A DNA stretch of 64,000 bases from assembly GCF_003086795.1 (NCBI RefSeq), contig NZ_CP026003.1, positions 1,570,777 through 1,634,776 of the forward strand, read 5' to 3'. How positions within the stretch are numbered: the stretch's first letter is position 1; each line of letters opens with the position of its first letter. Source of the DNA: Stenotrophomonas sp. SAU14A_NAIMI4_5 (GTDB taxonomy: Bacteria; Pseudomonadota; Gammaproteobacteria; Xanthomonadales; Xanthomonadaceae). Under the pieces are notes generated by a model, which did not search any database, had not been told where the DNA came from, and worked only from the letters and a program-made list of their open reading frames with translations. The position numbers and the translations under genes were made by a program. Positions 1 to 64,000 of the stretch are shown in pieces.

Positions 1-1253
1 AAGAACTGGGTCTTCGTGTTCTCGTCGATCACCCCCACCTGGGCCAGGCCGCGGATCGCGTCGGTGTCGAAGAAGCTGCCGTCGAGCAGGGTCACGCCCT
101 TCACCCGGAAATACTGCTCGCCGACGCCGCTGATCTGTGCCGTCGCCGACTGGTTGCGGTAGCGCGCGGTCACCGAGGTCGACACGCTGGGCGTGGCGCT
201 GTCCACGTAGCTCTGCTGCGACAGCGCATCGGCATCGGTGGCCTTCAGCGTCTGCACGCGCGCCGAGCGCATGTCACCGAAGCCGCGGCCGGGGTAGACG
301 TCGATGGTGTTGGTGCCCAGCGCGCTGATGTTCTGCAGGATCTGCTGCTGCGAACCGTTGCCCAGCGCCACCACCGATACCACCGAGGCGATGCCGATGA
401 TGATGCCGAGCATGGTCAGGAAGGTGCGCAGGCGGTGGGCGTTCATCGCCAGCAGCGCCATCCGGAACGCCTCGGTGAAGCGGTCGCGGGCCGCGCGCCA
501 GCTGCTGCCATGGGCGACGTCTGCGCTGGGCTGGCGCTGCGCACGGTAGCTGGGGGCTTTCGGATTGGCGCGGTCGGCGATGATCTCGCCGTCGCGGATC
601 TCGATGATGCGCTGGGCGTGCTCGGCCACGCTCATGTCGTGGGTGACGATGATGATGGTGTGGCCTTCGGCATGCAGCTCGCCGAGGATGGCCATCACTT
701 CCTCACCGGATTTCGTGTCCAGCGCGCCGGTCGGTTCGTCGGCCAGGATCACCTCGCCGCCGTTCATCAGGGCGCGGGCGATCGACACGCGCTGCTGCTG
801 GCCGCCGGACAGCTGGCCCGGCTTGTGGTGCATGCGGTCGTGCAGGCCCAGCCGCTGCAGCAGCTGCTCGGCGCGCGCGTTGCGGGTCGGCCCGGGGCTG
901 CCGGCATACACTGCCGGCACTTCCACGTTGCCGCGCGCATCGAGGTCGCCCAGCAGGTGGTAGCGCTGGAAGATGAAACCGAAATGGCCACGGCGAAGTT
1001 CGGCCAGCTCGTCCGGCTCCATCTTTCCGGTTTCGCGGCCGGCCACCTGGTAGCTGCCGCGGGTCGGGCGGTCCAGGCAGCCGAGGATGTTCATCAGCGT
1101 CGACTTGCCCGAGCCGGACTGGCCGACGATGGCGACCATCTCACCGGCATGGATGTCCAGGTTGACGTCGCGCAGCACGGCGATGACATCCTCGCCGGCC
1201 GGGAACTCGCGGCGCAGGTCACGCAGGCGCAGCAGGGGCGCCGTCGTGCTCAT
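1..1253 (-). CDS. macB: MacB-type ABC transporter, ATPase-permease fusion (partial, 3' end off window)
   Basis: The gene reads right to left from ATG at 1253 and leaves the window at base 1, so about 417 N-terminal residues are visible. The ATPase comes first: Walker [10 protein letters not shown], signature [15 protein letters not shown], Walker [14 protein letters not shown]-loop VTHD. A linker leads to the first membrane helix ([20 protein letters not shown]) and the start of the periplasmic core with the MacB-type [12 protein letters not shown] segment. The family works as a dimer with MacA and a TolC-like channel, exporting substrates from the periplasm. The start codon lies inside the end of macA (ATGA overlap), so the two are one operon. 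An outer-membrane partner may follow outside the window. Confidence 0.93.
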
Positions 1254-2497
1254 CGGCGCGGGCCCATGCCACCGGGCGGGCCCATGCGCATCGCGCCGCC
1301 GCTGCGGTTGCCGGTGCCGCTGCCGGCTGCGGCCGCACCGCCTTCGCCGACCACCACGCGCTCGCCTTCCTTCAGCCCGGACAGGATCTGCGCGGAGGCA
1401 CCGTTGTTGATGCCGACCTTGACCTTGCGCGGCTGCGGCTGGCCCTGCTCGTTGACCACGCGCACCACGCGCTCGCCGTCACGCGTCTTCGGGCCCAGCG
1501 CCACGGCCGGCACCAGCAGCGCGCCCTTGGCCTGCTGCAGCAGCACCGAGACCTGTGCGGTCATGTCGATGCGCAGGGTGCCATCGGGGTTTTCCACGTC
1601 GAACAGCGCGTTGTAGTAGACCGCGCTGCTGGAACTTGAGCTGGACGAGCTGCTGGAACTGGACGAGCTTTCGTTGGCAATGGACGACGGCGCCGGATTG
1701 ATCTGGCGCAGCGTGGCGTGGTACTTGCGGTCCGGGTCGCCCAGGGTGGTGAAGTACACCGGCATGCCGGCCTTGATCTTGACCACGTCAGCCTCGGAGA
1801 CTTCGGCGTTGACGGTGACCACGTCCAGGCGCGCCAGCATGACGATGGTCGGCGCGGTCTGGTTGGCGTTCACCGTGCGGCCTTCCTCTGCTACCACCGC
1901 GACCACGGTGCCGTCCATCGGCGCGGTGATGCGGGTGTAGGCCAGGTTGGCGCGGGCGGTGCCGAGCTCGGTTTCGCGGCCCTTGATCTGCGCCTCGTAC
2001 GACTGCAGCTGGGCGCGGGCGGTCTTGAGCGTGGCCTCGGCGGCATCGTATTCCTGCCGCGAGGTGGCCTCGGCGGCCAGCATCTCCTTCTGCCGGGCGA
2101 AGTCCAGCTCGGCCTGGCGCAGGCTGGCCTGCTGCACGGCGCGCTGGGCGATCACCTGGTCCAGCGAGGCCTGGGCGTTGAGCACCTGGTTCTGCTGGGT
2201 GGTGGCGTCGATCTCGGCGATCAGGTCGCCTTCCTTAACCGTATCGCCCAGCTGCACCTTCAGCGATTTGATCTGGCCCGAGGCCTGCGCACCGACGCTG
2301 ACCAGCTTGTAGGCATCGATCACGCCGGTGGCTTCCACCGTCTGTTCGATGTCGCCGCGGCTGACCGGGCTGGTGGCCAGGGCCGGGGCGGCAGGCTTGC
2401 GCAGCAGCCACCAGGCGCACGCGGCAGGAATGACGACAAGCAGGACAATCACGATCAGACGACCCCGGCGGGTCGCGGGCAACAGGCGGGAGATCAC
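1250..2497 (-). CDS. macA: MacA-type periplasmic adaptor (HlyD/RND-type membrane fusion protein)
   Basis: 415 residues from a GTG start at 2497. An N-terminal membrane anchor (residues about 13-31) is followed by a split lipoyl domain ([18 protein letters not shown], then [17 protein letters not shown]), a helical hairpin (residues about 100-180) and beta-barrel domains. It would bridge MacB to an outer-membrane channel. Odd feature: fifteen consecutive serines at residues 277-291, between [11 protein letters not shown] and [10 protein letters not shown], written with mixed codons (AGC, TCG, TCC, AGT, TCA). The C-terminus is Gly/Ala/Met-rich. The stop overlaps the macB start by 4 nt. The gene is divergent from the two-component system at 2703, which may control it (inference from position). 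Confidence 0.92.
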
Positions 2498-2702
2498 GTG
2501 CGGGCTTCACTCGGGCAGGCCGCCGCAGCGGCATTGGTGGGCATTGTGAAGATCGGGCGCAGGCAGGCTCAATCCTCGGGGTGTGTCTGTGTGTAACACT
2601 GTCGGCCGAAACGCGTAACTGCAGGTATCCGGCCCCGGCGTGGATACAGTGGTACGCACTGGACAGGATGCGGTTCAGCTCCCGACACGGGAAAATCGCG
2701 AC

Positions 2703-3431
2703 ATGGAGACTGAAAACCCGATGCATCGCCTGTTGATCGTCGACGACGACAATGACATCCGCACCCTGCTGGCCGAACAGCTCGGCCGCGCCGGCTATCT
2801 GGTCAGCACCGCGGCCGACGGCACCAGCATGCGACAGCTGCTGGAGCGCGAGCACGTGGACCTGATCGTGCTCGACCTCAACCTGCCGCGCGAGGATGGC
2901 CTGACCCTGTGCCGCGACCTGCGTGCGCGTTCGAACACGCCGGTGATCATGCTCACCGCACGTGCCGAGCCGATCGACCGCGTGCTGGGCCTGGAGATGG
3001 GCGCCGACGATTACCTGGCCAAGCCGTTCGAACCGCGCGAGCTGCTGGCGCGCATCCGCAACGTGCTGCGCCGGACCGAGGCGCTGCCGGCCAACCTGGA
3101 GCCGCTCGCGGTGCGCCGCGCGCGCTTCTCGCGCTGGATCTTCGATCTGGAACACCGCCACCTGGTCGACCCCGATGGCCGCGTGGTGGTGCTGTCCGGC
3201 GCCGAGTTCCGCCTGCTGCGGGTGTTCATCGCGCACGCCAACAAGGTGCTCTCGCGCGAACAGCTGGTGGCGCTCAGCAGCGGCCGCAACTACGAGGCGC
3301 AGGACCGCGCGATCGACCTGCAGGTCAGCCGGCTGCGCAACAAGCTGGCCGACGATGGCGGGCCCGATGGCCTGATCAAGACCGTGCGCAATGAAGGCTA
3401 TGTACTGGCCTCGGCCGTCAACCTGGAATAA
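2703..3431 (+). CDS. OmpR/PhoB-family response regulator
   Basis: About 242 residues. The receiver domain has the acidic pair (LLIVDDDND), phospho-acceptor Asp in LIVLDLNLPREDG, Thr in VIMLTARAE and Lys in DDYLAKPFEPREL. A C-terminal winged helix follows (VLSGAEFRLLRVFIAHANKVLSR, then a recognition-helix segment with AIDLQVSRLRNKL and a wing ending IKTVRNEGYVL). I chose ATG 2703 (METENPMHRLL); ATG 2721 and an upstream ATG at 2640 are alternatives. The histidine kinase follows after 3 nt. The pair is divergent from macAB across about 200 bp that must hold both promoters, so regulation of the efflux pump is plausible but not shown. Confidence 0.9.
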   Translation: METENPMHRLLIVDDDNDIRTLLAEQLGRAGYLVSTAADGTSMRQLLEREHVDLIVLDLNLPREDGLTLCRDLRARSNTPVIMLTARAEPIDRVLGLEMGADDYLAKPFEPRELLARIRNVLRRTEALPANLEPLAVRRARFSRWIFDLEHRHLVDPDGRVVVLSGAEFRLLRVFIAHANKVLSREQLVALSSGRNYEAQDRAIDLQVSRLRNKLADDGGPDGLIKTVRNEGYVLASAVNLE

Positions 3432-3434
3432 GCC

Positions 3435-4835
3435 GTGATCAAGCGCCTGCGCCACTTCCTGTCCTCGATGGTGGGGCGGCTGTTCGTGATCCTGCTGCTG
3501 GGCATGTCGGTGGCCGCGATCGGCGCGACCATGCTGGCCACGTCCAAGCGCCAGCAGGAATTCGAGCGGCAGAACCTCAACCGCATCGCCGACCGCCTGC
3601 AGGGCTACGTCAACCTGCTCGACGGCAATCCGGAACTGCGCGACCGCCTGCTGGAAATGGGCGGGCCGAGCGTGCGCGCGCTGCAGCCCGGCGCTCGCCT
3701 GGGCCGCGTCGATACGGCGCTGATGGAAGTGCTCGATGACCGCCCCGGACCGGTGGCGCGCGCGCATGTGCACTTCACCTCGTTCCGCTCGTGCATCCCC
3801 AAGCTGCAGGAACTGCTGCCGCCGCCACCGCCGGGCCACCGGCGCCCGCCGCGTGAACGCGACCCGTCCTTCATCCCGCCCAAGTGCCGGGCCGTGGACG
3901 TGGTCCTCAGCGATGGCACCACGCTGAAGCTGGCGCTGGATTCGCCGGCGGTGGCGCACAACGGCGTGCTGGCCGTGGACCCGCTGTTCCTGACCCTGCT
4001 GGTGCTGGCGATCGCCGTGCTGGCCTATATCGTTTCGCGCATGGCCAGCGCGCCGCTGCAGGAACTGGCCTCGGCCGCCGAGGAACTGGGCGACGACCTG
4101 CAGCGCGACCCGCTGCCCCTGCGCGGCCCGCGCGAAGTGCAGCGCGCTGCCGAAGCCTTCAACGCCATGCAGCAGCGGCTGCAGCGGCACCTGGCCGAAC
4201 GCACGCAGATGCTGGCGGCGATCACCCACGACCTGCAGACGCCGCTGACCCGGCTGCGCCTGCGCCTGGAAAACGTGACCGACGAGATCCTGCGCGAGCG
4301 CCTGATCGGCGACCTGGCGGCGATGCAGGCCCTGGTGCGCGAAGGCCTCGAACTCGCCCGCAGCGCCGAGAGCGCCGAACAGCGCGCCGCCCTCGACCTG
4401 GATTCGCTGCTGGAAAGCATCGTCGAGGACACCGCCGAGGCGGGCGCCGACGTGGCCTTCGAAGGCGCCAGTGGCGCGGTGCTGATGCTGCGGCCGCTGG
4501 CCATGCACCGCCTGTTCTCCAACCTGGTGGACAACGCGGTGATGTATGCCGAGCGCGTGCGGGTGAGGGTGGACCGCAGCGGCGGCGGCATCACCGTGGT
4601 GGTGGCAGACGACGGCCCGGGGCTGGCCGACGACCAGCTCGAAGCGGTGTTCGATCCCTTCGTGCGGGTGGAAACCTCGCGCTCGCGGCAGACCGGCGGC
4701 GCCGGCCTGGGCCTGACCATCGCCCGCGCCCTGGCCGAGAAGGATGGCGCCCGGCTGTGGCTGCGCAACCGCCCCGAGGGCGGACTGGAAGCGGTGGTGC
4801 AGTGGCCGGCGGGCAGCCCGGTGGCCGGGCGCTGA
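3435..4835 (+). CDS. Membrane sensor histidine kinase, EnvZ-like
   Basis: 466 residues from GTG, 3 nt after the regulator stop. Two membrane helices (residues about 14-36 and 178-200) bracket a roughly 140-residue periplasmic sensor region with a proline-rich patch (LLPPPPPGHRRPP) and two cysteines. A HAMP-like stretch follows, then the H-box AAITHDLQTPLTR with the phospho-accepting His at residue 265, and an HATPase domain with N-box (HRLFSNLVDNAVMYA), G1 (VADDGPGLAD) and G2 (TGGAGLGLTIARAL). All catalytic motifs look intact. It is the cognate partner of the preceding regulator; the signal is unknown. Confidence 0.9.
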   Translation: MIKRLRHFLSSMVGRLFVILLLGMSVAAIGATMLATSKRQQEFERQNLNRIADRLQGYVNLLDGNPELRDRLLEMGGPSVRALQPGARLGRVDTALMEVLDDRPGPVARAHVHFTSFRSCIPKLQELLPPPPPGHRRPPRERDPSFIPPKCRAVDVVLSDGTTLKLALDSPAVAHNGVLAVDPLFLTLLVLAIAVLAYIVSRMASAPLQELASAAEELGDDLQRDPLPLRGPREVQRAAEAFNAMQQRLQRHLAERTQMLAAITHDLQTPLTRLRLRLENVTDEILRERLIGDLAAMQALVREGLELARSAESAEQRAALDLDSLLESIVEDTAEAGADVAFEGASGAVLMLRPLAMHRLFSNLVDNAVMYAERVRVRVDRSGGGITVVVADDGPGLADDQLEAVFDPFVRVETSRSRQTGGAGLGLTIARALAEKDGARLWLRNRPEGGLEAVVQWPAGSPVAGR

Positions 4836-4854
4836 GTCGGGCGTCCGGATAGCT

Positions 4855-4936
4855 GGGGTCAGAGCCCTCTGCGTGCGCAGAGGGATCCGACCCCGGGTCG
4901 GATCCCTTCCGCCGCAGGCGTAAGGGCTCTGACCCC
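4855..4936. repeat. Two back-to-back GGGGTCAGAGCCC stem-loop elements
   Basis: Element 1 is 4855-4894 on the plus strand: outer arms GGGGTC and GACCCC, inner stem around CTCTGCG/CGCAGAG. Element 2 (4895-4936) is the same family in the opposite orientation, with a different inner stem. Together they form a near-symmetrical double hairpin just after the kinase stop and before the GGDEF sensor gene. The same element recurs at 20618, 25311, 29157, 29251, 29355 and 34770. Confidence 0.85.
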
Positions 4937-5128
4937 GCCTCAGACCCCGGCTTTCACGCCGCGGTGACGCCGAGGGGGGTGTTTGGCCTATCATTCGCCC
5001 CATCTCCCCACAGTTCCCGCGATGAGCCAGCCTGTTCACACCGGCGCGCGGCCCCGTGCCGCCCGGCTGTTCCTGTTCCTGCCTGTTGCCCTGCGCGGCA
5101 ACCGCACCTGGCCGCTGCCGTTGCAGTA

Positions 5129-8100
5129 ATGGGCGGTCAGGGGGCTGGCAGGCGCCTGGCGGGGCGCCACCCGGAACACCACATCGGTCGCCTGTTGCGG
5201 CTCGGTGTGCTGTGGCTGTTGCTGCTGCTGGCGTCGCCGCTGGCGGCCCAGACCGTCGCGCCGCCGCTGCGCGACTACGCCATCGACGTGTGGACCTCGC
5301 GCAACGGCCTGCCGCACAACTCGCTGCGCGACATCGCCCAGACCCCCGAAGGCCACCTGTGGTTCGCCACCTGGGAAGGCCTGGTGCGCTACAACGGCCT
5401 GGATTTCACCGTGTTCGACCGCAGCACGCGGCCGGGCCTGCGCGACAACGGCATCGGCGCGCTGCTGGTGGACCGCCAGGGCGGCCTGTGGATCAGTGAT
5501 TCGCGCGGCAACGTGACCTACCGCAGCAACGCCGGCCAGTGGCGGGTCTGGGAACACCAGGCCAACACCCCGGAAGTGCTGATCCAGTCGATGCAGATGG
5601 ACAGCCAGGGGCGACTGTGGCTGCTGTACGAAGGCAAGGGCATCGGCTACCTGACCCCGGAAACCGGCATCGTCTACCAGCCGCCGCCGCCGGACCTGCC
5701 GCTGGCGATGAGCTTCACCAAGCTGGTGGTCGACGCCCAGGACCGGGTCTGGATCGGCACCCTCGACGGCCTGGTGCTGCGCGACAACGATGGCGAGCTC
5801 AAGCGTGCGCCGGCCGAGTGGGGCGTGGACAAGGGCCTGACCTGGCCCTATCGCGCACCCGATGGCGCCCTGTGGATCGTGGCCGGCGAGCGCCTGTACC
5901 GGGTCGAGGATGACCGCCTGGTGCTGGTCCACAGCCTGCCCGGCCAGCTGCACATGACCGCGATGCTGCAGGACCGCCACGGCGACCTCTGGCTGGGCAC
6001 CGAAAACCAGGGCCTGCTGCGCATCTCCAGCCACGGCCTGGAACGCCTGCCGGCCGGCCTGAACCTGCCCGGCGGGCGGGTGGTCAGCCTGCGTGAGGAC
6101 GCCGAAGGCAGCATCTGGGTCGGCGCCAACGGTGGCCTGTACCGCCTGCGCGAAACGCTGTTCAGCAGCTACACCGAGCGCGATGGCCTGAGCGGTGACT
6201 ACGTGCGCACCGTGTTCGAGGACCGCGACCGCCGGCTGTGGGTGGGCAGTGCCAGCGGCCTGGACCAGCAGACCGCCGACGGCCGCTTCCGGCCGATGTC
6301 GCTGCACAACCGGGGTGGCAAGGCGGCGTCGGTCCTCAGCCTGGCCCAAGGCCCTGAGGGCGACCTCTGGGTGGGCACCTTCGGCGACGGCGTGTACCGC
6401 CTGCGCGCCGATGGCAGCCTGCGCCACAACTACGATGCGGCCGATGGCATGCCGGGCGGCAACATCCGCGCGATCAGCGTCGATCCGTCCGGCGTGGTCT
6501 GGGCTGGCACGCAGAAGGGCGTGGTACGCATCGAGGGTGAACGCGTGCATGTGTCCGACGTACCTGGCATGCCGGGCGGTCTGATCACCGCGCTGGAACA
6601 CGACCACCAGGGCAACCTGTGGATCGGCACCATCGAGGGCATCCGCGTGCTGCGCGGCGACCATGTGCAGTCCATCGACCTGGCACCGATGGGCGGCGGC
6701 CGCAGTGTGTTCGGCTTCCACCAGATCGGCGAAGCGATGTGGATCAGCAGCGACCGTGGCCTGTACCGCTGGTACAAGAACCGCCTGTCGCGGGTGGGCC
6801 TGGAACAGGGCATGCCGGTCGATACCGTGTTCCAGCTGGTGCCCGACCGGCTGGGGAATGTGTGGATCAGCAGCAACCGCGGCGTGCTGCGCACCGACAT
6901 GGCGACCTTGAACGCGGTGGCCGACGGGCGCGCGCCGCGAGTGACGGTGGAGCGCTACAACGAGATCGACGGCATGGCCAACGCGCAGGCCAATGGCAGT
7001 TCCGGGCCCTCGGCGATCCTGCGCCAGGACGGCACCTTCTGGGTCGTCACCGCCGGTGGCCTGAGCACGGTGGACCCACAGCGCCTGCAGCGCTTCCGCG
7101 AACGCCCGGCGCCGCCGGCGGCGATCGAGAACGTGCAGGTCGATGGCGCGCCGGTGCTTTGGGAAGGTCCCGAGCGCAACCTGATTCCCGGCGGGCGCCG
7201 GCTGGCGGTGAGCTTCGTTGGCCTCAGCTACCTGATGTCCGACCGCATCCGTTACCGCACCCGGCTGGAAGGCCTGGACGCCGGCTGGGTCGAGCGTGGC
7301 CCGCAGCGCAGCGTCGAGTTCGTCGGCCTGCCGCCGGGTGATTACACCCTGCATGTGGCGGCCTCGCACCCGGGCGGTGCCTGGGGCCAGCAGGAGGCGG
7401 TGTGGAGTTTCACCGTGCAGCCGTTCTGGTGGCAGCGGCACAGCGTGCAGGGGCTGATCGGCCTGCTGCTGCTGGCTGCGCTGGTGGCGCTGTACCGGTT
7501 CCTGCTGCAGCAGTACAAGGCCAGCAACCTGCGCCTGGCGCGGCGCGTGGATGAAGCGACCTTCGACCTGCAGGCGCAGACGGTGCACCTGCAGGCGTTG
7601 AACCAGGAGAAGACCGAGCTGGCCGAGCGCCTGGCGCGGCAGGCCGAGGCGTTCGAGCGGCAGGCCCGCGAGGATGCGCTGACCGGCCTGGCCAACCGCC
7701 GCGGCTTCGACGAGACGCTGGCGCGCGATTTCGCCCGCTCGCAGCGCAGCGGCCACCCGCTGAGCCTGGTGGTGCTGGACATCGATCATTTCAAGGATGT
7801 CAACGATACCTACAGCCACAGCGTCGGCGACCTGGTGCTGAAGGAAGTGGCTGAAGTGATCGCCGCGGCCTGCCGCGATTCGGACCTGCCGGCGCGTACC
7901 GGTGGCGAAGAGTTCGCGCTGCTGCTCAATGACACGCGCCTGGAAGAAGCGGCGCAGGTCTGCGCGCGCCTGCGCGGCCTGTTCCATGACCATCCGGACT
8001 GGGCCGGGGTGAAGGGCCTGCGGGTGACCTTCAGCGCGGGCCTGGTGGAACTGGCCAACGACGACCGCACCCCGGCGCTGCTGTACCAGCGCGCCGACCG

Positions 8101-8152
8101 CGCGCTGTACCGCGCCAAGAGCGACGGCCGCGACCGCACCAGCATCGGGTGA
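5129..8152 (+). CDS. Propeller-type sensor diguanylate cyclase (Reg_prop, Y_Y_Y, GGDEF)
   Basis: About 1007 residues from ATG 5129. An N-terminal hydrophobic signal or anchor (LGVLWLLLLLASPLAAQ) is followed by many repeated Trp-Ile/Val-Gly blades (LWIGT, IWVGANGGLYRL and similar) of the two-component-regulator propeller type. A Y_Y_Y domain follows (SFVGLSYLMSDRIRYRTRLEG, LPPGDYTL), then one membrane helix at about residues 771-795, a coiled-coil linker and a GGDEF domain with GGEEF at residues 925-929. The inhibitory-site motif RxxD (RDSD) precedes it, so feedback inhibition by c-di-GMP is likely. It should sense a periplasmic ligand and make c-di-GMP in the cytoplasm. The start is uncertain: a 35-codon ORF (5022-5129) ends at TAATG exactly on this start. 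Confidence 0.88.
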   Translation: MGGQGAGRRLAGRHPEHHIGRLLRLGVLWLLLLLASPLAAQTVAPPLRDYAIDVWTSRNGLPHNSLRDIAQTPEGHLWFATWEGLVRYNGLDFTVFDRSTRPGLRDNGIGALLVDRQGGLWISDSRGNVTYRSNAGQWRVWEHQANTPEVLIQSMQMDSQGRLWLLYEGKGIGYLTPETGIVYQPPPPDLPLAMSFTKLVVDAQDRVWIGTLDGLVLRDNDGELKRAPAEWGVDKGLTWPYRAPDGALWIVAGERLYRVEDDRLVLVHSLPGQLHMTAMLQDRHGDLWLGTENQGLLRISSHGLERLPAGLNLPGGRVVSLREDAEGSIWVGANGGLYRLRETLFSSYTERDGLSGDYVRTVFEDRDRRLWVGSASGLDQQTADGRFRPMSLHNRGGKAASVLSLAQGPEGDLWVGTFGDGVYRLRADGSLRHNYDAADGMPGGNIRAISVDPSGVVWAGTQKGVVRIEGERVHVSDVPGMPGGLITALEHDHQGNLWIGTIEGIRVLRGDHVQSIDLAPMGGGRSVFGFHQIGEAMWISSDRGLYRWYKNRLSRVGLEQGMPVDTVFQLVPDRLGNVWISSNRGVLRTDMATLNAVADGRAPRVTVERYNEIDGMANAQANGSSGPSAILRQDGTFWVVTAGGLSTVDPQRLQRFRERPAPPAAIENVQVDGAPVLWEGPERNLIPGGRRLAVSFVGLSYLMSDRIRYRTRLEGLDAGWVERGPQRSVEFVGLPPGDYTLHVAASHPGGAWGQQEAVWSFTVQPFWWQRHSVQGLIGLLLLAALVALYRFLLQQYKASNLRLARRVDEATFDLQAQTVHLQALNQEKTELAERLARQAEAFERQAREDALTGLANRRGFDETLARDFARSQRSGHPLSLVVLDIDHFKDVNDTYSHSVGDLVLKEVAEVIAAACRDSDLPARTGGEEFALLLNDTRLEEAAQVCARLRGLFHDHPDWAGVKGLRVTFSAGLVELANDDRTPALLYQRADRALYRAKSDGRDRTSIG

Positions 8153-8157
8153 TGCCC

Positions 8158-9453
<1,296 letters not shown>

Positions 9454-9475
9454 CTAGCAGAGCGACCCTGAGCGC

Positions 9476-9500
9476 CCGGCCACGCATCGCATGGCCGGGA
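9476..9500. terminator. Hairpin between rcnB-like gene and rnt
   Basis: CCCGGCCA and TGGCCGGG are separated by nine bases. It lies 3' of the RcnB-like gene on the minus strand. There is no U-tract, so terminator function is only a possibility. Confidence 0.35.
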
Positions 9501-9513
9501 CGCTGTGCACGGG

Positions 9514-9831
9514 TCAGCGGCGTGCCAGCACCACGTCGGCGATGACGCCGGTGGCCACGGCAATCAGCACGTAACGGCCGTCGACCTTGCGCCATTCCTG
9601 GCCGCGGGCGGGGGCGTGCAGGCCATGGTGGCGGTAATCGCGGACGTGCTCGCCGCGGTGGTCACGGGCGAGCTTGTGGCCGCGACGGGGCGGATCGCGA
9701 CGGTCGTCGTGGTGATCCTTGTGGCCGTGGTGGTCGTCGCGCCCACCGGCGCCATAGGGAGCGGCCATCGCGGGCGAGACGGCGGTGGCCAGCAGGGCCA
9801 GCGAAAGGGTGGCGGCAATCAGGCGCTTCAT
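9514..9831 (-). CDS. RcnB-family small secreted protein
   Basis: About 105 residues from ATG 9831, preceded by CGGAG. A signal peptide (MKRLIAATLSLALLATAVSPAMA) is followed by a His/Asp/Arg-rich region (RDDHHGHKDHHDDRRD) and the RcnB-like C-terminus (WRKVDGRYVLIAVATGVIADVVL). RcnB in E. coli is a periplasmic protein affecting nickel and cobalt efflux; many proteobacterial paralogues have no assigned metal. The His cluster suggests metal binding. It lies 130 bp after hvfX in the same direction, so a functional link to metal handling is possible but may be coincidence. Confidence 0.8.
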   Translation of the reverse strand: MKRLIAATLSLALLATAVSPAMAAPYGAGGRDDHHGHKDHHDDRRDPPRRGHKLARDHRGEHVRDYRHHGLHAPARGQEWRKVDGRYVLIAVATGVIADVVLARR

Positions 9832-9963
9832 GGGGCAACTCCGGGGGAAGGACGTGGTCATCGAGGCCACGGATCCAGCATCGGATTTTTTTGATGAATA
9901 GGCGATTAAATCGGCCTTTTGCGCGGTTTCGGTGCGTATCGGCGTGTAACGGGGCCGACGCGA

Positions 9964-10464
9964 CTACCGGGGCGCGGTGGTCCGGCCGGCCACCCACGCG
10001 TCCACGCTCAGGCGCCCGGCACCGTTGAACAGCAGCGGCAGCAGCATCGCCATGAACAGCACCGGCAGCTTGAAGTTGCCGAAGCCCTGGTCGCTGATCG
10101 CATAGCCCATCGCCAGATCACCCAGCGAATGCCAGTGCATCGGCCAGTGCACGGCATAGGTGGCCACCACGGTCAGCACCAGCAGGCTCGCCGCGGCGAA
10201 GCGGGTGCCGAGCCCGAACAGCAGGCAGGCCGCGCCGGCCAGCTCGAACCAGGTCGCCAGCTGCCAGTTCACGCCGGCGGGCAGCAGGTCGAACGGGAAC
10301 GGGAACGCGCCCTGCAGTTCGGCAAACCAGTTCTCGCCCAGCAGCTTCTCGCGGCCGGACTCGAAATATTCCCAGGCCAGCAGCAGGCGCAGGCCCAGCG
10401 GCGCCAACCACGGGCCGCAGCGATCCAGCTGGCCGCGCACGGCGGCCAGGGGCAGGGTGTTCAT
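9964..10464 (-). CDS. hvfX: DoxX-family membrane protein of the RiPP operon (HvfX type)
   Basis: About 166 residues from ATG 10464 (a GTG three bases upstream is the alternative; AGGAG precedes both). Four hydrophobic helices are visible, with the DoxX-type first segment [23 protein letters not shown] and [33 protein letters not shown]. DoxX proteins of this subgroup sit at the end of hvfABC/gig/buf operons and are thought to help handle the mature metal-binding peptide at the membrane; the mechanism is not settled. It follows hvfC by 27 nt and is most likely co-transcribed. Confidence 0.82.
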
Positions 10465-10491
10465 CACGGGGGGAACTCCTCGTTGGGGGTA

Positions 10492-11247
10492 TCAGGCCAC
10501 GGCGGGCAGCGGGCCGATCACACCGGCCTGCAGGAACTGCTGCAGCAGCTGGGTGCCAGGTTCGATCAACGCATCGGCGTCGAGGTGGTGCAGGGTGGCG
10601 AGCTGCTGCAGCTGCTGCCCGCCGGTGGCTCCCGGCGCCTCGTCGATCAGGATCAGCAGGTGCGCGGCCAACGGGCTGAGCTGGGCGAAGCGCACCACGC
10701 CATCGCCGTCGCGGCGGACCAGCAGGCCGGTCGGTTCGGCCGCAGGGGCGACCGGTGCGTCATCGGCGCCGAGGCGGTGGACCGGCCACGCGTACAGCAG
10801 CGGCCAGGCCAGCGGTGAGCAGCGCAGCGGTTCCTGCAGCGGGTCGATGCCCGGGGCCGGTGGCAATGGCTCGGCCGCACGCTGGTACAGATCGGTTTCC
10901 ACCCACTCGTAGTGGGCCAGCTCGGCCAGCGCCGGGTGCGGCAGCTCGGGCTGTGCCTGCAGCCAGTGCACGAATTCGGCCGCCACCGCGGTGAACAGCG
11001 GCGTGCGTGCGCGGTGGTGGGCGAAGTAGTGGCGGACCAGCTCGGCCCAGGCCGCTTCGCCGAGCAGGCGCACGCAGACCGGGAAACTGTTGCCGAGCAG
11101 GCCCAGCAGGTTGCTGGACAGCAGCCGCTGGTAGACCGCGACCCGCCGCGGGTCGAGGTCGGCCGGGGCCGCCACCTGCTGCGGGTCGCGCAGGTGCGCG
11201 GTGAATGCATGCTGCTGCGCGCGCAGGCGCTCGGGCGCATCAGCCAT
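10492..11247 (-). CDS. hvfC: HvfC-type RiPP maturation partner (DUF2063)
   Basis: 251 residues. The N-terminal helical module ([53 protein letters not shown]) is the DUF2063 putative DNA-binding-like domain. In MNIO systems it works as a partner or precursor-recognition subunit for the DUF692 enzyme. The C-terminal half is a winged-helix-like region ([16 protein letters not shown]). Its ATG overlaps the end of hvfB by 8 nt, indicating translational coupling. DNA binding is the old family label and should not be read as function here. Confidence 0.85.
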
Positions 11248-12115
11248 GGGCGACCTCGCGCGGTGTGCCCTGCAGACGGCGGATGGTACGCAGCTCGCCC
11301 TGCAGTTCGGCGTAGGGCGGGAAGTTGAAATCGCGTTCCAGCAGGGTCGGGCGCGGCCCGAAGCGGGCGTAGCTGCGCTCCAGCAGCGCCCACACCGGGT
11401 CGATCACCGCACTGCCGTGGGTATCGATCTTCAGGTCGGGCGCCTCGTCCAGGTGGCCGGCCACGTGCACGCAGACGATGCGCTGCGCGGGCAGCCCGGC
11501 GATGAAGGCGTCGGCATCGTAGCCATGGTTGCAGGCGTTGACGTACACGTTGTTGACGTCCAGCAGCAGGTCGCAGTCGGCCTCGGCCAGCACCGCGTTG
11601 GTGAAGGCCAGTTCGTCCATTGCCGGCTGCGGGGCCAGGTAATAGGACACGTTCTCCACCGCGATGCGGCGGCCCAGCAGGTCCTGCACGCGGGCGATGC
11701 GCGCGGCGGTATGGCGCACGGCTTCGTCGGTGAAGGGAATCGGCAGCAGGTCGTACAGCTGGCCGTCGTCGCTGCAGTAACTCAGGTGCTCGCTGTACAG
11801 CGGCACGCGGTGGCGCTCCAGGAAACGGCCGACCTGCTGCAGCAGCTGGGTATCCAGGGGGGCGCTGCCGCCCAGCGACAGCGACAGGCCATGGCAGCTC
11901 AAGGGGTGGCGCCGGGCCAGTTCGTCCAGGGCATCGCCGGCCGGCCCACCGACGTTGATCCAGTTTTCCGGCGCGCATTCCAGGAAGTCAAAATCGCCGG
12001 CCGGGGCGTCGTGCAGGTCCTGCAGCAGCGCACGCCGCAGGCCCAGCCCGACGGCCGCCGCAGGCAGCGGCAGCCGTGGGTGGACGACGCTGGCGGCAGC
12101 GTCAGTGCTTGGCAC
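11240..12115 (-). CDS. hvfB: MNIO-family (DUF692) RiPP-modifying oxygenase, HvfB type
   Basis: 291 residues if GTG 12115 is the start, which matches the usual DUF692 length; upstream in-frame sequence is the shifted frame of hvfA and is not protein. TIM-barrel signatures of multinuclear iron oxygenases are in order: [81 protein letters not shown]. The His, Glu, Asn and Asp positions of the iron site appear present. Relatives oxidise cysteines of a precursor peptide to oxazolone-thioamide or similar groups. It starts 14 nt before the hvfA stop and overlaps hvfC by 8 nt. Confidence 0.9.
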
Positions 12116-12458
12116 CGCACTTGCCTTCGCCGCACTTGCCTTCGGCGGCCTTCTTGTCGCCGGCGGTCTTGGCCTTGGCTTCGGCACCCGCGCCGGCCTT
12201 GGCCTTGCCCTTGTCGGCGCCACACTTGCCTTCGGCGCTCTTGCCGTCGGCACCGCACTTGCCCTCGGCATGCTTGGCGGCGTCACCGGCCTTGCTGTCG
12301 GCGGCCTTTGCATCACCCGCCTTGGCCGCCTGGCCGGCCACCAGGTAGCCCTGGGCAAGGTCGGTCATGCTCAGGGCCGAAGCACTGGCAGTCACGCCCA
12401 AGCCTGCGGCCAGTGCGGTGGCGGTCAGCAGGGAGAGGGTCTTGTTGGAACTGCTCAT
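12102..12458 (-). CDS. hvfA: HvfA-type RiPP precursor with four EGKCG motifs
   Basis: 118 residues from ATG 12458, with a strong AAGGAG site upstream. An N-terminal signal peptide ([22 protein letters not shown]) is followed by [14 protein letters not shown], which resembles the conserved leader segment of HvfA-like precursors. The rest is low-complexity Ala/Lys/Gly sequence carrying EGKCG four times; the only cysteines are C68, C79, C109 and C114. In Haemophilus HvfA the EGKCG cysteines are converted by HvfB/HvfC to oxazolone-thioamide units that bind copper. The neighbours hvfB-hvfC-hvfX support the same role here. Export by Sec after or with modification is inferred from the signal peptide. 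Confidence 0.88.
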
Positions 12459-12540
12459 CGGTCGTACTCCTTGGGTGGTGGGCGGGCGCCCGGGGTGAAA
12501 CGATGATGCTGCGATCGTACTCAAGGAATCCTCGCCGAGA

Positions 12541-12558
12541 CCTCAAATTTTCGTGAGG
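12541..12558. promoter_or_regulatory. Palindrome upstream of hvfA, candidate operator
   Basis: CCTCA-N8-TGAGG lies 83-100 bp upstream of the hvfA start, in the region where its promoter is expected. The same AAATTTTCGTGAGG sequence recurs 87 bp further upstream with a degraded left arm. No regulator can be named from the sequence. Confidence 0.35.
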
Positions 12559-12712
12559 TTTGCCGCAGGCGGGAAGGGGGGGCGGGCACGGCATCCACGC
12601 ATGGCGTGGATCTACCACCGGCCGGCAATTCAAATTTTCGTGAGGTTTGCCGTAGGCGGGAAGGGGGGGGGCGGGCACGGCATCCACGCATGGCGTGGAT
12701 CTACCACCGGCC
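12543..12712. repeat. Direct duplication of ~81 bp upstream of hvfA, each copy ending in a GTAG stem-loop
   Basis: Copy 1 is 12543-12623 and copy 2 is 12630-12712. Both read TCAAATTTTCGTGAGG, TTTGCCG(C/T)AGGCGGGAAG, a run of seven or nine G, CGGGCACGG, and an inverted stem-loop ending in CTACCACCGGCC. The copies differ by one base and by G-run length, so the duplication is recent. A third GTAG element in the opposite orientation follows at 12715-12738. Confidence 0.9.
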
Positions 12713-12714
12713 CA

Positions 12715-12738
12715 GTAGATCCACGCCATGCGTGGATG
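12715..12738 (+). repeat. SMAG-type GTAG stem-loop
   Basis: GTAG followed by ATCCACGC-CAT-GCGTGGAT. Together with the inverted copy at 12681-12704 it makes a facing pair between phoU and hvfA. Confidence 0.85.
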
Positions 12739-12757
12739 AATGCCCGGATCGCGCGTA

Positions 12758-12789
12758 CAAAAAAGGCCCCTGTCATGCCGACAGGGGCC
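12758..12789 (-). terminator. Rho-independent terminator of the pst-phoU operon
   Basis: GGCCCCTGTC and GACAGGGGCC form a perfect 10-bp stem with a 5-base loop; on the minus strand it is followed by TTTTTTG. It lies 33 bp after the phoU stop. Confidence 0.9.
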
Positions 12790-12821
12790 CCCGGACGCGT
12801 TTCCGCTGTTGCAGCGCAGTA

Positions 12822-13529
12822 TCAGACGTGGTCGGTGCTCGACGTCTCGTCGCGCTTCTCGCGCGGCGGCAGCGGCTGCTCACCGTGCACCAGGAACCAC
12901 ACGTTCTCGGCGATGTTGGTGGCGTGGTCGCCCACGCGCTCCAGGTTCTTGGCCATGAACAGCAGGTGGGTGCATGGGGTGATGTTGCGCGGGTCTTCCA
13001 TCATGTAGGTCAGCAGCTCGCGGAACAGCGCGGTGTACTGCGCGTCCAGGCGGGCGTCGTCCTGGCGCAGGGCGATGGCGGCTTCGGCGTCGTTGTCGCG
13101 GTAGGCGGCGATGGCGCGGCGCACCTGCTGCGCGGCCAGGCGGCCGAGGGCGCGCAGGCCCTGGATCTGCGGCAGCGGCGGCACCTTGCCCAGCGCGATC
13201 GAACGCTTGGCCACGTTCGCGGCGTAGTCACCGATGCGTTCGATGTCGGCCGGGATGCGCAGGCCGGCCAGGATCTCGCGCAGGTCGCGGGCCATCGGGC
13301 CACGCAGGGCCAGGCGCATCACGTCGTGGCTGATCTGCTGCTCCAGCTGGTCGATGGCTTCATCGTTGGCGATGATGCGGTGGGCGGCGTTCTCGTCGCG
13401 CTTCTCGATGACGTCCATCGACGCCTCCAGCTGGGCGACGGCCATCTCGCCCATGCGCACGATTTCGGCCACCAGGCGCTGCTGCTCTTCGTCGTAGCTC
13501 TTGACGATGTGGTCGTTGGGAAGATTCAT
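12822..13529 (-). CDS. phoU: Phosphate signalling protein PhoU
   Basis: 235 residues, all-helical, with two PhoU repeats. Each carries the metal-binding-type motif (RDLREILAGLRIPADIERIGDYAANVAKR near residues 85-115 and FMAKNLERVGDHATNIAENVWF near 190-210). PhoU links the PstSCAB transporter to PhoR, keeping the Pho regulon off when phosphate is plentiful. It is last in the pstSCAB-phoU operon, 65 bp after pstB. A longer reading frame upstream of ATG 13529 is only the shifted frame of pstB. Confidence 0.96.
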   Translation of the reverse strand: MNLPNDHIVKSYDEEQQRLVAEIVRMGEMAVAQLEASMDVIEKRDENAAHRIIANDEAIDQLEQQISHDVMRLALRGPMARDLREILAGLRIPADIERIGDYAANVAKRSIALGKVPPLPQIQGLRALGRLAAQQVRRAIAAYRDNDAEAAIALRQDDARLDAQYTALFRELLTYMMEDPRNITPCTHLLFMAKNLERVGDHATNIAENVWFLVHGEQPLPPREKRDETSSTDHV

Positions 13530-13594
13530 GGTCTGCAATCCGGGTAGAGCCAGGCTGCGCCTGGCTGGGACATGTGGCGAGGGGACGACACCAA

Positions 13595-14452
13595 TCAGCC
13601 GAAACGACCGGTGATGTAGTCCTCGGTCTGCCGCTGCGAGGGCTGCGAGAAGATCACTTCGGTACGGTCGTGCTCGATCAGGTCGCCCAGGTACATGAAG
13701 GCGGTGTAGTCGGACACGCGCGCTGCCTGCTGCATGTTGTGGGTGACGATGACGATGGTGTACTCGTGCTTGAGCTCTTCCACCAGCTGCTCGATGCGGC
13801 TGGTCGAGATCGGGTCCAGCGCCGAGGTCGGCTCGTCCAGCAGCAGCACCGACGGGCGCAGGGCCACGGCACGGGCAATGCACAGACGCTGCTGCTGGCC
13901 ACCGGACAGGCCCAGGGCGCTCTGCCCCAGCTTGTCCTTCACTTCGTCCCACAGCGCGCCCTGGCGCAGCGCCTGCTCGACGCGGTCGGCCATGTCGGCC
14001 TTGCTCAGCTTCTCGTGGTGGCGGATGCCGTAGGCCACGTTCTCGAAGATGGTCATCGGGAACGGCACCGGCTTCTGGAACACCATGCCGACCTTGCTGC
14101 GCAGGCGGTTCATCGGGTACTTCGGCGAGAGGATGTTCTCGCCGTCCAGCAGCACCTCACCACGCGCTTCCAGCTTCGGGTACAGCGCGTAGATGCGGTT
14201 GAAGATGCGCAGCAGGGTCGACTTGCCGCAACCGGAGGGACCGATCAGCGCGGTCACGCGCTTTTCCGGGATCTCAAGGTTGATGCCCTTCAGGGCGTGG
14301 AACTTGTCGTAGTAGAAGTCCAGACCACGCGCGGCCAGCTTGACCGGCGACGGCGTGTGCAGGTTCTCGTGCGAGGCCGGCACCGCGATGCGCTGCATGG
14401 GCACGGCGTTGGAGAGGTCGTTCATGGCGTTATCCACGGAAAGGTCAGTCAT
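13595..14452 (-). CDS. pstB: Phosphate ABC transporter ATP-binding protein PstB
   Basis: 285 residues from ATG 14452 (MTDLSVDN). Walker [13 protein letters not shown], PstB-type [22 protein letters not shown], signature [14 protein letters not shown], Walker [15 protein letters not shown]-loop [15 protein letters not shown]. It drives phosphate import with PstC/PstA. The first 30 or so residues are a weakly conserved extension. The start overlaps the pstA stop by 8 nt. Confidence 0.97.
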
Positions 14453-15308
14453 GGGAGATACGGTTGCGCAGCAGGATGCCACGGGCGGCAAGGCTGACCA
14501 GCAACACGAAGACAGTCAGCACCAGGGCGCCGGCCCAGGCCAGCACCTGCCAGGATTCATACGGGCTGCCGGCGAACTGGTTCATCACCACCGGCACCGA
14601 AGCCATCGGCTGGAAGATGTTGTTGTTCCAGTACTGGTTGCCGAAGGCGGTGAACAGCAGCGGTGCGGTTTCGCCGGAAATGCGGGCCAGCGCCAGCAGG
14701 ATGCCGGTGATGATGCCGGCCGATGCACTGCGGTACAGCACCTGCACGATCACCTTCCACTGCGGGATGCCCAGCGACAGGGCGGCTTCGCGCATCTGCG
14801 AAGGCACCAGGCGCAGCATCTCGTCGGTGGTGCGCACCACCACCGGCAGCACGATGAAGGCCAGCGACAGGGCACCCGCGAAGGCGGAGAAGTTGCCGCC
14901 GGTCTGCATCACGTACAGGGTGTAGACGAACAGGCCCAGCACGATGGACGGTGCCGACAACAGGATGTCGTTGACGAAGCGGACCACGGTGCCGGCCTTG
15001 CGGGCGTTGCCGTACTCGGCCAGCCAGGTACCGGCCAGCACGCCCAGCGGGGTGCCGATGCCGATCGCCAGCGCACACATCACCGCGCTGCCGAAGAAGG
15101 CATTGGCCAGGCCGCCTTCCTGCATCGGCGGCGGCGTCATCTTGGTGAACAGATCAAGATTGATGCCGGCCAGGCCCTTGGAGGCCAGGGTGAACAGGAT
15201 CCAGCCCAGGAAGAACAGGCCGAACAGGGCGGTGGCACAGGACAGCGCGATGGCGATGACGTTGCCGATGCGGCGGCGCAGGTACAGGGAGTCAGCGGTG
15301 GTGGACAT
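14445..15308 (-). CDS. pstA: Phosphate ABC transporter permease PstA
   Basis: 287 residues, six membrane helices, with the EAA-type coupling loop [26 protein letters not shown]. The N-terminal helix precedes a periplasmic loop ([17 protein letters not shown]) typical of PstA. It pairs with PstC to form the channel. ATG overlaps the pstC stop by one base (TGATG). Confidence 0.96.
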
Positions 15309-16276
15309 CAGTTGCCCTCCTTGCGGGACAGGCGCATCAGCATCAGGCGGGCGATGGCCAGCACGACGAAGGTGACGATGAACAGGACGAAGCCGAGCAG
15401 CAGCAGCGCCGAGCGGTAGGTTTCAGTGGCCTCGCCGAAATCGTTGGCGATCAGCGCGGCGATGGTGGTGCCCGGTTCCAGCAGCGAGGGCGACAGGCGC
15501 ACACTGTTGCCGATCACGAAGGCCACGGCCATCGTTTCGCCCAGGGCACGGCCGAGGCCGAGGAAGACGCCGCCGATGACGGCCGAGCGGGTGTAGGGCA
15601 GGACGATGTCCCAGCTCACTTCCCACTTGGTGGAACCCAGCGCGTAGGCCGATTCCTTCAGGCGGGTCGGCACGGTCAGGAACACTTCGCGCATCACCGA
15701 GGAGATGAACGGGATGACCATGATGGCCAGCACGAAGCCGGCAGTGAGCATGCCGATGCCCAGCGGCGGGCCCTGGAACATCGGGCCGATGATCGGCCAT
15801 TCGCCGAGGGTTTCGTTGAGGAACGGGGTGACGTACTCGGTCATCACCGGCACCAGCACGAACAGGCCCCACATGCCGTAGATGATCGAGGGGATGCCGG
15901 CCAGCAGTTCGATGGCGGTACCGACCGGGCCACGCAGCCAGCGCGGCGCGACTTCGGTGAGGAAGAAGGCGATGCCGAAGCTGACCGGCACGGCGATGAC
16001 CATCGCGATGAACGCGGTGACCAGGGTGCCGTAGATCGGGGCGAGGGCGCCGAACTTGTTTTCGACCGGATTCCAGTCGGAAGAGAAGAAGAAGCTCATG
16101 CCCTGCATCTGCAGGGCATGGCGGCCGCCCCACAGCATGGACAGCGCGGCGCAGGCCAGGGCGATCAGGACGAAGATGACGGTGCCGACCAGCACCCATC
16201 GGAACAGTTTGTCGTTGCGGGCATCACGCGCATCGCGCGTGGACGGGGCTGCTACAGGCTGGGCGATGGCATTCAT
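15308..16276 (-). CDS. pstC: Phosphate ABC transporter permease PstC
   Basis: 322 residues with about six to seven membrane helices. The PstC-type periplasmic segment is visible (FFFSSDWNPVENKFGALAPI), as is the coupling loop LKESAYALGSTKWEVSWDIVLPYTRSA. It forms the permease with PstA. It lies 79 bp after pstS across a strong hairpin (16321-16347). Confidence 0.96.
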   Translation of the reverse strand: MNAIAQPVAAPSTRDARDARNDKLFRWVLVGTVIFVLIALACAALSMLWGGRHALQMQGMSFFFSSDWNPVENKFGALAPIYGTLVTAFIAMVIAVPVSFGIAFFLTEVAPRWLRGPVGTAIELLAGIPSIIYGMWGLFVLVPVMTEYVTPFLNETLGEWPIIGPMFQGPPLGIGMLTAGFVLAIMVIPFISSVMREVFLTVPTRLKESAYALGSTKWEVSWDIVLPYTRSAVIGGVFLGLGRALGETMAVAFVIGNSVRLSPSLLEPGTTIAALIANDFGEATETYRSALLLLGFVLFIVTFVVLAIARLMLMRLSRKEGN

Positions 16277-16320
16277 GGGGACGGCAGGGCCAGGAAAGGG
16301 GGCGGCACGACGTGGAAGTG

Positions 16321-16347
16321 ACGGTGCCCGCGCGGGGCGGGCACCGT
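16321..16347 (-). promoter_or_regulatory. Intercistronic hairpin between pstS and pstC
   Basis: ACGGTGCCCGC and GCGGGCACCGT form a perfect 11-bp stem with loop GCGGG. No U-tract follows on the minus strand. Such a structure after the binding-protein gene commonly protects its mRNA or causes partial termination so that PstS outnumbers the membrane subunits; that role is inferred. Confidence 0.7.
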
Positions 16348-16355
16348 CGGGTCCA

Positions 16356-17444
16356 TCACTTCAGCTCGGTGCCCCAGTAGGCCTCGATCTGCTTGGTCAG
16401 TTCGGCCGGCAGCGGCACGTAGTGCAGCTCGTTGGCCTGGGTCTGGCCGTTCTCGAAGGCCCACTTGAAGAAGGCCAGGGTGTCCTGGTTGCGCTTGGCG
16501 TCCTTCGGCTTCTTCTGCATCAGCATGAAGTTGGTGGCGGTGATCGGCCACGCCTGCTCGCCCGGGGCGTTGGTGATGACCAGGTTGAAGTCCTTGGCGC
16601 TGGCCCAGTCGGCGCTGGCAGCAGCGGCGGCGAAGGTTTCAGCGTTCGGCTGCACCCAGGTGCCTGCGGCGTTCTGCAGGGCGGTGTACGGCATGGCGTT
16701 CTGCAGGGCGTAGGCCAGCTCGACGTAGCCGATGGAGCCCTTGATCTGCTTCACGTAGGAGGCAACGCCTTCGTTGCCCTTGCCACCGACGCCGTCCGGC
16801 CACTGCACCGAGGTGCCTTCGCCGACCTTGGTCTTCCACTCCGGGCTGACCTTGGACAGGTAGTTGGAGAAGTTGAAGGTGGTGCCCGAACCGTCCGAAC
16901 GGTGGACGATGGTGATCTTGCCGTCCGGCAGGGTCACGCCCGGGTTGGCCGCGGCGATGGCCGGGTCGTTCCAGGTCTTGACCTTGCCCAGGAAGATGTC
17001 GGCCAGCAGGGCGCCGGTCAGGCGCAGCTTGCCGGCTTCCAGGCCTTCGATGTTGACGACCGGCACCACGCCGCCGATGGCCGACGGGAACTGGGCCAGG
17101 CCGGCCTGGGCCAGCTCGTCGCTGCTCAGCGGCTTGTCGGAGGAACCGAAATCAACGGTGCCGGCCTTGATCTGGGCGATGCCGCCGCCCGAACCGATCG
17201 ACTGGTAGTTGATCTTGGCGCCGGTGGCGGTGTTGTAGTCGGCCGACCACTTGGACACCAGCGGGAAGATGAAGGAAGCGCCAGCGCCGGAGACCTCGGC
17301 GGTCACCTTGTCGCCGGCAGCGGCCGGGGCGGCGGCTGCGTCGGCAGCCGGCTGCTGTGCAGCCTGCTTGTCGCCACCGCAGGCCGACAGGCCCAGGGCG
17401 ATGGCCAGGGAAAGGGCGGCGAGGCCGGCCGAGTGCAGTTTCAT
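16356..17444 (-). CDS. pstS: Phosphate-binding protein PstS, predicted lipoprotein
   Basis: 362 residues from ATG 17444 (GGAG 6 nt upstream). The signal peptide ends in a lipobox (GLSACGGD), so it should be lipid-anchored. An Ala/Pro-rich spacer precedes the binding fold with PstS signatures SGAGASFIFPLVSKW, YQSIGSGGGIAQIKAGTVDFGSSD, IVHRSDGSGTTFNFSNYL and EGTSVQWPDGVGGKGNEGV. It delivers phosphate to PstCA. It is one of two adjacent paralogues; this one heads the pstSCAB-phoU operon and has its own candidate Pho box upstream. Confidence 0.95.
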   Translation of the reverse strand: MKLHSAGLAALSLAIALGLSACGGDKQAAQQPAADAAAAPAAAGDKVTAEVSGAGASFIFPLVSKWSADYNTATGAKINYQSIGSGGGIAQIKAGTVDFGSSDKPLSSDELAQAGLAQFPSAIGGVVPVVNIEGLEAGKLRLTGALLADIFLGKVKTWNDPAIAAANPGVTLPDGKITIVHRSDGSGTTFNFSNYLSKVSPEWKTKVGEGTSVQWPDGVGGKGNEGVASYVKQIKGSIGYVELAYALQNAMPYTALQNAAGTWVQPNAETFAAAAASADWASAKDFNLVITNAPGEQAWPITATNFMLMQKKPKDAKRNQDTLAFFKWAFENGQTQANELHYVPLPAELTKQIEAYWGTELK

Positions 17445-17507
17445 GTTCACTCCATAGCGGGGAAGAGCCGACGGCGTCGGCGGATGCGGCTATGAAATGA
17501 TGTTTTT

Positions 17508-17525
17508 GTTACAGCCGTATGACGT
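17508..17525 (-). promoter_or_regulatory. Candidate Pho box of pstS
   Basis: On the minus strand ACGTCAT-ACGG-CTGTAAC: two 7-base half sites 11 bp apart, as in the PhoB consensus CTGTCAT-N4-CTGTCAT, with several mismatches. It lies 64-81 bp upstream of the start. A further CTGTCAT sits immediately upstream. Confidence 0.5.
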
Positions 17526-17652
17526 CCATGACAGAGGTGTCGGACATCACGTTCTGACAAGGGTTTCACGGGGTCAGCGGCCCTGTGGCGGGGCTGCCCG
17601 GCGCCGCCCGGGGCGCTGGACTGCGCGCGGCGGGCGGGCACTTTTCGCTTTT

Positions 17653-17746
17653 GTAGAGTCGAGCCCATGCTCGGCTGACGGGCCGTAGTCGAGCATGGCT
17701 CGACTCTACAAAGGCGAAAAGCAGCCGAGCATGGGCTCGGCTCTAC
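17653..17746. repeat. Three SMAG-type stem-loops between the two pstS genes
   Basis: 17653-17677 (GTAGAGTCGAGCCC-ATGC head), 17685-17709 (GTAG at one end and CTAC at the other, arms GTCGAGC/GCTCGAC) and 17723-17746 (inverted, arms AGCCGAGC/GCTCGGCT). The arms share the TCGAGC/GCTCGA core. They occupy most of the gap between pstS (17444) and the terminator of the second pstS gene. Confidence 0.85.
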
Positions 17747-17772
17747 AAGGGCTGGGGCCGTGCCGGGCCCCC

Positions 17773-17808
17773 AAAAGAGAAAGGCGCCAGACCCGAAGGT
17801 CCAGCGCC
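17773..17808 (-). terminator. Rho-independent terminator of the second pstS gene
   Basis: On the minus strand GGCGCTGGACC-TTCG-GGTCTGGCGCC (one G-U type pair), then TTTCTCTTTT. It ends the transcript of the gene at 17872-18891, so the second pstS and pstSCAB-phoU are separate units. Confidence 0.85.
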
Positions 17809-17871
17809 CGGTTGGGATCGGCGGGGGAGAGAGGACCCGCCGACCCCCGTTCCTGCGGGGGAACGCCTTGC

Positions 17872-18891
17872 TCAGTACTTCAGGTTCTGCGACCAGTAGG
17901 TCTCGATCTGCTTGACCAGGGTGTCCGGCAGCGGCACGTAGTCCAGCTGCTTGGCCTGGGCGTCGCCGTTCTTGTAGATCCAGCGGAAGAATTCCTGGGT
18001 CGACTTGGCGCCGGCCACGTTCTTCGGCTGCTTGCGCACCAGGATGAAGTTGGTGGCGGTGATCGGCCAGGCCTGCTCGCCCGGGGCGTTGGTCATGACC
18101 AGGTAGAAGTCCTTGGCATTGGCCCAGTCAGCGCTGGCGGCCGCGGCCGAGAACGAGGCGTCCGACGGCTGCACGATCTTGCCGGCAGCATTCTTCATCG
18201 CCGCGTAGGACATCTTGTTCTGCAGGGCGTAGGACAGCTCGACGTAGCCGATGCCACCCTTGATCTGCTTCACGTAGGCCGCGACGCCTTCGTTACCCTT
18301 GCCGCCGATGCCGGCCGGCCACTGGACCGAGGTGCCTTCACCGACCTTGCTCTTCCACTCCGGGCTGACCTTGGACAGGTAGTTGACGAAGTTGAAGGTG
18401 GTGCCCGAACCGTCCGAACGGTGGACGATGGTGATCTTGGCGTTCGGCAGGGTCAGGCCGCTGTTCAGGGCAGCGATGGCCGGGTCGTTCCAGGTCTTGA
18501 TCTTGCCCAGGAAGATGTTGGCCAGGGTCGGGCCGTCCAGCTTCAGCGCGCCCGGGGCGACGCCGGCAACGTTGATGACCGGCACCACGCCGCCGATGAC
18601 CGACGGGAACTGGGCCAGGCCGGCCGCAGCCAGCTCTTCCGGCTTCAGCGGGGCATCGGAGGAACCGAAGTCCACGGTTGCCGCCTTGATCTGGGCGATA
18701 CCACCACCGGAACCGATCGACTGGTAGTTGACCTTCTTGCCGGTCGCGGTGCTGTAGTCCGCCGACCACTTGGACATGACCGGGTAGATGAACGAAGCGC
18801 CCGCGCCGGTGACATCGGCGGCGTTGGCGGCAAACACGGACGATGCAGCCAGGATGGCGACAGCGGCGCGCGACTTGAAGGCGTTGATCAC
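17872..18891 (-). CDS. Second phosphate-binding protein, PstS paralogue (non-lipidated)
   Basis: 339 residues from GTG 18891 (GGAG 10 nt upstream). The signal peptide (VAILAASSVFAANA) has no lipobox Cys, so this paralogue should be soluble in the periplasm, unlike the lipoprotein next door. Binding signatures match its neighbour: GAGASFIYPVMSKW, GSGGGIAQIKAATVDFGSSD, HRSDGSGTTFNFVNYLS. It has its own terminator and two candidate Pho boxes. It may serve high-affinity capture at low phosphate, feeding the same PstCAB (inference). Confidence 0.92.
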   Translation of the reverse strand: MINAFKSRAAVAILAASSVFAANAADVTGAGASFIYPVMSKWSADYSTATGKKVNYQSIGSGGGIAQIKAATVDFGSSDAPLKPEELAAAGLAQFPSVIGGVVPVINVAGVAPGALKLDGPTLANIFLGKIKTWNDPAIAALNSGLTLPNAKITIVHRSDGSGTTFNFVNYLSKVSPEWKSKVGEGTSVQWPAGIGGKGNEGVAAYVKQIKGGIGYVELSYALQNKMSYAAMKNAAGKIVQPSDASFSAAAASADWANAKDFYLVMTNAPGEQAWPITATNFILVRKQPKNVAGAKSTQEFFRWIYKNGDAQAKQLDYVPLPDTLVKQIETYWSQNLKY

Positions 18892-18948
18892 GGGAGAGAC
18901 TCCTGGGGTGGTCGAAGGGCGGCTGCCCGACGTTTCGGTGCACATTCC

Positions 18949-18966
18949 ATAACGGTTACGTGACAC
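18949..18966 (-). promoter_or_regulatory. Candidate Pho box (proximal) of second pstS gene
   Basis: On the minus strand GTGTCAC-GTAA-CCGTTAT, two half sites at 11-bp spacing; the first is close to consensus, the second is weak. It lies about 58-75 bp upstream of the GTG. Confidence 0.5.
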
Positions 18967-18981
18967 GCCCGCGTCTGTCAT

Positions 18982-18999
18982 ATGACGCAATCGTGACAC
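18982..18999 (-). promoter_or_regulatory. Candidate Pho box (distal) of second pstS gene
   Basis: On the minus strand GTGTCAC-GATT-GCGTCAT, two good half sites at the 11-bp PhoB spacing. It is the best Pho box match in the window, 33 bp upstream of a second weaker one. Confidence 0.65.
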
Positions 19000-19153
19000 C
19001 CGTCATGAATGTCCCGGAACCCGCGCCAGAGGGCCCGCAAGGCCTTCTGGACAGGGCAGGGAATGGGGCTTCGCGGCCTCCACGGCGCTGCTCCGGCGCC
19101 GATGCTGCGCAGGTGTGGCCACCGGGTGGCGGGGGCGAACGGGCGCTGAAACG

Positions 19154-19183
19154 ACGAAGGCACGGCCGGAGCCGTGCCTTCGT
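19154..19183. terminator. Hairpin after the phosphate porin gene
   Basis: ACGAAGGCACGGC-CGGA-GCCGTGCCTTCGT, a perfect 13-bp stem 21 bp after the porin stop. Only a short T-rich stretch (CGTTTC) follows on the minus strand. Likely a terminator. The remaining sequence to 18892 holds only the Pho boxes. Confidence 0.7.
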
Positions 19184-19203
19184 TGCAACGCGTGCGTCAG
19201 GTC

Positions 19204-20415
19204 TTACCAGAAGAACTGCGCGCGGGCTTCCAGGATGTTCGGATCGTCATTGACGAAGCCGCGGGCGGTGGAGCTGTACTTCTTGCTGTCCACCATCACG
19301 TAGTTGACCATGAACTTGAAGTTCGAACGCCAGTACCAGTTGGCGCCGACGGTCCAGATGTCCATCTTGCCGCCCAGCACGCCATCGACGATCGGCGGAC
19401 GACCGGCGACCGGGTTGGCCGACAGGTTGCCGTCGTTCAGATCCATGTGGTCATAACGCACGCCCAGCTGCCACTGGCCGCCGGCCGGGTTGTTCGGCAG
19501 GCCGGTGCCCGGGGTGCCACCCTTGTAGCTCCAGGTCTCGCCGGTCACGTTCCACACGCCGCTGACGTAGTAGCCGTCGCTGGTGTAGTTGTCGTGGTCG
19601 TAGCGCTTGGCCTTGCTGCTGTAGTACTCGGCCTGGGCCTTGAACGGACCCTGGAAGTACATGGCTTCAGCGCCGAGGGTGCTGACGCGGTCGGTGTCGG
19701 TCATGTTGCCGCTGTCGACCAGGCGCGCGGTGGCCAGGTCGGCGTTCGGACGGGCACGCACGCGCAGGGTGTCGGCGTCGGCGTCGTAGTCGACGTAGCT
19801 CAGGCCGAAGTGCAGGACCTGGCCCTTCTCGTTGATCGGGGCGAAGGTGCCGCGTGCGCCGTAGCCGCTGCCGTGGGCCAGGTTGCGGGTCAGTTCGCGG
19901 CCGAAGGCGCTGGCGGTGACCGACCAGTTGTCCTGGCCGTAGCTGTAGGCGCCACCGAGGCGGCGGGCGACCGCGTAGGTGTTGGTGACCGCAGCCTTGG
20001 AGATGAAGTCGTTGTTCTTGGTGCTGGACAGTTCTTCCAGGCTGTTCGGCTGCTTGAACTGGCCGGCCTGGATGAAGTGGTTGGCGTTGCCCAGCAGCTT
20101 GTACTTGACGTTGGTGTCGAGGAACTTGTCAGCCTTGGCGTCGTAGCCGACGACCCACTCCACGTTGCCCGGGCCCTTGCCCTTCAGCACCAGCTCGGCG
20201 CGACGCAGTTCGAATTCGCTGTCCTTGCCATTGCCGGCGTCACCGCCGTTGAGGTCCACGACGTCATTGTCGAACCAGTTGCCGTCGGCCTGGACCAGGC
20301 CTTCGAAGGTGATTTCCGAACCGCCGATCACATCGATGGCGACTTCAGCGTGTGCAGCCGGCACGTACAGCGCAGCAGCCACGGCCACCGTCAGGAGTTG
20401 GTGATGCAGTTTCAT
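19204..20415 (-). CDS. OprP/OprO-family phosphate-selective porin
   Basis: 403 residues. A signal peptide (QLLTVAVAAALYVPAAHA) is followed by an outer-membrane barrel of the OprO/P family: GGSEITFEGLVQADGNWFDND, EFELRRAELVLKGKGPGNVEWVVGYDAKADKFLD, IQAGQFKQPNSLEEL, a C-terminal phenylalanine-aromatic strand ending ARAQFFW. These porins favour phosphate or polyphosphate entry. The gene heads a run of phosphate genes in the same direction and has a Pho box half-site (CTGTCAC) upstream, which supports the phosphate role over a general anion porin. Confidence 0.9.
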   Translation of the reverse strand: MKLHHQLLTVAVAAALYVPAAHAEVAIDVIGGSEITFEGLVQADGNWFDNDVVDLNGGDAGNGKDSEFELRRAELVLKGKGPGNVEWVVGYDAKADKFLDTNVKYKLLGNANHFIQAGQFKQPNSLEELSSTKNNDFISKAAVTNTYAVARRLGGAYSYGQDNWSVTASAFGRELTRNLAHGSGYGARGTFAPINEKGQVLHFGLSYVDYDADADTLRVRARPNADLATARLVDSGNMTDTDRVSTLGAEAMYFQGPFKAQAEYYSSKAKRYDHDNYTSDGYYVSGVWNVTGETWSYKGGTPGTGLPNNPAGGQWQLGVRYDHMDLNDGNLSANPVAGRPPIVDGVLGGKMDIWTVGANWYWRSNFKFMVNYVMVDSKKYSSTARGFVNDDPNILEARAQFFW

Positions 20416-20468
20416 GGAGAGGAGCCTTGCAGGCAGGTGGGAAGATGCGCGCAGGCTAAAAGGTAAAG

Positions 20469-20486
20469 ATTGCGTAAATGTGACAG
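20469..20486 (-). promoter_or_regulatory. Candidate Pho box of the porin gene
   Basis: On the minus strand CTGTCAC-ATTT-ACGCAAT: the first half site is consensus with an AT-rich spacer, the second is degenerate. It lies 54-71 bp upstream of the porin start. Confidence 0.5.
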
Positions 20487-20581
20487 TTCGCGCGCGGCCG
20501 GGATCCGCCGCAGGCCCCGTCGCGTCAGGGGCTGACGATGTAAACGCTTGCATGTGACGCTGGGGTTGCGCACGGATTGCA

Positions 20582-20652
20582 GTAGATCCACGCCATGCGT
20601 GGATGCTTTTCGGTGGCGGGTCAGAGCCCTTTCTGCGAAAGGGATCCGACCC
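20582..20652. repeat. SMAG stem-loop followed by a GGGTCAGAGCCC element
   Basis: GTAGATCCACGCC-type hairpin at 20582-20605, then GGGTCAGAGCCC-TTTCTGCGAAA-GGGATCCGACCC at 20618-20652. Both lie between the phosphate porin promoter and the 3' end of nth. Confidence 0.85.
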
Positions 20653-20665
20653 TGGCGATGCACGC

Positions 20666-21352
20666 CTATGCGACGGTTTTTTCCTTGAAGCGACACAGGT
20701 CGGCAATCACGCAGCCCGGGCAATCCGGCTTGCGTGCCTTGCACACGTAACGACCGTGCAGGATCAGCCAGTGGTGTGCATCGAGCAGGAACTCGGCCGG
20801 GATCGCCTTCACCAGGCGGTCCTCCACTTCGCGCACATTCTTGCCCGGTGCCAGCCCGGTGCGGTTGGAGACGCGGAAGATGTGCGTGTCGACCGCCATC
20901 ACCGGTTCGCCGAACGCCGTGTTGAGCACCACGTTGGCGGTCTTGCGGCCGACACCGGGCAGGGCTTCGAGCGCCTCGCGATCGCGTGGCACTTCTCCGT
21001 CGTACTTCTCCAGCAGGATCGCGCACGTGGCGATCACGTTCTTCGCCTTCGCGTTGAACAGGCCGATGGTGGCGATGTATTTCTTCAGGCCGTCCTCACC
21101 GAGCGCGAGGATCTTCGCCGGCGTGTTGGCTACTGGAAACAAGCGTCGCGTCGCTTTGTTGACGCCCACGTCCGTGGCCTGCGCCGACAGTGCCACCGCC
21201 ACCAGCAGTTCGAACGGTGAGCTGTATTCCAGTTCGGTCTTCGGGTGCGGGTTGAGTTCGCGCAGGCGGGTGAACATTTCCACCACGTCGGCGCGCGGCA
21301 TCACGCTGCCACGACGCGCAGGTGCGCGCGTGGTCTTCTTTGCAGTGGCCAT
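20666..21352 (-). CDS. nth: Endonuclease III
   Basis: 228 residues. Helix-hairpin-helix LPGVGRKTANVVLNTAFG with catalytic Lys in the hairpin region and catalytic Asp in VMAVDTHIFRVSNR. The C-terminal 4Fe-4S cluster cysteines are spaced C-X6-C-X2-C-X5-C (from VCKARKPDCPGCVIADLC). It removes oxidised pyrimidines from DNA and cleaves abasic sites. An N-terminal basic extension of about 17 residues precedes the usual start of the fold. ATG overlaps the stop of the upstream small gene by one base (TAATG). Confidence 0.96.
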   Translation of the reverse strand: MATAKKTTRAPARRGSVMPRADVVEMFTRLRELNPHPKTELEYSSPFELLVAVALSAQATDVGVNKATRRLFPVANTPAKILALGEDGLKKYIATIGLFNAKAKNVIATCAILLEKYDGEVPRDREALEALPGVGRKTANVVLNTAFGEPVMAVDTHIFRVSNRTGLAPGKNVREVEDRLVKAIPAEFLLDAHHWLILHGRYVCKARKPDCPGCVIADLCRFKEKTVA

Positions 21353-21705
21353 TACTGTTCCTTGCCTGCGGCGCGGGCCTTGGCCCGGGCGAGGATCGCG
21401 GCCGCCGCAGCGGGCAGCGCGGGTTTCACATCGGGCGCCGGTGCCGGTGTGCGACGTGCATCACGTTCGGCTTCGCGGCGTGCCAGGCGCACAGCGCGTG
21501 CGCGATAGCGTTCGCGTGCGGCCCAGGCCGTGCGCAGGTCATGTTGTGCCTGCAGCAGCCGCTGCGGAAGTTCCGGGTGGTCGGGCAGCAGCCGTGCGTC
21601 AGCATCGGCGGCGATGTAGTCCATCAGGCCGTTCTGCAGGGCACCATCGAGATCGTCTGCCTGGACCCGGGCAAACAGCTGCACGGGGTTGGGTCGGGAT
21701 GCCAT
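21352..21705 (-). CDS. Hypothetical protein, helical and basic, coupled to nth
   Basis: 117 residues that I cannot assign to a family. The N-terminal half is acidic and helical (LFARVQADDLDGALQNGLMDYIAADADARL). The C-terminal half is Arg/Ala-rich (ERYRARAVRLARREAERDARR) with an Ala-rich tail. There is no signal peptide. It starts 5 nt after the enoyl-CoA hydratase stop and its TAA overlaps the nth ATG, so it is translated between the two. Confidence 0.7.
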   Translation of the reverse strand: MASRPNPVQLFARVQADDLDGALQNGLMDYIAADADARLLPDHPELPQRLLQAQHDLRTAWAARERYRARAVRLARREAERDARRTPAPAPDVKPALPAAAAAILARAKARAAGKEQ

Positions 21706-21709
21706 GGGG

Positions 21710-22504
21710 TCAGCGGTTCTGGAAGGCCGGCGGGCGGCGCTGCAGGAACGCGCTGGTGCCTTCGCGCATGTCCTCGGTGGCGAACAGCAGGCCGAACTGC
21801 GCGCTTTCATACTCCAGGCCGGCTTCCAGGCTGCATTCGCCGCCCACGTGCACGGCATCGAGCAGGCCGCGCAGGGCCAGCGGCGCCGAGCGTGCCAGCT
21901 GCCTGGCGACGTCCTGCACGCGGTTGTCGAGTTCGGCTGCCGGCACCACCTGGTTGACGATGCCCAGCGCGAGGGCGCGTTCGGCGTCGATCGGGGCGCC
22001 CAGCAGGCACAGTTCCAGGGTGGCGGCGCGGCCGCACAGGCGCAGCAGGCGCTGGCTGCCGCCGAAGCCCGGGATCAGCCCCAGGTTGATCTCCGGCTGG
22101 CCGACCTTGGCGGTATCAGCGGCGATGCGCAGGTGGCAGGCCATGGCCAGCTCCAGCCCACCGCCGAGCGCGAAGCCGTTCACTCGGGCGATGACCGGCT
22201 TGGGCATGCGCTCGATCTGCCGCATCAGGGCTTGGCCGAGCAGCGAGAAATCACGTCCCTGAACCGCGCTGAGGGTGTTCATTTCGGCGATGTCGGCACC
22301 GGCCACGAAGGCCTTGGGGCCGGCGCCGGTCAGCACCACCACGCGGACGTCCGGGTCGGCCGCCGCCGCGCTGAACGCCTCGGCCAGGGCCTGCAGGGTG
22401 GCGGCATTGAGGGCATTGAGCTTCTCCGGGCGCTGCACGGTGAGGGTGCGGACGGCACCGTCATCGGTCACGGCGACGGGCTGGTCGGCGGGGGCTGAGG
22501 CCAC
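21710..22504 (-). CDS. Enoyl-CoA hydratase/isomerase family protein
   Basis: 264 residues of the crotonase fold: NALNAATLQAL, VVLTGAGPKAFVAGADIAEM (first oxyanion segment), ARVNGFALGGGLELAMACHLRIAADTAKVGQPEINLGLIPGFGG with a glutamate at the usual catalytic site. It probably hydrates 2-enoyl-CoA in beta-oxidation or a related catabolic route; the exact substrate cannot be told. It is first in a three-gene run with the small protein and nth. Confidence 0.9.
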   Translation of the reverse strand: MASAPADQPVAVTDDGAVRTLTVQRPEKLNALNAATLQALAEAFSAAAADPDVRVVVLTGAGPKAFVAGADIAEMNTLSAVQGRDFSLLGQALMRQIERMPKPVIARVNGFALGGGLELAMACHLRIAADTAKVGQPEINLGLIPGFGGSQRLLRLCGRAATLELCLLGAPIDAERALALGIVNQVVPAAELDNRVQDVARQLARSAPLALRGLLDAVHVGGECSLEAGLEYESAQFGLLFATEDMREGTSAFLQRRPPAFQNR

Positions 22505-22670
22505 GGAAAGCTCCTGGAACGTTAAAAAAAAGTGAGATTGAACTCTTGAAACGCAGGTGGGTCAAAGCCTGCGTGGTCAGTAGCGGTTACACGTTGTGGC
22601 CGGTATCCTAACCCGTCGCCTCAGGGCGGCGCAGAACGTCCCTGAGTTACCACCCCTGGAGAACTGTTTG

Positions 22671-23372
22671 ATGAAGTTGCGTTCTATCGCGGTCGCCGTC
22701 GCGGCCCTGGCCCTGACGGGCAATGCCCTCGCCCAGGACGTCGCGTCCGAAAAGGGCAAGCTGAGCTATTACTTCGGTTACGACTACGGCAACAACCTGG
22801 CGGAGCTGACCGGTCGTGGTGAGCAGCTGGACATCAACTCGGTGGTGAAGGGTCTGCAGGACGCCTACGCCAAGAAGCAGCCGGCGATCACCGCCGAGCA
22901 GCTGAAGCCGGCCGTTGAAGCGTTCCAGAAGCGTGAGCAGGGCCGTGCCCAGGCCGCCAAGGCCGAGTACGAAAAGGCTGCTGCCGAAAACAAGACCAAG
23001 AGCGACCAGTTCGTTGCGGCCAACAAGGCCAAGGCGGGCGTGCAGACCCTGCCGAGCGGCGTCCAGTACCGCGTGATCGAAGCCGGCAAGGGTGCCAAGC
23101 CGACCCAGGCCAACACCGTGCAGCTGGAAGTGGCCGGTCCGTACCCGTTCGGCCAGCGTCCGACCGAAGCCCGTCCGGCCCAGCAGATTCCGTCGATCAA
23201 GGTCAGCGAAGTCGAAATGAAGGCCATGCGCGAGACCCTGCTGCAGATGCCGGCTGGCTCGAAGTGGGAAATCACCCTGCCGCCGGATCAGGCCTACGGT
23301 GCCGACCCGCGCACCGGCTTCCCGCCGAACGTGGCGGTGCAGTTCGAAGTCAAGCTGGTCAGCGTCAAGTAA
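22671..23372 (+). CDS. Mip/FkpA-like protein with divergent FKBP domain
   Basis: 233 residues from ATG 22671 (GGAG upstream). A signal peptide (AVAVAALALTGNALA) is followed by the FKBP N-terminal dimerisation domain (YYFGYDYGNNLAEL, KGLQDAYAKKQPAI) and a long charged helix (residues about 95-130). The C-terminal part begins GVQTLPSGVQYRVIEAGKG like an FKBP, but the usual VxVxYTGxLxDGxxFDSS strand is absent and replaced by TVQLEVAGPYPFGQRPTEARPAQ. It ends LPPDQAYGADPRTGFPPNVAVQFEVKLVSVK. It is likely a periplasmic chaperone; isomerase activity is doubtful. Confidence 0.85.
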   Translation: MKLRSIAVAVAALALTGNALAQDVASEKGKLSYYFGYDYGNNLAELTGRGEQLDINSVVKGLQDAYAKKQPAITAEQLKPAVEAFQKREQGRAQAAKAEYEKAAAENKTKSDQFVAANKAKAGVQTLPSGVQYRVIEAGKGAKPTQANTVQLEVAGPYPFGQRPTEARPAQQIPSIKVSEVEMKAMRETLLQMPAGSKWEITLPPDQAYGADPRTGFPPNVAVQFEVKLVSVK

Positions 23373-23400
23373 GTCGAAGCAACATCAATGCAATGCAGAC

Positions 23401-23436
23401 AACGCGCCGGTGGCTTCCACCGGCGCGTTTCTGTTT
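23401..23436 (+). terminator. Rho-independent terminator of the FKBP-like gene
   Basis: AACGCGCCGGTGG-CTT-CCACCGGCGCGTT, a 13-bp perfect stem, followed by TCTGTTT. Confidence 0.9.
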
Positions 23437-23463
23437 CCGCTGCGGGGCGCGTGCGCCAACCCG

Positions 23464-23532
23464 GTAGAGTCGACCGTTGGTCGACTGCTCTTACCGCGCT
23501 GCGCGCGATAGTCGACTGACAGTCGACTCTAC
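23464..23532. repeat. Facing pair of SMAG-type stem-loops
   Basis: 23464-23487 (GTAGAGTCGACC-GTT-GGTCGACT) and 23510-23532 (inverted, AGTCGACTGACAGTCGACT followed by CTAC). The pair spans the gap between the FKBP terminator and the Nudix gene. Confidence 0.85.
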
Positions 23533-23590
23533 CGCCCATCCGCGTGTCGTGATCGTCCCCAACCGCAGCCATTCGCGCTACTGTTGCAGG

Positions 23591-24403
23591 GTGCAAACTA
23601 CGGAAGAACCGGCGCGTGTTGTCGCAAGCCCCTGCATTGGAGTGTGCAAGCTGGATCACAACCGGCTGTGCGCCGGGTGCGGGCGGCATATCGATGAAAT
23701 CGCAGGGTGGTCGACGATGAGCGACCGCGAACGCAGCCGCATCCTGCATCGCGTGCAGCCCCTGCGCGAACAGCTGCAGCAGTCGCTGCGCGGATCACTG
23801 GCCGACCATGAACGCCTGCTGCGCGCGCTGCATCCGCTGGCCGAACCGCCGCAGGGCGATGGCTGGAACCGCAGCGAACTGAGTGACCTGCTGCCGCCCG
23901 GCCCGCCGGTGGAAGCCGCGGTGCTGGCCGGCATCGTGCCGCGTGCCGGCGGTGCCCAGGTCATCCTGACCCGCCGCACCGAGACCCTGCGCACCCATGG
24001 TGGCCAGGTCGGATTTCCCGGTGGACGCACCGAGCCGGACGACCGCGATGCCCTGGCCGCCGCACTGCGCGAGAGCCAGGAAGAAATCGCGCTGGCACCG
24101 GGCCAGGTGCAGGCGCTGGGCTACCTCGATCCGTTCGTGACCATCACCGGTTACCGGGTGACCCCGGTGGTGGCGGTGGTCGATCCGGATTTCGTGCCGG
24201 TGCCGCAGCCGAGCGAGGTGGCCGAGGTGTTCGAGGTGCCGCTGGATTACCTGATGGCCGCCGACAACCTGCGCCAGGTCGAGATCAACCATCGTGGCCG
24301 CGTGCGCCATGTCCTCGAATACGGCTGGCCTGGCCAGCGCATCTGGGGCGCAACCGCTGCCATCCTCTACAACTTGCGTCGCCGTCTGGAGCAAGTGCAA
24401 TGA
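23591..24403 (+). CDS. DUF1289 iron-sulfur-type domain fused to CoA pyrophosphatase (Nudix)
   Basis: About 270 residues from GTG 23591. The N-terminus carries the DUF1289 cysteine motif (C15, C19, C27, C30 in SPCIGVCKLDHNRLCAGCGR). The Nudix domain follows from about residue 110, with the CoA-hydrolase signature ILTRRTETLRTHGGQVGFPGG and the Nudix box ending LRESQEEIAL. It probably hydrolyses CoA or oxidised CoA to phosphopantetheine and ADP. The stop overlaps the sulfurtransferase start by 4 nt (ATGA). The start lacks a strong ribosome site and DUF1289 is usually a stand-alone protein. Confidence 0.85.
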   Translation: MQTTEEPARVVASPCIGVCKLDHNRLCAGCGRHIDEIAGWSTMSDRERSRILHRVQPLREQLQQSLRGSLADHERLLRALHPLAEPPQGDGWNRSELSDLLPPGPPVEAAVLAGIVPRAGGAQVILTRRTETLRTHGGQVGFPGGRTEPDDRDALAAALRESQEEIALAPGQVQALGYLDPFVTITGYRVTPVVAVVDPDFVPVPQPSEVAEVFEVPLDYLMAADNLRQVEINHRGRVRHVLEYGWPGQRIWGATAAILYNLRRRLEQVQ

Positions 24404-25302
24404 AGCCGATCGATCCGCCGTGGACCACCCTGGTCGATGTCGCCACGCTGGCCGCCGCCCTCGATGGCGACGTGCGCGTGGTCGATGCCCGTGCCACCGC
24501 CAGCACGGCCGTGCGCGTGGTGGATGCGCGCGCCGCGCTGGCTGACCCGCAGGCCGGGGCAGGGCAGTACGCGGCCGGGCATATCCCCGGCGCGGTCCAT
24601 GCCGATCTCAACCAGGACCTTTCCGACCTGCGCCGCAGCGGCCATGGCCGCCATCCACTGCCCGACAGCGACACCTTCGCCGCGCGCGTGGGCCAGTGGG
24701 GCATCGGGCCGGACACCCAGGTCGTGGTCTACGACGGCAGCGACGGCAGCATGGCGGCCGCCCGCCTGTGGTGGCTGCTGCGGCTGCTCGGCCACAGCCG
24801 GGTGGCCGTGCTCGACGGCGGCATTGCCGCCTGGCAGGCCGCGGGCCATGCGCTGGCCACCGGCCACAGCGAGGTGACCGCGCAGCCGCCTTACCCGGGC
24901 CGCTTCGACACCACCCAGGTGGCCTCGGCCGACGAAATCGCCGCGCGCCTCAAGCATGCCCCGGGCTGGCTGGTCGACGCCCGCGCCGGCGAGCGCTTCC
25001 GTGGCGAAGTCGAGCCGCTGGACCCGGTGGCCGGCCACGTGCCCGGCGCGGTCAACCGCCCGTTCGCCTTGAACGTCCTCGACGGCCGCCTGCGCGACCC
25101 GCAGGAACTGCGCGCCGAACTGCAGGGCGTGATCGGCAGCCAGGACCCCGAGCGCGTCGTGCTGATGTGCGGATCCGGCGTGACTGCCTGCCACCTGCTG
25201 CTGGCGATGGAAAGCGCCGGCCTGAGCGGCGCCCGCATCTACGCCGACTCCTGGAGCGGCTGGGTCAGCGACAGCACCCGCCCGGTCGCCACCGGCGCCT
25301 GA
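24400..25302 (+). CDS. sseA: 3-mercaptopyruvate/thiosulfate sulfurtransferase (tandem rhodanese)
   Basis: 300 residues with two rhodanese domains. The N-terminal inactive one contains VVYDGSDGSMAAARLWWLLRLLGH. The C-terminal active one has the loop VLMCGSGVTACHLLL with the catalytic Cys at residue 257. The CGSGVTA loop is of the mercaptopyruvate type. It moves sulfur from 3-mercaptopyruvate to acceptors such as cyanide or thiols in the cytoplasm. It is translationally coupled to the preceding Nudix gene, a link I cannot explain functionally. Confidence 0.92.
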   Translation: MKPIDPPWTTLVDVATLAAALDGDVRVVDARATASTAVRVVDARAALADPQAGAGQYAAGHIPGAVHADLNQDLSDLRRSGHGRHPLPDSDTFAARVGQWGIGPDTQVVVYDGSDGSMAAARLWWLLRLLGHSRVAVLDGGIAAWQAAGHALATGHSEVTAQPPYPGRFDTTQVASADEIAARLKHAPGWLVDARAGERFRGEVEPLDPVAGHVPGAVNRPFALNVLDGRLRDPQELRAELQGVIGSQDPERVVLMCGSGVTACHLLLAMESAGLSGARIYADSWSGWVSDSTRPVATGA

Positions 25303-25310
25303 AAGCGCAC

Positions 25311-25452
25311 GGGGTCGGATCCGTTTCCCAACGGGAAACTGCTCTGACCCCAATCGCGCGGGTAGTCGCGCAGGGCGCAGTCGAGCGCGGCTCGACTCTA
25401 CAAAAAGCGCATTTCGATTGATTTGACCCCGTGCCGACCAACGGTCGGCACC
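25311..25452. repeat. Intergenic repeats: GGGTCAGAGC element and SMAG-type hairpins
   Basis: 25311-25351 is the GGGGTCGGATCC...GCTCTGACCCC element in minus orientation with inner stem GTTTCCC/GGGAAAC. 25378-25401 is an inverted GTAG hairpin (arms AGTCGAGC/GCTCGACT). 25431-25452 is the palindrome GTGCCGACC-AAC-GGTCGGCAC. A further half motif GGGGTCAGAGCCC is at 25475. Confidence 0.8.
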
Positions 25453-25505
25453 CACCATCAGCAGCTTCCAGATTGGGGTCAGAGCCCGTGCAGTCCCGAC
25501 AGATC

Positions 25506-25694
25506 GCGGGAAACTGTCGAAGGCGGGGTGGGTCCGGTTGAGGGGGCGTGAGCCGCATGGATGCGGCGACCGAGCTTACAGGGACGTACTTGCAGCGTCC
25601 CCCTCAACCGGACCCACCCCGCCATCCCTCAGGAAGCCAGCTTCTGTTGTTGCTCTGGCTTCGGCCTCTGCAGGTGCAGGGCGCAGCCCTGCCG
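25506..25694. repeat. Composite ~190-bp palindromic element, copy A
   Basis: In order: GCGGGAAACTGTC (25506-25518); left arm GGCGGGGTGGGTCCGGTTGA (25522 onward, 25 bp in all); an inner part with hairpin CCGCATGGATGCGG and the motif GGGACG; the exactly complementary right arm ending at 25623; a spacer; and GGTGCAGGGCGCAGCCCTGC (25673-25694). It ends one base before the stop of the AmpD-like gene on the minus strand. Copy B is at 34842-35032 with different arm sequence but the same conserved blocks. Confidence 0.85.
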
Positions 25695-25695
25695 A

Positions 25696-26262
25696 TTACC
25701 CCAACCCCTGCAACGGCACCTTCGCCAGCACCCGCGCCCACGGAAACAACGGCCCCGGATCCCGCTTGCGCGCCACCGTCAGCCCCGCATCATCACTGGC
25801 CGGCACCTGCTCCAGATCCAGCTGGTCATGCCCGGCGATGCGCTGCAGCGACGGATACCGTGCCACCAGCGCCAGCAGCAGCGCCTCCAGCGCCACCAGC
25901 TGCGCCTCGGTATACGGCTCGTCCATCGCCTGGTGGCGGCTGTCGAACCAGTGCGGGTAACGCCCGGTGTTGACCAGCTCGATCCCCACCGTATCGGCGT
26001 TCATGCCGCGCACGTGGTGAGCGATGCGCTCCGGCGCCACGTACTGCACCACGCTGCCGTCGCGGTCGATGTAGAAATGCCCGCTGTTGCCCGCGCCGCT
26101 GTCATACAGCACGCGCTCGCCATACTCGCGGGCCATCGCCAGGTCGGGCAGCTCGGTGCAGTGGATCACCACCATCCGCAGGCTGTCGGCATCACGCAGG
26201 GGCAGGCGATCGTGGTAGGGCAGGGGCTGCAGCTGCAGGCCGGGCAGGAGCGGGGTGGGCAT
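25696..26262 (-). CDS. AmpD-like N-acetylmuramoyl-L-alanine amidase
   Basis: 188 residues without a signal peptide, hence cytoplasmic. Amidase_2 fold: VVIHCTELP with zinc-ligand His34, GHFYIDRDGSVVQYVAPERIAHHVRG, TVGIELVNTG, IAGHDQLD with the second His, and the AmpD-type KRDPGPLFPW with the zinc Asp. AmpD enzymes cleave anhydromuropeptides taken up during wall recycling and thereby affect AmpR-controlled beta-lactamase. Which AmpD paralogue this is cannot be told. The gene is followed directly by the composite palindrome. Confidence 0.85.
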   Translation of the reverse strand: MPTPLLPGLQLQPLPYHDRLPLRDADSLRMVVIHCTELPDLAMAREYGERVLYDSGAGNSGHFYIDRDGSVVQYVAPERIAHHVRGMNADTVGIELVNTGRYPHWFDSRHQAMDEPYTEAQLVALEALLLALVARYPSLQRIAGHDQLDLEQVPASDDAGLTVARKRDPGPLFPWARVLAKVPLQGLG

Positions 26263-26334
26263 GCGGCGATGCTAGCATTGCAGGATGAACCTGCCTTCCC
26301 GATCGACGTTGAACCGCTCCCTGGGAGCGCATGC

Positions 26335-26862
26335 ATGAGCCGCGGCCACTGCATCCTGTCCCACGGCTTCGAGAGCGGCCCGGAGGCCACCAAGGTCACC
26401 GCCCTGGCCGAGGTTGCCGAGCGCCTGGGCTGGACCCACGAGCGCCCCGACTACACCGACCTGGACGCGATGAGCGAGATCAGCCGCGTCGGCGACGTGC
26501 GCACCCGCCTGCAGCGTCTGGTCGAGCGTGCCGCCGCGGCCGCCACCCAAGGCCCGGTGGTGCTGGCTGGCTCCAGCCTGGGCGCCTACATTTCCGGCAT
26601 CGCCTCGCTGCAGGTGCCGGTGGCCGGCCTGTTCCTGATGGTGCCGCCCACCACCATGGGCCCGATGCCGGCGCTGGACGCCGCTGCCGTGCCGACCACC
26701 GTGGTCCAGGCCTGGCATGACGAGGTGGTGCCGGCCGCCGGGGTCATCGCCTGGGCGCAGGCGCGCTCGGCGCAGCTGCTGCTGGTGGACGACGGCCACC
26801 GCCTGGAACGCCACGTGGAGGCCTCCGCGCAGGCCTTCGAGCGCCTGCTGCGCCAGCTGTGA
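26335..26862 (+). CDS. Alpha/beta-hydrolase, YqiA-like esterase
   Basis: 175 residues from ATG 26335 (GGAG upstream). The fold is short: [10 protein letters not shown] near the N-terminus (oxyanion region), nucleophile elbow [11 protein letters not shown], Asp in [11 protein letters not shown] and His in [14 protein letters not shown], giving a full Ser-Asp-His triad. The substrate is unknown. It is divergent from the AmpD-like gene over about 70 bp. Confidence 0.82.
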
Positions 26863-27007
26863 AGCCCGGGCGCACGGCGCGCCCGCCCGCTTTGACTACA
26901 ATGGCAGCCCCGCCGCCCCCGGCGCGGGCCTGCCGGCCGTGTCCACGGCCCTCCTTTCCGACTGGCCCGGCCCCTGTGCCGCGCCCGACCACCTGCGAAC
27001 CGATCCC

Positions 27008-29146
27008 GTGAAATTCTTCGTCTCCTGCGCCAAGGGCCTGGAATACCTGCTTGCCGATGAACTGTCGGCCCTGGGCCTTGGCAAGGCCACCGCCACCATT
27101 GCCGGCGTCAACGCCGATGGCGAACTGGAGCAGGCGCTGCGGATCGTCATGTGGTCGCGCCTGGCCAGCCGCGTGCTGTGGCCGATCGACGAGTTCGAAT
27201 GCCCGGACGAGCAGGCCCTGTACGACGGCGTGCGTGCGCTGCCGTGGCATGAGCACATCAAGCCGGAAATGACCCTGGCGGTGGACGCGCACGTGTCCGG
27301 CGACAAGATCACCCACGCGCGCTTCGCCGCGCAGCGGATCAAGGACGCCATCGTCGACCGCATGCGCGATGAAGGCCTGGAACGCCCCTCGGTCAACACC
27401 GACCTGCCCGACGTGCGCGTGAACCTGTCGCTGCGCAAGGGCCGTGCCTCGCTGTCGATCGATCTCGGCGGCGGCCCGCTGCACCGCCGTGGCTGGCGTG
27501 GTGCTGCCCACGAGGCGCCGCTGAAGGAAAACCTGGCCGCCGCGCTGCTGATGCGCGCGCAGTGGCCGCGCCTGCACGCCGCCGGTGGTGGCCTGCTGGA
27601 CCCGATGTGCGGCAGCGGCACGCTGCTGATCGAAGGCGCGCTGATGGCCGCCGACGTCGCCCCCGGCCTGATGCGCCATGGCAGCCTGCCGCCGAGCCGC
27701 TGGCTGGGCTTCGACAAGGCCGCCTGGAAGACCATCCAGAGAGAAGCGCGTGACCGCGAAGCTGCTGGCCTGGCCGCGCTGAAGCCGGTCATCCACGGCA
27801 GCGACATCGACCCGGTGGCCATCCAGGCCGCCCGCGAGAATGCCGAAGTGGCCGGCGTGGCCCACGCCATCCGCTTCACCCGTGCGGACGTGGCCGACCT
27901 GGCCGCACCGGAGCAGGAAATCGGCGCGGTGGTCTGCAACCCGCCCTACGACGAGCGCCTGGCCGCCGATCCGGCGCTGTACCGCGCGCTGGGCAACGCC
28001 CTGCAGAAGGCCGTGCCGCAATGGCGCGCCAGCCTGCTGTGCGGCAATGACGAACTCGCTTTCGCCACCGGCCTGCGCGCCGGCAAGAAGTACCAGATGT
28101 TCAACGGTGCGCTGGAATGCGCGCTGATCGTCTGCGACCCGATCGCCGTGCCGGGCCGCGACCCGGCGCAGCCGCGCGAGCTGAGCGAAGGCGCGCAGAT
28201 GGTGGCCAACCGCCTGCGCAAGAACCTGAAGAAGTTCAAGAGCTGGCGCGCGCGCGAGGACATCACCTGCTTCCGCGCCTACGATGCCGACCTGCCGGAA
28301 TATGCGGCGGCCATCGACGTCTACGAAGAAGATGGCGGCCAGCGCCGCACCTTCCTGCACGTGCAGGAATACGCCGCACCGGCCGCGATTCCGGAAAACG
28401 ACGTGCGCCGTCGCCGCAACGAACTGCTGGCCGCCGCGCGCGAAGTGTTCGGCGTGCCGCCGGAGCAGGTGTCGATGAAGTCGCGCGAGCGCGGCAAGGG
28501 CGGCAGCAAGTACGGTCGCTTCGAGCAGCGTGACGAGTTCATCGTGGTGCGCGAAAACAACGCGCTGTTGCAGGTGAACCTGTTCGACTACCTCGATACC
28601 GGCCTGTTCCTGGACCACCGCCCGCTGCGCCGGATGATGGCCGAGCAGGTGCGTGGCAAGCGTTTCCTCAACCTGTTCTGCTACACCGGCGTGGCCAGCG
28701 TGCAGGCGGCGGTGGCCGGCGCGGCCAGCACCACCAGCGTCGATCTGTCGGCCACCTACCTGCAGTGGTGCTACGACAACCTGGCGCTGAACGGCCAGGG
28801 CGGCAACCAGCACCTGCTGGTGCAGGCCGATGCGATGGCGTGGCTGGAAGGCGATCGCGGCCAGTACGACGTGATCTTCTGCGATCCGCCGACGTTCTCG
28901 AACTCGGCCCGTGCCGACGACTTCGATGTGCAGCGCGAGCAGCTGAAGCTGCTGCGTGCGGCGGTGGCGCGCCTGGCGCCGGGCGGCGTGCTGTATTTCT
29001 CCAACAACTTCCGCCGCTTCAAGCTGGAAGAAAACGCCATCGCCGAGTTCGCCCAGTGTCGCGAGATCACCGCGCGCACGATTGGCCCGGACTTCGAGCG
29101 CAACGCGCGCATCCACCGCGCGTGGGAACTGAAGCGCCTGGGCTGA
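27008..29146 (+). CDS. rlmKL: Bifunctional 23S rRNA methyltransferase RlmKL
   Basis: 712 residues from GTG 27008 ([19 protein letters not shown]). A THUMP domain (residues about 45-155) is followed by a first methyltransferase domain with [17 protein letters not shown] and [11 protein letters not shown] (m2G2445 activity, RlmL part). The second domain has [20 protein letters not shown] and [12 protein letters not shown] (m7G2069 activity, RlmK part). Length and domain order match the E. coli enzyme. It modifies 23S rRNA during large-subunit assembly. Confidence 0.95.
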
Positions 29147-29156
29147 CCGGGTACCT

Positions 29157-29395
29157 GGGGTCGGATCCCCTGCGCGCAGCGCAGGGGCTCTGAGCCCGGC
29201 TGCAGCCGTAGTAGATCCACGCCATGCGTGGATACGCGATGCCTGGGGATGGGGTCAGAGCCCTTGCGCTGCGCGCAAGGGATCCGACCCCGGCCGCGTC
29301 GGGTCGCACGTCTAGTAGATCCACGCCATGCGTGGATACGCGATGCCTGGGGATGGGGTCAGAGCCCTGGCGCAATGCGCAAGGGATCCGACCCC
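29157..29395. repeat. Block of GGGTCAGAGC elements and SMAG hairpins with a 104-bp tandem duplication
   Basis: 29157-29197 is one GGGGTCGGATCC...GCTCTGAGCCC element. Then a compound unit (GTAG hairpin, ACGCGATGCCTGGGGAT, GGGGTCAGAGCCC element) occurs twice at 104-bp spacing: 29211-29291 and 29315-29395. The second copy has mismatches in the inner stem (CTGGCGCAATGCGCAAG). The block fills the gap between rlmKL and the convergent DUF3325 gene. Confidence 0.9.
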
Positions 29396-29405
29396 GGCTG
29401 CCGGG

Positions 29406-29735
29406 TTACAAAAACGCCACCACCAGGCCGAGAACCGGCAGCGCGATGGCCAGCGGTGCGATCCACGTCTGCCGGTACGGGTACAGGCCAAAGGCCAGCG
29501 GCACGCCGGCCAGGGTCAATGCACCCAGCCACAGCACCGGGCCCATCGCCCAGCCGTGGTCGACCACGCACAGCGCGAACGCGACCGTCAGCAACACCCA
29601 GCCCAGCACGCGCCACTGCGTGCGCCGTGCCGGCGTCGCGGCGGCCTTGCCGTGCAGGTCCTGCTGGTGCTTTTCCATCGCCAGCGACAGCGCGGTGAAC
29701 GCGGAGAACGACAGGGTCAGGGCCAGCAGCATCAT
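29406..29735 (-). CDS. DUF3325 small membrane protein
   Basis: 109 residues with three to four hydrophobic helices (LLALTLSFSAFTALSLAMEKH, VLGWVLLTVAFALCVV, MGPVLWLGALTLAGVPLAFGLYPY, LAIALPVLGLVVAFL). The family is found after PepSY-domain membrane proteins in iron-uptake gene clusters; no biochemical role is known to me. The start overlaps the PepSY gene stop by 4 nt, so it is the last gene of a three-gene coupled set. Confidence 0.8.
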   Translation of the reverse strand: MMLLALTLSFSAFTALSLAMEKHQQDLHGKAAATPARRTQWRVLGWVLLTVAFALCVVDHGWAMGPVLWLGALTLAGVPLAFGLYPYRQTWIAPLAIALPVLGLVVAFL

Positions 29736-31366
29736 GCGCTGGCCTCCGCTTCGGTAGCCGCAGGCGCAGCCGGTGCCTTGGCGGCTGCAGCCGCCGCTGC
29801 GCGCTTCTTCTTTTCAGCCGCGCTCAGCGGCGGCGTCCAGCGCTGCATGCGCCAGCCGCACATCGCCAGCATCGCGCCGAAGGCAAGCATCGACAGATCG
29901 AAGCCGGCCAGCACCCAATCGCCACTGAGCAGGGTCACGCCCAGGTGCGCATGGGTGGTCAGGGCATTGACCACCGGCACCAGCGCGAAGGCGGCTGCGC
30001 CGATGTACAGCTGCCACGCCCACATCATCCGCTTGGGCCAGATGAAGGCGGCCAGCAGGGCGGCGCCCCAGGCGTAGAAGAACACGTTGGCCTCGGCGTT
30101 GGAGCGCTCGGCCATCTCCAGCGGCAGCAGGCGGTTGCCCCAGAAGTAGGCGGCAAACGCGATCGGCAGGCCGGCCACGGCGCCGATGTTCAGCGCATCG
30201 ACCAGGCGCAGGCCGAAGCCGATGCGTCCGCTCTTGGCGTGCTTGGGCCGTTCCTTCACCGCCCACAGCACCACGCCGCTGGCCACCATCAGGCAGCCGG
30301 TCAGGCCGGACAGGAAGAACAACGCACGCAGGCCCCAATCAGCGAAGCGGGCCAGGTGCAGGCCATACATCACGCCACGGGTGGCGGTGGCGCCGCCGGA
30401 GGGCGGGCTCTCCTGCAGCAGCGTGCCGCTGGCCATGTCATAGCGCAGCGCCGGGGTATCGGTGGACAGCCGCTTGCCGTCGCGCTGGCGGATGTCGATG
30501 ACCGCGTTGGCGGCGCCCGGGTTGGTCACGGTGAAGCCGCCCACTTCCACGCCCTTCCAGTGCGCGCGCGCACTGTCCAGCAGCTGCGCGATCGGCATCG
30601 GCACCGCGCGGCCCTCGGCCGGTGCGCTCACCTCGGGCATGCCACCGAAGGCTTCGGCGAAGAACTTGTCCTCGTCCTGCGGGTAGGCCACTTTCACGCC
30701 CCACGGCAGGTACATGATCATCAGGGTGACGATGCCGGTGTAGGTGATCATCGCGTGGTAGGGCAGGGCCATCACCGCGCTGACGTTGTGGAAATCCAGC
30801 CACGACCGCAGGCCCTTGTCCTTGCGGAAGGTGAAGAAGTCCTTGAAGATTTTCTTGTGGGTGATGACGCCGGTGATGATCGCCACCAGCATGAACATCG
30901 CGCAGAAGCCCACCAGGTAGCGCGCCCAGTACACCGGGATGTAGTGCAGGTCGAAATGCAGGCGGTAGAAGAAATCACCGCCACGGGTGTCGCGCGCCTT
31001 CAGTTCGCCGCCGGTGTTCGGGTCCAGCGTTGCATCGCCGAAGGCACCGCGACGGCCCTTGGACGGATCGGCCTGGTCGGCAGGCACGCGCCAGAAAGTG
31101 CTCATGGCCGGGTTGCGCGGCTGCGGCAGCGTCACGTACCACATCTCGGCGTTACCGGCCTTGTCCTGTAGGAAGTCGATGGCGCGCTGCGCGGCTACGT
31201 CGGTGCTGACCTTGGCGCTGGGCAGCTCCGGGCGCATCCAGCGGCTGATTTCCTCGCGGTAGTAGCTGGCGGTGCCGGCCATGAAGATCAGCAGCAGCAG
31301 CCAGCCGACCAGCAGGCCGGTCCAGGTGTGCAGCCAGGCCATCGACTGGCGGAATCCGTTCTTCAT
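29732..31366 (-). CDS. PepSY-associated membrane protein, putative siderophore-iron reductase
   Basis: 544 residues from ATG 31366 (MKNGFRQSMAWLHTWTGLLVGW). The PepSY_TM architecture is visible: an N-terminal helix with the conserved HTWTGL, a large periplasmic part, paired helices with FDLHYIPVYWARYLVGFCAMFMLVAIITGVITHKKIF, SWLDFHNVSAVMALPYHAMITYTG, and further helices to the Ala/Lys-rich tail. The repeated His-containing helices suit haem binding. Relatives next to TonB receptors reduce ferric siderophores in the periplasm. Coupled by ATGA overlaps to DUF3649 before and DUF3325 after. Confidence 0.87.
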   Translation of the reverse strand: MKNGFRQSMAWLHTWTGLLVGWLLLLIFMAGTASYYREEISRWMRPELPSAKVSTDVAAQRAIDFLQDKAGNAEMWYVTLPQPRNPAMSTFWRVPADQADPSKGRRGAFGDATLDPNTGGELKARDTRGGDFFYRLHFDLHYIPVYWARYLVGFCAMFMLVAIITGVITHKKIFKDFFTFRKDKGLRSWLDFHNVSAVMALPYHAMITYTGIVTLMIMYLPWGVKVAYPQDEDKFFAEAFGGMPEVSAPAEGRAVPMPIAQLLDSARAHWKGVEVGGFTVTNPGAANAVIDIRQRDGKRLSTDTPALRYDMASGTLLQESPPSGGATATRGVMYGLHLARFADWGLRALFFLSGLTGCLMVASGVVLWAVKERPKHAKSGRIGFGLRLVDALNIGAVAGLPIAFAAYFWGNRLLPLEMAERSNAEANVFFYAWGAALLAAFIWPKRMMWAWQLYIGAAAFALVPVVNALTTHAHLGVTLLSGDWVLAGFDLSMLAFGAMLAMCGWRMQRWTPPLSAAEKKKRAAAAAAAKAPAAPAATEAEASA

Positions 31367-31722
31367 GCCCAGGCTCCCAGCAGGCGCGACGCGGCGGCCA
31401 GCAGCAGGGTGGGGCCAAGGATGCCGACCCAGGCGCGCAGTGCGCTGCGCGTAGCAAAGGCCCACAGCGCGGCGCAGGCGGCGACCACGATGGCCAGCAG
31501 CATGCCGGTCAGCACGGCCTGCCCGCGCGCGGCGGGCAGCGCCACGGCGCAGAACACGCTGGTCATCGAGGCCAGCGCGTAGCCGCCGAAGATCGCGGCC
31601 AGGGAACGGGACAGCACTCCCCAGCGTTCGCTGGCGAAGAAGGTGCTGAGGCGGGAGCTGGCAAGTTCGGGCGAGCGGTCCACGGCGGTCCTGCAGGTTC
31701 GTTGGAAGAAAGGCCGGCGCAC
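31363..31722 (-). CDS. DUF3649 membrane protein
   Basis: 119 residues with three hydrophobic helices (SRSLAAIFGGYALASMTSVF, VLTGMLLAIVVAACAALWAF, WVGILGPTLLLAAASRLLGAW). The family accompanies PepSY membrane proteins and TonB receptors of iron uptake. The stop overlaps the PepSY gene start. It follows the receptor by 69 bp with a hairpin in between, so it is probably part of the same transcript. Confidence 0.8.
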   Translation of the reverse strand: MRRPFFQRTCRTAVDRSPELASSRLSTFFASERWGVLSRSLAAIFGGYALASMTSVFCAVALPAARGQAVLTGMLLAIVVAACAALWAFATRSALRAWVGILGPTLLLAAASRLLGAWA

Positions 31723-31754
31723 CGAAGCGCGCCGGAGGTGGCCATCCGTGGCCG

Positions 31755-31778
31755 GGCGCCGGTCGCAGAACCGGCGCC
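31755..31778 (-). promoter_or_regulatory. Intercistronic hairpin after the TonB receptor gene
   Basis: GGCGCCGGT-CGCAGA-ACCGGCGCC, a perfect 9-bp stem with no U-tract. It may attenuate or process the receptor transcript before the membrane genes. Confidence 0.5.
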
Positions 31779-31791
31779 ATCCATCAGGGCA

Positions 31792-34014
31792 TCAGAGCTT
31801 CCAGCGCAGGGTCATGGTGACGTTGCGCGGTTCGCCCCAGTACACGCCGTTGTAGAAACCGACGTTGCTGTAATACTTCTTGTCCAGCAGGTTGCTGATG
31901 TTGAGCTGGGCGCTGAAGTTCTCGTTGAAGCGGTAGCCGCCGGCCAGGTTCAGCAGGTAGAACGCGTCCTGCTGGATGACGCCGGGTTCGGTGCGGCCGC
32001 TGGTCAGGTAGTCGGCCGCCGGCTTGGTGCTGGCGCGCCAGATGCGGCTCTGCCAGGTGGCACCGCCGCCCAGCCAGAAGCGGCCATCGATGCCGCCCGG
32101 ACGCCAGCTGGCGTTGAGGCGGAAGGTGTCCTGTGGGGTGGTGCTGTTCTGTACCACGCCGAGCTGGCTGCGGCTGACGGCGTGGGCGAAGCCCGCCGAG
32201 AGGTTCCAGCTTTCGCCGATACTGCCCTGTGCTTCCACTTCCCAGCCGTGCACCTTGTTGCCCTTGCCGGTGGAGCGGTAGGCCTGGGTGCCATCCGGAA
32301 GCGAATTCAGCGGCACCGAATCATCGACCTCGGCCACATTGTCCTTCTCGCCCTCGAAGATCGCCGCCGAGGCATTCAGCAGGCCGTCGAAGAACTCGGC
32401 CTTCAGGCCGCCTTCGTACATCTTGCCGACCACCGGCTCCAGGTAGCTGCCGTTCTTGTCGCGGTAGTTCTGCGGCGCGAAGATGTCGGTGTAGCTGGCA
32501 TAGGCGCTGAGCACGCGGTTGAAGTCGTACACCACGCCGGCGTACGGCGTGGTCTGGTCCTTGGGCTTGTAGCCGGTGCGCGTGGTGCCGGTGCGGTTGC
32601 CGCTGCTGTCGTAGCTGTAGCGCCAGGTCTTGGTTTCCCAGTTGCCGTAGCGCACGCCGGCCACCACCAGCAGCGGGTCGGCCAGGCGCAGGCGGGTAGC
32701 CACGTAGGCCGCCTGCTGGCGAAGCTCATCCTGCGAACCCAGGTAGCCCGGACGGGTCACCGACAGCGGCGCGACATCGCCGGTCCAGTTCCGCCAGTCG
32801 GGCACCTGGGTGTAACTGGTGGGGTAGGGGTCGATGGATGCCGACGGGTACTCGCCCTTGCGCACCGACTGGCCTGCGCCGAACACCACTTCCTGGGTGT
32901 GGCCGAACAGTTCGAAGCTGCCGGTGGCGTTGACGTCCGCCACATCCATCGTGCTGTCTTCGACGAAGTTGCCGATGTAGGCCAGCACGCCGGTGCCGTC
33001 GGCACGCGGGTAGCCCTGCGCGCCATACCAGACCGCGCCATCGGTGTTGCGCTTGGCGCGGCTGATCGCGGCCTTCACTGACCAGTGGCTGCCCAGCTGC
33101 TGTTCCAGCCGCGCGAAGGTGGTCTTCTCGATGATCGGCCAGCTGCTCCACGACGCCGAGAAGTTGGTCGAGCGCGGCAGGTTGGCCGGTGTGCCGTCCG
33201 GGCCCCAGTACGGCACCACGCCCCAGGTCACGCCGCTGGTATGCGGCGACTGGTATTCGTAGCCCACCTCGAACAGCGTGCTGTCGGTCAGGTCGGCCTG
33301 GACGATGCCGTAGAACACGTCCTTGTCCAGCTGGTAGACATCACGGAACGAGTCGCTCTGCTGCTTGGCGGCGACCACGCGCGCGCGGATGCGGCCGTCC
33401 CAGGCGATCGGGCCGCCCAGATCGGCTTCCAGACGCTGGTTGCCCCAGCGGCCCAGGGTCAGGTTGGCACCCATCTGGAAGGTGTCGGTCGGGCGCTTGC
33501 GCACCATGCTGATGGTGCCGGACGGGTCACCGGCGCCGGTGGTCAGGCCGGTGGCACCGCGGATCACTTCGATGCGCTCGTAGATCACGTTGTCGGTGTT
33601 GGTCTTGATCGACCCACCGAACGTGTTGAGCATGCCGTCGATCTGGAAATTGGTGATGTTGTAGCCACGCGAGACATAGTTGATGCGCTCGCTGTCGGTG
33701 ACCGCCACATGCACGCCGGTCACCTGGCCCATCACATCGGACAGCGAGAACAGGCCCATGTCATCCAGGCGCTGGCGGGTGATGACGGTGACCGACTGCG
33801 GCGTCTCGCGCAGGGACAGGTCCAGCTTGGTCGCACTGCGGGTGTTCTTCACTGTGTAGCCGTTCTGGATCTCGCCGTCGGCGGTTACTTTCACCGTGTC
33901 CAGCGTGCGCGCATCGGCGGCGGACGGTGCATCGGCGTGGGCCAGCGGGGCACACAACAACGTGGCCAGGGCCAGCGCCAGGGGGGAAACGACGGGAATG
34001 TTCGGTCGGGCCAT
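31792..34014 (-). CDS. TonB-dependent ferric-siderophore receptor
   Basis: About 740 residues from ATG 34014 (MARPNIPVV); ATGs at 34029 and 34050 are alternatives and none has a clear ribosome site. A signal peptide ends near PLAHA. The plug domain contains RETPQSVTVITRQRLDDMGL, NYVSRGYNITNFQIDGML and IEVIRGATGLTTGAGDPSGTISMVRKRPT, typical of siderophore rather than vitamin receptors. The barrel runs to a C-terminal FNGVYWGEPRNVTMTLRWKL-like strand. A Fur-box-like site lies upstream at 34211, and the reductase-like membrane genes follow. Confidence 0.92.
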   Translation of the reverse strand: MARPNIPVVSPLALALATLLCAPLAHADAPSAADARTLDTVKVTADGEIQNGYTVKNTRSATKLDLSLRETPQSVTVITRQRLDDMGLFSLSDVMGQVTGVHVAVTDSERINYVSRGYNITNFQIDGMLNTFGGSIKTNTDNVIYERIEVIRGATGLTTGAGDPSGTISMVRKRPTDTFQMGANLTLGRWGNQRLEADLGGPIAWDGRIRARVVAAKQQSDSFRDVYQLDKDVFYGIVQADLTDSTLFEVGYEYQSPHTSGVTWGVVPYWGPDGTPANLPRSTNFSASWSSWPIIEKTTFARLEQQLGSHWSVKAAISRAKRNTDGAVWYGAQGYPRADGTGVLAYIGNFVEDSTMDVADVNATGSFELFGHTQEVVFGAGQSVRKGEYPSASIDPYPTSYTQVPDWRNWTGDVAPLSVTRPGYLGSQDELRQQAAYVATRLRLADPLLVVAGVRYGNWETKTWRYSYDSSGNRTGTTRTGYKPKDQTTPYAGVVYDFNRVLSAYASYTDIFAPQNYRDKNGSYLEPVVGKMYEGGLKAEFFDGLLNASAAIFEGEKDNVAEVDDSVPLNSLPDGTQAYRSTGKGNKVHGWEVEAQGSIGESWNLSAGFAHAVSRSQLGVVQNSTTPQDTFRLNASWRPGGIDGRFWLGGGATWQSRIWRASTKPAADYLTSGRTEPGVIQQDAFYLLNLAGGYRFNENFSAQLNISNLLDKKYYSNVGFYNGVYWGEPRNVTMTLRWKL

Positions 34015-34210
34015 ACAGTGCGATTCCATGCAGGAGGAAAACATCAGCGATGGAATCCATGCGTGCGGGCGCCTGCGCGGAATCGCGCGACCCGAGGCAT
34101 CTCCCATCGCCACGCGCTGACGGCCAGGGCCGTCGGCGCACGAGGAGCCGGGGATGTACACGGGCGGAAGCGCGGTGGGGGCGCCAGGTGGCTGAGCGTA
34201 CAACCGATCA

Positions 34211-34229
34211 GTAAATGATAGGCATTCGC
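34211..34229. promoter_or_regulatory. Candidate Fur box of the TonB receptor
   Basis: GTAAATGATAGGCATTCGC matches the 19-bp consensus GATAATGATAATCATTATC at 13 positions, including AATGATA and CATT. It sits about 200 bp upstream of the receptor start and 45 bp beyond the stop of the convergent-side DUF4124 gene, so iron control of the receptor is likely. Confidence 0.65.
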
Positions 34230-34273
34230 ATTTCGTTAATCAAGCATGGGTTGGCCGGGGCCGGGGCCGGCCT

Positions 34274-34675
34274 TCAGCGCGAAGCGCAGGCGCGGGTGAC
34301 GTCGTCGTTGAGCTGCCGCTGCGGCGTGCGCGTGCCGAACCACTCGGCCATCTCGCGGCGCGCCCGCGCCTTGTCGCAGGCCTCGGCGTTGCTGGCGGCC
34401 TCGATGACCGTGCCGGATCCCTGCGGCGCACTGCGGCCGGCGTTGGCCTGAAGCTGACGGCGCGCATCGCGGAGCTCGCGGTCGACCCGCTCCGATTCCT
34501 GCCAGCTGAGCTTGGGATCACGCACGATCGGCCGCGTCACGCCCGTATCCTGCCCGCTCGGGCAGGGCAGCGTCTGGTAGACGCTACGACCGCCATCGTT
34601 GCACTTGTACACACGCTGCGCGCACGCATCACCTGCCGCCGCCAGCAGTGGCAGCAACACCCATATCCTTCGCAT
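34274..34675 (-). CDS. DUF4124-domain secreted protein
   Basis: 133 residues. A signal peptide (IWVLLPLLAAAGDACA) is followed by the DUF4124 motif QRVYKCNDGGRSVYQTLPC, in which two cysteines probably pair. A helical charged region (ESERVDRELRDARRQLQ) and a C-terminal DNDVTRAC-like segment with a third and fourth Cys follow. Periplasmic; function unknown. Confidence 0.78.
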   Translation of the reverse strand: MRRIWVLLPLLAAAGDACAQRVYKCNDGGRSVYQTLPCPSGQDTGVTRPIVRDPKLSWQESERVDRELRDARRQLQANAGRSAPQGSGTVIEAASNAEACDKARARREMAEWFGTRTPQRQLNDDVTRACASR

Positions 34676-34769
34676 GGATCCCCCCACGGGCCACCTTGGC
34701 CCGCATGGCGCGGGAGCATAAGGAGTGCGACCCCGGTCGCGCAATATGCCTTCGTCTTCCGCCAGACAT

Positions 34770-34829
34770 GGGGTCAGAGCCCGTTGCGCAGCAACGGAAT
34801 CCGACCCCGTGCCGACCAACGGTCGGCAC
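34770..34829. repeat. GGGTCAGAGCCC element plus SMAG-like palindrome
   Basis: GGGGTCAGAGCCC-GTTGCGCAGCAAC-GGAATCCGACCCC at 34770-34808 has a perfect inner stem GTTGC/GCAAC. The palindrome GTGCCGACC-AAC-GGTCGGCAC is at 34809-34829. The same order (element, palindrome, then the composite element) occurs near 25311-25694. Confidence 0.85.
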
Positions 34830-34841
34830 CCACCATCAGCA

Positions 34842-35032
34842 GCGGGAAACTGTCAGGGGCGGGGCGGTGTGGGTGGGCAGGACCGTTGGCGCCATGGATG
34901 GCGCCATCGAGCCCCCATGGACGGGTTTACGGCGTGTCCTGCCCACTCACACCGCCCCGCCATCCCACGGAATGCAGGCTTTTGCCGTTGACGTTGACGT
35001 TGCCGCTGCGGGTGCAGGGCGCAGCCCTGCCG
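34842..35032. repeat. Composite ~190-bp palindromic element, copy B
   Basis: Blocks in order: GCGGGAAACTGTC (34842-34854); left arm GGCGGGGCGGTGTGGGTGGG (34858-34883, 26 bp); inner hairpin GGCGCCATGGATGGCGCC, then CATGGACG; right arm (34936-34961, one G-T mismatch to the left arm); spacer; GGTGCAGGGCGCAGCCCTGC (35011-35032). It ends 9 bp before the stop of the DUF445 gene on the minus strand, mirroring copy A. Confidence 0.85.
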
Positions 35033-35041
35033 GAAACCCAC

Positions 35042-36328
35042 TCAGAATCTGAACAGCACCGTCGCCGCATGCAGCAGCACCCCGATCAACCCACCCACCA
35101 GCGTGCCGTTGAACCGGATGAACTGCAGGTCGCGGCCCACGCTCAGTTCCAGCTGCTCGACCAGGTGCCGCTCGTCCCAGCCCTTCACCGTCTGCGCGAT
35201 GTGCGTGGTCACCCCCTCTCGCAGGCGCTCGGTCAACCGCTGCGCACCCTCCAGCAGATGCTGGTTGAGCGCATCGCGCAGCGCCGGATCGGCCTGCAGC
35301 GTCGCACCCAGCGATGCCAGGCTGCGCTGCAGGTGACCGACCAGCGCCGAATCCTCGCGCTGCAGGTCCGCGCGCAGGCTGGCGTGGATGCGCGCCCACA
35401 GCCCCTGCACATACTCCTGCAGGGCCGGGTGGTCGATCATTTCCTGCTTCAGCTGTTCGATGCGCTCGGCCAGCGCCGGGTCTTCGCGCAGGCGCTGCAC
35501 GTAGTTGCCCAGCCAGGTCTCGTAATCCTGCCGCAACGGATGCTGCGGCTCGGCCAGGACCTGCTGCAGCTCCTCCAGCACCGCACGCGCCAGGCGCTCG
35601 GCCAGGCTGTCACCGATCTCGTCGATCGGCTTGATCCAGTTCACCGTGTTCGACAGCGTCGGCCACTCGCGCTGGATGTAGCGCACGATCAACTGCGAAG
35701 CGCGCTCCTTCACTTCCGGTTGTTCCAGCCAGCGGCCGAGCCGCTGCAGGCCCTCGTCCAGCACGCGCTGGTGGCGGCCATCGGCGGTCAGCAGGGCCAG
35801 CAGTTCGCCAGCGGTGGAGGCCGCGTTCCACTGTCGCAGCTGTTGCACGACGAAGCTGTGCAACTGCCGGCGCACGGCGCCTTCGTCGAAGAAATCCAGG
35901 GCCTGCAGCGCCCAGCCACGGGCCATGTCGGCCAGCATCCGCGAACGCGCCGGGTCGGCCAGCCAGCTGCCGAGACGGCTGGCCGGATCGAACACCTGCA
36001 GCTTGGCCAGCAGCACGCCCGGTTCCAGGAACTGGTCGCGCACGAACAGGGCAAGGCTGTCGCCGATGCGTTCCTTGCTGCGGGGGATGATCGCCGTGTG
36101 CGGAATGGGCAGGCCCATCGGCCGCCGGAACAGCGCCACCACCGCGAACCAGTCGGCCAGCGCGCCCACCGCGGCGGCCTCGCAGAAGGCCGACACCCAG
36201 GCCCAGCCACCGCGCTCACCCTGCCAGTGGCTGACCGCGAACCCGGCCAGCATCAACAGCAGCAGGCCCAGGGCGATGGCTTTCAGGCGTCGCAGCTGCG
36301 CGCGACGCGGATCGATGGCAGACGTCAT
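35042..36328 (-). CDS. DUF445-family inner-membrane protein
   Basis: 428 residues. An N-terminal helix (LKAIALGLLLLMLAGFAVSHW) and the conserved segment FCEAAAVGALADWFAVVALFRRPMGLPIPHTAIIPRSKERIG identify DUF445. The long middle region is helical and rich in Glu/Gln/Arg. The C-terminus has a membrane segment (IRFNGTLVGGLIGVLLHAATVLFRF). Found in many bacteria; function unknown. Confidence 0.85.
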   Translation of the reverse strand: MTSAIDPRRAQLRRLKAIALGLLLLMLAGFAVSHWQGERGGWAWVSAFCEAAAVGALADWFAVVALFRRPMGLPIPHTAIIPRSKERIGDSLALFVRDQFLEPGVLLAKLQVFDPASRLGSWLADPARSRMLADMARGWALQALDFFDEGAVRRQLHSFVVQQLRQWNAASTAGELLALLTADGRHQRVLDEGLQRLGRWLEQPEVKERASQLIVRYIQREWPTLSNTVNWIKPIDEIGDSLAERLARAVLEELQQVLAEPQHPLRQDYETWLGNYVQRLREDPALAERIEQLKQEMIDHPALQEYVQGLWARIHASLRADLQREDSALVGHLQRSLASLGATLQADPALRDALNQHLLEGAQRLTERLREGVTTHIAQTVKGWDERHLVEQLELSVGRDLQFIRFNGTLVGGLIGVLLHAATVLFRF

Positions 36329-36362
36329 GGGGGGAGTCTAACCGGCACCGCATGAGCGTCCG

Positions 36363-36437
36363 GTAGTGCCGGCCGCTGGCCGGCATCCAATGGGCCGTGA
36401 TGCCGTATCGGCGTTGCCGGCCAGCGGCCGGCACTAC
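36363..36437. repeat. Facing pair of SMAG-type stem-loops
   Basis: 36363-36386 (GTAGTGCCGGCCGC-TGGCCGGCAT) and its inverted copy 36414-36437 (arms TGCCGGCC/GGCCGGCA, ending CTAC). They separate DUF445 from the ParB-like gene; the latter ends 3 bp away. Confidence 0.88.
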
Positions 36438-36440
36438 CGG

Positions 36441-37319
36441 TTACTGGGTTTCGAGCTGCTTCCGCAGCGCGGCCAGCTGCGCGCGCAGGGTGTCGTTCTC
36501 GCGGGTCAGGGCGACCACGCGACGACGCAGCGCCGGGGCGTCCTCGCCCAGCTGCTCCAGTGCGGACAGCACTTCGGCATCGCGGCTGGCGACCTCATCC
36601 TCGCTCGGCTCCTCGAAATCCATCTCGGCCGCTTCAGGCTTCGGTGCGCGCGGCTTGCGCTTGGATTCGCGCACGCGCTTGGCTGCCTGCTTCAGCTCGT
36701 CCTTGCCACCGGCGGCGGCCGCGCGCTGCTCCTCTTCCGGCAGGTCGGCCACGGCCGCAGCCGCGCTGATCGAGATCACGCCGGCCTTCACCGCTTCCAC
36801 CACCTCGGCCGCGGCCTGGGCGTGGATGCGCTCGATCATGCCGACCTGGCTGGTGCTCAGCTTGGCTTCGCGGGCCAGTTCGGCACGGCTGACCTTCGGT
36901 GCGGGCTCCCACGGCGGGCTGTCTTCGCCTGCGTCGTCGGCCGGTTCGGCGGTGCCGTCGCTCTCGCGCTGCAGCTGCGCCTGTTCCACCTGCTTGCGGG
37001 CGGACAGGATGTCGCGCTTGCGCAGGGCCAGTACGCCGCGCTGGAAGTCGGACACGCTGCGGCGGCCCAGATGCTGCTCGATCATCCACAGGTGCACGTC
37101 TTCCATGCTCTGGAAGCGGGTGTTCTGCACGGTGTTGAACGGCAGGCCGTGCTTCTGGCAGATGCCGAAGCGGTTGTGGCCGTCCACCAGCACATCACCC
37201 CACAGCACCAGCGCGTCGCGGCAGCCCTCGGCCAGGATGCTGCGCTCCAGCGCGTCATGTTCGTCCGCGGTCAGCGGGTCGATGTAGGCCTTCAGTTCTT
37301 CTTTGACGACGATGTCCAT
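36441..37319 (-). CDS. Orphan ParB-N-like domain protein with coiled-coil C-terminus
   Basis: 292 residues from ATG 37319 (a GTG two codons upstream is possible). The N-terminal domain resembles ParB/sulfiredoxin-type proteins: LTADEHDALERSILAEGCRDALVLWGDVLVDGHNRFGICQKHGL. A helix-turn-helix-like stretch follows (SRAELAREAKLSTSQVGMIERIHAQAAAEVVEAVKAGVISISAAAAVADL), then Lys/Glu-rich sequence and a C-terminal coiled coil (RRRVVALTRENDTLRAQLAALRKQLE). There is no parA or plasmid gene nearby, so it is not a standard segregation pair. DNA binding is likely; the role is unknown. Confidence 0.75.
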   Translation of the reverse strand: MDIVVKEELKAYIDPLTADEHDALERSILAEGCRDALVLWGDVLVDGHNRFGICQKHGLPFNTVQNTRFQSMEDVHLWMIEQHLGRRSVSDFQRGVLALRKRDILSARKQVEQAQLQRESDGTAEPADDAGEDSPPWEPAPKVSRAELAREAKLSTSQVGMIERIHAQAAAEVVEAVKAGVISISAAAAVADLPEEEQRAAAAGGKDELKQAAKRVRESKRKPRAPKPEAAEMDFEEPSEDEVASRDAEVLSALEQLGEDAPALRRRVVALTRENDTLRAQLAALRKQLETQ

Positions 37320-37382
37320 GGGCACGGCAACAGTCAGGAGCGGAACCGACCATTGTACCCGCTCGCCGGCGCCGGCCCGGGC

Positions 37383-38735
37383 TCAGGCGGTGGCCCGGAT
37401 CATCTCGCCCAGGGTGCCGGTGATCTGGTCGATCTGCGCCTTGTCCACGATCAGCGGCGGCGACAGGGCGATGATGTCGCCGGTGCAGCGCACCAGCAGG
37501 CGGCCATCGTGGAAGCAGCGCCGGTACACCTCGTAGCCGCGGGCGCCGGCGGCATCGCGGCGTGGCGCCAGCTCGACCGCGCCAACCAGGCCGAAGTTGC
37601 GGATGTCCACCACGTTCGGCAGCCCCTGCAGGGCATGCAGGCGCTCCTGCCAGTATTCGCCCAGCTCGATGGCGCGCTCGAACAGGCGCTCCTCGGCGTG
37701 GATGTCCAGGGTGGCCAGGGCGGCCGCGCAGGCCAGTGGGTGGCCCGAATAGGTATAGCCATGGAACAGCTCGATGGCCTGCGCCGGGCCCTGCATGAAA
37801 CTGGCATGCACCGCATCGCCGACCAGGACTCCGCCCAGCGGCACCGCCCCGTTGCTGACGCCCTTGGCGAAGGTCAGCAGGTCCGGCGTGACCCCGAAGC
37901 GCTGCGCGGCGAAGGGCATGCCGACCCGGCCGAAGCCGGTGATGACCTCGTCGAACACCAGCAGGATGCCGTGCTGGTCGCAGATCTCGCGCAGCCGCTG
38001 CAGGTAGCCGGGGGAGGGCAGGATCACCCCCGCCGAGCCAGCGACGGGCTCGACGAACACGGCGGCGATCGTGGACGCATCGTGCAGCGCGATCAGGCGT
38101 TCCAGATCGTCGGCCAGTTCGGCGCCGTGGCGCGGCAGTCCCTTGCTGAACGCGTTGCGCTCCAGGTCCAGGGTGTGGCGCAGATAGTCGACGCCGCCCA
38201 GCTGCAGGCCGAACTGCCGGCGGTTGTTGGGCAGGCCGCCGAGGGCCATGCCGCCGAAGCCGACCCCGTGGTAGGCCTTTTCGCGGCTGATGAAGCGGGT
38301 GCGCTGGCCCTCGCCACGCAGGCGATGGTGGGCCAGCACGATCTTCATCGCGGTATCCACCGCCTCCGAGCCGGAGCTGGTGAAGAACACATGGTTGAGC
38401 CCGGCCGGTGCCAGCGCGGCCAGCCGCTGGGCCAGGGCGAAGGCCGGTGGCGATCCCATCTGGAAGGCCGGCGAGTAATCGAGCGTGGCCGCCTGTTCGG
38501 CGATGGCCTGGACGATGCGCGGCCGCGCGTGGCCGGCGTTGCAGCACCACAGGCCGGCGGCGCCGTCGAGGATGCTGCGCCCGTCGATGTCCTCGTAGTG
38601 CATGCCCTCGGCACGCACCAGCATGCGCGGCGCACCCTTGAACTGGCGGTTGGCGGTGAACGGCATCCAGTACGCATCCAGCGATTCGGGGCGCTGGGTG
38701 GCCAGTGCGTGCGGGTCGATCGCGGGGTTCTTCAT
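37383..38735 (-). CDS. Omega-amino acid--pyruvate aminotransferase (class III)
   Basis: 450 residues from ATG 38735 (GGAGG upstream). PLP class III motifs: DAYWMPFTANRQFKGAPRML and LDYSPAFQMG (beta-alanine--pyruvate type N-terminus), NHVFFTSSGSEAVDTAMK, AVFVEPVAGSAGVILP, LLVFDEVITGFGR, PLP Lys in LLTFAKGVSNGAVPLGG. It most resembles beta-alanine:pyruvate transaminase (BauA). Given puuC divergent to it and the puu genes nearby, it may act on GABA or putrescine-derived omega-amines (inference from context). Confidence 0.88.
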   Translation of the reverse strand: MKNPAIDPHALATQRPESLDAYWMPFTANRQFKGAPRMLVRAEGMHYEDIDGRSILDGAAGLWCCNAGHARPRIVQAIAEQAATLDYSPAFQMGSPPAFALAQRLAALAPAGLNHVFFTSSGSEAVDTAMKIVLAHHRLRGEGQRTRFISREKAYHGVGFGGMALGGLPNNRRQFGLQLGGVDYLRHTLDLERNAFSKGLPRHGAELADDLERLIALHDASTIAAVFVEPVAGSAGVILPSPGYLQRLREICDQHGILLVFDEVITGFGRVGMPFAAQRFGVTPDLLTFAKGVSNGAVPLGGVLVGDAVHASFMQGPAQAIELFHGYTYSGHPLACAAALATLDIHAEERLFERAIELGEYWQERLHALQGLPNVVDIRNFGLVGAVELAPRRDAAGARGYEVYRRCFHDGRLLVRCTGDIIALSPPLIVDKAQIDQITGTLGEMIRATA

Positions 38736-38864
38736 GCCGCCTCCGTCGGTTCCGATGCACCGACTGTAGCGCAGCCCGGTCATCGCGGCGGTAGCGGCGG
38801 CGGCAGAACAGGCGCATCACGGCCACGGCGGTATAAACGAGGCATTCGCTGCCTGGAGCCGGAC

Positions 38865-40361
38865 ATGGCTGACTTCCCCGACCGCACCCACTGGCAGGCT
38901 CTGGCCAGCCAGCTGGCCATTCCCGCACAGGCCTTCATCGATGGCCGCTACGTGGACGCGGCCAGCGGCGCCCGTTTCGACTGCATCAGCCCGATCGATG
39001 GCCGCGTGCTGGGCCAGGTGGCCGACTGCGATGCGCAGGACGTGGAGCGTGCGGTGGCAGGCGCGCGGCGCGCGTTCGAGGCCGGCCACTGGTCGCAGGC
39101 CAGCCCGGCGCACCGCAAGCGCGTGCTGCTGGCGTTGGCCGCGCTGGTGGAAAAACATGCCGACGAACTGGCCCTGCTGGAAACCCTGGACATGGGCAAG
39201 CCGGTGCGCGATGCGCGTCGCGTCGACCTGCCCGGCGTGGTGCGCTGCCTGAGCTGGACGGCCGAAGCGGTGGACAAGCTGTACGGCGATATCGCGCCGA
39301 CCGGCCCGAACGAACTGGGCCTGGTGAGCCGCGAGCCGGCTGGCGTGGTGGCGGCGATCGTGCCGTGGAATTTTCCGCTGCTGATGGCCTGCTGGAAGAT
39401 CGCGCCGGCGCTGGCGATGGGCAATTCGGTGGTGCTCAAGCCCTCGGAGCGCTCGCCGCTGAGTGCACTGCGGTTGGCCGCACTCGCTGCCGAAGCCGGG
39501 CTGCCCGATGGCGTGCTGAACGTGCTGCCCGGGCAGGGCATGTACGTGGGTGAACCGCTGGCGCTGCACATGGATGTGGACGTGCTGGCGTTCACCGGAT
39601 CGACCGCCACCGGCGCCAAGCTGCTGCAGTACGCCGGCCGTTCCAACATGAAGCGGGTGTGGCTGGAGTGCGGTGGCAAGAGCCCGCACCTGGTGTTCGC
39701 CGATGCGCCGGATCTGGATGCGGCGGCCAAGGGCGTGGCGCGGGGCATTTTCTTCAACCAGGGCGAGGTGTGTACGGCGGGCTCGCGGCTGCTGGTGGAA
39801 CGTTCGATCCGTGACGATTTCGTGCACCAGGTGGTGGCGTACGGGCGGCGCATGCAGCCGCGCCATCCGCTGGAGGCCGATGCGCCGATGGGTGCGCTGG
39901 TCGATGCCGCGCACGTGGACAAGGTACTGGCCGACATCGCGCGCGCCGAGGGCGACGGTGCGCGCCTGCTGCTGGGCGGGCAGCGCGCCGAGGTGGAAGC
40001 GGGCGGGTGCTACGTGCAGCCCACCGTGTTCGACCAGGTGCGGCCGGAGCAGGCGCTGGCGCGCGAGGAAGTGTTCGGGCCGGTGCTGGCCGTGCTGGCC
40101 TTTGATGGCGAAGCCGAGGCCGTGCGGCTGGCCAACGACAGCCGCTATGGGCTGGCAGCCGGACTGTGGACGCGCGACCTGGGGCGCGCGCATCGCGTGT
40201 CGCGGCAGCTGCGCGCAGGCAGTGTGTGGGTGAATGGCTGGGATGGCGGTGACATGAGCGCACCGTTTGGGGGTTACAAGCAGTCGGGCAATGGTCGCGA
40301 CAAATCGCTGCATGCGTTCGACAAGTACAGCGAGATCAAGGCGACCTGGATCCAGCTGTAG
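38865..40361 (+). CDS. puuC: Gamma-glutamyl-gamma-aminobutyraldehyde dehydrogenase, PuuC type
   Basis: 498 residues from ATG 38865 (GGAG upstream). Aldehyde dehydrogenase motifs: VPWNFPLLMACWKIAPALAMGN, FTGSTATGAKLL, catalytic Glu in WLECGGKSPH, catalytic Cys in FFNQGEVCTAGSR, and the C-terminal FGGYKQSGNGRDKSLHAFDKY typical of PuuC/AldH. It oxidises gamma-glutamyl-gamma-aminobutyraldehyde in putrescine breakdown. Divergent from the aminotransferase across 129 bp. The long open frame upstream of ATG 38865 is antisense to other genes and not part of it. Confidence 0.87.
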   Translation: MADFPDRTHWQALASQLAIPAQAFIDGRYVDAASGARFDCISPIDGRVLGQVADCDAQDVERAVAGARRAFEAGHWSQASPAHRKRVLLALAALVEKHADELALLETLDMGKPVRDARRVDLPGVVRCLSWTAEAVDKLYGDIAPTGPNELGLVSREPAGVVAAIVPWNFPLLMACWKIAPALAMGNSVVLKPSERSPLSALRLAALAAEAGLPDGVLNVLPGQGMYVGEPLALHMDVDVLAFTGSTATGAKLLQYAGRSNMKRVWLECGGKSPHLVFADAPDLDAAAKGVARGIFFNQGEVCTAGSRLLVERSIRDDFVHQVVAYGRRMQPRHPLEADAPMGALVDAAHVDKVLADIARAEGDGARLLLGGQRAEVEAGGCYVQPTVFDQVRPEQALAREEVFGPVLAVLAFDGEAEAVRLANDSRYGLAAGLWTRDLGRAHRVSRQLRAGSVWVNGWDGGDMSAPFGGYKQSGNGRDKSLHAFDKYSEIKATWIQL

Positions 40362-40369
40362 CGTTGAGC

Positions 40370-40392
40370 CGCCGGGCATGGCCCGGCGCTAC
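40370..40392 (-). repeat. SMAG stem-loop supplying the stop of the next minus-strand gene
   Basis: CGCCGGGC-ATG-GCCCGGCG followed by CTAC; the GTAG head on the minus strand (40392-40389) contains the TAG stop of the gene at 40389-41036. Confidence 0.9.
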
Positions 40393-41036
40393 CGGCACCG
40401 CGCGCTCACCACCAGCACCGCGTCACGCAGCGCCTGCCGGTCCATTTCCTCGACCGCTCCCTGGAAATAGTCCATGTCCTGCTTTCCCAGCTGGCACGGG
40501 TCGACGATGTACCCGGGTGGCCACAGGCCGAGCAGCTGCGCCACGCCGTGCACGATCTGCTCCGGCGTCATCGTCCTGCGGATGCGGAAGTAGTTCCGCC
40601 GCGGCGCGAACGCCGCATGCACCTCGCGGCGGCCGATCAATCGTGGTGCCACCCCCGCCGCCGTAATGCCATCACCGCCGTCGATGCTGCCGGCCGGCAG
40701 GCCCAGCACGAGGGGTGCCGGTGTCGGCGTACTGTCGCTTTCCACATCTGCCGGCGGCAGCGGTACAGGCGCAATCCGCGGCGAGGGGCGCGCAGGTGTC
40801 GGTGCCGCCGATATTGCAGCAGGCACGTCTCGGGGCGGCTGCAGCGGCGGCGGCAGCCAGCGCAGGCTGATGCGTTCTTCGGCCTCCCGCGCGGCACCCA
40901 GCCGGCCGCTCTGCCACAGCCACGCGCCCAGCAGGGCATGCAGCAGCACCACGACCAGCCAGGCCACCGTGCGCGGCAGCTGCGGTGAATCGGACCAGCG
41001 CAACGCAACCACAGGGGCCATCGGCGAAGCATCCAT
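40389..41036 (-). CDS. Hypothetical membrane-anchored proline-rich protein (TonB-like N-terminus)
   Basis: 215 residues. A short cytoplasmic stretch is followed by one membrane helix (TVAWLVVVLLHALLGAWLW) and a proline-rich linker (residues about 62-110: LPPPLQPPRDVP, PTPARPSPRIAPVPLPPAD). A C-terminal domain includes YFRIRRTMTPEQIVHGVAQLLGLWPPGYIVDPC. The layout resembles TonB-type or energy-coupling proteins, but the C-terminal domain does not look like TonB and no exbBD is nearby. The stop TAG lies in the adjacent SMAG repeat. Confidence 0.7.
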   Translation of the reverse strand: MDASPMAPVVALRWSDSPQLPRTVAWLVVVLLHALLGAWLWQSGRLGAAREAEERISLRWLPPPLQPPRDVPAAISAAPTPARPSPRIAPVPLPPADVESDSTPTPAPLVLGLPAGSIDGGDGITAAGVAPRLIGRREVHAAFAPRRNYFRIRRTMTPEQIVHGVAQLLGLWPPGYIVDPCQLGKQDMDYFQGAVEEMDRQALRDAVLVVSARCR

Positions 41037-41167
41037 GCAGGGACCGGTGGCGCAGCCTAACCAGTGTCCAGAAAAATTCCGTTGGCATCGGTGTCGGCTG
41101 AAACCATCGTCCCGTCAGGCCTCCCGCGCGTGGCAGAATCGGTCGATCCACCTTCCACGCCTTGCCG

Positions 41168-42466
41168 ATGTCCTCGATCACCGCTGCCGCTCCGCCCGTG
41201 AATTCCCCCAGCCGTGTCCTGCTGGCCAGCCTCATCGGCACCACCATCGAGTTCTTCGATTTCTACATCTACGCCACGGCGGCGGTGCTGGTGTTCCCGC
41301 ACCTGTTCTTCCCGGAAAGCAGCGACCAGGCGGCCCTGCTGCAGTCGCTGGCGACCTTCGCGGTGGCCTTCATCGCGCGCCCCGTGGGCTCGGCAGTGTT
41401 CGGCCACTTCGGCGACCGCATCGGCCGCAAGGCCACGCTGGTGGCGGCGCTGCTGACCATGGGCCTGTCCACGGTGGCCATCGGCCTGCTGCCCACGCAT
41501 GCGCAGATCGGCCTGTGGGCGCCGGCACTGCTGGCGCTGTGCCGCTTCGGCCAGGGCCTGGGGCTGGGCGGTGAATGGGGTGGCGCGGTGCTGCTGGCCA
41601 CCGAGAACGCACCGCCTGGCAAGCGCGCGTGGTACGGCATGTTCCCGCAGCTGGGCGCGCCGCTGGGCTTCCTGCTGTCGGCCGGCATCTTCCTGCTGCT
41701 GGGCCGCTGCCTGGGCCAGCAGGACTTCCTGCAGTGGGGCTGGCGCATTCCGTTCGTGGCCAGCGCGCTGCTGGTCGGCCTGGGCCTGTGGGTGCGCCTG
41801 AACATCCACGAGACCCCGGATTTCCAGCAGGCACTGGAGCGCAAGGCGCCGGTGCGGCTGCCGATGTGGACCGTGCTGCGCGACCACTGGCTGCCGATGC
41901 TGCTGGGCACGCTGGGCGCGTTCGCCACCTTCGTGCTGTTCTACCTGATGACGGTGTTCAGCCTCGGCCACGGCACGTCCGTGCTGGGCTACAGCCGCGA
42001 GCAGTTCCTGCTGATGCAGATGGGCGCGATGCTGTTCTTCGCGGCGGGCATTCCGCTGTCGGCGCGTTATGGCGACCGCTGGGGCACGCGCCGCACGATG
42101 GTCTTCGCCAGCCTGCTGATCCTCGGCTTCGGCGTGCTGTTCGCGCCGCTGTTCCAGGCGAACAGCCCGTGGCTGGTGTTGAGCTTTTTGTGCCTGGGCC
42201 TGTTCCTGATGGGCCTGACCTACGGCCCGTGCGGCACCTTCCTGGCCGAGATCTATCCGGTGGAAGTGCGCTACACCGGCGCATCGCTGTCGTTCAACCT
42301 GGCCGGCATCCTGGGTGCAGCGCCGGCGCCGTACCTGGCCACCTGGCTGGCCGAGCGCTTCGGCCTGGTCGCGGTGGGTTACTACCTGTGCCTGACCGCC
42401 GTGGCGACGTTGTGCGCGCTGCTGGCCCTGCAGCGGCGCGCGCAGCTCAGCCAAAGAAACGCTTGA
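41168..42466 (+). CDS. MFS transporter, metabolite:H+ symporter (MHS) family
   Basis: 432 residues with 12 predicted membrane helices. MHS signatures: [21 protein letters not shown] in helix 1, [19 protein letters not shown] (motif A), [21 protein letters not shown], and [30 protein letters not shown] near the C-terminus. Relatives import organic acids, betaines or osmolytes; the substrate cannot be told. The 3' end overlaps the convergent hemerythrin gene by 20 nt. Confidence 0.9.
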
Positions 42467-42908
42467 GCGTGCGGCCCAGCCAGCCGCCGCTCTGGTGCTC
42501 GCGGGCGAACTGGTTGAGGTGCGCCTTGACCTGTTCGGCGTAGGCCTGGTCATCGCCGCGGATGTGGTTGAACAGCCAGCGCGAGAGCATCGTGCGCAGT
42601 TCGTCGGTCACGTCTTCGCCGGCCTGGAAACGCAGGCGGTACTCGGCCACGCGCTTGATGAAGATCTCATGCACGCGCTTGTGCGCGGCACAGAACGGAT
42701 AGCCCGCTTCCTCCATCAGCTCTTCCTCGAACGCGAAGTGCGACATGGTGTAGTCCACCACTTCGTCGATCACTTCGGCCACCACCGCCGTCTGCAGCCC
42801 GGCCTGGGCCACGTGCAGGTGGTTGAGCATGTCGACGATGCGTCGGTGTTGCTGATCGATCACATCGATGCCGATGTTCAGATCGTCCTGCCAGACCAGT
42901 AGTGCCAT
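42447..42908 (-). CDS. Bacteriohemerythrin
   Basis: 153 residues. All seven di-iron ligands of hemerythrin can be placed: H21, H57, E61, H76, H80, H115 and D120. The fold is four helices, cytoplasmic, no signal. Single-domain bacteriohemerythrins bind O2 or sense it. The next gene in the same direction is a diguanylate cyclase 72 bp upstream, a pairing that may link oxygen to c-di-GMP (inference). The tail overlaps the convergent MFS gene. Confidence 0.93.
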
Positions 42909-42979
42909 CCCCGGCTCCCCTTAATGTTCATGTCGGGGCTGACTGTAGGATCGCCGCGCTCAGGCGGCGTTGATCTGGA

Positions 42980-44332
42980 TCAAAGCGCGGCGGCCATCGA
43001 CGCTTCGCGCGGGCGCAGCGGGTTGGCCACGGTCGCGCAGCTGACCCGGTTGCGGCCGGCCGCCTTGGCCAGGTACAGCTGGCGGTCGGCCTCGGAAATC
43101 AGCTTGTGCAGCGAGTCGCGCTGCGGGTGCAGGCAGCACAGGCCGATGCTGACGGTCATGCGCAGGATGGCGGTGCCGATGTCCACTTCCAGCGCGGCGA
43201 TGCGCTGGCGCAGTTCCTCGAAGTAGACGATGGCTTCGTCCTGTTCCATCTCCGGCACCAGCAGGCAGAATTCCTCGCCGCCGAAACGTGCGATCAGGTC
43301 CTGGCTGCGCGCGTGGTCGCCCACCGCGCGGGCCACCGCGCGCAGCGCATCGTCGCCGGCTTCGTGGCCATGGGTGTCGTTGATGTGCTTGAAGTGGTCG
43401 ATGTCGATCATCGCCACCGCCACGCACTGGCCATGCAGCTGCAGCTGCGGCAGCTGGCGCTGGCTCTGTTCCAGGAAGCAGCGGCGGTTGGGCAGGCCGG
43501 TGAGGAAATCGCGGGTGGCCAGGTCCTGCAGGGTGCCGATCAGCTCCAGCTGGTCGACGTTCTGCGAAACACGGCAGAAGAATTCCTCGCGCGAAAAGGG
43601 CTTCCGCAGGAAGTCATTGGCACCGTTCTTCAGGAAGCGCGGGATCAGCGAAGCGTCGGTGTTGCCAGAAATGCCGATCACCGCCACCTTGTCGCGCGAG
43701 CGCAGGGTGCGCAGGCGACGGGTGAATTCCACGCCCTGCATGCCGGGCATTTCCTGGTCGACCACGGCCAGGCGGATGGCCGGGTGCGCTTCGATCGCGG
43801 CCAGGCCTTCGGCACCGTCGGCGGCCTCGAACACTTCATGGCCGTACATGCGCAGCAGCGCCGCGGCGTAACCTCGGGCCGAAGGTGAGTCATCCACCAC
43901 CAGCGCGGCGATGCGGCGGTTGCGTTCCAGCCGCTGCACCAGCCACACCAGGTAATCGATGCTGCCGGGCGTGTTCTTCAGTACGTAGTCGATGATCTGC
44001 TGCTGCAGCACGCGCTTGCGCAGGTCTTCGTCGTACACGCTGCTGACCACCACGGTGGGCAGGTCGCGCTTGAGGAAGAATTCGACGACTGCATCGCGGT
44101 CACCGTCGGCCAGCACCAGCCCGGTCAGCACCAGGAACCAGCCGCCATCGTCACTCAGCAGGCGATCCGCCTCGGCCAGGGTCGAGGCCACCACTACCGG
44201 CAGTTCCAGACGCTGCTCGATCGCTTCTCGCAGCATTCCGGTGAACGCGCGGGAGTTTTCCACCAGCAGGATCCGCTGCGGAAGGGGGTCTGCCAGGTCG
44301 CCATCGACAACGACCTGCGGGAGGACGGGCAT
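42980..44332 (-). CDS. Response regulator diguanylate cyclase, REC-REC-GGDEF
   Basis: About 450 residues from ATG 44332 (GTG 44347 is an alternative; neither has a ribosome site). The first receiver is degenerate: LLVENSRAF has one acid only and the phospho-acceptor position in FLVLTGLVLADGD is Gly. The second receiver is intact (LVVDDSPSARG, LAVVDQEMPGMQG, DFLRKPFSREEF). The GGDEF domain has RFGGEEFCLLVPEME and the I-site RxxD (RSQD) before it. It should make c-di-GMP on phosphorylation of the second receiver by an unlinked kinase. Confidence 0.9.
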   Translation of the reverse strand: MPVLPQVVVDGDLADPLPQRILLVENSRAFTGMLREAIEQRLELPVVVASTLAEADRLLSDDGGWFLVLTGLVLADGDRDAVVEFFLKRDLPTVVVSSVYDEDLRKRVLQQQIIDYVLKNTPGSIDYLVWLVQRLERNRRIAALVVDDSPSARGYAAALLRMYGHEVFEAADGAEGLAAIEAHPAIRLAVVDQEMPGMQGVEFTRRLRTLRSRDKVAVIGISGNTDASLIPRFLKNGANDFLRKPFSREEFFCRVSQNVDQLELIGTLQDLATRDFLTGLPNRRCFLEQSQRQLPQLQLHGQCVAVAMIDIDHFKHINDTHGHEAGDDALRAVARAVGDHARSQDLIARFGGEEFCLLVPEMEQDEAIVYFEELRQRIAALEVDIGTAILRMTVSIGLCCLHPQRDSLHKLISEADRQLYLAKAAGRNRVSCATVANPLRPREASMAAAL

Positions 44333-44604
44333 GGTGCGGAGGCTCACGTGAGGGAGGGGCGCTCGGGAAGGATAGCGGCGGTTTCGACAGAAACTTTAGC
44401 CGCACCGTGTGACCGCAGCGGGATGGCACATGGCTGCGGTGGACCGGGACCGGTATGCTCGGTGCCGCTTGCCGGCCGTCCTGGCCGGGAGCCCTCGGAG
44501 TTCACGGGCACCGTCAGTGCCCGCGCCGATGCACAGCGGCTGTGCCAGGCGAACGCGGCAATGCCTGGCCGCCCATCACCATTCATTCCACAAGGGGGTT
44601 GCCC

Positions 44605-45051
44605 GTGCGTTTTTCCCGTATGCGTATTGCGATTGCAGCGGCTGCGCTGCTGTCCACGCCGATGATCGCCGCTGCTGCTTGCTGTCCCAGCGACGGCAAT
44701 GGCATCCAGCTGGCCAAGAGCGGCCTGGGCGAGTCGCTGCCTGACACGTTGAACCTGAGCCAGGATCCGTCCTGGCAGGTGTATGGCTTCCAGCGCGATG
44801 GCATCACCTATTTCCAGGTGAATGACCTGACCGGTCAGGTGAAGCTGATCGTCGGCACCCTCGACAACGTGTTCTGGACCCTGCCGGCGGGCAAGTCGCC
44901 GGCGAAGACCTCGTTGCCCTCGCAGCGCCTGGTGATTCCGGCCAATGCGCCGCGCCAGGTGGTGTACCGTCGCGCCGAGTTCTCGCTGGTGGTGTATGGC
45001 AAGGGCGCCGATGCGATCTGGTCGGTGGAGCTGCCGGGCGAAGGGCAGTAA
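44605..45051 (+). CDS. Hypothetical secreted protein
   Basis: 148 residues from GTG 44605, preceded by AGGGGG. A signal peptide (MRIAIAAAALLSTPMIAAAA) is followed by CCPSDGNGIQLAKSGLGESLPDTLNLS and beta-rich sequence (WQVYGFQRDGITYFQVNDLTGQVKLIVGT). The two adjacent cysteines follow the likely cleavage site. No family recognised. Probably periplasmic. The 256 bp upstream of it (44348-44604) holds no gene or repeat that I can see. Confidence 0.75.
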   Translation: MRFSRMRIAIAAAALLSTPMIAAAACCPSDGNGIQLAKSGLGESLPDTLNLSQDPSWQVYGFQRDGITYFQVNDLTGQVKLIVGTLDNVFWTLPAGKSPAKTSLPSQRLVIPANAPRQVVYRRAEFSLVVYGKGADAIWSVELPGEGQ

Positions 45052-45062
45052 CGCTGATGCAT

Positions 45063-45091
45063 GACCGGCCCTGCCGCGCGCAGGGCCGGTC
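45063..45091. terminator. Bidirectional hairpin between convergent genes
   Basis: GACCGGCCCTGC-CGCGC-GCAGGGCCGGTC, a perfect 12-bp stem between the stops at 45051 (+) and 45102 (-). No long T-run on either side. Confidence 0.65.
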
Positions 45092-45101
45092 GTTGCGGTG
45101 C

Positions 45102-46697
45102 TCAGTGCAGGCCGTGCGGCGCCAACCTTGTCGGCAGTGCAGTGTCCTGCTCGGCATGCGCCGGTGAATCCAGCAGCAGCATCCGGATGCGGTTGCCGCG
45201 GAAGTCCACGCGTCCGCCGTAGGCAATGGGCCGCGCACTCAACCGGCGTCGTGCCAAGGCCACGGTGTCGTCAGACAGGGTGCGGTAGCGGTCCAGCAGG
45301 CCGACGGTGACCACGATGCCGCGCTGTGTTCCGCGGCGACCGCAGCGTGCGCGCACCTGGATCTGTCCGCGCTCACCGTTCAGAAGCAGCGAAACCGCCT
45401 CGGCCAGGGTGCGGTAGGTGGCCAGCTGCAGGCCAAGGTTCAACTGGCAGGGGTCGCCCTGCAGCTGGTGGCGACCGAGGCGATCGGTCGCGTCCCAGGC
45501 GTGGTGGATGCCGCTGGCCTGCAGGGCCAGATAGAGGCCCAGCTGCTCCAGTTCAGCCGGGTAGACCATGCTGGTCAGCTCGCGGAACTGCCGCGAATGG
45601 CTGGTCGCGGTGCCCAGCAACCGTCGCGCGGGTTCGTGGTGCCCATGCAGCTTCAGCAGGTCGGCGGTCTCGCCCAGCGACGTTTCAATGTCATCGGCAA
45701 TGCGCCGCAGTGCCAACGCGCGCTGGCGCAGGTCCATTTCATTGGCGATATGCGCATTGCGGGAAAAATCGGCCGCCTGCCGCCCCGCCTGGTCCTGGTG
45801 CGCGTGGTGGTGGTAGTGCTGGCTGATGCGCGAGCCCAGTGCCAGCAGGGCGGTGCCGGCGACCGCGACGATCTGCAGGGTCATGAACGTGCGCTCGTCG
45901 AACGAGCCGGGCAGGCCGCTGCTGGGCGTGCCGACGCTGATCAGCATGTTCAGCAGCGGCACCGCGAGGGCTGCACCGCGCCAGCCGTGCATGCAGGTCA
46001 GCACCACGGCGGGCAGTGCCATCAGCAGCTGCAGGCTGGTCTTGGCCGGGTCGGAGCTGGCGCCCGCCCAGATCGCCGCGCTGCCCAGCACCAGCAGGGC
46101 GGCCAGCGAGGCCAGGGTCGGCCACTGCCGCCAGCTGGACCAGTCATGTCCGGCGCTGCGCCGCGACCACAACAGGGCGAGCGGGACCACGGTGATGATC
46201 GCGATGTAGTCGCCCAGCACGTAGCGGATGGCGGTACCCAGGATCGGATCGGAGGGCGGGGTGGGCCACAGCAGATGGGCCAGGCCCAGCTTCAGGACCG
46301 CGGTGGCCAGCGCCGCCCACGCGGCGATGGACAGCATCCAGGCTTCGCCGCAGGTGGCCAGGCGCCGGCGGTGGAGGGCCACCACCAGGGCCACGGCGGG
46401 TATCAGGCAGGCCGATGCCAGTACCACCCACGGCAGCCCGTAGCGGTCGATCATCGGGTAGCGCATCTGCGCGAAGTAGGCGTACTCGCCCAGGATCAGA
46501 TAGCCCCACAGGCGGGGCGGGCACAGCAGCAGTGCGGCGACGCGGATGCCGGCAGGCAGGTAGAACTGGTCCAGCGAAATCTGCCGGGTGGCCCAGCAGG
46601 CAAGCGCGTACAGCGCCGCCAGGGCAAGCCCCGCCGGGCGGATACGTACATCCAGGCGAATTCCATTCGTCCACCAGTTCAATCGCAAGCCTCCCAT
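45102..46697 (-). CDS. MASE1-type membrane sensor with degenerate histidine-kinase-like C-terminus
   Basis: 531 residues. The N-terminal half has about eight membrane helices in a MASE1-like arrangement (LDQFYLPAGIRVAALLLCPPRLWGYLILGEYAYFA, AIRYVLGDYIAIITVVPLALLW). The C-terminal half resembles a NarX-type kinase core: helices with NEMDLRQRALALRRIADDIE, then ELTSMVYPAELEQLGLYLAL. The expected phospho-His H-box is absent and the N-box Asn is missing (LATYRTLAEAVSLLLNGERG). It is probably a pseudokinase or uncharacterised output module. Confidence 0.75.
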   Translation of the reverse strand: MGGLRLNWWTNGIRLDVRIRPAGLALAALYALACWATRQISLDQFYLPAGIRVAALLLCPPRLWGYLILGEYAYFAQMRYPMIDRYGLPWVVLASACLIPAVALVVALHRRRLATCGEAWMLSIAAWAALATAVLKLGLAHLLWPTPPSDPILGTAIRYVLGDYIAIITVVPLALLWSRRSAGHDWSSWRQWPTLASLAALLVLGSAAIWAGASSDPAKTSLQLLMALPAVVLTCMHGWRGAALAVPLLNMLISVGTPSSGLPGSFDERTFMTLQIVAVAGTALLALGSRISQHYHHHAHQDQAGRQAADFSRNAHIANEMDLRQRALALRRIADDIETSLGETADLLKLHGHHEPARRLLGTATSHSRQFRELTSMVYPAELEQLGLYLALQASGIHHAWDATDRLGRHQLQGDPCQLNLGLQLATYRTLAEAVSLLLNGERGQIQVRARCGRRGTQRGIVVTVGLLDRYRTLSDDTVALARRRLSARPIAYGGRVDFRGNRIRMLLLDSPAHAEQDTALPTRLAPHGLH

Positions 46698-46859
46698 GCT
46701 GCTGCGCGCCAGCGCCCTTCAGGCTTCGCGCCTGGCCCCAGCCCGCGACAGTATCGGCTGCGGCGGACGCTTGCAATTGCCTGCAACGGCCGTGCCACTC
46801 CGCCGCTGCCGCGCGGTCTGCGACGGCTCTGACCGAGTTCACACTTTCACGTCACGGGG

Positions 46860-48137
46860 CTACCACAGCGCGTCGCGCAGCTTGTACCAGGACATCGCCG
46901 CCACCAGCAGCGGCGTGCGCAGCAGCCGGCCGCCGGGGAACGGCGCGTGCTGCAGGCGCTGGAACACATCCAGCCGCGCGCTCTGGCCATCGATGGCCGC
47001 GGCGATCACATCGCCGGCCAGGCCGGCGGCGGCCACGCCGTGCCCGGAAAAACCCTGGGCGAAATACAGGTTGCCGTCCAGCCGGCCCCAGTGCGGGGCA
47101 CGGTTGCGGGTGATGTCCACGTAGCCGCCCCAGACCTGTTCCACGGCCACGTCGGCCAGCTGCGGGAAGACCTGGTGCATGCGCCGCTGCATCAGCCCAC
47201 GCAGCCCCGGCGGCGGCAGCGCCGAGTAGCTGGCACGGCCGCCGAACAGCAGGCGGTGGTCATGGCTGAGGCGGAAGTAGTCCAGCGCCCAGGCGGTGTC
47301 GGCCACCGCCATGTTGTTGCGGATCAGCTGCCGCGCCCGCTCGGCGCCCAGCGGCGCGCTGGCGCCGATGTAGGTGCCGACCGGCATGATGCGGCGCTCC
47401 AGTTCCGGCAGCAGCCCCTGCAGCCAGGCATTGCCGGCCACCACCAGGTGCGCGGCACGCACGCTGCCCTGCGCGGTGTGCAATGTGGCCTGCGCGCCAC
47501 GCTGCACGCGGGTGACCGGCGAATGCTCGTGGATGACCACGCCGGCCGCACGGGCGGCATCGGCCAGGCCGCGCGCATAGGCCAGCGGGTGCAGGTGCGC
47601 ACTGAGCGGATCGAACATCGCGGCGCGGTAGCGCGGGCTGTCCAGCTGCGCGTGCAGGACATCGCGCTCCCACCACTGCATCGGATAGTCGTAATGGCGC
47701 TGCAGGTGCTCGCAGCCGGCGCGCAGGTCGCGTTCGTGGCGTGCACGGATCGCGACGCTGGCATGGCCTTCCACCCAATGGCAGTCGATGCCGTGGCGCG
47801 CGATGCGCTGGCGCATCGACTGCACCGCCTCGCGCGACCAGTCGAACAGATGGCGGGCGTCGCCGCGGCCGAGCTGGCGTTCCAGCGCATCCACCTCGCA
47901 GCCGTAGCCCACCAGCGCCTGGCCACCGTTGCGTCCGGACGCCCCCCAGCCGATGCGCTGCGCTTCCAGCAGCACCACGCGGTAGCCGCGCAGGGCCAGT
48001 TCCAGCGCAGCGGTCAGGCCGGTGTAGCCGGCGCCGAGCACCGCCACGTCGGCCTGCACATCACCGCGCAGTGGCGGCAGCGCAGCCGGTTCGGGCAGGC
48101 TGTCGGCGTACCAGCTGGGCGGGAAATCCGCGCTCAC
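46860..48137 (-). CDS. puuB: Gamma-glutamylputrescine oxidoreductase, PuuB type
   Basis: 425 residues from GTG 48137 (GAGG 6 nt upstream); a GTG at 48155 adds six residues. FAD-binding Rossmann motif VAVLGAGYTGLTAALELA, second FAD motif IGWGASGRNGGQALVGYGC, and the PuuB/DadA-like C-terminus (VWGGYVDITRNRAPHWG, YFAQGFSGHGVAAAGLAGDVIA). It oxidises gamma-glutamylputrescine to the aminobutyraldehyde. Divergent from puuD-puuA over about 180 bp, matching its pathway role. Confidence 0.9.
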   Translation of the reverse strand: MSADFPPSWYADSLPEPAALPPLRGDVQADVAVLGAGYTGLTAALELALRGYRVVLLEAQRIGWGASGRNGGQALVGYGCEVDALERQLGRGDARHLFDWSREAVQSMRQRIARHGIDCHWVEGHASVAIRARHERDLRAGCEHLQRHYDYPMQWWERDVLHAQLDSPRYRAAMFDPLSAHLHPLAYARGLADAARAAGVVIHEHSPVTRVQRGAQATLHTAQGSVRAAHLVVAGNAWLQGLLPELERRIMPVGTYIGASAPLGAERARQLIRNNMAVADTAWALDYFRLSHDHRLLFGGRASYSALPPPGLRGLMQRRMHQVFPQLADVAVEQVWGGYVDITRNRAPHWGRLDGNLYFAQGFSGHGVAAAGLAGDVIAAAIDGQSARLDVFQRLQHAPFPGGRLLRTPLLVAAMSWYKLRDALW

Positions 48138-48314
48138 CGTGGGCCTCGCGGGCACGGGATGAAGGGGCAGGGCGGGGGCGGGCGATCACTGTTCACCGGC
48201 ATAGTCTGGCCGATGCATGCAGCCGGGTGTGTGACGGCGACGACTTGCCGCCCGCGCGCACCGGCGGTTACTTTGAGGCCCAGGCCAAGGATGCCCACGC
48301 CAAGGAGTTTCCCC

Positions 48315-49076
48315 ATGCGCCGCCTGCCCTGGGTGGGCCTGCCCACCGACAGCACCGTGCTCGGCCATCACCGTTTCGCGGTGGCCGGCGAGAAGTACGT
48401 GCGCGCGCTGGTCGACGCGGCCGAGGTCACCCCGCTGGTGCTGCCCAGCCTGCAGCCGGCACTGCCGGCCGAGGACTGGCTGCAGGGTCTGCATGGCCTG
48501 CTCTTGACCGGCGCGGTCAGCAACATCGAGCCGCAGCACTATGAAGGGGGCCGCAGCTGGCCGGGCAACCTGCATGACCCCGCGCGTGATGCCAACGCCT
48601 TCGCCCTGCTGCAGGCCGCGCTGGCGCTGGACCTGCCGGTGCTGGCGATCTGCCGCGGCTTCCAGGAATTGAACGTCGCCCTGGGCGGCAGCCTGCATCC
48701 GCAGGTGCATGCAGTGCCGGGGCTGGCCGACCATCGCGAGGATCCGCAGGCACCGGTCGAGGTGCAGTACGGGCCGGCGCATGCGGTCACCCTGGCTGGC
48801 GATGGCTGGCTCGCGCAGTGGCACGGCAGCGACCACGCACAGGTCAATTCGGTGCACGGGCAGGGCATCGCCCGGCTGGCCGATGGCCTGCAGGTGGAGG
48901 CGTGGGCCGGCGATGGCCTGGTCGAAGCCGCACGCAGCCGCCACCATCGTTTCGTGCTCGGCGTACAGTGGCACCCGGAGTGGCGTGTCATGCAGGCGCC
49001 GTTCTATCACGCTATTTTCCGTGCTTTCGGCCAAGCTTGCCGGCAGTACCAACAGAATCAACTGGATTCCCGATGA
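48315..49076 (+). CDS. puuD: Gamma-glutamyl-gamma-aminobutyrate hydrolase, PuuD type
   Basis: 253 residues from ATG 48315 with AAGGAG 8 nt upstream. Class I glutamine amidotransferase fold: LPVLAICRGFQELNVALGGSLHPQVH with the nucleophile Cys, and FVLGVQWHPEWR with the catalytic His and Glu. It releases GABA from gamma-glutamyl-GABA. Its TGA overlaps the puuA ATG (ATGA), so the two are one transcript. Confidence 0.92.
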   Translation: MRRLPWVGLPTDSTVLGHHRFAVAGEKYVRALVDAAEVTPLVLPSLQPALPAEDWLQGLHGLLLTGAVSNIEPQHYEGGRSWPGNLHDPARDANAFALLQAALALDLPVLAICRGFQELNVALGGSLHPQVHAVPGLADHREDPQAPVEVQYGPAHAVTLAGDGWLAQWHGSDHAQVNSVHGQGIARLADGLQVEAWAGDGLVEAARSRHHRFVLGVQWHPEWRVMQAPFYHAIFRAFGQACRQYQQNQLDSR

Positions 49077-50470
49077 GTTCCCGACCTCGCCCGCGCAAGA
49101 CGGCCACGCCCCCCGCACCGCAGGAAAGCAGCCTGCTGCGCTGGCTGAAGGAGCGGCGCATCACCGAGGTCGAGTGCCTGGTGCCGGACATCACCGGCAA
49201 CGCGCGCGGCAAGATCATCCCGGCCGACAAGTTTTCGCACGACTACGGCACGCGCCTGCCCGAAGGCATCTTCGCCACCACGGTCACCGGTGAATTCCCC
49301 GACGATTACTACGACCTGACCTCGCCGTCGGACTCGGACATGATGCTGCGGCCCGACCCGGACACCGTGCGCATGGTGCCGTGGGCGGCCGACGCCACCG
49401 CACAGGTCATCCATGACTGCTACACCAAGACCGGCGAGCCGCACGAACTGGCCCCGCGCAACGTGCTCCGCCGCGTGCTGGCTGCCTATGCCGAACTGGG
49501 CCTGCGCCCGGTGGTCGCACCGGAGCTGGAGTTCTTCCTGGTGCAGAAGAACACCGACCCGGATTTCCCGCTGCTGCCGCCGGCCGGCCGCTCCGGGCGT
49601 CCGGAGACGGCGCGGCAGTCGTACTCGATCGACGCGGTCAACGAGTTCGATCCCATCCTCGACCTGATGTACGACTACGCCGATGCGATGAAGCTGGACG
49701 TGGACACGCTGATCCACGAATCCGGCGCGGCGCAGCTGGAAGTCAACTTCACCCACGCCGATGCGATGGACCTGGCCGACCAGGTGTTCCTGTTCAAGCG
49801 CACCATGCGCGAGGCGGCGATGCGCCACGGCGTGTACGCCACCTTCCTGGCCAAGCCGATGGAGAACGAACCGGGCAGCGCCATGCACATCCACCAGAGC
49901 CTGGTGCGGGTGAGCGACGGCAGCAACGTGTTCACCGGCGAGACCCATGGCGAGGGCGAGTTCAGCCCGGTGTTCGGCCATTACCTGGGCGGCCTGCAGA
50001 AGTACGTGCCGCAGGCGATGGCTTTCTTCGCGCCGAACGTCAATTCGTACCGGCGCCTGGTGTTCGGCGAGGTCTCGCCGAGCAACGTGCACTGGGGCTA
50101 CGACAACCGCACCTGCGGCCTGCGCGTGCCGCTGGACACGCCGGAGAACATGCGGGTGGAAAGCCGCTTCGCTGGGTCCGATGCCAACCCGTACCTGGCG
50201 ATGGCCGCGACCCTGGCCTGCGGCCTGCTCGGCATCCGCGAGCGGCTGGCCCCGGACGCGCCGGTGACCGGCAGCGCCAAGGAGCTGGGCTACAACCTGC
50301 CGCGTTCGCTGGGCGAGGCGCTGGACGGGCTGGAACAGTGCGCCGAACTGCAGGCCCTGCTGGGCGAACGCTTCTGCCGGGCCTACATCTCGGTCAAGCG
50401 CAAGGAATACGAGACCTTCTTCCGCGTCATCAGCTCGTGGGAGCGCGAGTTCCTGCTGTTGAACGTGTGA
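49073..50470 (+). CDS. puuA: Gamma-glutamylputrescine synthetase, PuuA type
   Basis: 465 residues of the glutamine synthetase family: VECLVPDITGNARGKIIPADKF at the N-terminus, VAPELEFFLV, HESGAAQLEVNFTHADAMDLAD, FLAKPMENEPGSAMHIHQS, and the C-terminal ESRFAGSDANPYLAMAATLACG. The PuuA-like N-terminus and the neighbours puuD/puuB support glutamylation of putrescine rather than ammonia. It starts inside the puuD stop. Confidence 0.92.
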   Translation: MSSRPRPRKTATPPAPQESSLLRWLKERRITEVECLVPDITGNARGKIIPADKFSHDYGTRLPEGIFATTVTGEFPDDYYDLTSPSDSDMMLRPDPDTVRMVPWAADATAQVIHDCYTKTGEPHELAPRNVLRRVLAAYAELGLRPVVAPELEFFLVQKNTDPDFPLLPPAGRSGRPETARQSYSIDAVNEFDPILDLMYDYADAMKLDVDTLIHESGAAQLEVNFTHADAMDLADQVFLFKRTMREAAMRHGVYATFLAKPMENEPGSAMHIHQSLVRVSDGSNVFTGETHGEGEFSPVFGHYLGGLQKYVPQAMAFFAPNVNSYRRLVFGEVSPSNVHWGYDNRTCGLRVPLDTPENMRVESRFAGSDANPYLAMAATLACGLLGIRERLAPDAPVTGSAKELGYNLPRSLGEALDGLEQCAELQALLGERFCRAYISVKRKEYETFFRVISSWEREFLLLNV

Positions 50471-50564
50471 AGGCCTGCAATTGATGAATGAGCCGCCGGG
50501 GGGTAGGCTGGCACCCGTCGCCGGCCCCGCCGGCCTCCCCCCATTCCGCATTCTGGAGCACCCG

Positions 50565-51674
50565 ATGAAGCTGCGTATCCTCACGCTCGGCCTGGCCTCC
50601 GCCATGCTTGCCGCCTGTGGCGGTGGCAACGGCGGCGCGCAGGACAGCCAGGTCCTGAACGTCTACAACTACAGCGATTACATCGCCGAGGACACCATCC
50701 CGACCTTCGAGAAGGAGAGCGGGATCAAGGTGACCTACGATGTGTTCGACAGCGACGAGATGGTCGAGACCAAGCTGCTGGCCGGCAACAGCGGCTACGA
50801 CGTGGTGGTGCCGACGCTGAACTTCTTCGGCCGCCAGATCCAGGCCGGCGTGTTCCTGCCGCTGGACAAGAGCAAGATCCCGAACCTGGCCAACCTGGAC
50901 CCGTCGGTGATGAAGCGCATCGCCACCCAGGACCCGGACAACAAGTACGGCGTGCCGTACATGATCGGCACCACCGGCATCGGCTACAACGTGGACATGC
51001 TGAAGGAGCGTTTCGGCGGCAGCGCCGACATCGCCAACAGCTGGGACCTGGTCTTCAAGCCGGAAAACATCGCGAAGATGAAGGACTGCGGCGTGACCAT
51101 CCTGGACACGCCGGCCGACATGATCCCGATCGCCCTGCATTACCTGGGCCTGGACCCGCACAGCGGCGACCCGGCCGAGCTGCAGAAGGCGGCCGACCTG
51201 CTGAAGTCGATCCGCCCGTACGTGCAGAACTTCCACTCCTCGCAGTACGTGGGTTCGCTGGCCAACGGCGGCACCTGCCTGGTGGTGGGCTGGTCGGGTG
51301 ACATCATCCAGGCCCGCGACCGCGCCGAGGAAGCCAGCAACGGCGTCCACGTGGCCTATTCGATCCCGAAGGAAGGCGCCCCGCAGTGGTTCGACATGCT
51401 GGCGATCCCGAAGGACGCCAAGCACCCGGAAGCAGCCTACACGTTCATCAACTACCTGCTGGAACCGAAGGTCGCCGCGGCCAACACCAACTTCATCCAC
51501 TACGCCAACCCGGTGCCGACCGCGACCCCGCTGGTGGACGAAGCGATCCGCACCGACCCGACCATCTACCCGCCGGCCGACGTCGCCGAGAAGATGTTCA
51601 CCTACTCGATCAACACCCCGGAAACCGACAAGCTCTATACCCGCCTGTGGACCGAAGTGAAGACCGGCAAGTAG
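50565..51674 (+). CDS. potF: Putrescine-binding lipoprotein PotF
   Basis: 369 residues from ATG 50565 (CTGGAG upstream). The signal peptide ends in a lipobox (SAMLAACGGG). The binding fold has VLNVYNYSDYIAEDTIPTFEKE, the usual first segment of PotF/PotD, then VFDSDEMVETKLLAG, GYDVVVPTLNFFGRQIQAG, VPYMIGTTGIGYN and GGTCLVVGWSGDIIQARDRA. It captures putrescine for PotGHI. The stop TAG is the TAG of a GTAG repeat (51671). It is separated from potG by an efflux operon. Confidence 0.92.
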   Translation: MKLRILTLGLASAMLAACGGGNGGAQDSQVLNVYNYSDYIAEDTIPTFEKESGIKVTYDVFDSDEMVETKLLAGNSGYDVVVPTLNFFGRQIQAGVFLPLDKSKIPNLANLDPSVMKRIATQDPDNKYGVPYMIGTTGIGYNVDMLKERFGGSADIANSWDLVFKPENIAKMKDCGVTILDTPADMIPIALHYLGLDPHSGDPAELQKAADLLKSIRPYVQNFHSSQYVGSLANGGTCLVVGWSGDIIQARDRAEEASNGVHVAYSIPKEGAPQWFDMLAIPKDAKHPEAAYTFINYLLEPKVAAANTNFIHYANPVPTATPLVDEAIRTDPTIYPPADVAEKMFTYSINTPETDKLYTRLWTEVKTGK

Positions 51675-51726
51675 GTGCCGACCGTTGGTCGGCACGCTTT
51701 CTGGTAGGGCCGACCAACGGTCGGCC
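51671..51726 (+). repeat. Two SMAG-type stem-loops after potF
   Basis: 51671-51695 (GTAGGTGCCGACC-GTT-GGTCGGCAC) gives potF its stop codon. 51704-51726 (GTAGGGCCGACC-AAC-GGTCGGCC) follows. Both have the same orientation. Confidence 0.9.
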
Positions 51727-51741
51727 TCCACCAAGCAGAAA

Positions 51742-51770
51742 AACGGAGGCCAACGGCCTCCGTTTTTTTT
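51742..51770 (+). terminator. Rho-independent terminator of puuDA-potF
   Basis: AACGGAGGCC-AAC-GGCCTCCGTT stem of 10 bp, followed by eight T. It is the clearest terminator in the window and separates potF from the efflux operon. Confidence 0.95.
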
Positions 51771-51929
51771 GCTTCTGCTTCTGCTCTGCCGTTGACCTCC
51801 TGTCCGCCCCCGGCTCTGCACCCTGCCAACCGGGAACTCATCGCCGGCACGCGACAAACGCTTTCACCTCACCTCCTCACCCCTTCCCCTACCGTCCCGT
51901 ATGGCACCGACCACCGCCACGACGAGACA

Positions 51930-53099
51930 ATGACCGACCACCCCCCGCGCACCGACGCCCCCACCGACGAAGCCCCCTCCACCCACGAGGACAAGCCTTC
52001 GCCGCTGAAGAACCCCAAGGTCCGCTGGACCCTGGCCATCATCGGCGCCGTCGTGGTCATCGCCCTGGTCGCCTGGCTCATCTACCACCTGCTGGTCGGC
52101 CGCTACCTGCAGGACACCAACAACGCCTACCTGCAGGCCGACGCCGTCGCCGTCGCCCCGCGCATCAACGGCTACGTCACCGAAGTGCTGGTGCACGACA
52201 ACCAGTGGGTCAAGGCCGGCGAACCGCTGCTGCGCATCGACCCGCGCACCTACCGCGCCACCCTGGACCAGGCCGAAGCGGTGATCGCCGTGCGCGAAGC
52301 CGACATCGCCGCCGCTGCCGCCGGCGTGCAGGGCCAGCAGTCCAGCCTGCTGCAGGCGCGCACCCAGCTCACCGCCGCCACCGCCTCGCTGCGCTTCGGC
52401 AAGGCCGAGCTGGCCCGCTTCACCCCGCTGGCCGCCAGCGGCGCCGACACCCACGAACACGTGGAAAGCCTGCGCCACGACGTCGAACGCGCGCAGGCCC
52501 AGTACGATGCGGCCAAGGCGCAGATCCAGGGCGCGCAGAGCCAGATCGAGGCCAGCCAGGCGCAGCTGGAACAGGCCAACGCTGGCCTGAAGCAGGCCCA
52601 GGCCGATGCCGCGCAGGCCCGCGTCGCCTTCGAGGACACCGAGCTGCGCGCGCGCATCGATGGCCGCGTCGGCAACAAGACCGTGCAGGTCGGCCAGTTC
52701 GTCGCCGCCGGCACCCGTACCATGACCATCGTGCCGGTCGAATCGCTGTACCTGAGCGCCAACTTCAAGGAAACCCAGGTCGGCCTGATGCGCGCCGGGC
52801 AGCCGGCCGAGATCAAGGTCGACGCGCTGCCGGGCACCACCCTGCATGGCACGGTGGAAAGCATCTCGCCGGGCACCGGCTCGCAGTTCGCGCTGCTGCC
52901 GCCGCAGAACGCCACCGGCAACTTCACCAAGGTCGTGCAGCGCGTGCCGGTGCGCATCCGCGTGGACGCCGGTGCCGAGGCGCGCAAGGTGCTGGTGCCG
53001 GGCATGTCGGTGGAAGTGACCGTCGATACGCGCAATGCCAAGGATGCGCGCGCGCGCACGAAAGACGAGGCCGAGGCTACGGCCGCGCCGGCGCGATGA
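51930..53099 (+). CDS. emrA: EmrA-type membrane fusion protein of a drug efflux system
   Basis: 389 residues from ATG 51930. A cytoplasmic acidic N-terminus is followed by one membrane helix (WTLAIIGAVVVIALVAWLIYHLLVG) and HlyD/EmrA motifs: TNNAYLQADAVAVAPRINGYVTEVLV, a long coiled-coil hairpin (residues about 120-240, Gln/Ala-rich), ARIDGRVGNKTVQVGQFV. It bridges the inner-membrane pump to the outer-membrane channel. ATGA overlap with the next gene. The order adaptor-pump-channel is complete in this operon. Confidence 0.9.
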   Translation: MTDHPPRTDAPTDEAPSTHEDKPSPLKNPKVRWTLAIIGAVVVIALVAWLIYHLLVGRYLQDTNNAYLQADAVAVAPRINGYVTEVLVHDNQWVKAGEPLLRIDPRTYRATLDQAEAVIAVREADIAAAAAGVQGQQSSLLQARTQLTAATASLRFGKAELARFTPLAASGADTHEHVESLRHDVERAQAQYDAAKAQIQGAQSQIEASQAQLEQANAGLKQAQADAAQARVAFEDTELRARIDGRVGNKTVQVGQFVAAGTRTMTIVPVESLYLSANFKETQVGLMRAGQPAEIKVDALPGTTLHGTVESISPGTGSQFALLPPQNATGNFTKVVQRVPVRIRVDAGAEARKVLVPGMSVEVTVDTRNAKDARARTKDEAEATAAPAR

Positions 53100-54652
53100 A
53101 CGCCACCACCGCCCCTGCAGCGCCCGCCGCCGAGGGCAAGGCCGATGCCGGTGCCTGGCTGGCCGTGGCGGCCGGCACCATCGGCTCGTTCATGGCCACG
53201 CTGGACATCTCCATCGTCAACGCGGCGCTGCCCACCATCCAGGGCGAGGTCGGCGCCAGCGGCACCGAAGGCACCTGGATCTCCACCGCCTTCCTGGTCT
53301 CGGAAATCGTGATGATTCCGCTGACCGGCTGGTTCGTGCGCACGCTGGGCCTGCGCACCTTCCTGCTGATCTGCGCCACGCTGTTCACCGCGTTCTCGGT
53401 GATGTGTGGCCTGGCCGATTCGCTGCCGATGATGATCGCCGGCCGGGTAGGGCAGGGCTTTGCCGGCGGTGCGCTGATTCCCACCGCGCTGACCATCGTC
53501 GGCACACGGCTGCCACCGAAGCAGCAGCCGCTGGGCACCGCGCTGTTCGGCATGACCGTCATTCTCGGGCCGGTGATCGGCCCGCTCCTGGGCGGCTGGC
53601 TGACCGAGAACGTCAGCTGGCACTACGCCTTCTTCATCAACGTACCGATCTGTGCCGGACTGGTGGCCTTGCTGCTGCTCGGCCTGCCGCATGAAAAATC
53701 GAACTGGGGCGGGCTGCTGCGTGCGGACTGGCTGGGCATCATCGGCATGACCGCCGGCCTGTCCGCGCTGACCGTGGTACTGGAAGACGGCCAGCGCGAG
53801 CGCTGGTTCGAATCGACGATGATCGTGGTGCTCAGCCTTGTCTCGCTGCTGGGGTTTGCCCTGCTCGCGCTTTCGCAGTTCACCAGCAAGGCGCCGGTGA
53901 TCCGCCTCAACATCCTCTTCCAGCGCAGTTTCGGCGCGGTGTTCGTGATGGTGATGGCGGTGGGCATGATCCTGTTCGGGGTCATGTACATGATCCCGCA
54001 GTTCCTGGCGATCATCGCCGGCTACAACACCGAGCAGGCCGGCTACGTTCTGCTGCTGGCCGGCCTGCCGACCATCCTGCTGATGCCGATGATGCCGAAG
54101 ATGCTGGAAACGGTGGACGTGCGCATCATGGTGTTCGGCGGCATGCTGTGCTTCGCCGCCGCCTGCTTCGTCAACCTCGGGCTGACCCCGGACAGCATCG
54201 GCCCGCACTTCGTCATCGGCCAGCTGCTGCAGGGCTGCGGCCTGGCGCTGGCGATGATGGCGCTGAACCAGGCGGCCATCACCTCGGTGCCGCGCGAATA
54301 CACCAGTGATGCCTCGGGCCTGTTCAACGCCGCGCGCAACCTTGGCGGCTCGATCGGCCTGGCGATCATTTCCACGTTCCAGGAACGCCGCGCGACCCTG
54401 CACATCGATGCGATCGGCAGCAGCGTCACCTCCAATTCAACCATCGCCCAGGACGCGCTGCATGCCTATGGCCAGCAGCTGGGTGATGCCACGCAGGCGA
54501 TGGCGGTGCTGGCGCAGACGGTGCAGATGCAGGCGATGGTGATGGCCTACAACGACCTGTTCTGGATCTTCGGCCTGATCGTGGTGGCGACCCTGCCGCT
54601 GGTGTTCCTGCTCAAGCCCCTGCCCAAGGGCGTTCCATTGGCGATGCACTGA
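53096..54652 (+). CDS. emrB: EmrB-type DHA2 family drug:H+ antiporter
   Basis: 518 residues with about 14 membrane helices. DHA2 signatures: GSFMATLDISIVNAALPTI, ISTAFLVSEIVMIPLTGWFVR, RVGQGFAGGALIPTALTIV, GPVIGPLLGGWLTENVSWHYAFFINVP (motif C). It exports hydrophobic compounds with proton uptake. Coupled to EmrA before (4-nt overlap) and the outer-membrane factor after (1-nt overlap). The substrate cannot be inferred from sequence. Confidence 0.92.
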   Translation: MNATTAPAAPAAEGKADAGAWLAVAAGTIGSFMATLDISIVNAALPTIQGEVGASGTEGTWISTAFLVSEIVMIPLTGWFVRTLGLRTFLLICATLFTAFSVMCGLADSLPMMIAGRVGQGFAGGALIPTALTIVGTRLPPKQQPLGTALFGMTVILGPVIGPLLGGWLTENVSWHYAFFINVPICAGLVALLLLGLPHEKSNWGGLLRADWLGIIGMTAGLSALTVVLEDGQRERWFESTMIVVLSLVSLLGFALLALSQFTSKAPVIRLNILFQRSFGAVFVMVMAVGMILFGVMYMIPQFLAIIAGYNTEQAGYVLLLAGLPTILLMPMMPKMLETVDVRIMVFGGMLCFAAACFVNLGLTPDSIGPHFVIGQLLQGCGLALAMMALNQAAITSVPREYTSDASGLFNAARNLGGSIGLAIISTFQERRATLHIDAIGSSVTSNSTIAQDALHAYGQQLGDATQAMAVLAQTVQMQAMVMAYNDLFWIFGLIVVATLPLVFLLKPLPKGVPLAMH

Positions 54653-56193
54653 TGAATTTGACGACCCTCACCACCTCCCTTCGCCCGCACCGCCTGTGGC
54701 CGGCCACCCTGCCGCTGCTGCTGGCCGGCTGCATGCTGGGCCCGGATTACGTGAAGCCGGACGTGGCCACCGGCGCCACCGCGCAGGCACGGCTGCCGCG
54801 TGCCGCGCAGGCCGACGTGCAGCCGGCCACGCCGCCCAGCCAGTGGTGGCGCGCGCTGAATGATCCGCTGCTGGACCAGCTGGTGGACGAAGCTCTGCGC
54901 AACAGCCCCAACCTGCGTGCTGCCCAGGCCAAGCTGCTGGCGTCGCGCGCGCTGCATCGCCAGCGCCGTGCCGAGCAGCTGCCCAGCGTGGGCGCCGTCG
55001 CCGGCTATGCCAACGTCAAGGCGCCCGATGCGCTTGAAGACAGCGTGCGCGGCCTCGGCGAGAACATCGCCGGCGTGGCCGAGGCCAATGGCCGCCCGCA
55101 GGAGGCGGCGCAGCTGCGCCAGCAGTTCGCGGACATCGACCTGGACACCGAGCTGTACGTGGCCGGCTTCGATGCCAGCTGGGAGCTGGACCTGTTTGGT
55201 CGCCGTCGTCGCGCAGCCGAGCAGGCCGCCGCCGAAGCCGAGGCCAATGCCGCGGCGCTGGCCGATGCGCAGGTGCAGCTGGCGGCCGAGCTGGCGCAGG
55301 TCTACCTGGGCTACCGCAGCAGCCGAGAGCGCATCGCGTTGGCCGAGGTCAATCTGCGCGCCGCCGATGACAGCCTGCAGCTGACCCGACAACGACGCGA
55401 GCGCGGTGCCGATTCGGACCTGCAGGTCGAACGCGCGCAGGCCCAGCGCGAGCAGCAGCAGGCCGCGCTGCCGCCACTGCAGGCACAGGCGGACGAGGCG
55501 CGTGACGTGCTGGCGCTGATGGTCGGCCGCGAGCCCGGTGCGCTGGACGCGCGGCTGGCCGCCGACCAGCCGTTGCCAGTGTTGCCGGCCAGTGTGCCGG
55601 TAGATGACGCGGGCGCGTTGATCCAGCGCCGGCCGGATGTGCGCAAGGCCGAGCGCGAGCTGGCGGCCTCCTCGGCGCAGATCGGCCAGGCGATCTCGGC
55701 CTACTTCCCGCAGGTGACCCTGCTGGGCAGCATCGGTGCCGGTGCCACGTCTATTTCCGATCTTGGGCCGGATTCGGCGGCGACCATCGTCGCCCCGTTC
55801 CTGCGCTGGTCGCTGTTCGACTTCGGGGTGAACAAGGCGCGCGTGGCGCAGGCCCGGGCCGGCAACGAGGCGCGGCTGGCGGCCTATGAGGGCACGGTGC
55901 TGGCCGCGCTGCAGGATGCCAACACGGCGCTGGCCCGGTTCGGCGCCGCCCGCCAGCAGCTGCAGGCCAGCCTGCGCGCCGAGGCCTCGGCCGACCGCTC
56001 GCTGGCCCTGATGCAGCAGCGCCGGCAGGCCGGTGCCACCTCGCAGATCGACCTGCTGGACGTGCAGCGCCAGCGCCTGCAGGCCCAGGATGCCGCCGCC
56101 CAGGCCCGCCTGCAGCTGCTGGTGCGCTACGTGGCCCTGCAGAAGAGCCTGGGCCTGGGCTGGCAGGACGCCCCGCCGGTGGCCGCACGGTGA
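54652..56193 (+). CDS. Outer-membrane efflux lipoprotein, NodT/OprM family
   Basis: 513 residues. Lipobox LLLAGCMLGPDYVKP. Two outer-membrane-factor repeats: LVDEALRNSPNLRAAQAKLLASRALHR with a long helix pair, and IQRRPDVRKAERELAASSAQIGQAISAYFPQVTLLGSIG. It forms the exit channel for the upstream EmrAB pair. ATG overlaps the emrB stop (TGATG). Confidence 0.92.
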   Translation: MNLTTLTTSLRPHRLWPATLPLLLAGCMLGPDYVKPDVATGATAQARLPRAAQADVQPATPPSQWWRALNDPLLDQLVDEALRNSPNLRAAQAKLLASRALHRQRRAEQLPSVGAVAGYANVKAPDALEDSVRGLGENIAGVAEANGRPQEAAQLRQQFADIDLDTELYVAGFDASWELDLFGRRRRAAEQAAAEAEANAAALADAQVQLAAELAQVYLGYRSSRERIALAEVNLRAADDSLQLTRQRRERGADSDLQVERAQAQREQQQAALPPLQAQADEARDVLALMVGREPGALDARLAADQPLPVLPASVPVDDAGALIQRRPDVRKAERELAASSAQIGQAISAYFPQVTLLGSIGAGATSISDLGPDSAATIVAPFLRWSLFDFGVNKARVAQARAGNEARLAAYEGTVLAALQDANTALARFGAARQQLQASLRAEASADRSLALMQQRRQAGATSQIDLLDVQRQRLQAQDAAAQARLQLLVRYVALQKSLGLGWQDAPPVAAR

Positions 56194-56200
56194 TGCGTTC

Positions 56201-56373
56201 CGCCGGGCATGGCCCGGCGCTACCAGAACGATGCCCCCGGAACCGTTGACGCCGCCGCGCACCCCGGTAGCGCCGGGCCACGCCCGGCGAGCGCAGCGGC
56301 CAGCGGTCCCGGTAGCGCCGGGCCATGCCCGGCGGGCCCTTCGGCCCGGTAGGTGCCGACCGTTGGTCGGCAC
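56201..56373. repeat. Cluster of four SMAG-type stem-loops between the efflux operon and potG
   Basis: 56201-56223 (inverted, CGCCGGGC-ATG-GCCCGGCG then CTAC), 56267-56289 and 56312-56334 (GTAG then CGCCGGGCC...GGCG), 56349-56373 (GTAGGTGCCGACC-GTT-GGTCGGCAC). They lie within 180 bp, the first only 8 bp after the outer-membrane gene stop. Confidence 0.9.
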
Positions 56374-56436
56374 GCATTTGCGCCCCCCGGCCGGTAGAAT
56401 GGCCACCGCTGTCCACCGCCCGCTCCCGGAGCCCCC

Positions 56437-57573
56437 ATGCCCGTTGAAGCCCAGCCGGAAGCCGCCGTCGTCGATGCGAACGGTGCGCCCGGCTATCTCT
56501 CCATTCGTGACCTGCGCAAGGAATTCGATGGCTTCGTCGCCGTCGACGACGTCAACCTGGACGTGCGCAAGGGCGAGATCTTCGCCCTGCTCGGTGGCTC
56601 GGGCAGCGGCAAATCGACCCTGCTGCGCTGCCTGGGCGGCTTCGAGACGCCCACCAAGGGCAGCATCACCCTCGATGGCCAGCGCCTGGACGCGCTGCCG
56701 CCGTACCAGCGGCCGGTCAACATGATGTTCCAGTCCTACGCCCTGTTCCCGCACATGACGGTCGAGCAGAACATCGCCTTCGGCCTGAAGCAGGACGGCC
56801 TGGCCAAGGACGCGATCAGCCGGCGCGTGGGCGAGATGCTCGACCTGGTGCAGATGGCCCACCTGGGCAAGCGCAAGCCGCACCAGCTCTCCGGAGGCCA
56901 GCAGCAGCGCGTGGCGCTGGCGCGGTCGCTGGCCAAGGGGCCCAAGCTGCTGCTGCTGGACGAACCGATGGGCGCGCTGGACAAGAAGCTCCGCTCGCAG
57001 ATGCAGCTGGAACTGGTCAGCATCATCGAATCGTCGGGCGTGACCTGCGTGATGGTCACCCACGACCAGGAAGAGGCCATGACCATGGCCACCCGCATCG
57101 CGGTGATGGATGCCGGCTGGATCCAGCAGGTCGGCAAGCCGGATGAGGTCTACGAGCAGCCGGCCAACCGCTTCGTCGCCGGCTTCATCGGCTCGGTCAA
57201 CCTGTTTGAAGGTGTCATCGACGAGGACTTGCCCGAGTACGTGACCGTGCGCTCGCCGCTGTTCCCCGCACCGGTCTACATCGCCCACGGCATCACCTGC
57301 TACGAAGGGCAGCCGGTCGCGTTCGCGCTGCGCCCGGAAAAGGTGATGATCGGCAAGGACGAGCCGGAAGGGCACACCAACAAGGCGCAGGGCGTGATCG
57401 AGGACATCGCCTATTTCGGCAGCCATTCGGTCTACCACGTGCGCCTGCCCAGCGGCACCAAGGTGCTGGCCAACTTCGCCAACTCGCAGCGCTGGGCCAG
57501 CGATGGTCTGACCTGGGGTGACGAAGTGTGGGTGCACTGGCGCGACAACGACGGCGTGGTGCTGACCTCATGA
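56437..57573 (+). CDS. potG: Putrescine ABC transporter ATP-binding protein PotG
   Basis: 378 residues. Walker [20 protein letters not shown], signature [18 protein letters not shown], Walker B LLLLDEPMGALD, H-loop VTHDQEEAMTMATR, and the C-terminal TOBE/OB region (FALRPEKVMI, GSHSVYHVRLPSGTKVLANFAN). The N-terminal segment YLSIRDLRKEFDGFVAVDDVNLDV fits PotG/PotA. It forms the importer with PotH and PotI. The stop overlaps potH. Confidence 0.94.
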   Translation: MPVEAQPEAAVVDANGAPGYLSIRDLRKEFDGFVAVDDVNLDVRKGEIFALLGGSGSGKSTLLRCLGGFETPTKGSITLDGQRLDALPPYQRPVNMMFQSYALFPHMTVEQNIAFGLKQDGLAKDAISRRVGEMLDLVQMAHLGKRKPHQLSGGQQQRVALARSLAKGPKLLLLDEPMGALDKKLRSQMQLELVSIIESSGVTCVMVTHDQEEAMTMATRIAVMDAGWIQQVGKPDEVYEQPANRFVAGFIGSVNLFEGVIDEDLPEYVTVRSPLFPAPVYIAHGITCYEGQPVAFALRPEKVMIGKDEPEGHTNKAQGVIEDIAYFGSHSVYHVRLPSGTKVLANFANSQRWASDGLTWGDEVWVHWRDNDGVVLTS

Positions 57574-58502
57574 GCGCTTCGGGCCTGAAGCGCTGGCTGC
57601 CGGGCACGCGTGCCACGGTCATCGGCATTCCCTACCTGTGGCTGCTGCTGTTCTTCGCGGTGCCGTTCCTGATCGTGCTGATGATCAGCTTCTCGCACAG
57701 CCGGGTCGGCTCGCCGCCGTACACCTGGCTGCTGCAGTATGTCGATGGCGCGTTCTCGCTCAAGCTCAACCTCGAGAATTACCTCGCGCTGTTCCGCGAT
57801 TCGATCTACGCCCAAGCCTTCCTCAGCTCGATCAAGATCGCAGCGATCTCCACCTTCCTCACCCTGCTGATCGGCTACCCGATGGCCTATGCCATCGCGC
57901 GCCTGTCGCCGGCCGCGCGCAACGTGGCGATGATGCTGGTGGTGCTGCCGTCGTGGACCTCGTTCCTGATCCGCGTGTATGCGTGGAAGGCGATCCTGGA
58001 CCGCAACGGCCTGCTCGACCAGTTCCTGCAGTTCACCGGCCTGCAGTCGCTGATGACCAGCATGGGCCTGCCCAAGCTGCAGCTGATCGACACTCCCACG
58101 GCGGCCTACATCGGCATCGTCTACTGCTACCTGCCGTTCATGGTGCTGCCGCTGTACGCCAACCTGGTCAAGCATGACAACCGCCTGCTGGAAGCGGCCT
58201 ACGACCTCGGCGCCAAGCCGTGGCAGGCCTTCCTGCGCATCACCCTGCCGTTGTCCAAGGCGGGCATCATCGCCGGCTGCATGCTGGTGATGATTCCGGC
58301 GGTGGGTGAATTCGTGATCCCGGAAATGCTCGGCGGCTCGGAAACACTGATGGTCGGCCGCCAGCTGTGGAACGAGTTCTTCAACAACCGCAACTGGCCG
58401 GGTGCTTCGGCGATGGCGGTGGCGATGATCCTGCTGCTGCTGGTGCCCATCCTGTGGTTCAACCGTTCCCAGCAGCGCCTGCTGGAAGGGAAGCAGGCAT
58501 GA
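57570..58502 (+). CDS. potH: Putrescine ABC transporter permease PotH
   Basis: 310 residues, six membrane helices, with the coupling loop EAAYDLGAKPWQAFLRITLPLSKAG. The N-terminal helix IGIPYLWLLLFFAVPFLIVLMISFS and the periplasmic segment GAFSLKLNLENYLALF are PotH-like. ATGA overlaps both upstream and downstream bind potG, potH and potI into one operon. Confidence 0.94.
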   Translation: MSASGLKRWLPGTRATVIGIPYLWLLLFFAVPFLIVLMISFSHSRVGSPPYTWLLQYVDGAFSLKLNLENYLALFRDSIYAQAFLSSIKIAAISTFLTLLIGYPMAYAIARLSPAARNVAMMLVVLPSWTSFLIRVYAWKAILDRNGLLDQFLQFTGLQSLMTSMGLPKLQLIDTPTAAYIGIVYCYLPFMVLPLYANLVKHDNRLLEAAYDLGAKPWQAFLRITLPLSKAGIIAGCMLVMIPAVGEFVIPEMLGGSETLMVGRQLWNEFFNNRNWPGASAMAVAMILLLLVPILWFNRSQQRLLEGKQA

Positions 58503-59341
58503 GTCCGCGTAGCGCAAAGGGCCTGGGCCTGGGCGTGCTGCTGCTCGGCTTCGCCTTCCTGTACCTGCCGATCCTGCTGCTGATGTTCTATTCGTTCAAC
58601 AGCTCGCGGCTGGCGATGGTCTGGGCCGGGTTCTCCACCCGCGCCTACAGCGACCTGTTCGCCGACCGCGCGCTGATGGATGCGATGTGGACCAGCCTGG
58701 TGGTGGCGTTCTGGACCGCCTGCACCGCCACCGTGCTGGGCACGCTGGCGGCGATGGTGATGACCCGCTTCCGCCGCTTCCGCGGCAAGCAGGTGTTCGG
58801 TGCGCTGGTCACCGCGCCGCTGGTGATGCCCGATGTGATCCTCGGCTTCTCGCTGATGGCGCTGCTGGCCTCGATGGGCGCCATTCCCGGCTTCCCCGCA
58901 CGCGGCCTGGCCACCATCTGGATCGCCCACGTCACCTTCACCCTGTGCTTCGTCACCGTGGTGGTGTCCTCGCGCCTGCAGGAAATGGATCTCTCGCTGG
59001 AAGAAGCGGCGATGGATCTCGGCGCCAGCCGCCTGACCGTGTTCGGCCGCATCACGCTGCCGATCATCGCCCCGGCGCTGGTGGCCGGCTGGCTGCTGGC
59101 CTTCACCCTGTCGCTGGATGACGTGGTGGTGGCCAGCTTCGTTGCCACGCCGGGCTCGACCACGCTGCCGATGAAGGTGTTCGCCTCGGTGCGCATGGGC
59201 ATCAGCCCGAAGATCAACGCGCTGGCGACCCTGCTGGTGTCGGCGGTGTCGGTGGCCGCGGTGATCGGCTGGTACATCAACGCGCGTGCAGAGAAACGGC
59301 GCCAGCGCGACCTGCAGCTGGCCCGTCAGGACAACGGCTGA
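58499..59341 (+). CDS. potI: Putrescine ABC transporter permease PotI
   Basis: 280 residues, six membrane helices. It starts MSPRSAKGLGLGVLLLGFAFLYLPILLLMFYSFNSSRL; the coupling loop is EEAAMDLGASRLTVFGRITLPIIAP. It partners PotH. ATGA overlap with the preceding stop. No further transporter gene follows. Confidence 0.94.
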   Translation: MSPRSAKGLGLGVLLLGFAFLYLPILLLMFYSFNSSRLAMVWAGFSTRAYSDLFADRALMDAMWTSLVVAFWTACTATVLGTLAAMVMTRFRRFRGKQVFGALVTAPLVMPDVILGFSLMALLASMGAIPGFPARGLATIWIAHVTFTLCFVTVVVSSRLQEMDLSLEEAAMDLGASRLTVFGRITLPIIAPALVAGWLLAFTLSLDDVVVASFVATPGSTTLPMKVFASVRMGISPKINALATLLVSAVSVAAVIGWYINARAEKRRQRDLQLARQDNG

Positions 59342-59350
59342 GGCCCGCAC

Positions 59351-59369
59351 GCCGCCGCCATGCGGCGGC
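59351..59369 (+). terminator. Hairpin after potI
   Basis: GCCGCCGC-CAT-GCGGCGGC, a perfect 8-bp stem 9 bp after the stop. No T-run, so it may be a weak terminator or attenuator before the downstream dehydrogenase. Confidence 0.45.
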
Positions 59370-59426
59370 AACACCCGGCTCACGGGTGCCGGCGCAGAAT
59401 GGGGATCTGCCTGATGGAGATCCCCC

Positions 59427-60791
59427 ATGACCGTCGAAATCGTCAACCCGGCCACCGGCCAGATCACCTACCGCCATGAACTGATCGGCGCGGCCGGGAT
59501 CGAGCAGCGCCTGCAGGCCGCTGCCGAGGCGTTCCCCGTGTGGGCCGAGCGATCCCTGCAGGATCGCGGCGCCATCCTCAAGAGCATCGCCGCCCAGCTG
59601 CGCGCACGCCGCGATGACCTGCAGCAGGCAATGACCGGCGAGATGGGCAAGCTGAAGGCCGAGGCCTTGGCCGAGGTCGAAAAATGCGCGGCCGCCTGCG
59701 AGTTCTACGCCGACCATGCCGCGGATTACCTGAAGCCGCAGATCATCGACACCGAGGCGCAGCGCAGCTACGTGCGCTACGAGCCGATCGGCTGCGTGTT
59801 CGCGGTGATGCCGTGGAATTTCCCGATCTGGCAGGTGTTCCGTTTCCTCGCCCCGGCCTTCATGGCCGGCAACGTGGCCCTGCTCAAGCACGCCAGCAAC
59901 GTGCCGCAGTGCGCCGACCTGATCCTGGCGGTGTGTCGTGACGGTGGCCTGCCGGCGGGTGTGTTCGACGTGCTGCACATCGACAACGACCAGGCCGCCG
60001 AGGTGCTGCGCGACGCGCGGGTAAAGGCGGTGACCCTGACCGGCAGCGAGCGGGCAGGGCGCTCGATTGCCTCCAATGCCGGCAGCCAGCTGAAGAAATC
60101 GGTGATGGAGCTGGGCGGCAGCGATGCCTTCGTGGTGCTCGACGATGCCGACCTGGACAAGACCGTCGCCGCGGCCGTGAAGTCGCGCTTCGACAACAGC
60201 GGGCAGACCTGCATCGCGGCCAAGCGCTTCATCGTGGTCGAGGCGGTGGCCGATGCATTCACCCAGCGCTTCGTCGATGCCGCCGGCCAGCGCCGGTACG
60301 GTGATCCCAACGACGGCGCCACCACGCTGGCACCGATGGCCCGCGCCGATCTGCGCGACGAGCTGCACAAGCAGGTGCAGGCCAGCGTGGCCAAGGGCGC
60401 GCGCGTCCTGGCAGGCGGCGAGCCGATTGCAGGAACCCACGCGGGCTATCCGGCCACGGTGCTCGACCAGGTGGGCCCAGGCATGCCGGCCTACGACGAG
60501 GAACTGTTCGGGCCGGTCGCGGCGGTGATCCGGGTCAAGGACGAAGCCGAGGCGCTGCGCGTGGCCAATGACACCCGTTTCGGCCTGGGCGGCAGCGTGT
60601 GGACCGGCGACGTGGTGCGCGGCGAGCGCTTCGCTCAGCGCATGGAATGCGGTGCGGCCTTCGTCAACGCCATCGTCAAGAGCGATGCGCGGCTGCCGTT
60701 CGGCGGCAGCAAGGAATCGGGCTTCGGCCGCGAACTGGCCGACCACGGCATCCATGAGTTCATGAACATCAAGACCGTCTACGTGGCCTGA
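59427..60791 (+). CDS. Succinate-semialdehyde dehydrogenase (Sad/YneI-like)
   Basis: 454 residues. Aldehyde dehydrogenase motifs: MPWNFPIWQVFRFLAPAFMAGN, LTGSERAGRSI, catalytic Glu in MELGGSDAFVVLDDADL, catalytic Cys in NSGQTCIAAKR, and FGGSKESGFGRELADHGIHEF. The short N-terminus and PWNFPIWQ are typical of the NAD-type Sad/YneI branch. It would complete putrescine to succinate by oxidising succinate semialdehyde. It lies 85 bp after potI in the same direction. Confidence 0.88.
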   Translation: MTVEIVNPATGQITYRHELIGAAGIEQRLQAAAEAFPVWAERSLQDRGAILKSIAAQLRARRDDLQQAMTGEMGKLKAEALAEVEKCAAACEFYADHAADYLKPQIIDTEAQRSYVRYEPIGCVFAVMPWNFPIWQVFRFLAPAFMAGNVALLKHASNVPQCADLILAVCRDGGLPAGVFDVLHIDNDQAAEVLRDARVKAVTLTGSERAGRSIASNAGSQLKKSVMELGGSDAFVVLDDADLDKTVAAAVKSRFDNSGQTCIAAKRFIVVEAVADAFTQRFVDAAGQRRYGDPNDGATTLAPMARADLRDELHKQVQASVAKGARVLAGGEPIAGTHAGYPATVLDQVGPGMPAYDEELFGPVAAVIRVKDEAEALRVANDTRFGLGGSVWTGDVVRGERFAQRMECGAAFVNAIVKSDARLPFGGSKESGFGRELADHGIHEFMNIKTVYVA

Positions 60792-60800
60792 TCCCGAACG

Positions 60801-60870
60801 GTGGTGCCGGCCGCTGGCCGGCATTGCCCGCCGCTCCGGTAGGTATCGACCGTTGGTCGATACGCCCTAC
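60801..60870. repeat. Two SMAG-type stem-loops, the second supplying the corA stop
   Basis: 60801-60824 has a GTGG head (variant) with arms TGCCGGCC/GGCCGGCA. 60839-60870 carries GTAG at its left end and CTAC at its right (arms GTATCGACC/GGTCGATAC); on the minus strand the right-hand GTAG holds the corA stop codon. Confidence 0.88.
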
Positions 60871-61886
60871 AACCACCTCGCGCGCTTGAACAACCGGTAC
60901 AGCCCCACGCACACCGCGGCCACGCCGACGATCATCAGCGGGTAGGACCACGGCTGGTTGAGCTCGGGCATGTGGCTGAAGTTCATGCCGTACCAGCTGG
61001 TGATCAGGGTCGGCGCGGCCAGCAGCGCCGCCCACGCACCCAGGCGCTTCACCGTCTCACCCTGCGCCAGCGTCACCAGCGACAGGTTCACGCTCAGCGC
61101 CGTGCCCAGCATCTCGCGCAGGGTGTCGATCACATCGCTGATGCGCGCGGCATGGTCGTGCACGTCGCGCACGTACAGCTTCACTTCGTCGGGAATCAGG
61201 TCGCCCTGGTAGCGGCGCAGCTGCGCCAGCACATCCTGCAGCGGCGCCACCGCCATGCGCATCTTGTTCAGTTCGCGCTTGAGCTCGTACAGGCGCGTCA
61301 CCGTGCTGCGCTTGTAGGTCTCGGCGAAGATGTCCTTCTCCAGCAGGTCCAGCGTGTCGCGGAAGCGGGTAGTGATCGGCAGGTAGTTGTCCACCACGAA
61401 ATCGGCCACCGCGTACAGGCAGTACGACGCCCCCATCTTCAGCAGCTGTGGCTCGCGTTCCACCCGCGCGCGTACCGGCGCGTAGGACAGCGATGCGCCG
61501 TGGCGCACGGTCACCAGGAAACGCGGGCCGAGGAAGGCGTGGGTTTCACCGTACTGGATGCGCTCGTCGACCATCTGCGCGGTGGTCATCACCACGAACA
61601 GCGAGTTGCCGTAGGCCTCGGCCTTCGGGCGCTGGTGCGCGTTGCGCGCATCCTCGATGGCCAGGTCGTGCAGGCAGAACTCATCCTGCAGTTTCAGCAG
61701 CACGTCGTCGTTGGGGTCGAACAGGCCCACCCAGACGAAGCCGTTGCCACTGGCGATCACATCGCTGATGGCGTCCAGGCTGATGTCGTGGCGCTTGCCC
61801 TGGTCATCGTAGTGGACGCAGTTGATGACGCAGGCGGGGTTGTTCGATGCGGGTGCGGAAGCGGAGGCGGAGGCGGGCAATGACAT
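60867..61886 (-). CDS. corA: CorA-family magnesium/cobalt channel
   Basis: 339 residues from ATG 61886 (ATG 61895 is an alternative). The cytoplasmic N-terminal domain includes FVWVGLFDPNDDVLLKLQDEF and the long helix ETYKRSTVTRLYELKRELNKMRMAVAPLQDVL. Two C-terminal helices carry the selectivity motif WYGMNF between them. It would import Mg2+. The stop TAG lies in the GTAG head of the adjacent repeat. Confidence 0.93.
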   Translation of the reverse strand: MSLPASASASAPASNNPACVINCVHYDDQGKRHDISLDAISDVIASGNGFVWVGLFDPNDDVLLKLQDEFCLHDLAIEDARNAHQRPKAEAYGNSLFVVMTTAQMVDERIQYGETHAFLGPRFLVTVRHGASLSYAPVRARVEREPQLLKMGASYCLYAVADFVVDNYLPITTRFRDTLDLLEKDIFAETYKRSTVTRLYELKRELNKMRMAVAPLQDVLAQLRRYQGDLIPDEVKLYVRDVHDHAARISDVIDTLREMLGTALSVNLSLVTLAQGETVKRLGAWAALLAAPTLITSWYGMNFSHMPELNQPWSYPLMIVGVAAVCVGLYRLFKRARWL

Positions 61887-61901
61887 GCCCGCCATCCTGC
61901 G

Positions 61902-63155
61902 TCAGCGGGGTGTTTCGGACAAGTGAGGACGACGCGCCAGCACCCAGGCCAGCGCGACGTGCACCGGCAGCAGCAGCACGATCCACTGCACGTTGTACTG
62001 CGCCTGCAGGCTCAGCCAGTGCAGCACCAGCGCCGCCACGGACTGTGCGGCCAGCAGCCACAGCACGATGCTGAACATGCGTCCCGGCACGCGCCGGCGC
62101 AGCAGCGCGATGGCGCCCGGCAGCAGCAGCACCGCCAGCGGCGAGAGCAGCAGCAGGTTGCGGTTGGCCCACGCGGCGTAGTGGATGCTGAAGCCCCACA
62201 GGAACACCAGCACGCCACCGAACAGGGCGCACAGCAGCCAGAACGGCAGGGCGATGCCGGCCAGCAGGCGCGGGCGGCTGCGCAGGGCCAGCACGCCGGC
62301 GGCGATCACCAGGCCGCACAGCAGCCACGGCCACCAGCGCCGCGCGAATTCCTTCGGCTCGGGATCGATGCGGTGCGGCAGCAGTTCCTGCTCGCTCTGC
62401 ACCAGAGGCCGGCCATCGCTGTTGCGCACCTGGCGCAGCGCATCGGCCAGACGCATCGGCACGAAGGCTTCCTGCCAACGCGACAGCGGCTGGTCGGCGA
62501 ACGGACCGAGGCCGACGTCGAAGCCCAGCCACATCCACGGTGCCGGCGATGCCAGGCGCACCGATTCGCTGCGGTAGGTGTTGCCACGCGAACGTCCGGA
62601 CAGCTGCGCATGCAGGCCGCCATCCAGTGCCTTGTCGAGGGTGTCGCGCACCATCGTGGCGCAGTTGGCGGTGTAGTAGTCGTAGTGGTAGCGCGCGTTC
62701 TCAGGTTTGGCCCGTTCGGCCAGGCCGGCGGCCAGGGCACGGGCCTGGTCCGGGCGCAGGTCCAGCCATTGCACGCTGGCACCGCGGCCGGTCTCGTCGT
62801 AGTACGACAGGTCCTGCTGCAGCGGCAGCGCCACCAGGTAATACATCATGTCGCCGCGTGCGAAGCGGCTGATGAAGTCATCCTCGGACGGATCGAAGTA
62901 ACCGAAGTTGTACGAGATCGCCTCGCCGCTGACCGGGTCGAGCACCACGATGGCGTCGTGGCCGAAGCGTTCGAAGAACACCGTGCCCGGCTGCATGGTC
63001 ACCACGCCGATGCGCGGCGCCGGCGCTTCCTGCGGGGCGGCGGCATCGGTGGCCGGCGCGGCGGCCATCGCCTGCGCGAAGGCCGCCTGCGGCAGGGCCA
63101 TGGCCAGCACGCACAGTGCCAGCCACACACTCAGGATCAGGCCCCGGCGCTTCAA
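61902..63155 (-). CDS. DUF4105-family membrane-anchored periplasmic protein
   Basis: 417 residues from a TTG start at 63155 whose bases overlap the corC stop (TTGA), with AGGA upstream. A signal peptide (LILSVWLALCVLAMALPQAAFA) is followed by the DUF4105/Lnb-type domain: FERFGHDAIVVLDPVSGEAISYNFGYFDP, YHYDYYTANCATMVRDTLDKAL with the conserved NC. Four or five C-terminal membrane helices end the protein. Function unknown; coupling to corC suggests an envelope role. Confidence 0.82.
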   Translation of the reverse strand: MKRRGLILSVWLALCVLAMALPQAAFAQAMAAAPATDAAAPQEAPAPRIGVVTMQPGTVFFERFGHDAIVVLDPVSGEAISYNFGYFDPSEDDFISRFARGDMMYYLVALPLQQDLSYYDETGRGASVQWLDLRPDQARALAAGLAERAKPENARYHYDYYTANCATMVRDTLDKALDGGLHAQLSGRSRGNTYRSESVRLASPAPWMWLGFDVGLGPFADQPLSRWQEAFVPMRLADALRQVRNSDGRPLVQSEQELLPHRIDPEPKEFARRWWPWLLCGLVIAAGVLALRSRPRLLAGIALPFWLLCALFGGVLVFLWGFSIHYAAWANRNLLLLSPLAVLLLPGAIALLRRRVPGRMFSIVLWLLAAQSVAALVLHWLSLQAQYNVQWIVLLLPVHVALAWVLARRPHLSETPR

Positions 63156-64000
63156 GCGTCGTCCTGCTCGTCCGGCGGCAGCACCGTCACATGGAAGGCC
63201 TGCACCCGGCGCGCATCGGCGCGTGCCACGCGGAACATGAAGCGGTCCAGCGCCAGCTCATCGCCGACCTCGGGCAGGTGGCCGATCGCCTCGGTCACCA
63301 GGCCGCCGATGGTGTCGTAGTCCTCGTCGGAGAACGTGGCACCGAAGCGCTCGTTGAAATCGCCGATCGCGGTCAGCGCGTCGACCACGTAGCGGCCATC
63401 GGCCTGGATCGCGATCTGTGCCGATTGATCCTCGGCCTCGTCATGCTCGTCGTCGATCTCGCCGACGATCTGTTCCAGCACGTCCTCGATGGTGACCAGG
63501 CCGGCGACACCGCCGTACTCGTCCACCACCATGGCCATGTGGTTGCGCGACAGGCGGAATTCCTTCAGCAGCACGTTGAGCTTCTTCGCCTCGGGGATCA
63601 GCACCGCCGGGCGCAGCAGTTCGCGCACGTTGGCCGGCCCGTTGTCGGCGACCACGCCGCGCAGCAGGTCCTTGGCCAGCAGGATGCCAAGGATGTCGTC
63701 CTTGTTCTCGCCGTGCACCGGGAAGCGTGAGTGGCCCGATTCGACGACCTGTTTCATCAGGTCCAGGAAGGGCGCCTCGACCGGCAGCGAAACCATCTGC
63801 GAGCGCGAGATCATCACGTCGCCCACGGTCAGCTCGGCCACCGAAATGGCGCCTTCCATCATCTTCAGGGTATCGGCGGCGATCAGACCCTCTTCCTGCG
63901 CGGTGTGCAGGACAGCGACCAGCTCGTCGCGGGTATGGGGTTCGCCGGAGAAGGCGGAGGTCAGGCGTTCAAGCCAGCCGCGCTTCTTTTCATTGGGCTC
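63152..64000 (-). CDS. corC: CorC/HlyC-family CBS-domain protein (partial, 5' end off window)
   Basis: Visible from the window edge (frame EPNEKKRGWLERLTSAFSG) to the stop at 63152, about 282 residues; only a few N-terminal residues are missing. Two CBS motifs (VGDVMISRSQMVSLPVEA, DILGILLAKDLLRG; NHMAMVVDEYGGVAGLVTIEDVLEQIVGEIDDEHD) are followed by the CorC_HlyC domain (GFVTEAIGHLPEVG-like segment near 63290). It is linked genetically to cobalt/magnesium efflux and to CorA. Its stop overlaps the TTG start of the DUF4105 gene. Confidence 0.93.
   Translation of the reverse strand, partial: EPNEKKRGWLERLTSAFSGEPHTRDELVAVLHTAQEEGLIAADTLKMMEGAISVAELTVGDVMISRSQMVSLPVEAPFLDLMKQVVESGHSRFPVHGENKDDILGILLAKDLLRGVVADNGPANVRELLRPAVLIPEAKKLNVLLKEFRLSRNHMAMVVDEYGGVAGLVTIEDVLEQIVGEIDDEHDEAEDQSAQIAIQADGRYVVDALTAIGDFNERFGATFSDEDYDTIGGLVTEAIGHLPEVGDELALDRFMFRVARADARRVQAFHVTVLPPDEQDDA

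Follow-up and report, generated by a model that had tools for sequence, protein, structure and literature searches.

A complete hvfABCX operon in Stenotrophomonas and a promoter element that it has in common with methionine-sulfoxide repair genes

The analysed window, a stretch of 64,000 nucleotides of a Stenotrophomonas chromosome, carries a complete hvfA-B-C-X set at 12458..9964 on the minus strand. Its product is very probably a small peptide that is exported and in which the cysteines have been converted to rings that bind copper, and the set is an ordinary member of the widespread Buf_EGKCG / oxazolin / "captophorin" family. Operons of this type have been described before, and the new part is the regulation, as a 36-bp promoter element upstream of hvfA is found again at the msr genes. 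The explanation that fits the whole best is a Cu(I)-buffering captophorin operon that would be induced together with msr through the two-component system on the msrB side (probability about 0.78). Our literature search found no publication on an hvf operon in Stenotrophomonas.

The operon and its products

The four genes are arranged as follows:

12102..12458, minus strand: hvfA-type precursor of 118 aa, ATG start, NF050137 domain
11240..12115, minus strand: hvfB-type MNIO/DUF692 protein (multinuclear non-haem iron oxidative enzyme); PF05114, NF003818, 3BWW
10492..11247, minus strand: hvfC-type partner (DUF2063 and NGO1945 C-terminal domain); PF09836, PF22106, NF050145
9964..10467, minus strand: hvfX-type DoxX membrane protein; PF07681, NF050144

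The genes hvfA and hvfB overlap by 14 nt and hvfB and hvfC by 8 nt, while 24 nt separate hvfC from hvfX. All four proteins were named by curated models (NCBIfam), with the strict HvfA equivalog missed. The original prediction of a complete hvfABCX operon with overlapping or closely spaced genes is borne out by these coordinates and models, and its gene identities and family are backed by the models and by close parallels in the literature.

The neighbouring genes that were scanned encode an RcnB-like protein, RNase T (rnt) and PhoU. The RcnB-like gene (9831..9514) was rejected as a fifth operon gene because no locus other than the window and S. cyclobalanopsidis, of the 33 Stenotrophomonas-type loci compared (the window and 32 others, one of them in a record titled Bacillus subtilis), was found to have it between hvfX and rnt. 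No Rfam family of structured RNA reached the gathering threshold in 9400-13600. A recent plasmid origin of the operon is not indicated, since all of the 352 matching plasmid records showed less than 60% identity.

The precursor gene has AAGGAG upstream of its ATG and encodes, in this order, a signal peptide, a leader, a Lys/Ala-rich spacer, four EGKCG motifs and a C-terminal GAKH. The N terminus, judged by eye, is signal-peptide-like and of the Sec type, with a putative cut between ...ASA and LS. The four predicted EGKCG motifs were recovered in the 118-aa frame as two single motifs, separated by a Cys-less ADGKS, and one tandem pair, and there is no cysteine outside them. The corresponding DNA pattern (second codon GGY) occurs seven times in the 4.57 Mb genome, four times in this precursor and three times in one paralogous precursor, and the reversed-pattern control gave 0 matches; the clustering of EGKCG in the precursor exceeds chance. 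The same genome also holds a second, EF-hand-type EGKCG operon (G000:C1, about 1285.5 kb) whose precursor carries EF-hand_5.

The precursor passed the HvfA-family domain model NF050137 (29.0 bits, cut 19.5) and failed the HvfA equivalog NF050188 (22.7 bits, cut 95), and on these scores it is classed as a member of the wider family domain only and not as HvfA itself. In the alignment of 23 precursors (A1), every one of the four EGKCG columns is fully conserved, and the leader varies little or not at all over most of its length. The AlphaFold model, based on 23 sequences, is of low confidence (mean pLDDT 45.6, pTM 0.13) and contains two helices and no strands. Among the 33 Stenotrophomonas-type loci, 19 have four motifs, two have five and 12 have six. 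As four to six EGKCG motifs and the same leader occur in 33/33 of these loci, the earlier claim of a distinct precursor is weak.

HvfB, for which the original prediction named no start codon, begins with a GTG at 12115, inside the end of hvfA and preceded by GAAGG, and this start is kept in 33/33 loci. Moreover, the last EGKCG has a GGT codon in 33/33 loci, compared with 31/125 of the earlier copies. Both this conserved GTG, with the GAAGG ahead of it, and the preference for GGT in the last motif mark the start of the gene. Read-through from the long upstream frame, which measures 374 aa in the window and in many relatives stays open through hvfA, was therefore rejected as a real N-terminal extension of the MNIO. 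The suspected TGA inside the MNIO genes of G099 and G108 was not borne out, with no inner stop in the tblastn alignments (query residues 23-283).

HvfB matched PF05114 (2e-101), NF003818 (416 bits, cut 360) and the structure 3BWW (E 2.8e-78). It contains LRR at 26-28, DVNN at 186-189, DTH at 231-233 and RDF at 261-263, and RR, DVNN, DTH and RDF are also present in the 3BWW alignment. In the accessible parts of the MNIO literature, the matching positions are assigned to substrate gating, iron site 3 and the catalytic base; the metal-ligand, catalytic-base and gating residues were matched to the published numbering by sequence context only. HvfC matched PF09836, PF22106 and NF050145 (254 bits, cut 142), with a weak match to 3DEE (E 4e-5), and HvfX matched PF07681 and NF050144 (148 bits, cut 80). 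HvfX, which is frequent though not universal in such operons, was detected in 31/33 Stenotrophomonas-type loci (tblastn, E <= 1e-4).

The promoter element and its candidate regulators

Two features were found upstream of hvfA:

12521..12556, minus strand: 36-bp promoter element TCACGAAAATTTGAGGTCTCGGCGAGGATTCCTTGA, common to hvfA and the msrB-dipZ-msrA / two-component locus
12543..12712, no strand assigned: direct repeat (89-bp x 1.9) through which the upstream half of the element (CTCACGAAAATTTGAA) is present twice, along with a palindromic ATCCACGCATGGCGTGGAT repeat

The downstream end of the element lies 62 nt from the hvfA ATG. With up to three mismatches, it has two places in the genome, one at hvfA and one between msrB-dipZ-msrA and a divergent OmpR-type two-component system; about 4e-5 chance matches per genome are expected at this tolerance with uniform bases. 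The msrB-dipZ-msrA genes serve periplasmic methionine-sulfoxide repair. The sharing of one element suggests that the hvf genes and the genes repairing oxidised proteins are switched on together, and we consider co-regulation of hvf with msr likely. The 89-bp repeat, which places a second half-site at G000:C1:1583405-1583420, is probably repeat-driven and unneeded for function.

The 16-bp core of the element has two exact places in the genome, both at hvfA, one place with one mismatch (msrB) and four with two mismatches. The latter, three of which were viewed, were taken as chance because the reversed control also gave four matches at up to two mismatches. A shorter core, TTGAN7GYGAGGATTC, searched with one mismatch allowed, gave two exact places (hvfA and msrB) and two one-mismatch places.

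The 36-bp element was found in 57 of the 111 genomes searched, all within this genus (57/67), with 0 matches for the reversed pattern. Thirty element places were fetched as loci, and 21 of them precede msrB and nine precede hvfA. It precedes hvfA in 40/41 searched genomes of this clade (MNIO at least 84% identical; 13 further such genomes lay outside the search), and G048 has an hvfA element with seven mismatches. The element was not found at hvfA in the 14 deeper-branch genomes searched, in three of which (G015, G016 and G038) the contig breaks off at the MNIO. A single gain of the hvfA element is probable, so that the 40 genomes do not count as independent events; the MNIO tree is a quick tree.

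The histidine kinase was found in 58/67 same-genus genomes, and in 22/22 measured cases its distance to the msr copy of the element is 792-829 nt. At least one element copy with up to three mismatches was present in 57/58 kinase-bearing genomes, and the 58th (G050) has an msr copy with four. Of the nine genomes lacking the kinase, eight are without dipZ as well; in the remaining one (G034, 10% contamination), a 59% relative is all that was found. The co-occurrence of element and kinase largely reflects physical linkage.

The element shows the words TTGA/GYGA/NTGA spaced 11 bp apart, a spacing typical of OmpR/PhoB-type sites, and its msr copy sits between the response regulator gene and msrB. 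From the common element, the operon would be induced together with msrB-dipZ-msrA in this Stenotrophomonas clade. The inducer would most likely be the OmpR-type system divergent from msrB, which we favour by a small margin over even odds as the hvf regulator.

The strongest competitor, less probable though still a serious one, is that the element serves as a promoter for an ECF-type sigma factor or is bound by an unlinked regulator. ECF sigma factors govern both gene sets elsewhere, RpoE2 driving msrAB and the hvf genes under HOCl in Haemophilus and sigma-E driving msr and hvf-type genes in Neisseria. The words GTGAGGATT and CGTTGA partly resemble the meningococcal -35/-10 words, with the published spacing not matched, and this genome gave seven weak matches to one ECF query (best 31% identity, E 1e-8). 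Against this reading, besides the position and word spacing of the element, none of the 40 genomes with the hvfA element, this one among them, has an orthologue (E <= 1e-30) of the ECF that adjoins hvfA in sister species. A dedicated ECF gene beside hvfA is excluded here, because only 363 nt separate hvfA (12458) from phoU (12822), and no NrsF-type anti-sigma was matched in the genome.

In eight inspected deeper-branch operons, an ECF sigma gene adjoins hvfA instead of the element. The hvf-msr pairing thus looks conserved while the regulator appears to have been replaced. There is about an even chance that this clade lost the adjacent ECF, which its sister species and certain other Lysobacteraceae retain, and acquired the msr element, giving a hvf and msr regulon rebuilt on a phosphorelay. 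Such a swap explains only part of the picture, as 13 of the 24 operons inspected lack both the ECF and the element, one of them (G016) being cut by a contig end. If the replacement is real, it would point by convergence to a single functional module made up of 5-thiooxazole copper peptides and methionine-sulfoxide repair, directed against combined copper and oxidant damage to the envelope. Should two unrelated types of regulator have joined hvf and msr independently, the role of 5-thiooxazole peptides becomes approachable from regulation.

Copper role and cysteine chemistry

From characterised relatives, HvfC would help to present the precursor to HvfB in the cytoplasm, and HvfB, with its iron cluster and O2, would oxidise the four EGKCG cysteines to 5-thiooxazoles with the loss of four H each. 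The modified peptide would then be exported by Sec and bind excess Cu(I), with HvfX probably supporting the process in the membrane, so that the product would serve to buffer copper(I) in the periplasm (or at the surface). That this operon matures a captophorin is highly likely, and copper protection is its probable main role. The copper-binding function proposed originally gains support from the curated models and the close literature parallels. In their accessible parts, PMC13097082 and PMC13419390 report copper binding by characterised EGKCG peptides and PMC12452194 reports that bufferins improve growth under copper. PMC13097082 still calls the physiological role of 5-thiooxazole peptides open.

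With the common promoter, the loose expectation of a copper role becomes a concrete claim that can be tested, namely that a captophorin and periplasmic methionine-sulfoxide repair answer one signal. The kinase and response regulator reached no curated cut-off among the best 25 models, which included cztS/silS/copS, the copper/silver regulator and HprR. The inducing condition may be copper and/or hypochlorite-type envelope stress. An unlikely alternative places oxidant defence first, for example against hypochlorite by thiolate sacrifice or by stopping copper-catalysed methionine oxidation, and makes copper binding secondary. The promoter element common to hvf and methionine-sulfoxide repair and the HOCl induction of the H. 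influenzae hvf genes agree with it, and the copper binding of the characterised peptides and the growth benefit of bufferins just cited speak for copper protection instead.

The original prediction also assumed oxazolone-thioamides, as first reported for Haemophilus. This chemistry is out of date: available sections of PMC13097082 describe how alkylation-assisted NMR led to a revised assignment of 5-thiooxazole for the Haemophilus HvfA oxazolin, and those of PMC13419390, from the group that described oxazolin, also give 5-thiooxazole. Four 5-thiooxazoles are thus expected in this peptide. Although the oxazolin assignment is still tabulated in PMC12452194, oxazolone-thioamides here are very improbable, as HvfB also has the Arg-Arg and Asp-Phe contexts described for 5-thiooxazole-forming Lys-Cys enzymes in the accessible literature. 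A methanobactin-like chalkophore, secreted to scavenge copper, would fit an exported precursor and MNIO maturation, yet it is least probable of all, with no copper importer, exporter or TonB receptor among the scanned neighbours.

Comparison with known systems

The operon resembles hvfABCX of nontypeable Haemophilus influenzae (oxazolin) in its four families and its signal-peptide EGKCG precursor. There, hvf is co-regulated with msrAB, and here the link between hvf and msr is the common element, located beside a two-component system, with no orthologue of the sister-species ECF. HvfA of H. influenzae has six EGKCG motifs, unlike the four found here, and the present precursor scores below the HvfA equivalog cut-off. 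The Neisseria operon includes the ECF sigma gene, whereas this operon contains none.

According to the available text of PMC13097082, fontiphorin (fonABC) and gonophorin (ngoABC) likewise combine an MNIO, PME1 (DUF2063) and an EGKCG precursor, and their MNIOs also carry the Arg-Arg and Asp-Phe contexts. The fon set consists of MNIO, PME1 and precursor and has no DoxX, unlike the present operon.

The precursor is also like the Buf_EGKCG precursors of PMC12452194 in its motifs, signal peptide and core genes. In the accessible sections of that paper, type 1 has 17-residue repeats and type 2 is an EF-hand fusion. The EF-hand_5 paralogue belongs to type 2, and the window precursor fits type 1 loosely, with one tandem pair, the rest degenerate (ADGKS) and a low-confidence model lacking a beta-helix. 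An EGKCG-type motif follows the last EF-hand in 29/122 loci, mostly Lysobacter-like (by regular expression), an arrangement absent from sections 14 and 15 of PMC12452194. The bufferins Buf1/Buf2 (DUF2282; 6/12 Cys) have the same MNIO, DUF2063 and DoxX core and a copper role; unlike them, this precursor matches neither DUF2282 nor any other Pfam family, NrsF was not found in this genome, and the BufB equivalog NF050167 was missed (267.6 bits, cut 310).

Finally, two-component control of a periplasmic Msr recalls E. coli, where CusSR links copper to MsrPQ (PMC9302797, in its accessible part). Unlike in that system, the Msr enzymes here are MsrB, a DipZ-like protein and MsrA, and the kinase and regulator score below the cut-offs of the curated copper and HprR models.

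Operon layout and predicted chemistry

The original prediction of a four-gene operon whose precursor carries four EGKCG motifs was correct; the genes lie on the minus strand and are named by curated models. The operon and its surroundings in the window comprise:

12458 to 9964, minus strand: hvfA-B-C-X operon, with the precursor, MNIO (DUF692), DUF2063 partner and DoxX in order
9831-9514, minus strand: gene for an RcnB-domain protein, located between hvfX and rnt
8158-8799: 77-bp unit repeated in tandem (8.3 copies with 97% matches), containing the palindrome ATCCACGCATGGCGTGGAT

The MNIO was named by model NF003818 (416 bits, cut-off 360), the partner by NF050145 (254 bits, cut-off 142) and the DoxX protein by NF050144 (148 bits, cut-off 80). 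The precursor domain NF050137 was found at 29.0 bits (cut-off 19.5), and the stricter HvfA equivalog model was not reached by the window precursor (22.7 bits, cut-off 95). The solved structure 3BWW matched the MNIO (E 2.8e-78), in which the LRR, DVNN, DTH and RDF contexts are retained. The precursor (118 aa) opens with what by eye is a Sec-like signal peptide, followed by a leader, and its cysteines are confined to the EGKCG motifs. Its AlphaFold model contains two helices but no strands; the confidence (mean pLDDT 45.6, 23 sequences) is too low for the model to speak for or against a beta-helix.

The MNIO gene starts with GTG at 12115, within the last EGKCG motif of the precursor gene, and this start is kept in all 33 Stenotrophomonas-type loci (the window, L033-L061, L064, L069 and L099). 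The glycine codon GGT that creates it is present in 33/33 last motifs versus only 31/125 earlier motifs. The MNIO and partner genes share 8 nt, and DoxX begins 24 nt past the partner gene.

The oxazolone-thioamide chemistry first proposed for the EGKCG cysteines is outdated. According to PMC13097082, that structure has been revised, and fontiphorin, Haemophilus oxazolin and gonococcal gonophorin bear 5-thiooxazoles, with copper binding reported for fontiphorin and gonophorin. PMC13419390 accepts the revision and describes HvfB as a mixed-valent di-iron enzyme that requires HvfC. By homology, the window peptide would be expected to carry four 5-thiooxazoles, to be exported and then to bind Cu(I).

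Relatives and the paralogous operon

A related MNIO was present in 132 of the 150 genomes searched, the nearest named one being that of Stenotrophomonas cyclobalanopsidis (98%). The operon sits between phoU and rnt in 33/33 loci compared; the precursors carry four (19/33), five (2/33) or six (12/33) EGKCG motifs, and DoxX was detected by tblastn in 31/33. Among these loci, only the window and S. cyclobalanopsidis have the RcnB-domain gene between hvfX and rnt. Palindromes resembling ATCCACGCATGGCGTGGAT also occur at window 12580-12740. In L055 (JAHREJ010000007.1), whose record title names Bacillus subtilis, the operon has Stenotrophomonas-type sequence and an MNIO identical to that of genome G062; the record is probably contaminated or mislabelled.

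The genome containing the window (G000; 4.57 Mb, single contig C1) has a second EGKCG operon at C1 about 1285.5 kb, encoding DoxX, an EF-hand-fused EGKCG precursor, MNIO, HvfC and a ferric-reductase-like protein. The two MNIOs are 64% identical. In a quick MNIO tree, Pseudomonas EF-hand loci cluster with this paralogue and four same-genus loci of its type, and the window MNIO falls in a 34-row clade without EF-hands. A regular expression found an additional EGKCG-type motif after the EF-hands in the precursors of 29/122 loci (L062-L112 and others), mostly Lysobacter-like, which often occupy the same phoU/rnt site. Beside the paralogue lie:

L148 (G000:C1:1282500-1292000), 5404 to about 8885, plus strand, divergent from the paralogue: alpha/beta-hydrolase-like gene (by eye), TlpA-like protein, apparent response regulator and kinase

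The TlpA-like protein is 50% identical to the TlpA part of DipZ. By these apparent gene identities, the second EGKCG operon, too, would have a thiol-redox protein and two-component genes as neighbours.

A 36-bp element shared by hvfA and msrB

Aligning the hvfA upstream regions revealed a conserved 36-bp block, which has two sites in G000, before hvfA (window 12521-12556) and before msrB. The msr locus encodes MsrB, a DipZ-like protein and MsrA, in this order; MsrB and MsrA exceed curated cut-offs, and the start of MsrB looks Tat-like by eye. The DipZ-like identity was also assigned by eye; its TlpA half matches ResA-type models at scores below their cut-off. With at most three mismatches, the element turned up in 57 of the 111 genomes of relatives searched, every one of the same genus (57/67). 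None of the 111 matched the reversed pattern used as a control, and about 4e-5 matches per genome would be expected by chance with uniform bases. Of 30 element places fetched as loci, 21 precede msrB, nine precede hvfA and none lies elsewhere. The element contains TTGA, GYGA and NTGA words in 11-bp steps, a spacing typical of OmpR/PhoB-type sites.

An OmpR-type response regulator and a histidine kinase are divergent from msrB. The kinase is present in 58/67 same-genus genomes; where its distance from the msr element was measured (22 genomes), it is 792-829 nt. Of the 58, 57 carry at least one element copy (msr, hvf or both; up to three mismatches); in the other, G050, the msr copy has four mismatches. 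dipZ is likewise missing from eight of the nine kinase-free genomes, and in the ninth there is only a 59% relative. This co-occurrence mostly reflects linkage, because element and kinase are neighbours. The element would most likely be acted on by the divergent two-component system; the main rival reading is that an ECF sigma factor or another regulator does so. An ECF gene stands beside hvfA in sister species, and an orthologue (E <= 1e-30) was found in 3/111 genomes, none of them among the 40 that carry the hvfA element.

Of the 41 searched genomes in which the phoU-locus MNIO shares at least 84% identity with that of the window, 40 have the hvfA element (thirteen further such genomes were outside this search); the exception, G048, has a version with seven mismatches. 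No element was found near the MNIO in 14 searched genomes with a best MNIO 65-76% identical, three of them (G015, G016, G038) cut by contig ends; this set excludes G003 (paralogue-type MNIO only) and G052 (weak match only). Among 24 operons inspected singly, 21 from deeper branches, eight lack the element but have the ECF gene immediately upstream of the precursor, two carry the element, the seven-mismatch version is present in one, and 13, one cut by a contig end, have neither. The ECF genes of those eight are 88-91% identical to that of S. rhizophila GN_RF2.1, except for the 100% identical one of G074, which is that strain's own locus. Upstream regions with neither feature were seen in L195, L196 and L197 (G031, G042, G067) as well as in deeper branches. 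Of the 80 named loci, 14 also have the ECF gene signature ahead of the precursor, nine of these being Lysobacter or Arenimonas. The simplest reading of these sequences is that the ECF gene was lost and hvf was then placed under the msr control element in this Stenotrophomonas clade.

Comparison with known regulation

The operon itself is of a known kind, and it is the regulatory hvf-msr link that would be unexpected; no report of it in Stenotrophomonas or Xanthomonadaceae was found among the matches listed for the literature searched, with subscription journals mostly outside it. In published systems, msrAB and hvf genes are driven by RpoE2 after HOCl in Haemophilus (PMC7907618), an hvf-type operon and msrA/msrB are under sigma-E in meningococci (PMC2893595), a DUF2282-DUF692-DUF2063-DoxX operon is under sigma-F in Caulobacter (PMC3511200), and MsrPQ is induced by CusSR under copper in E. 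coli (PMC9302797).
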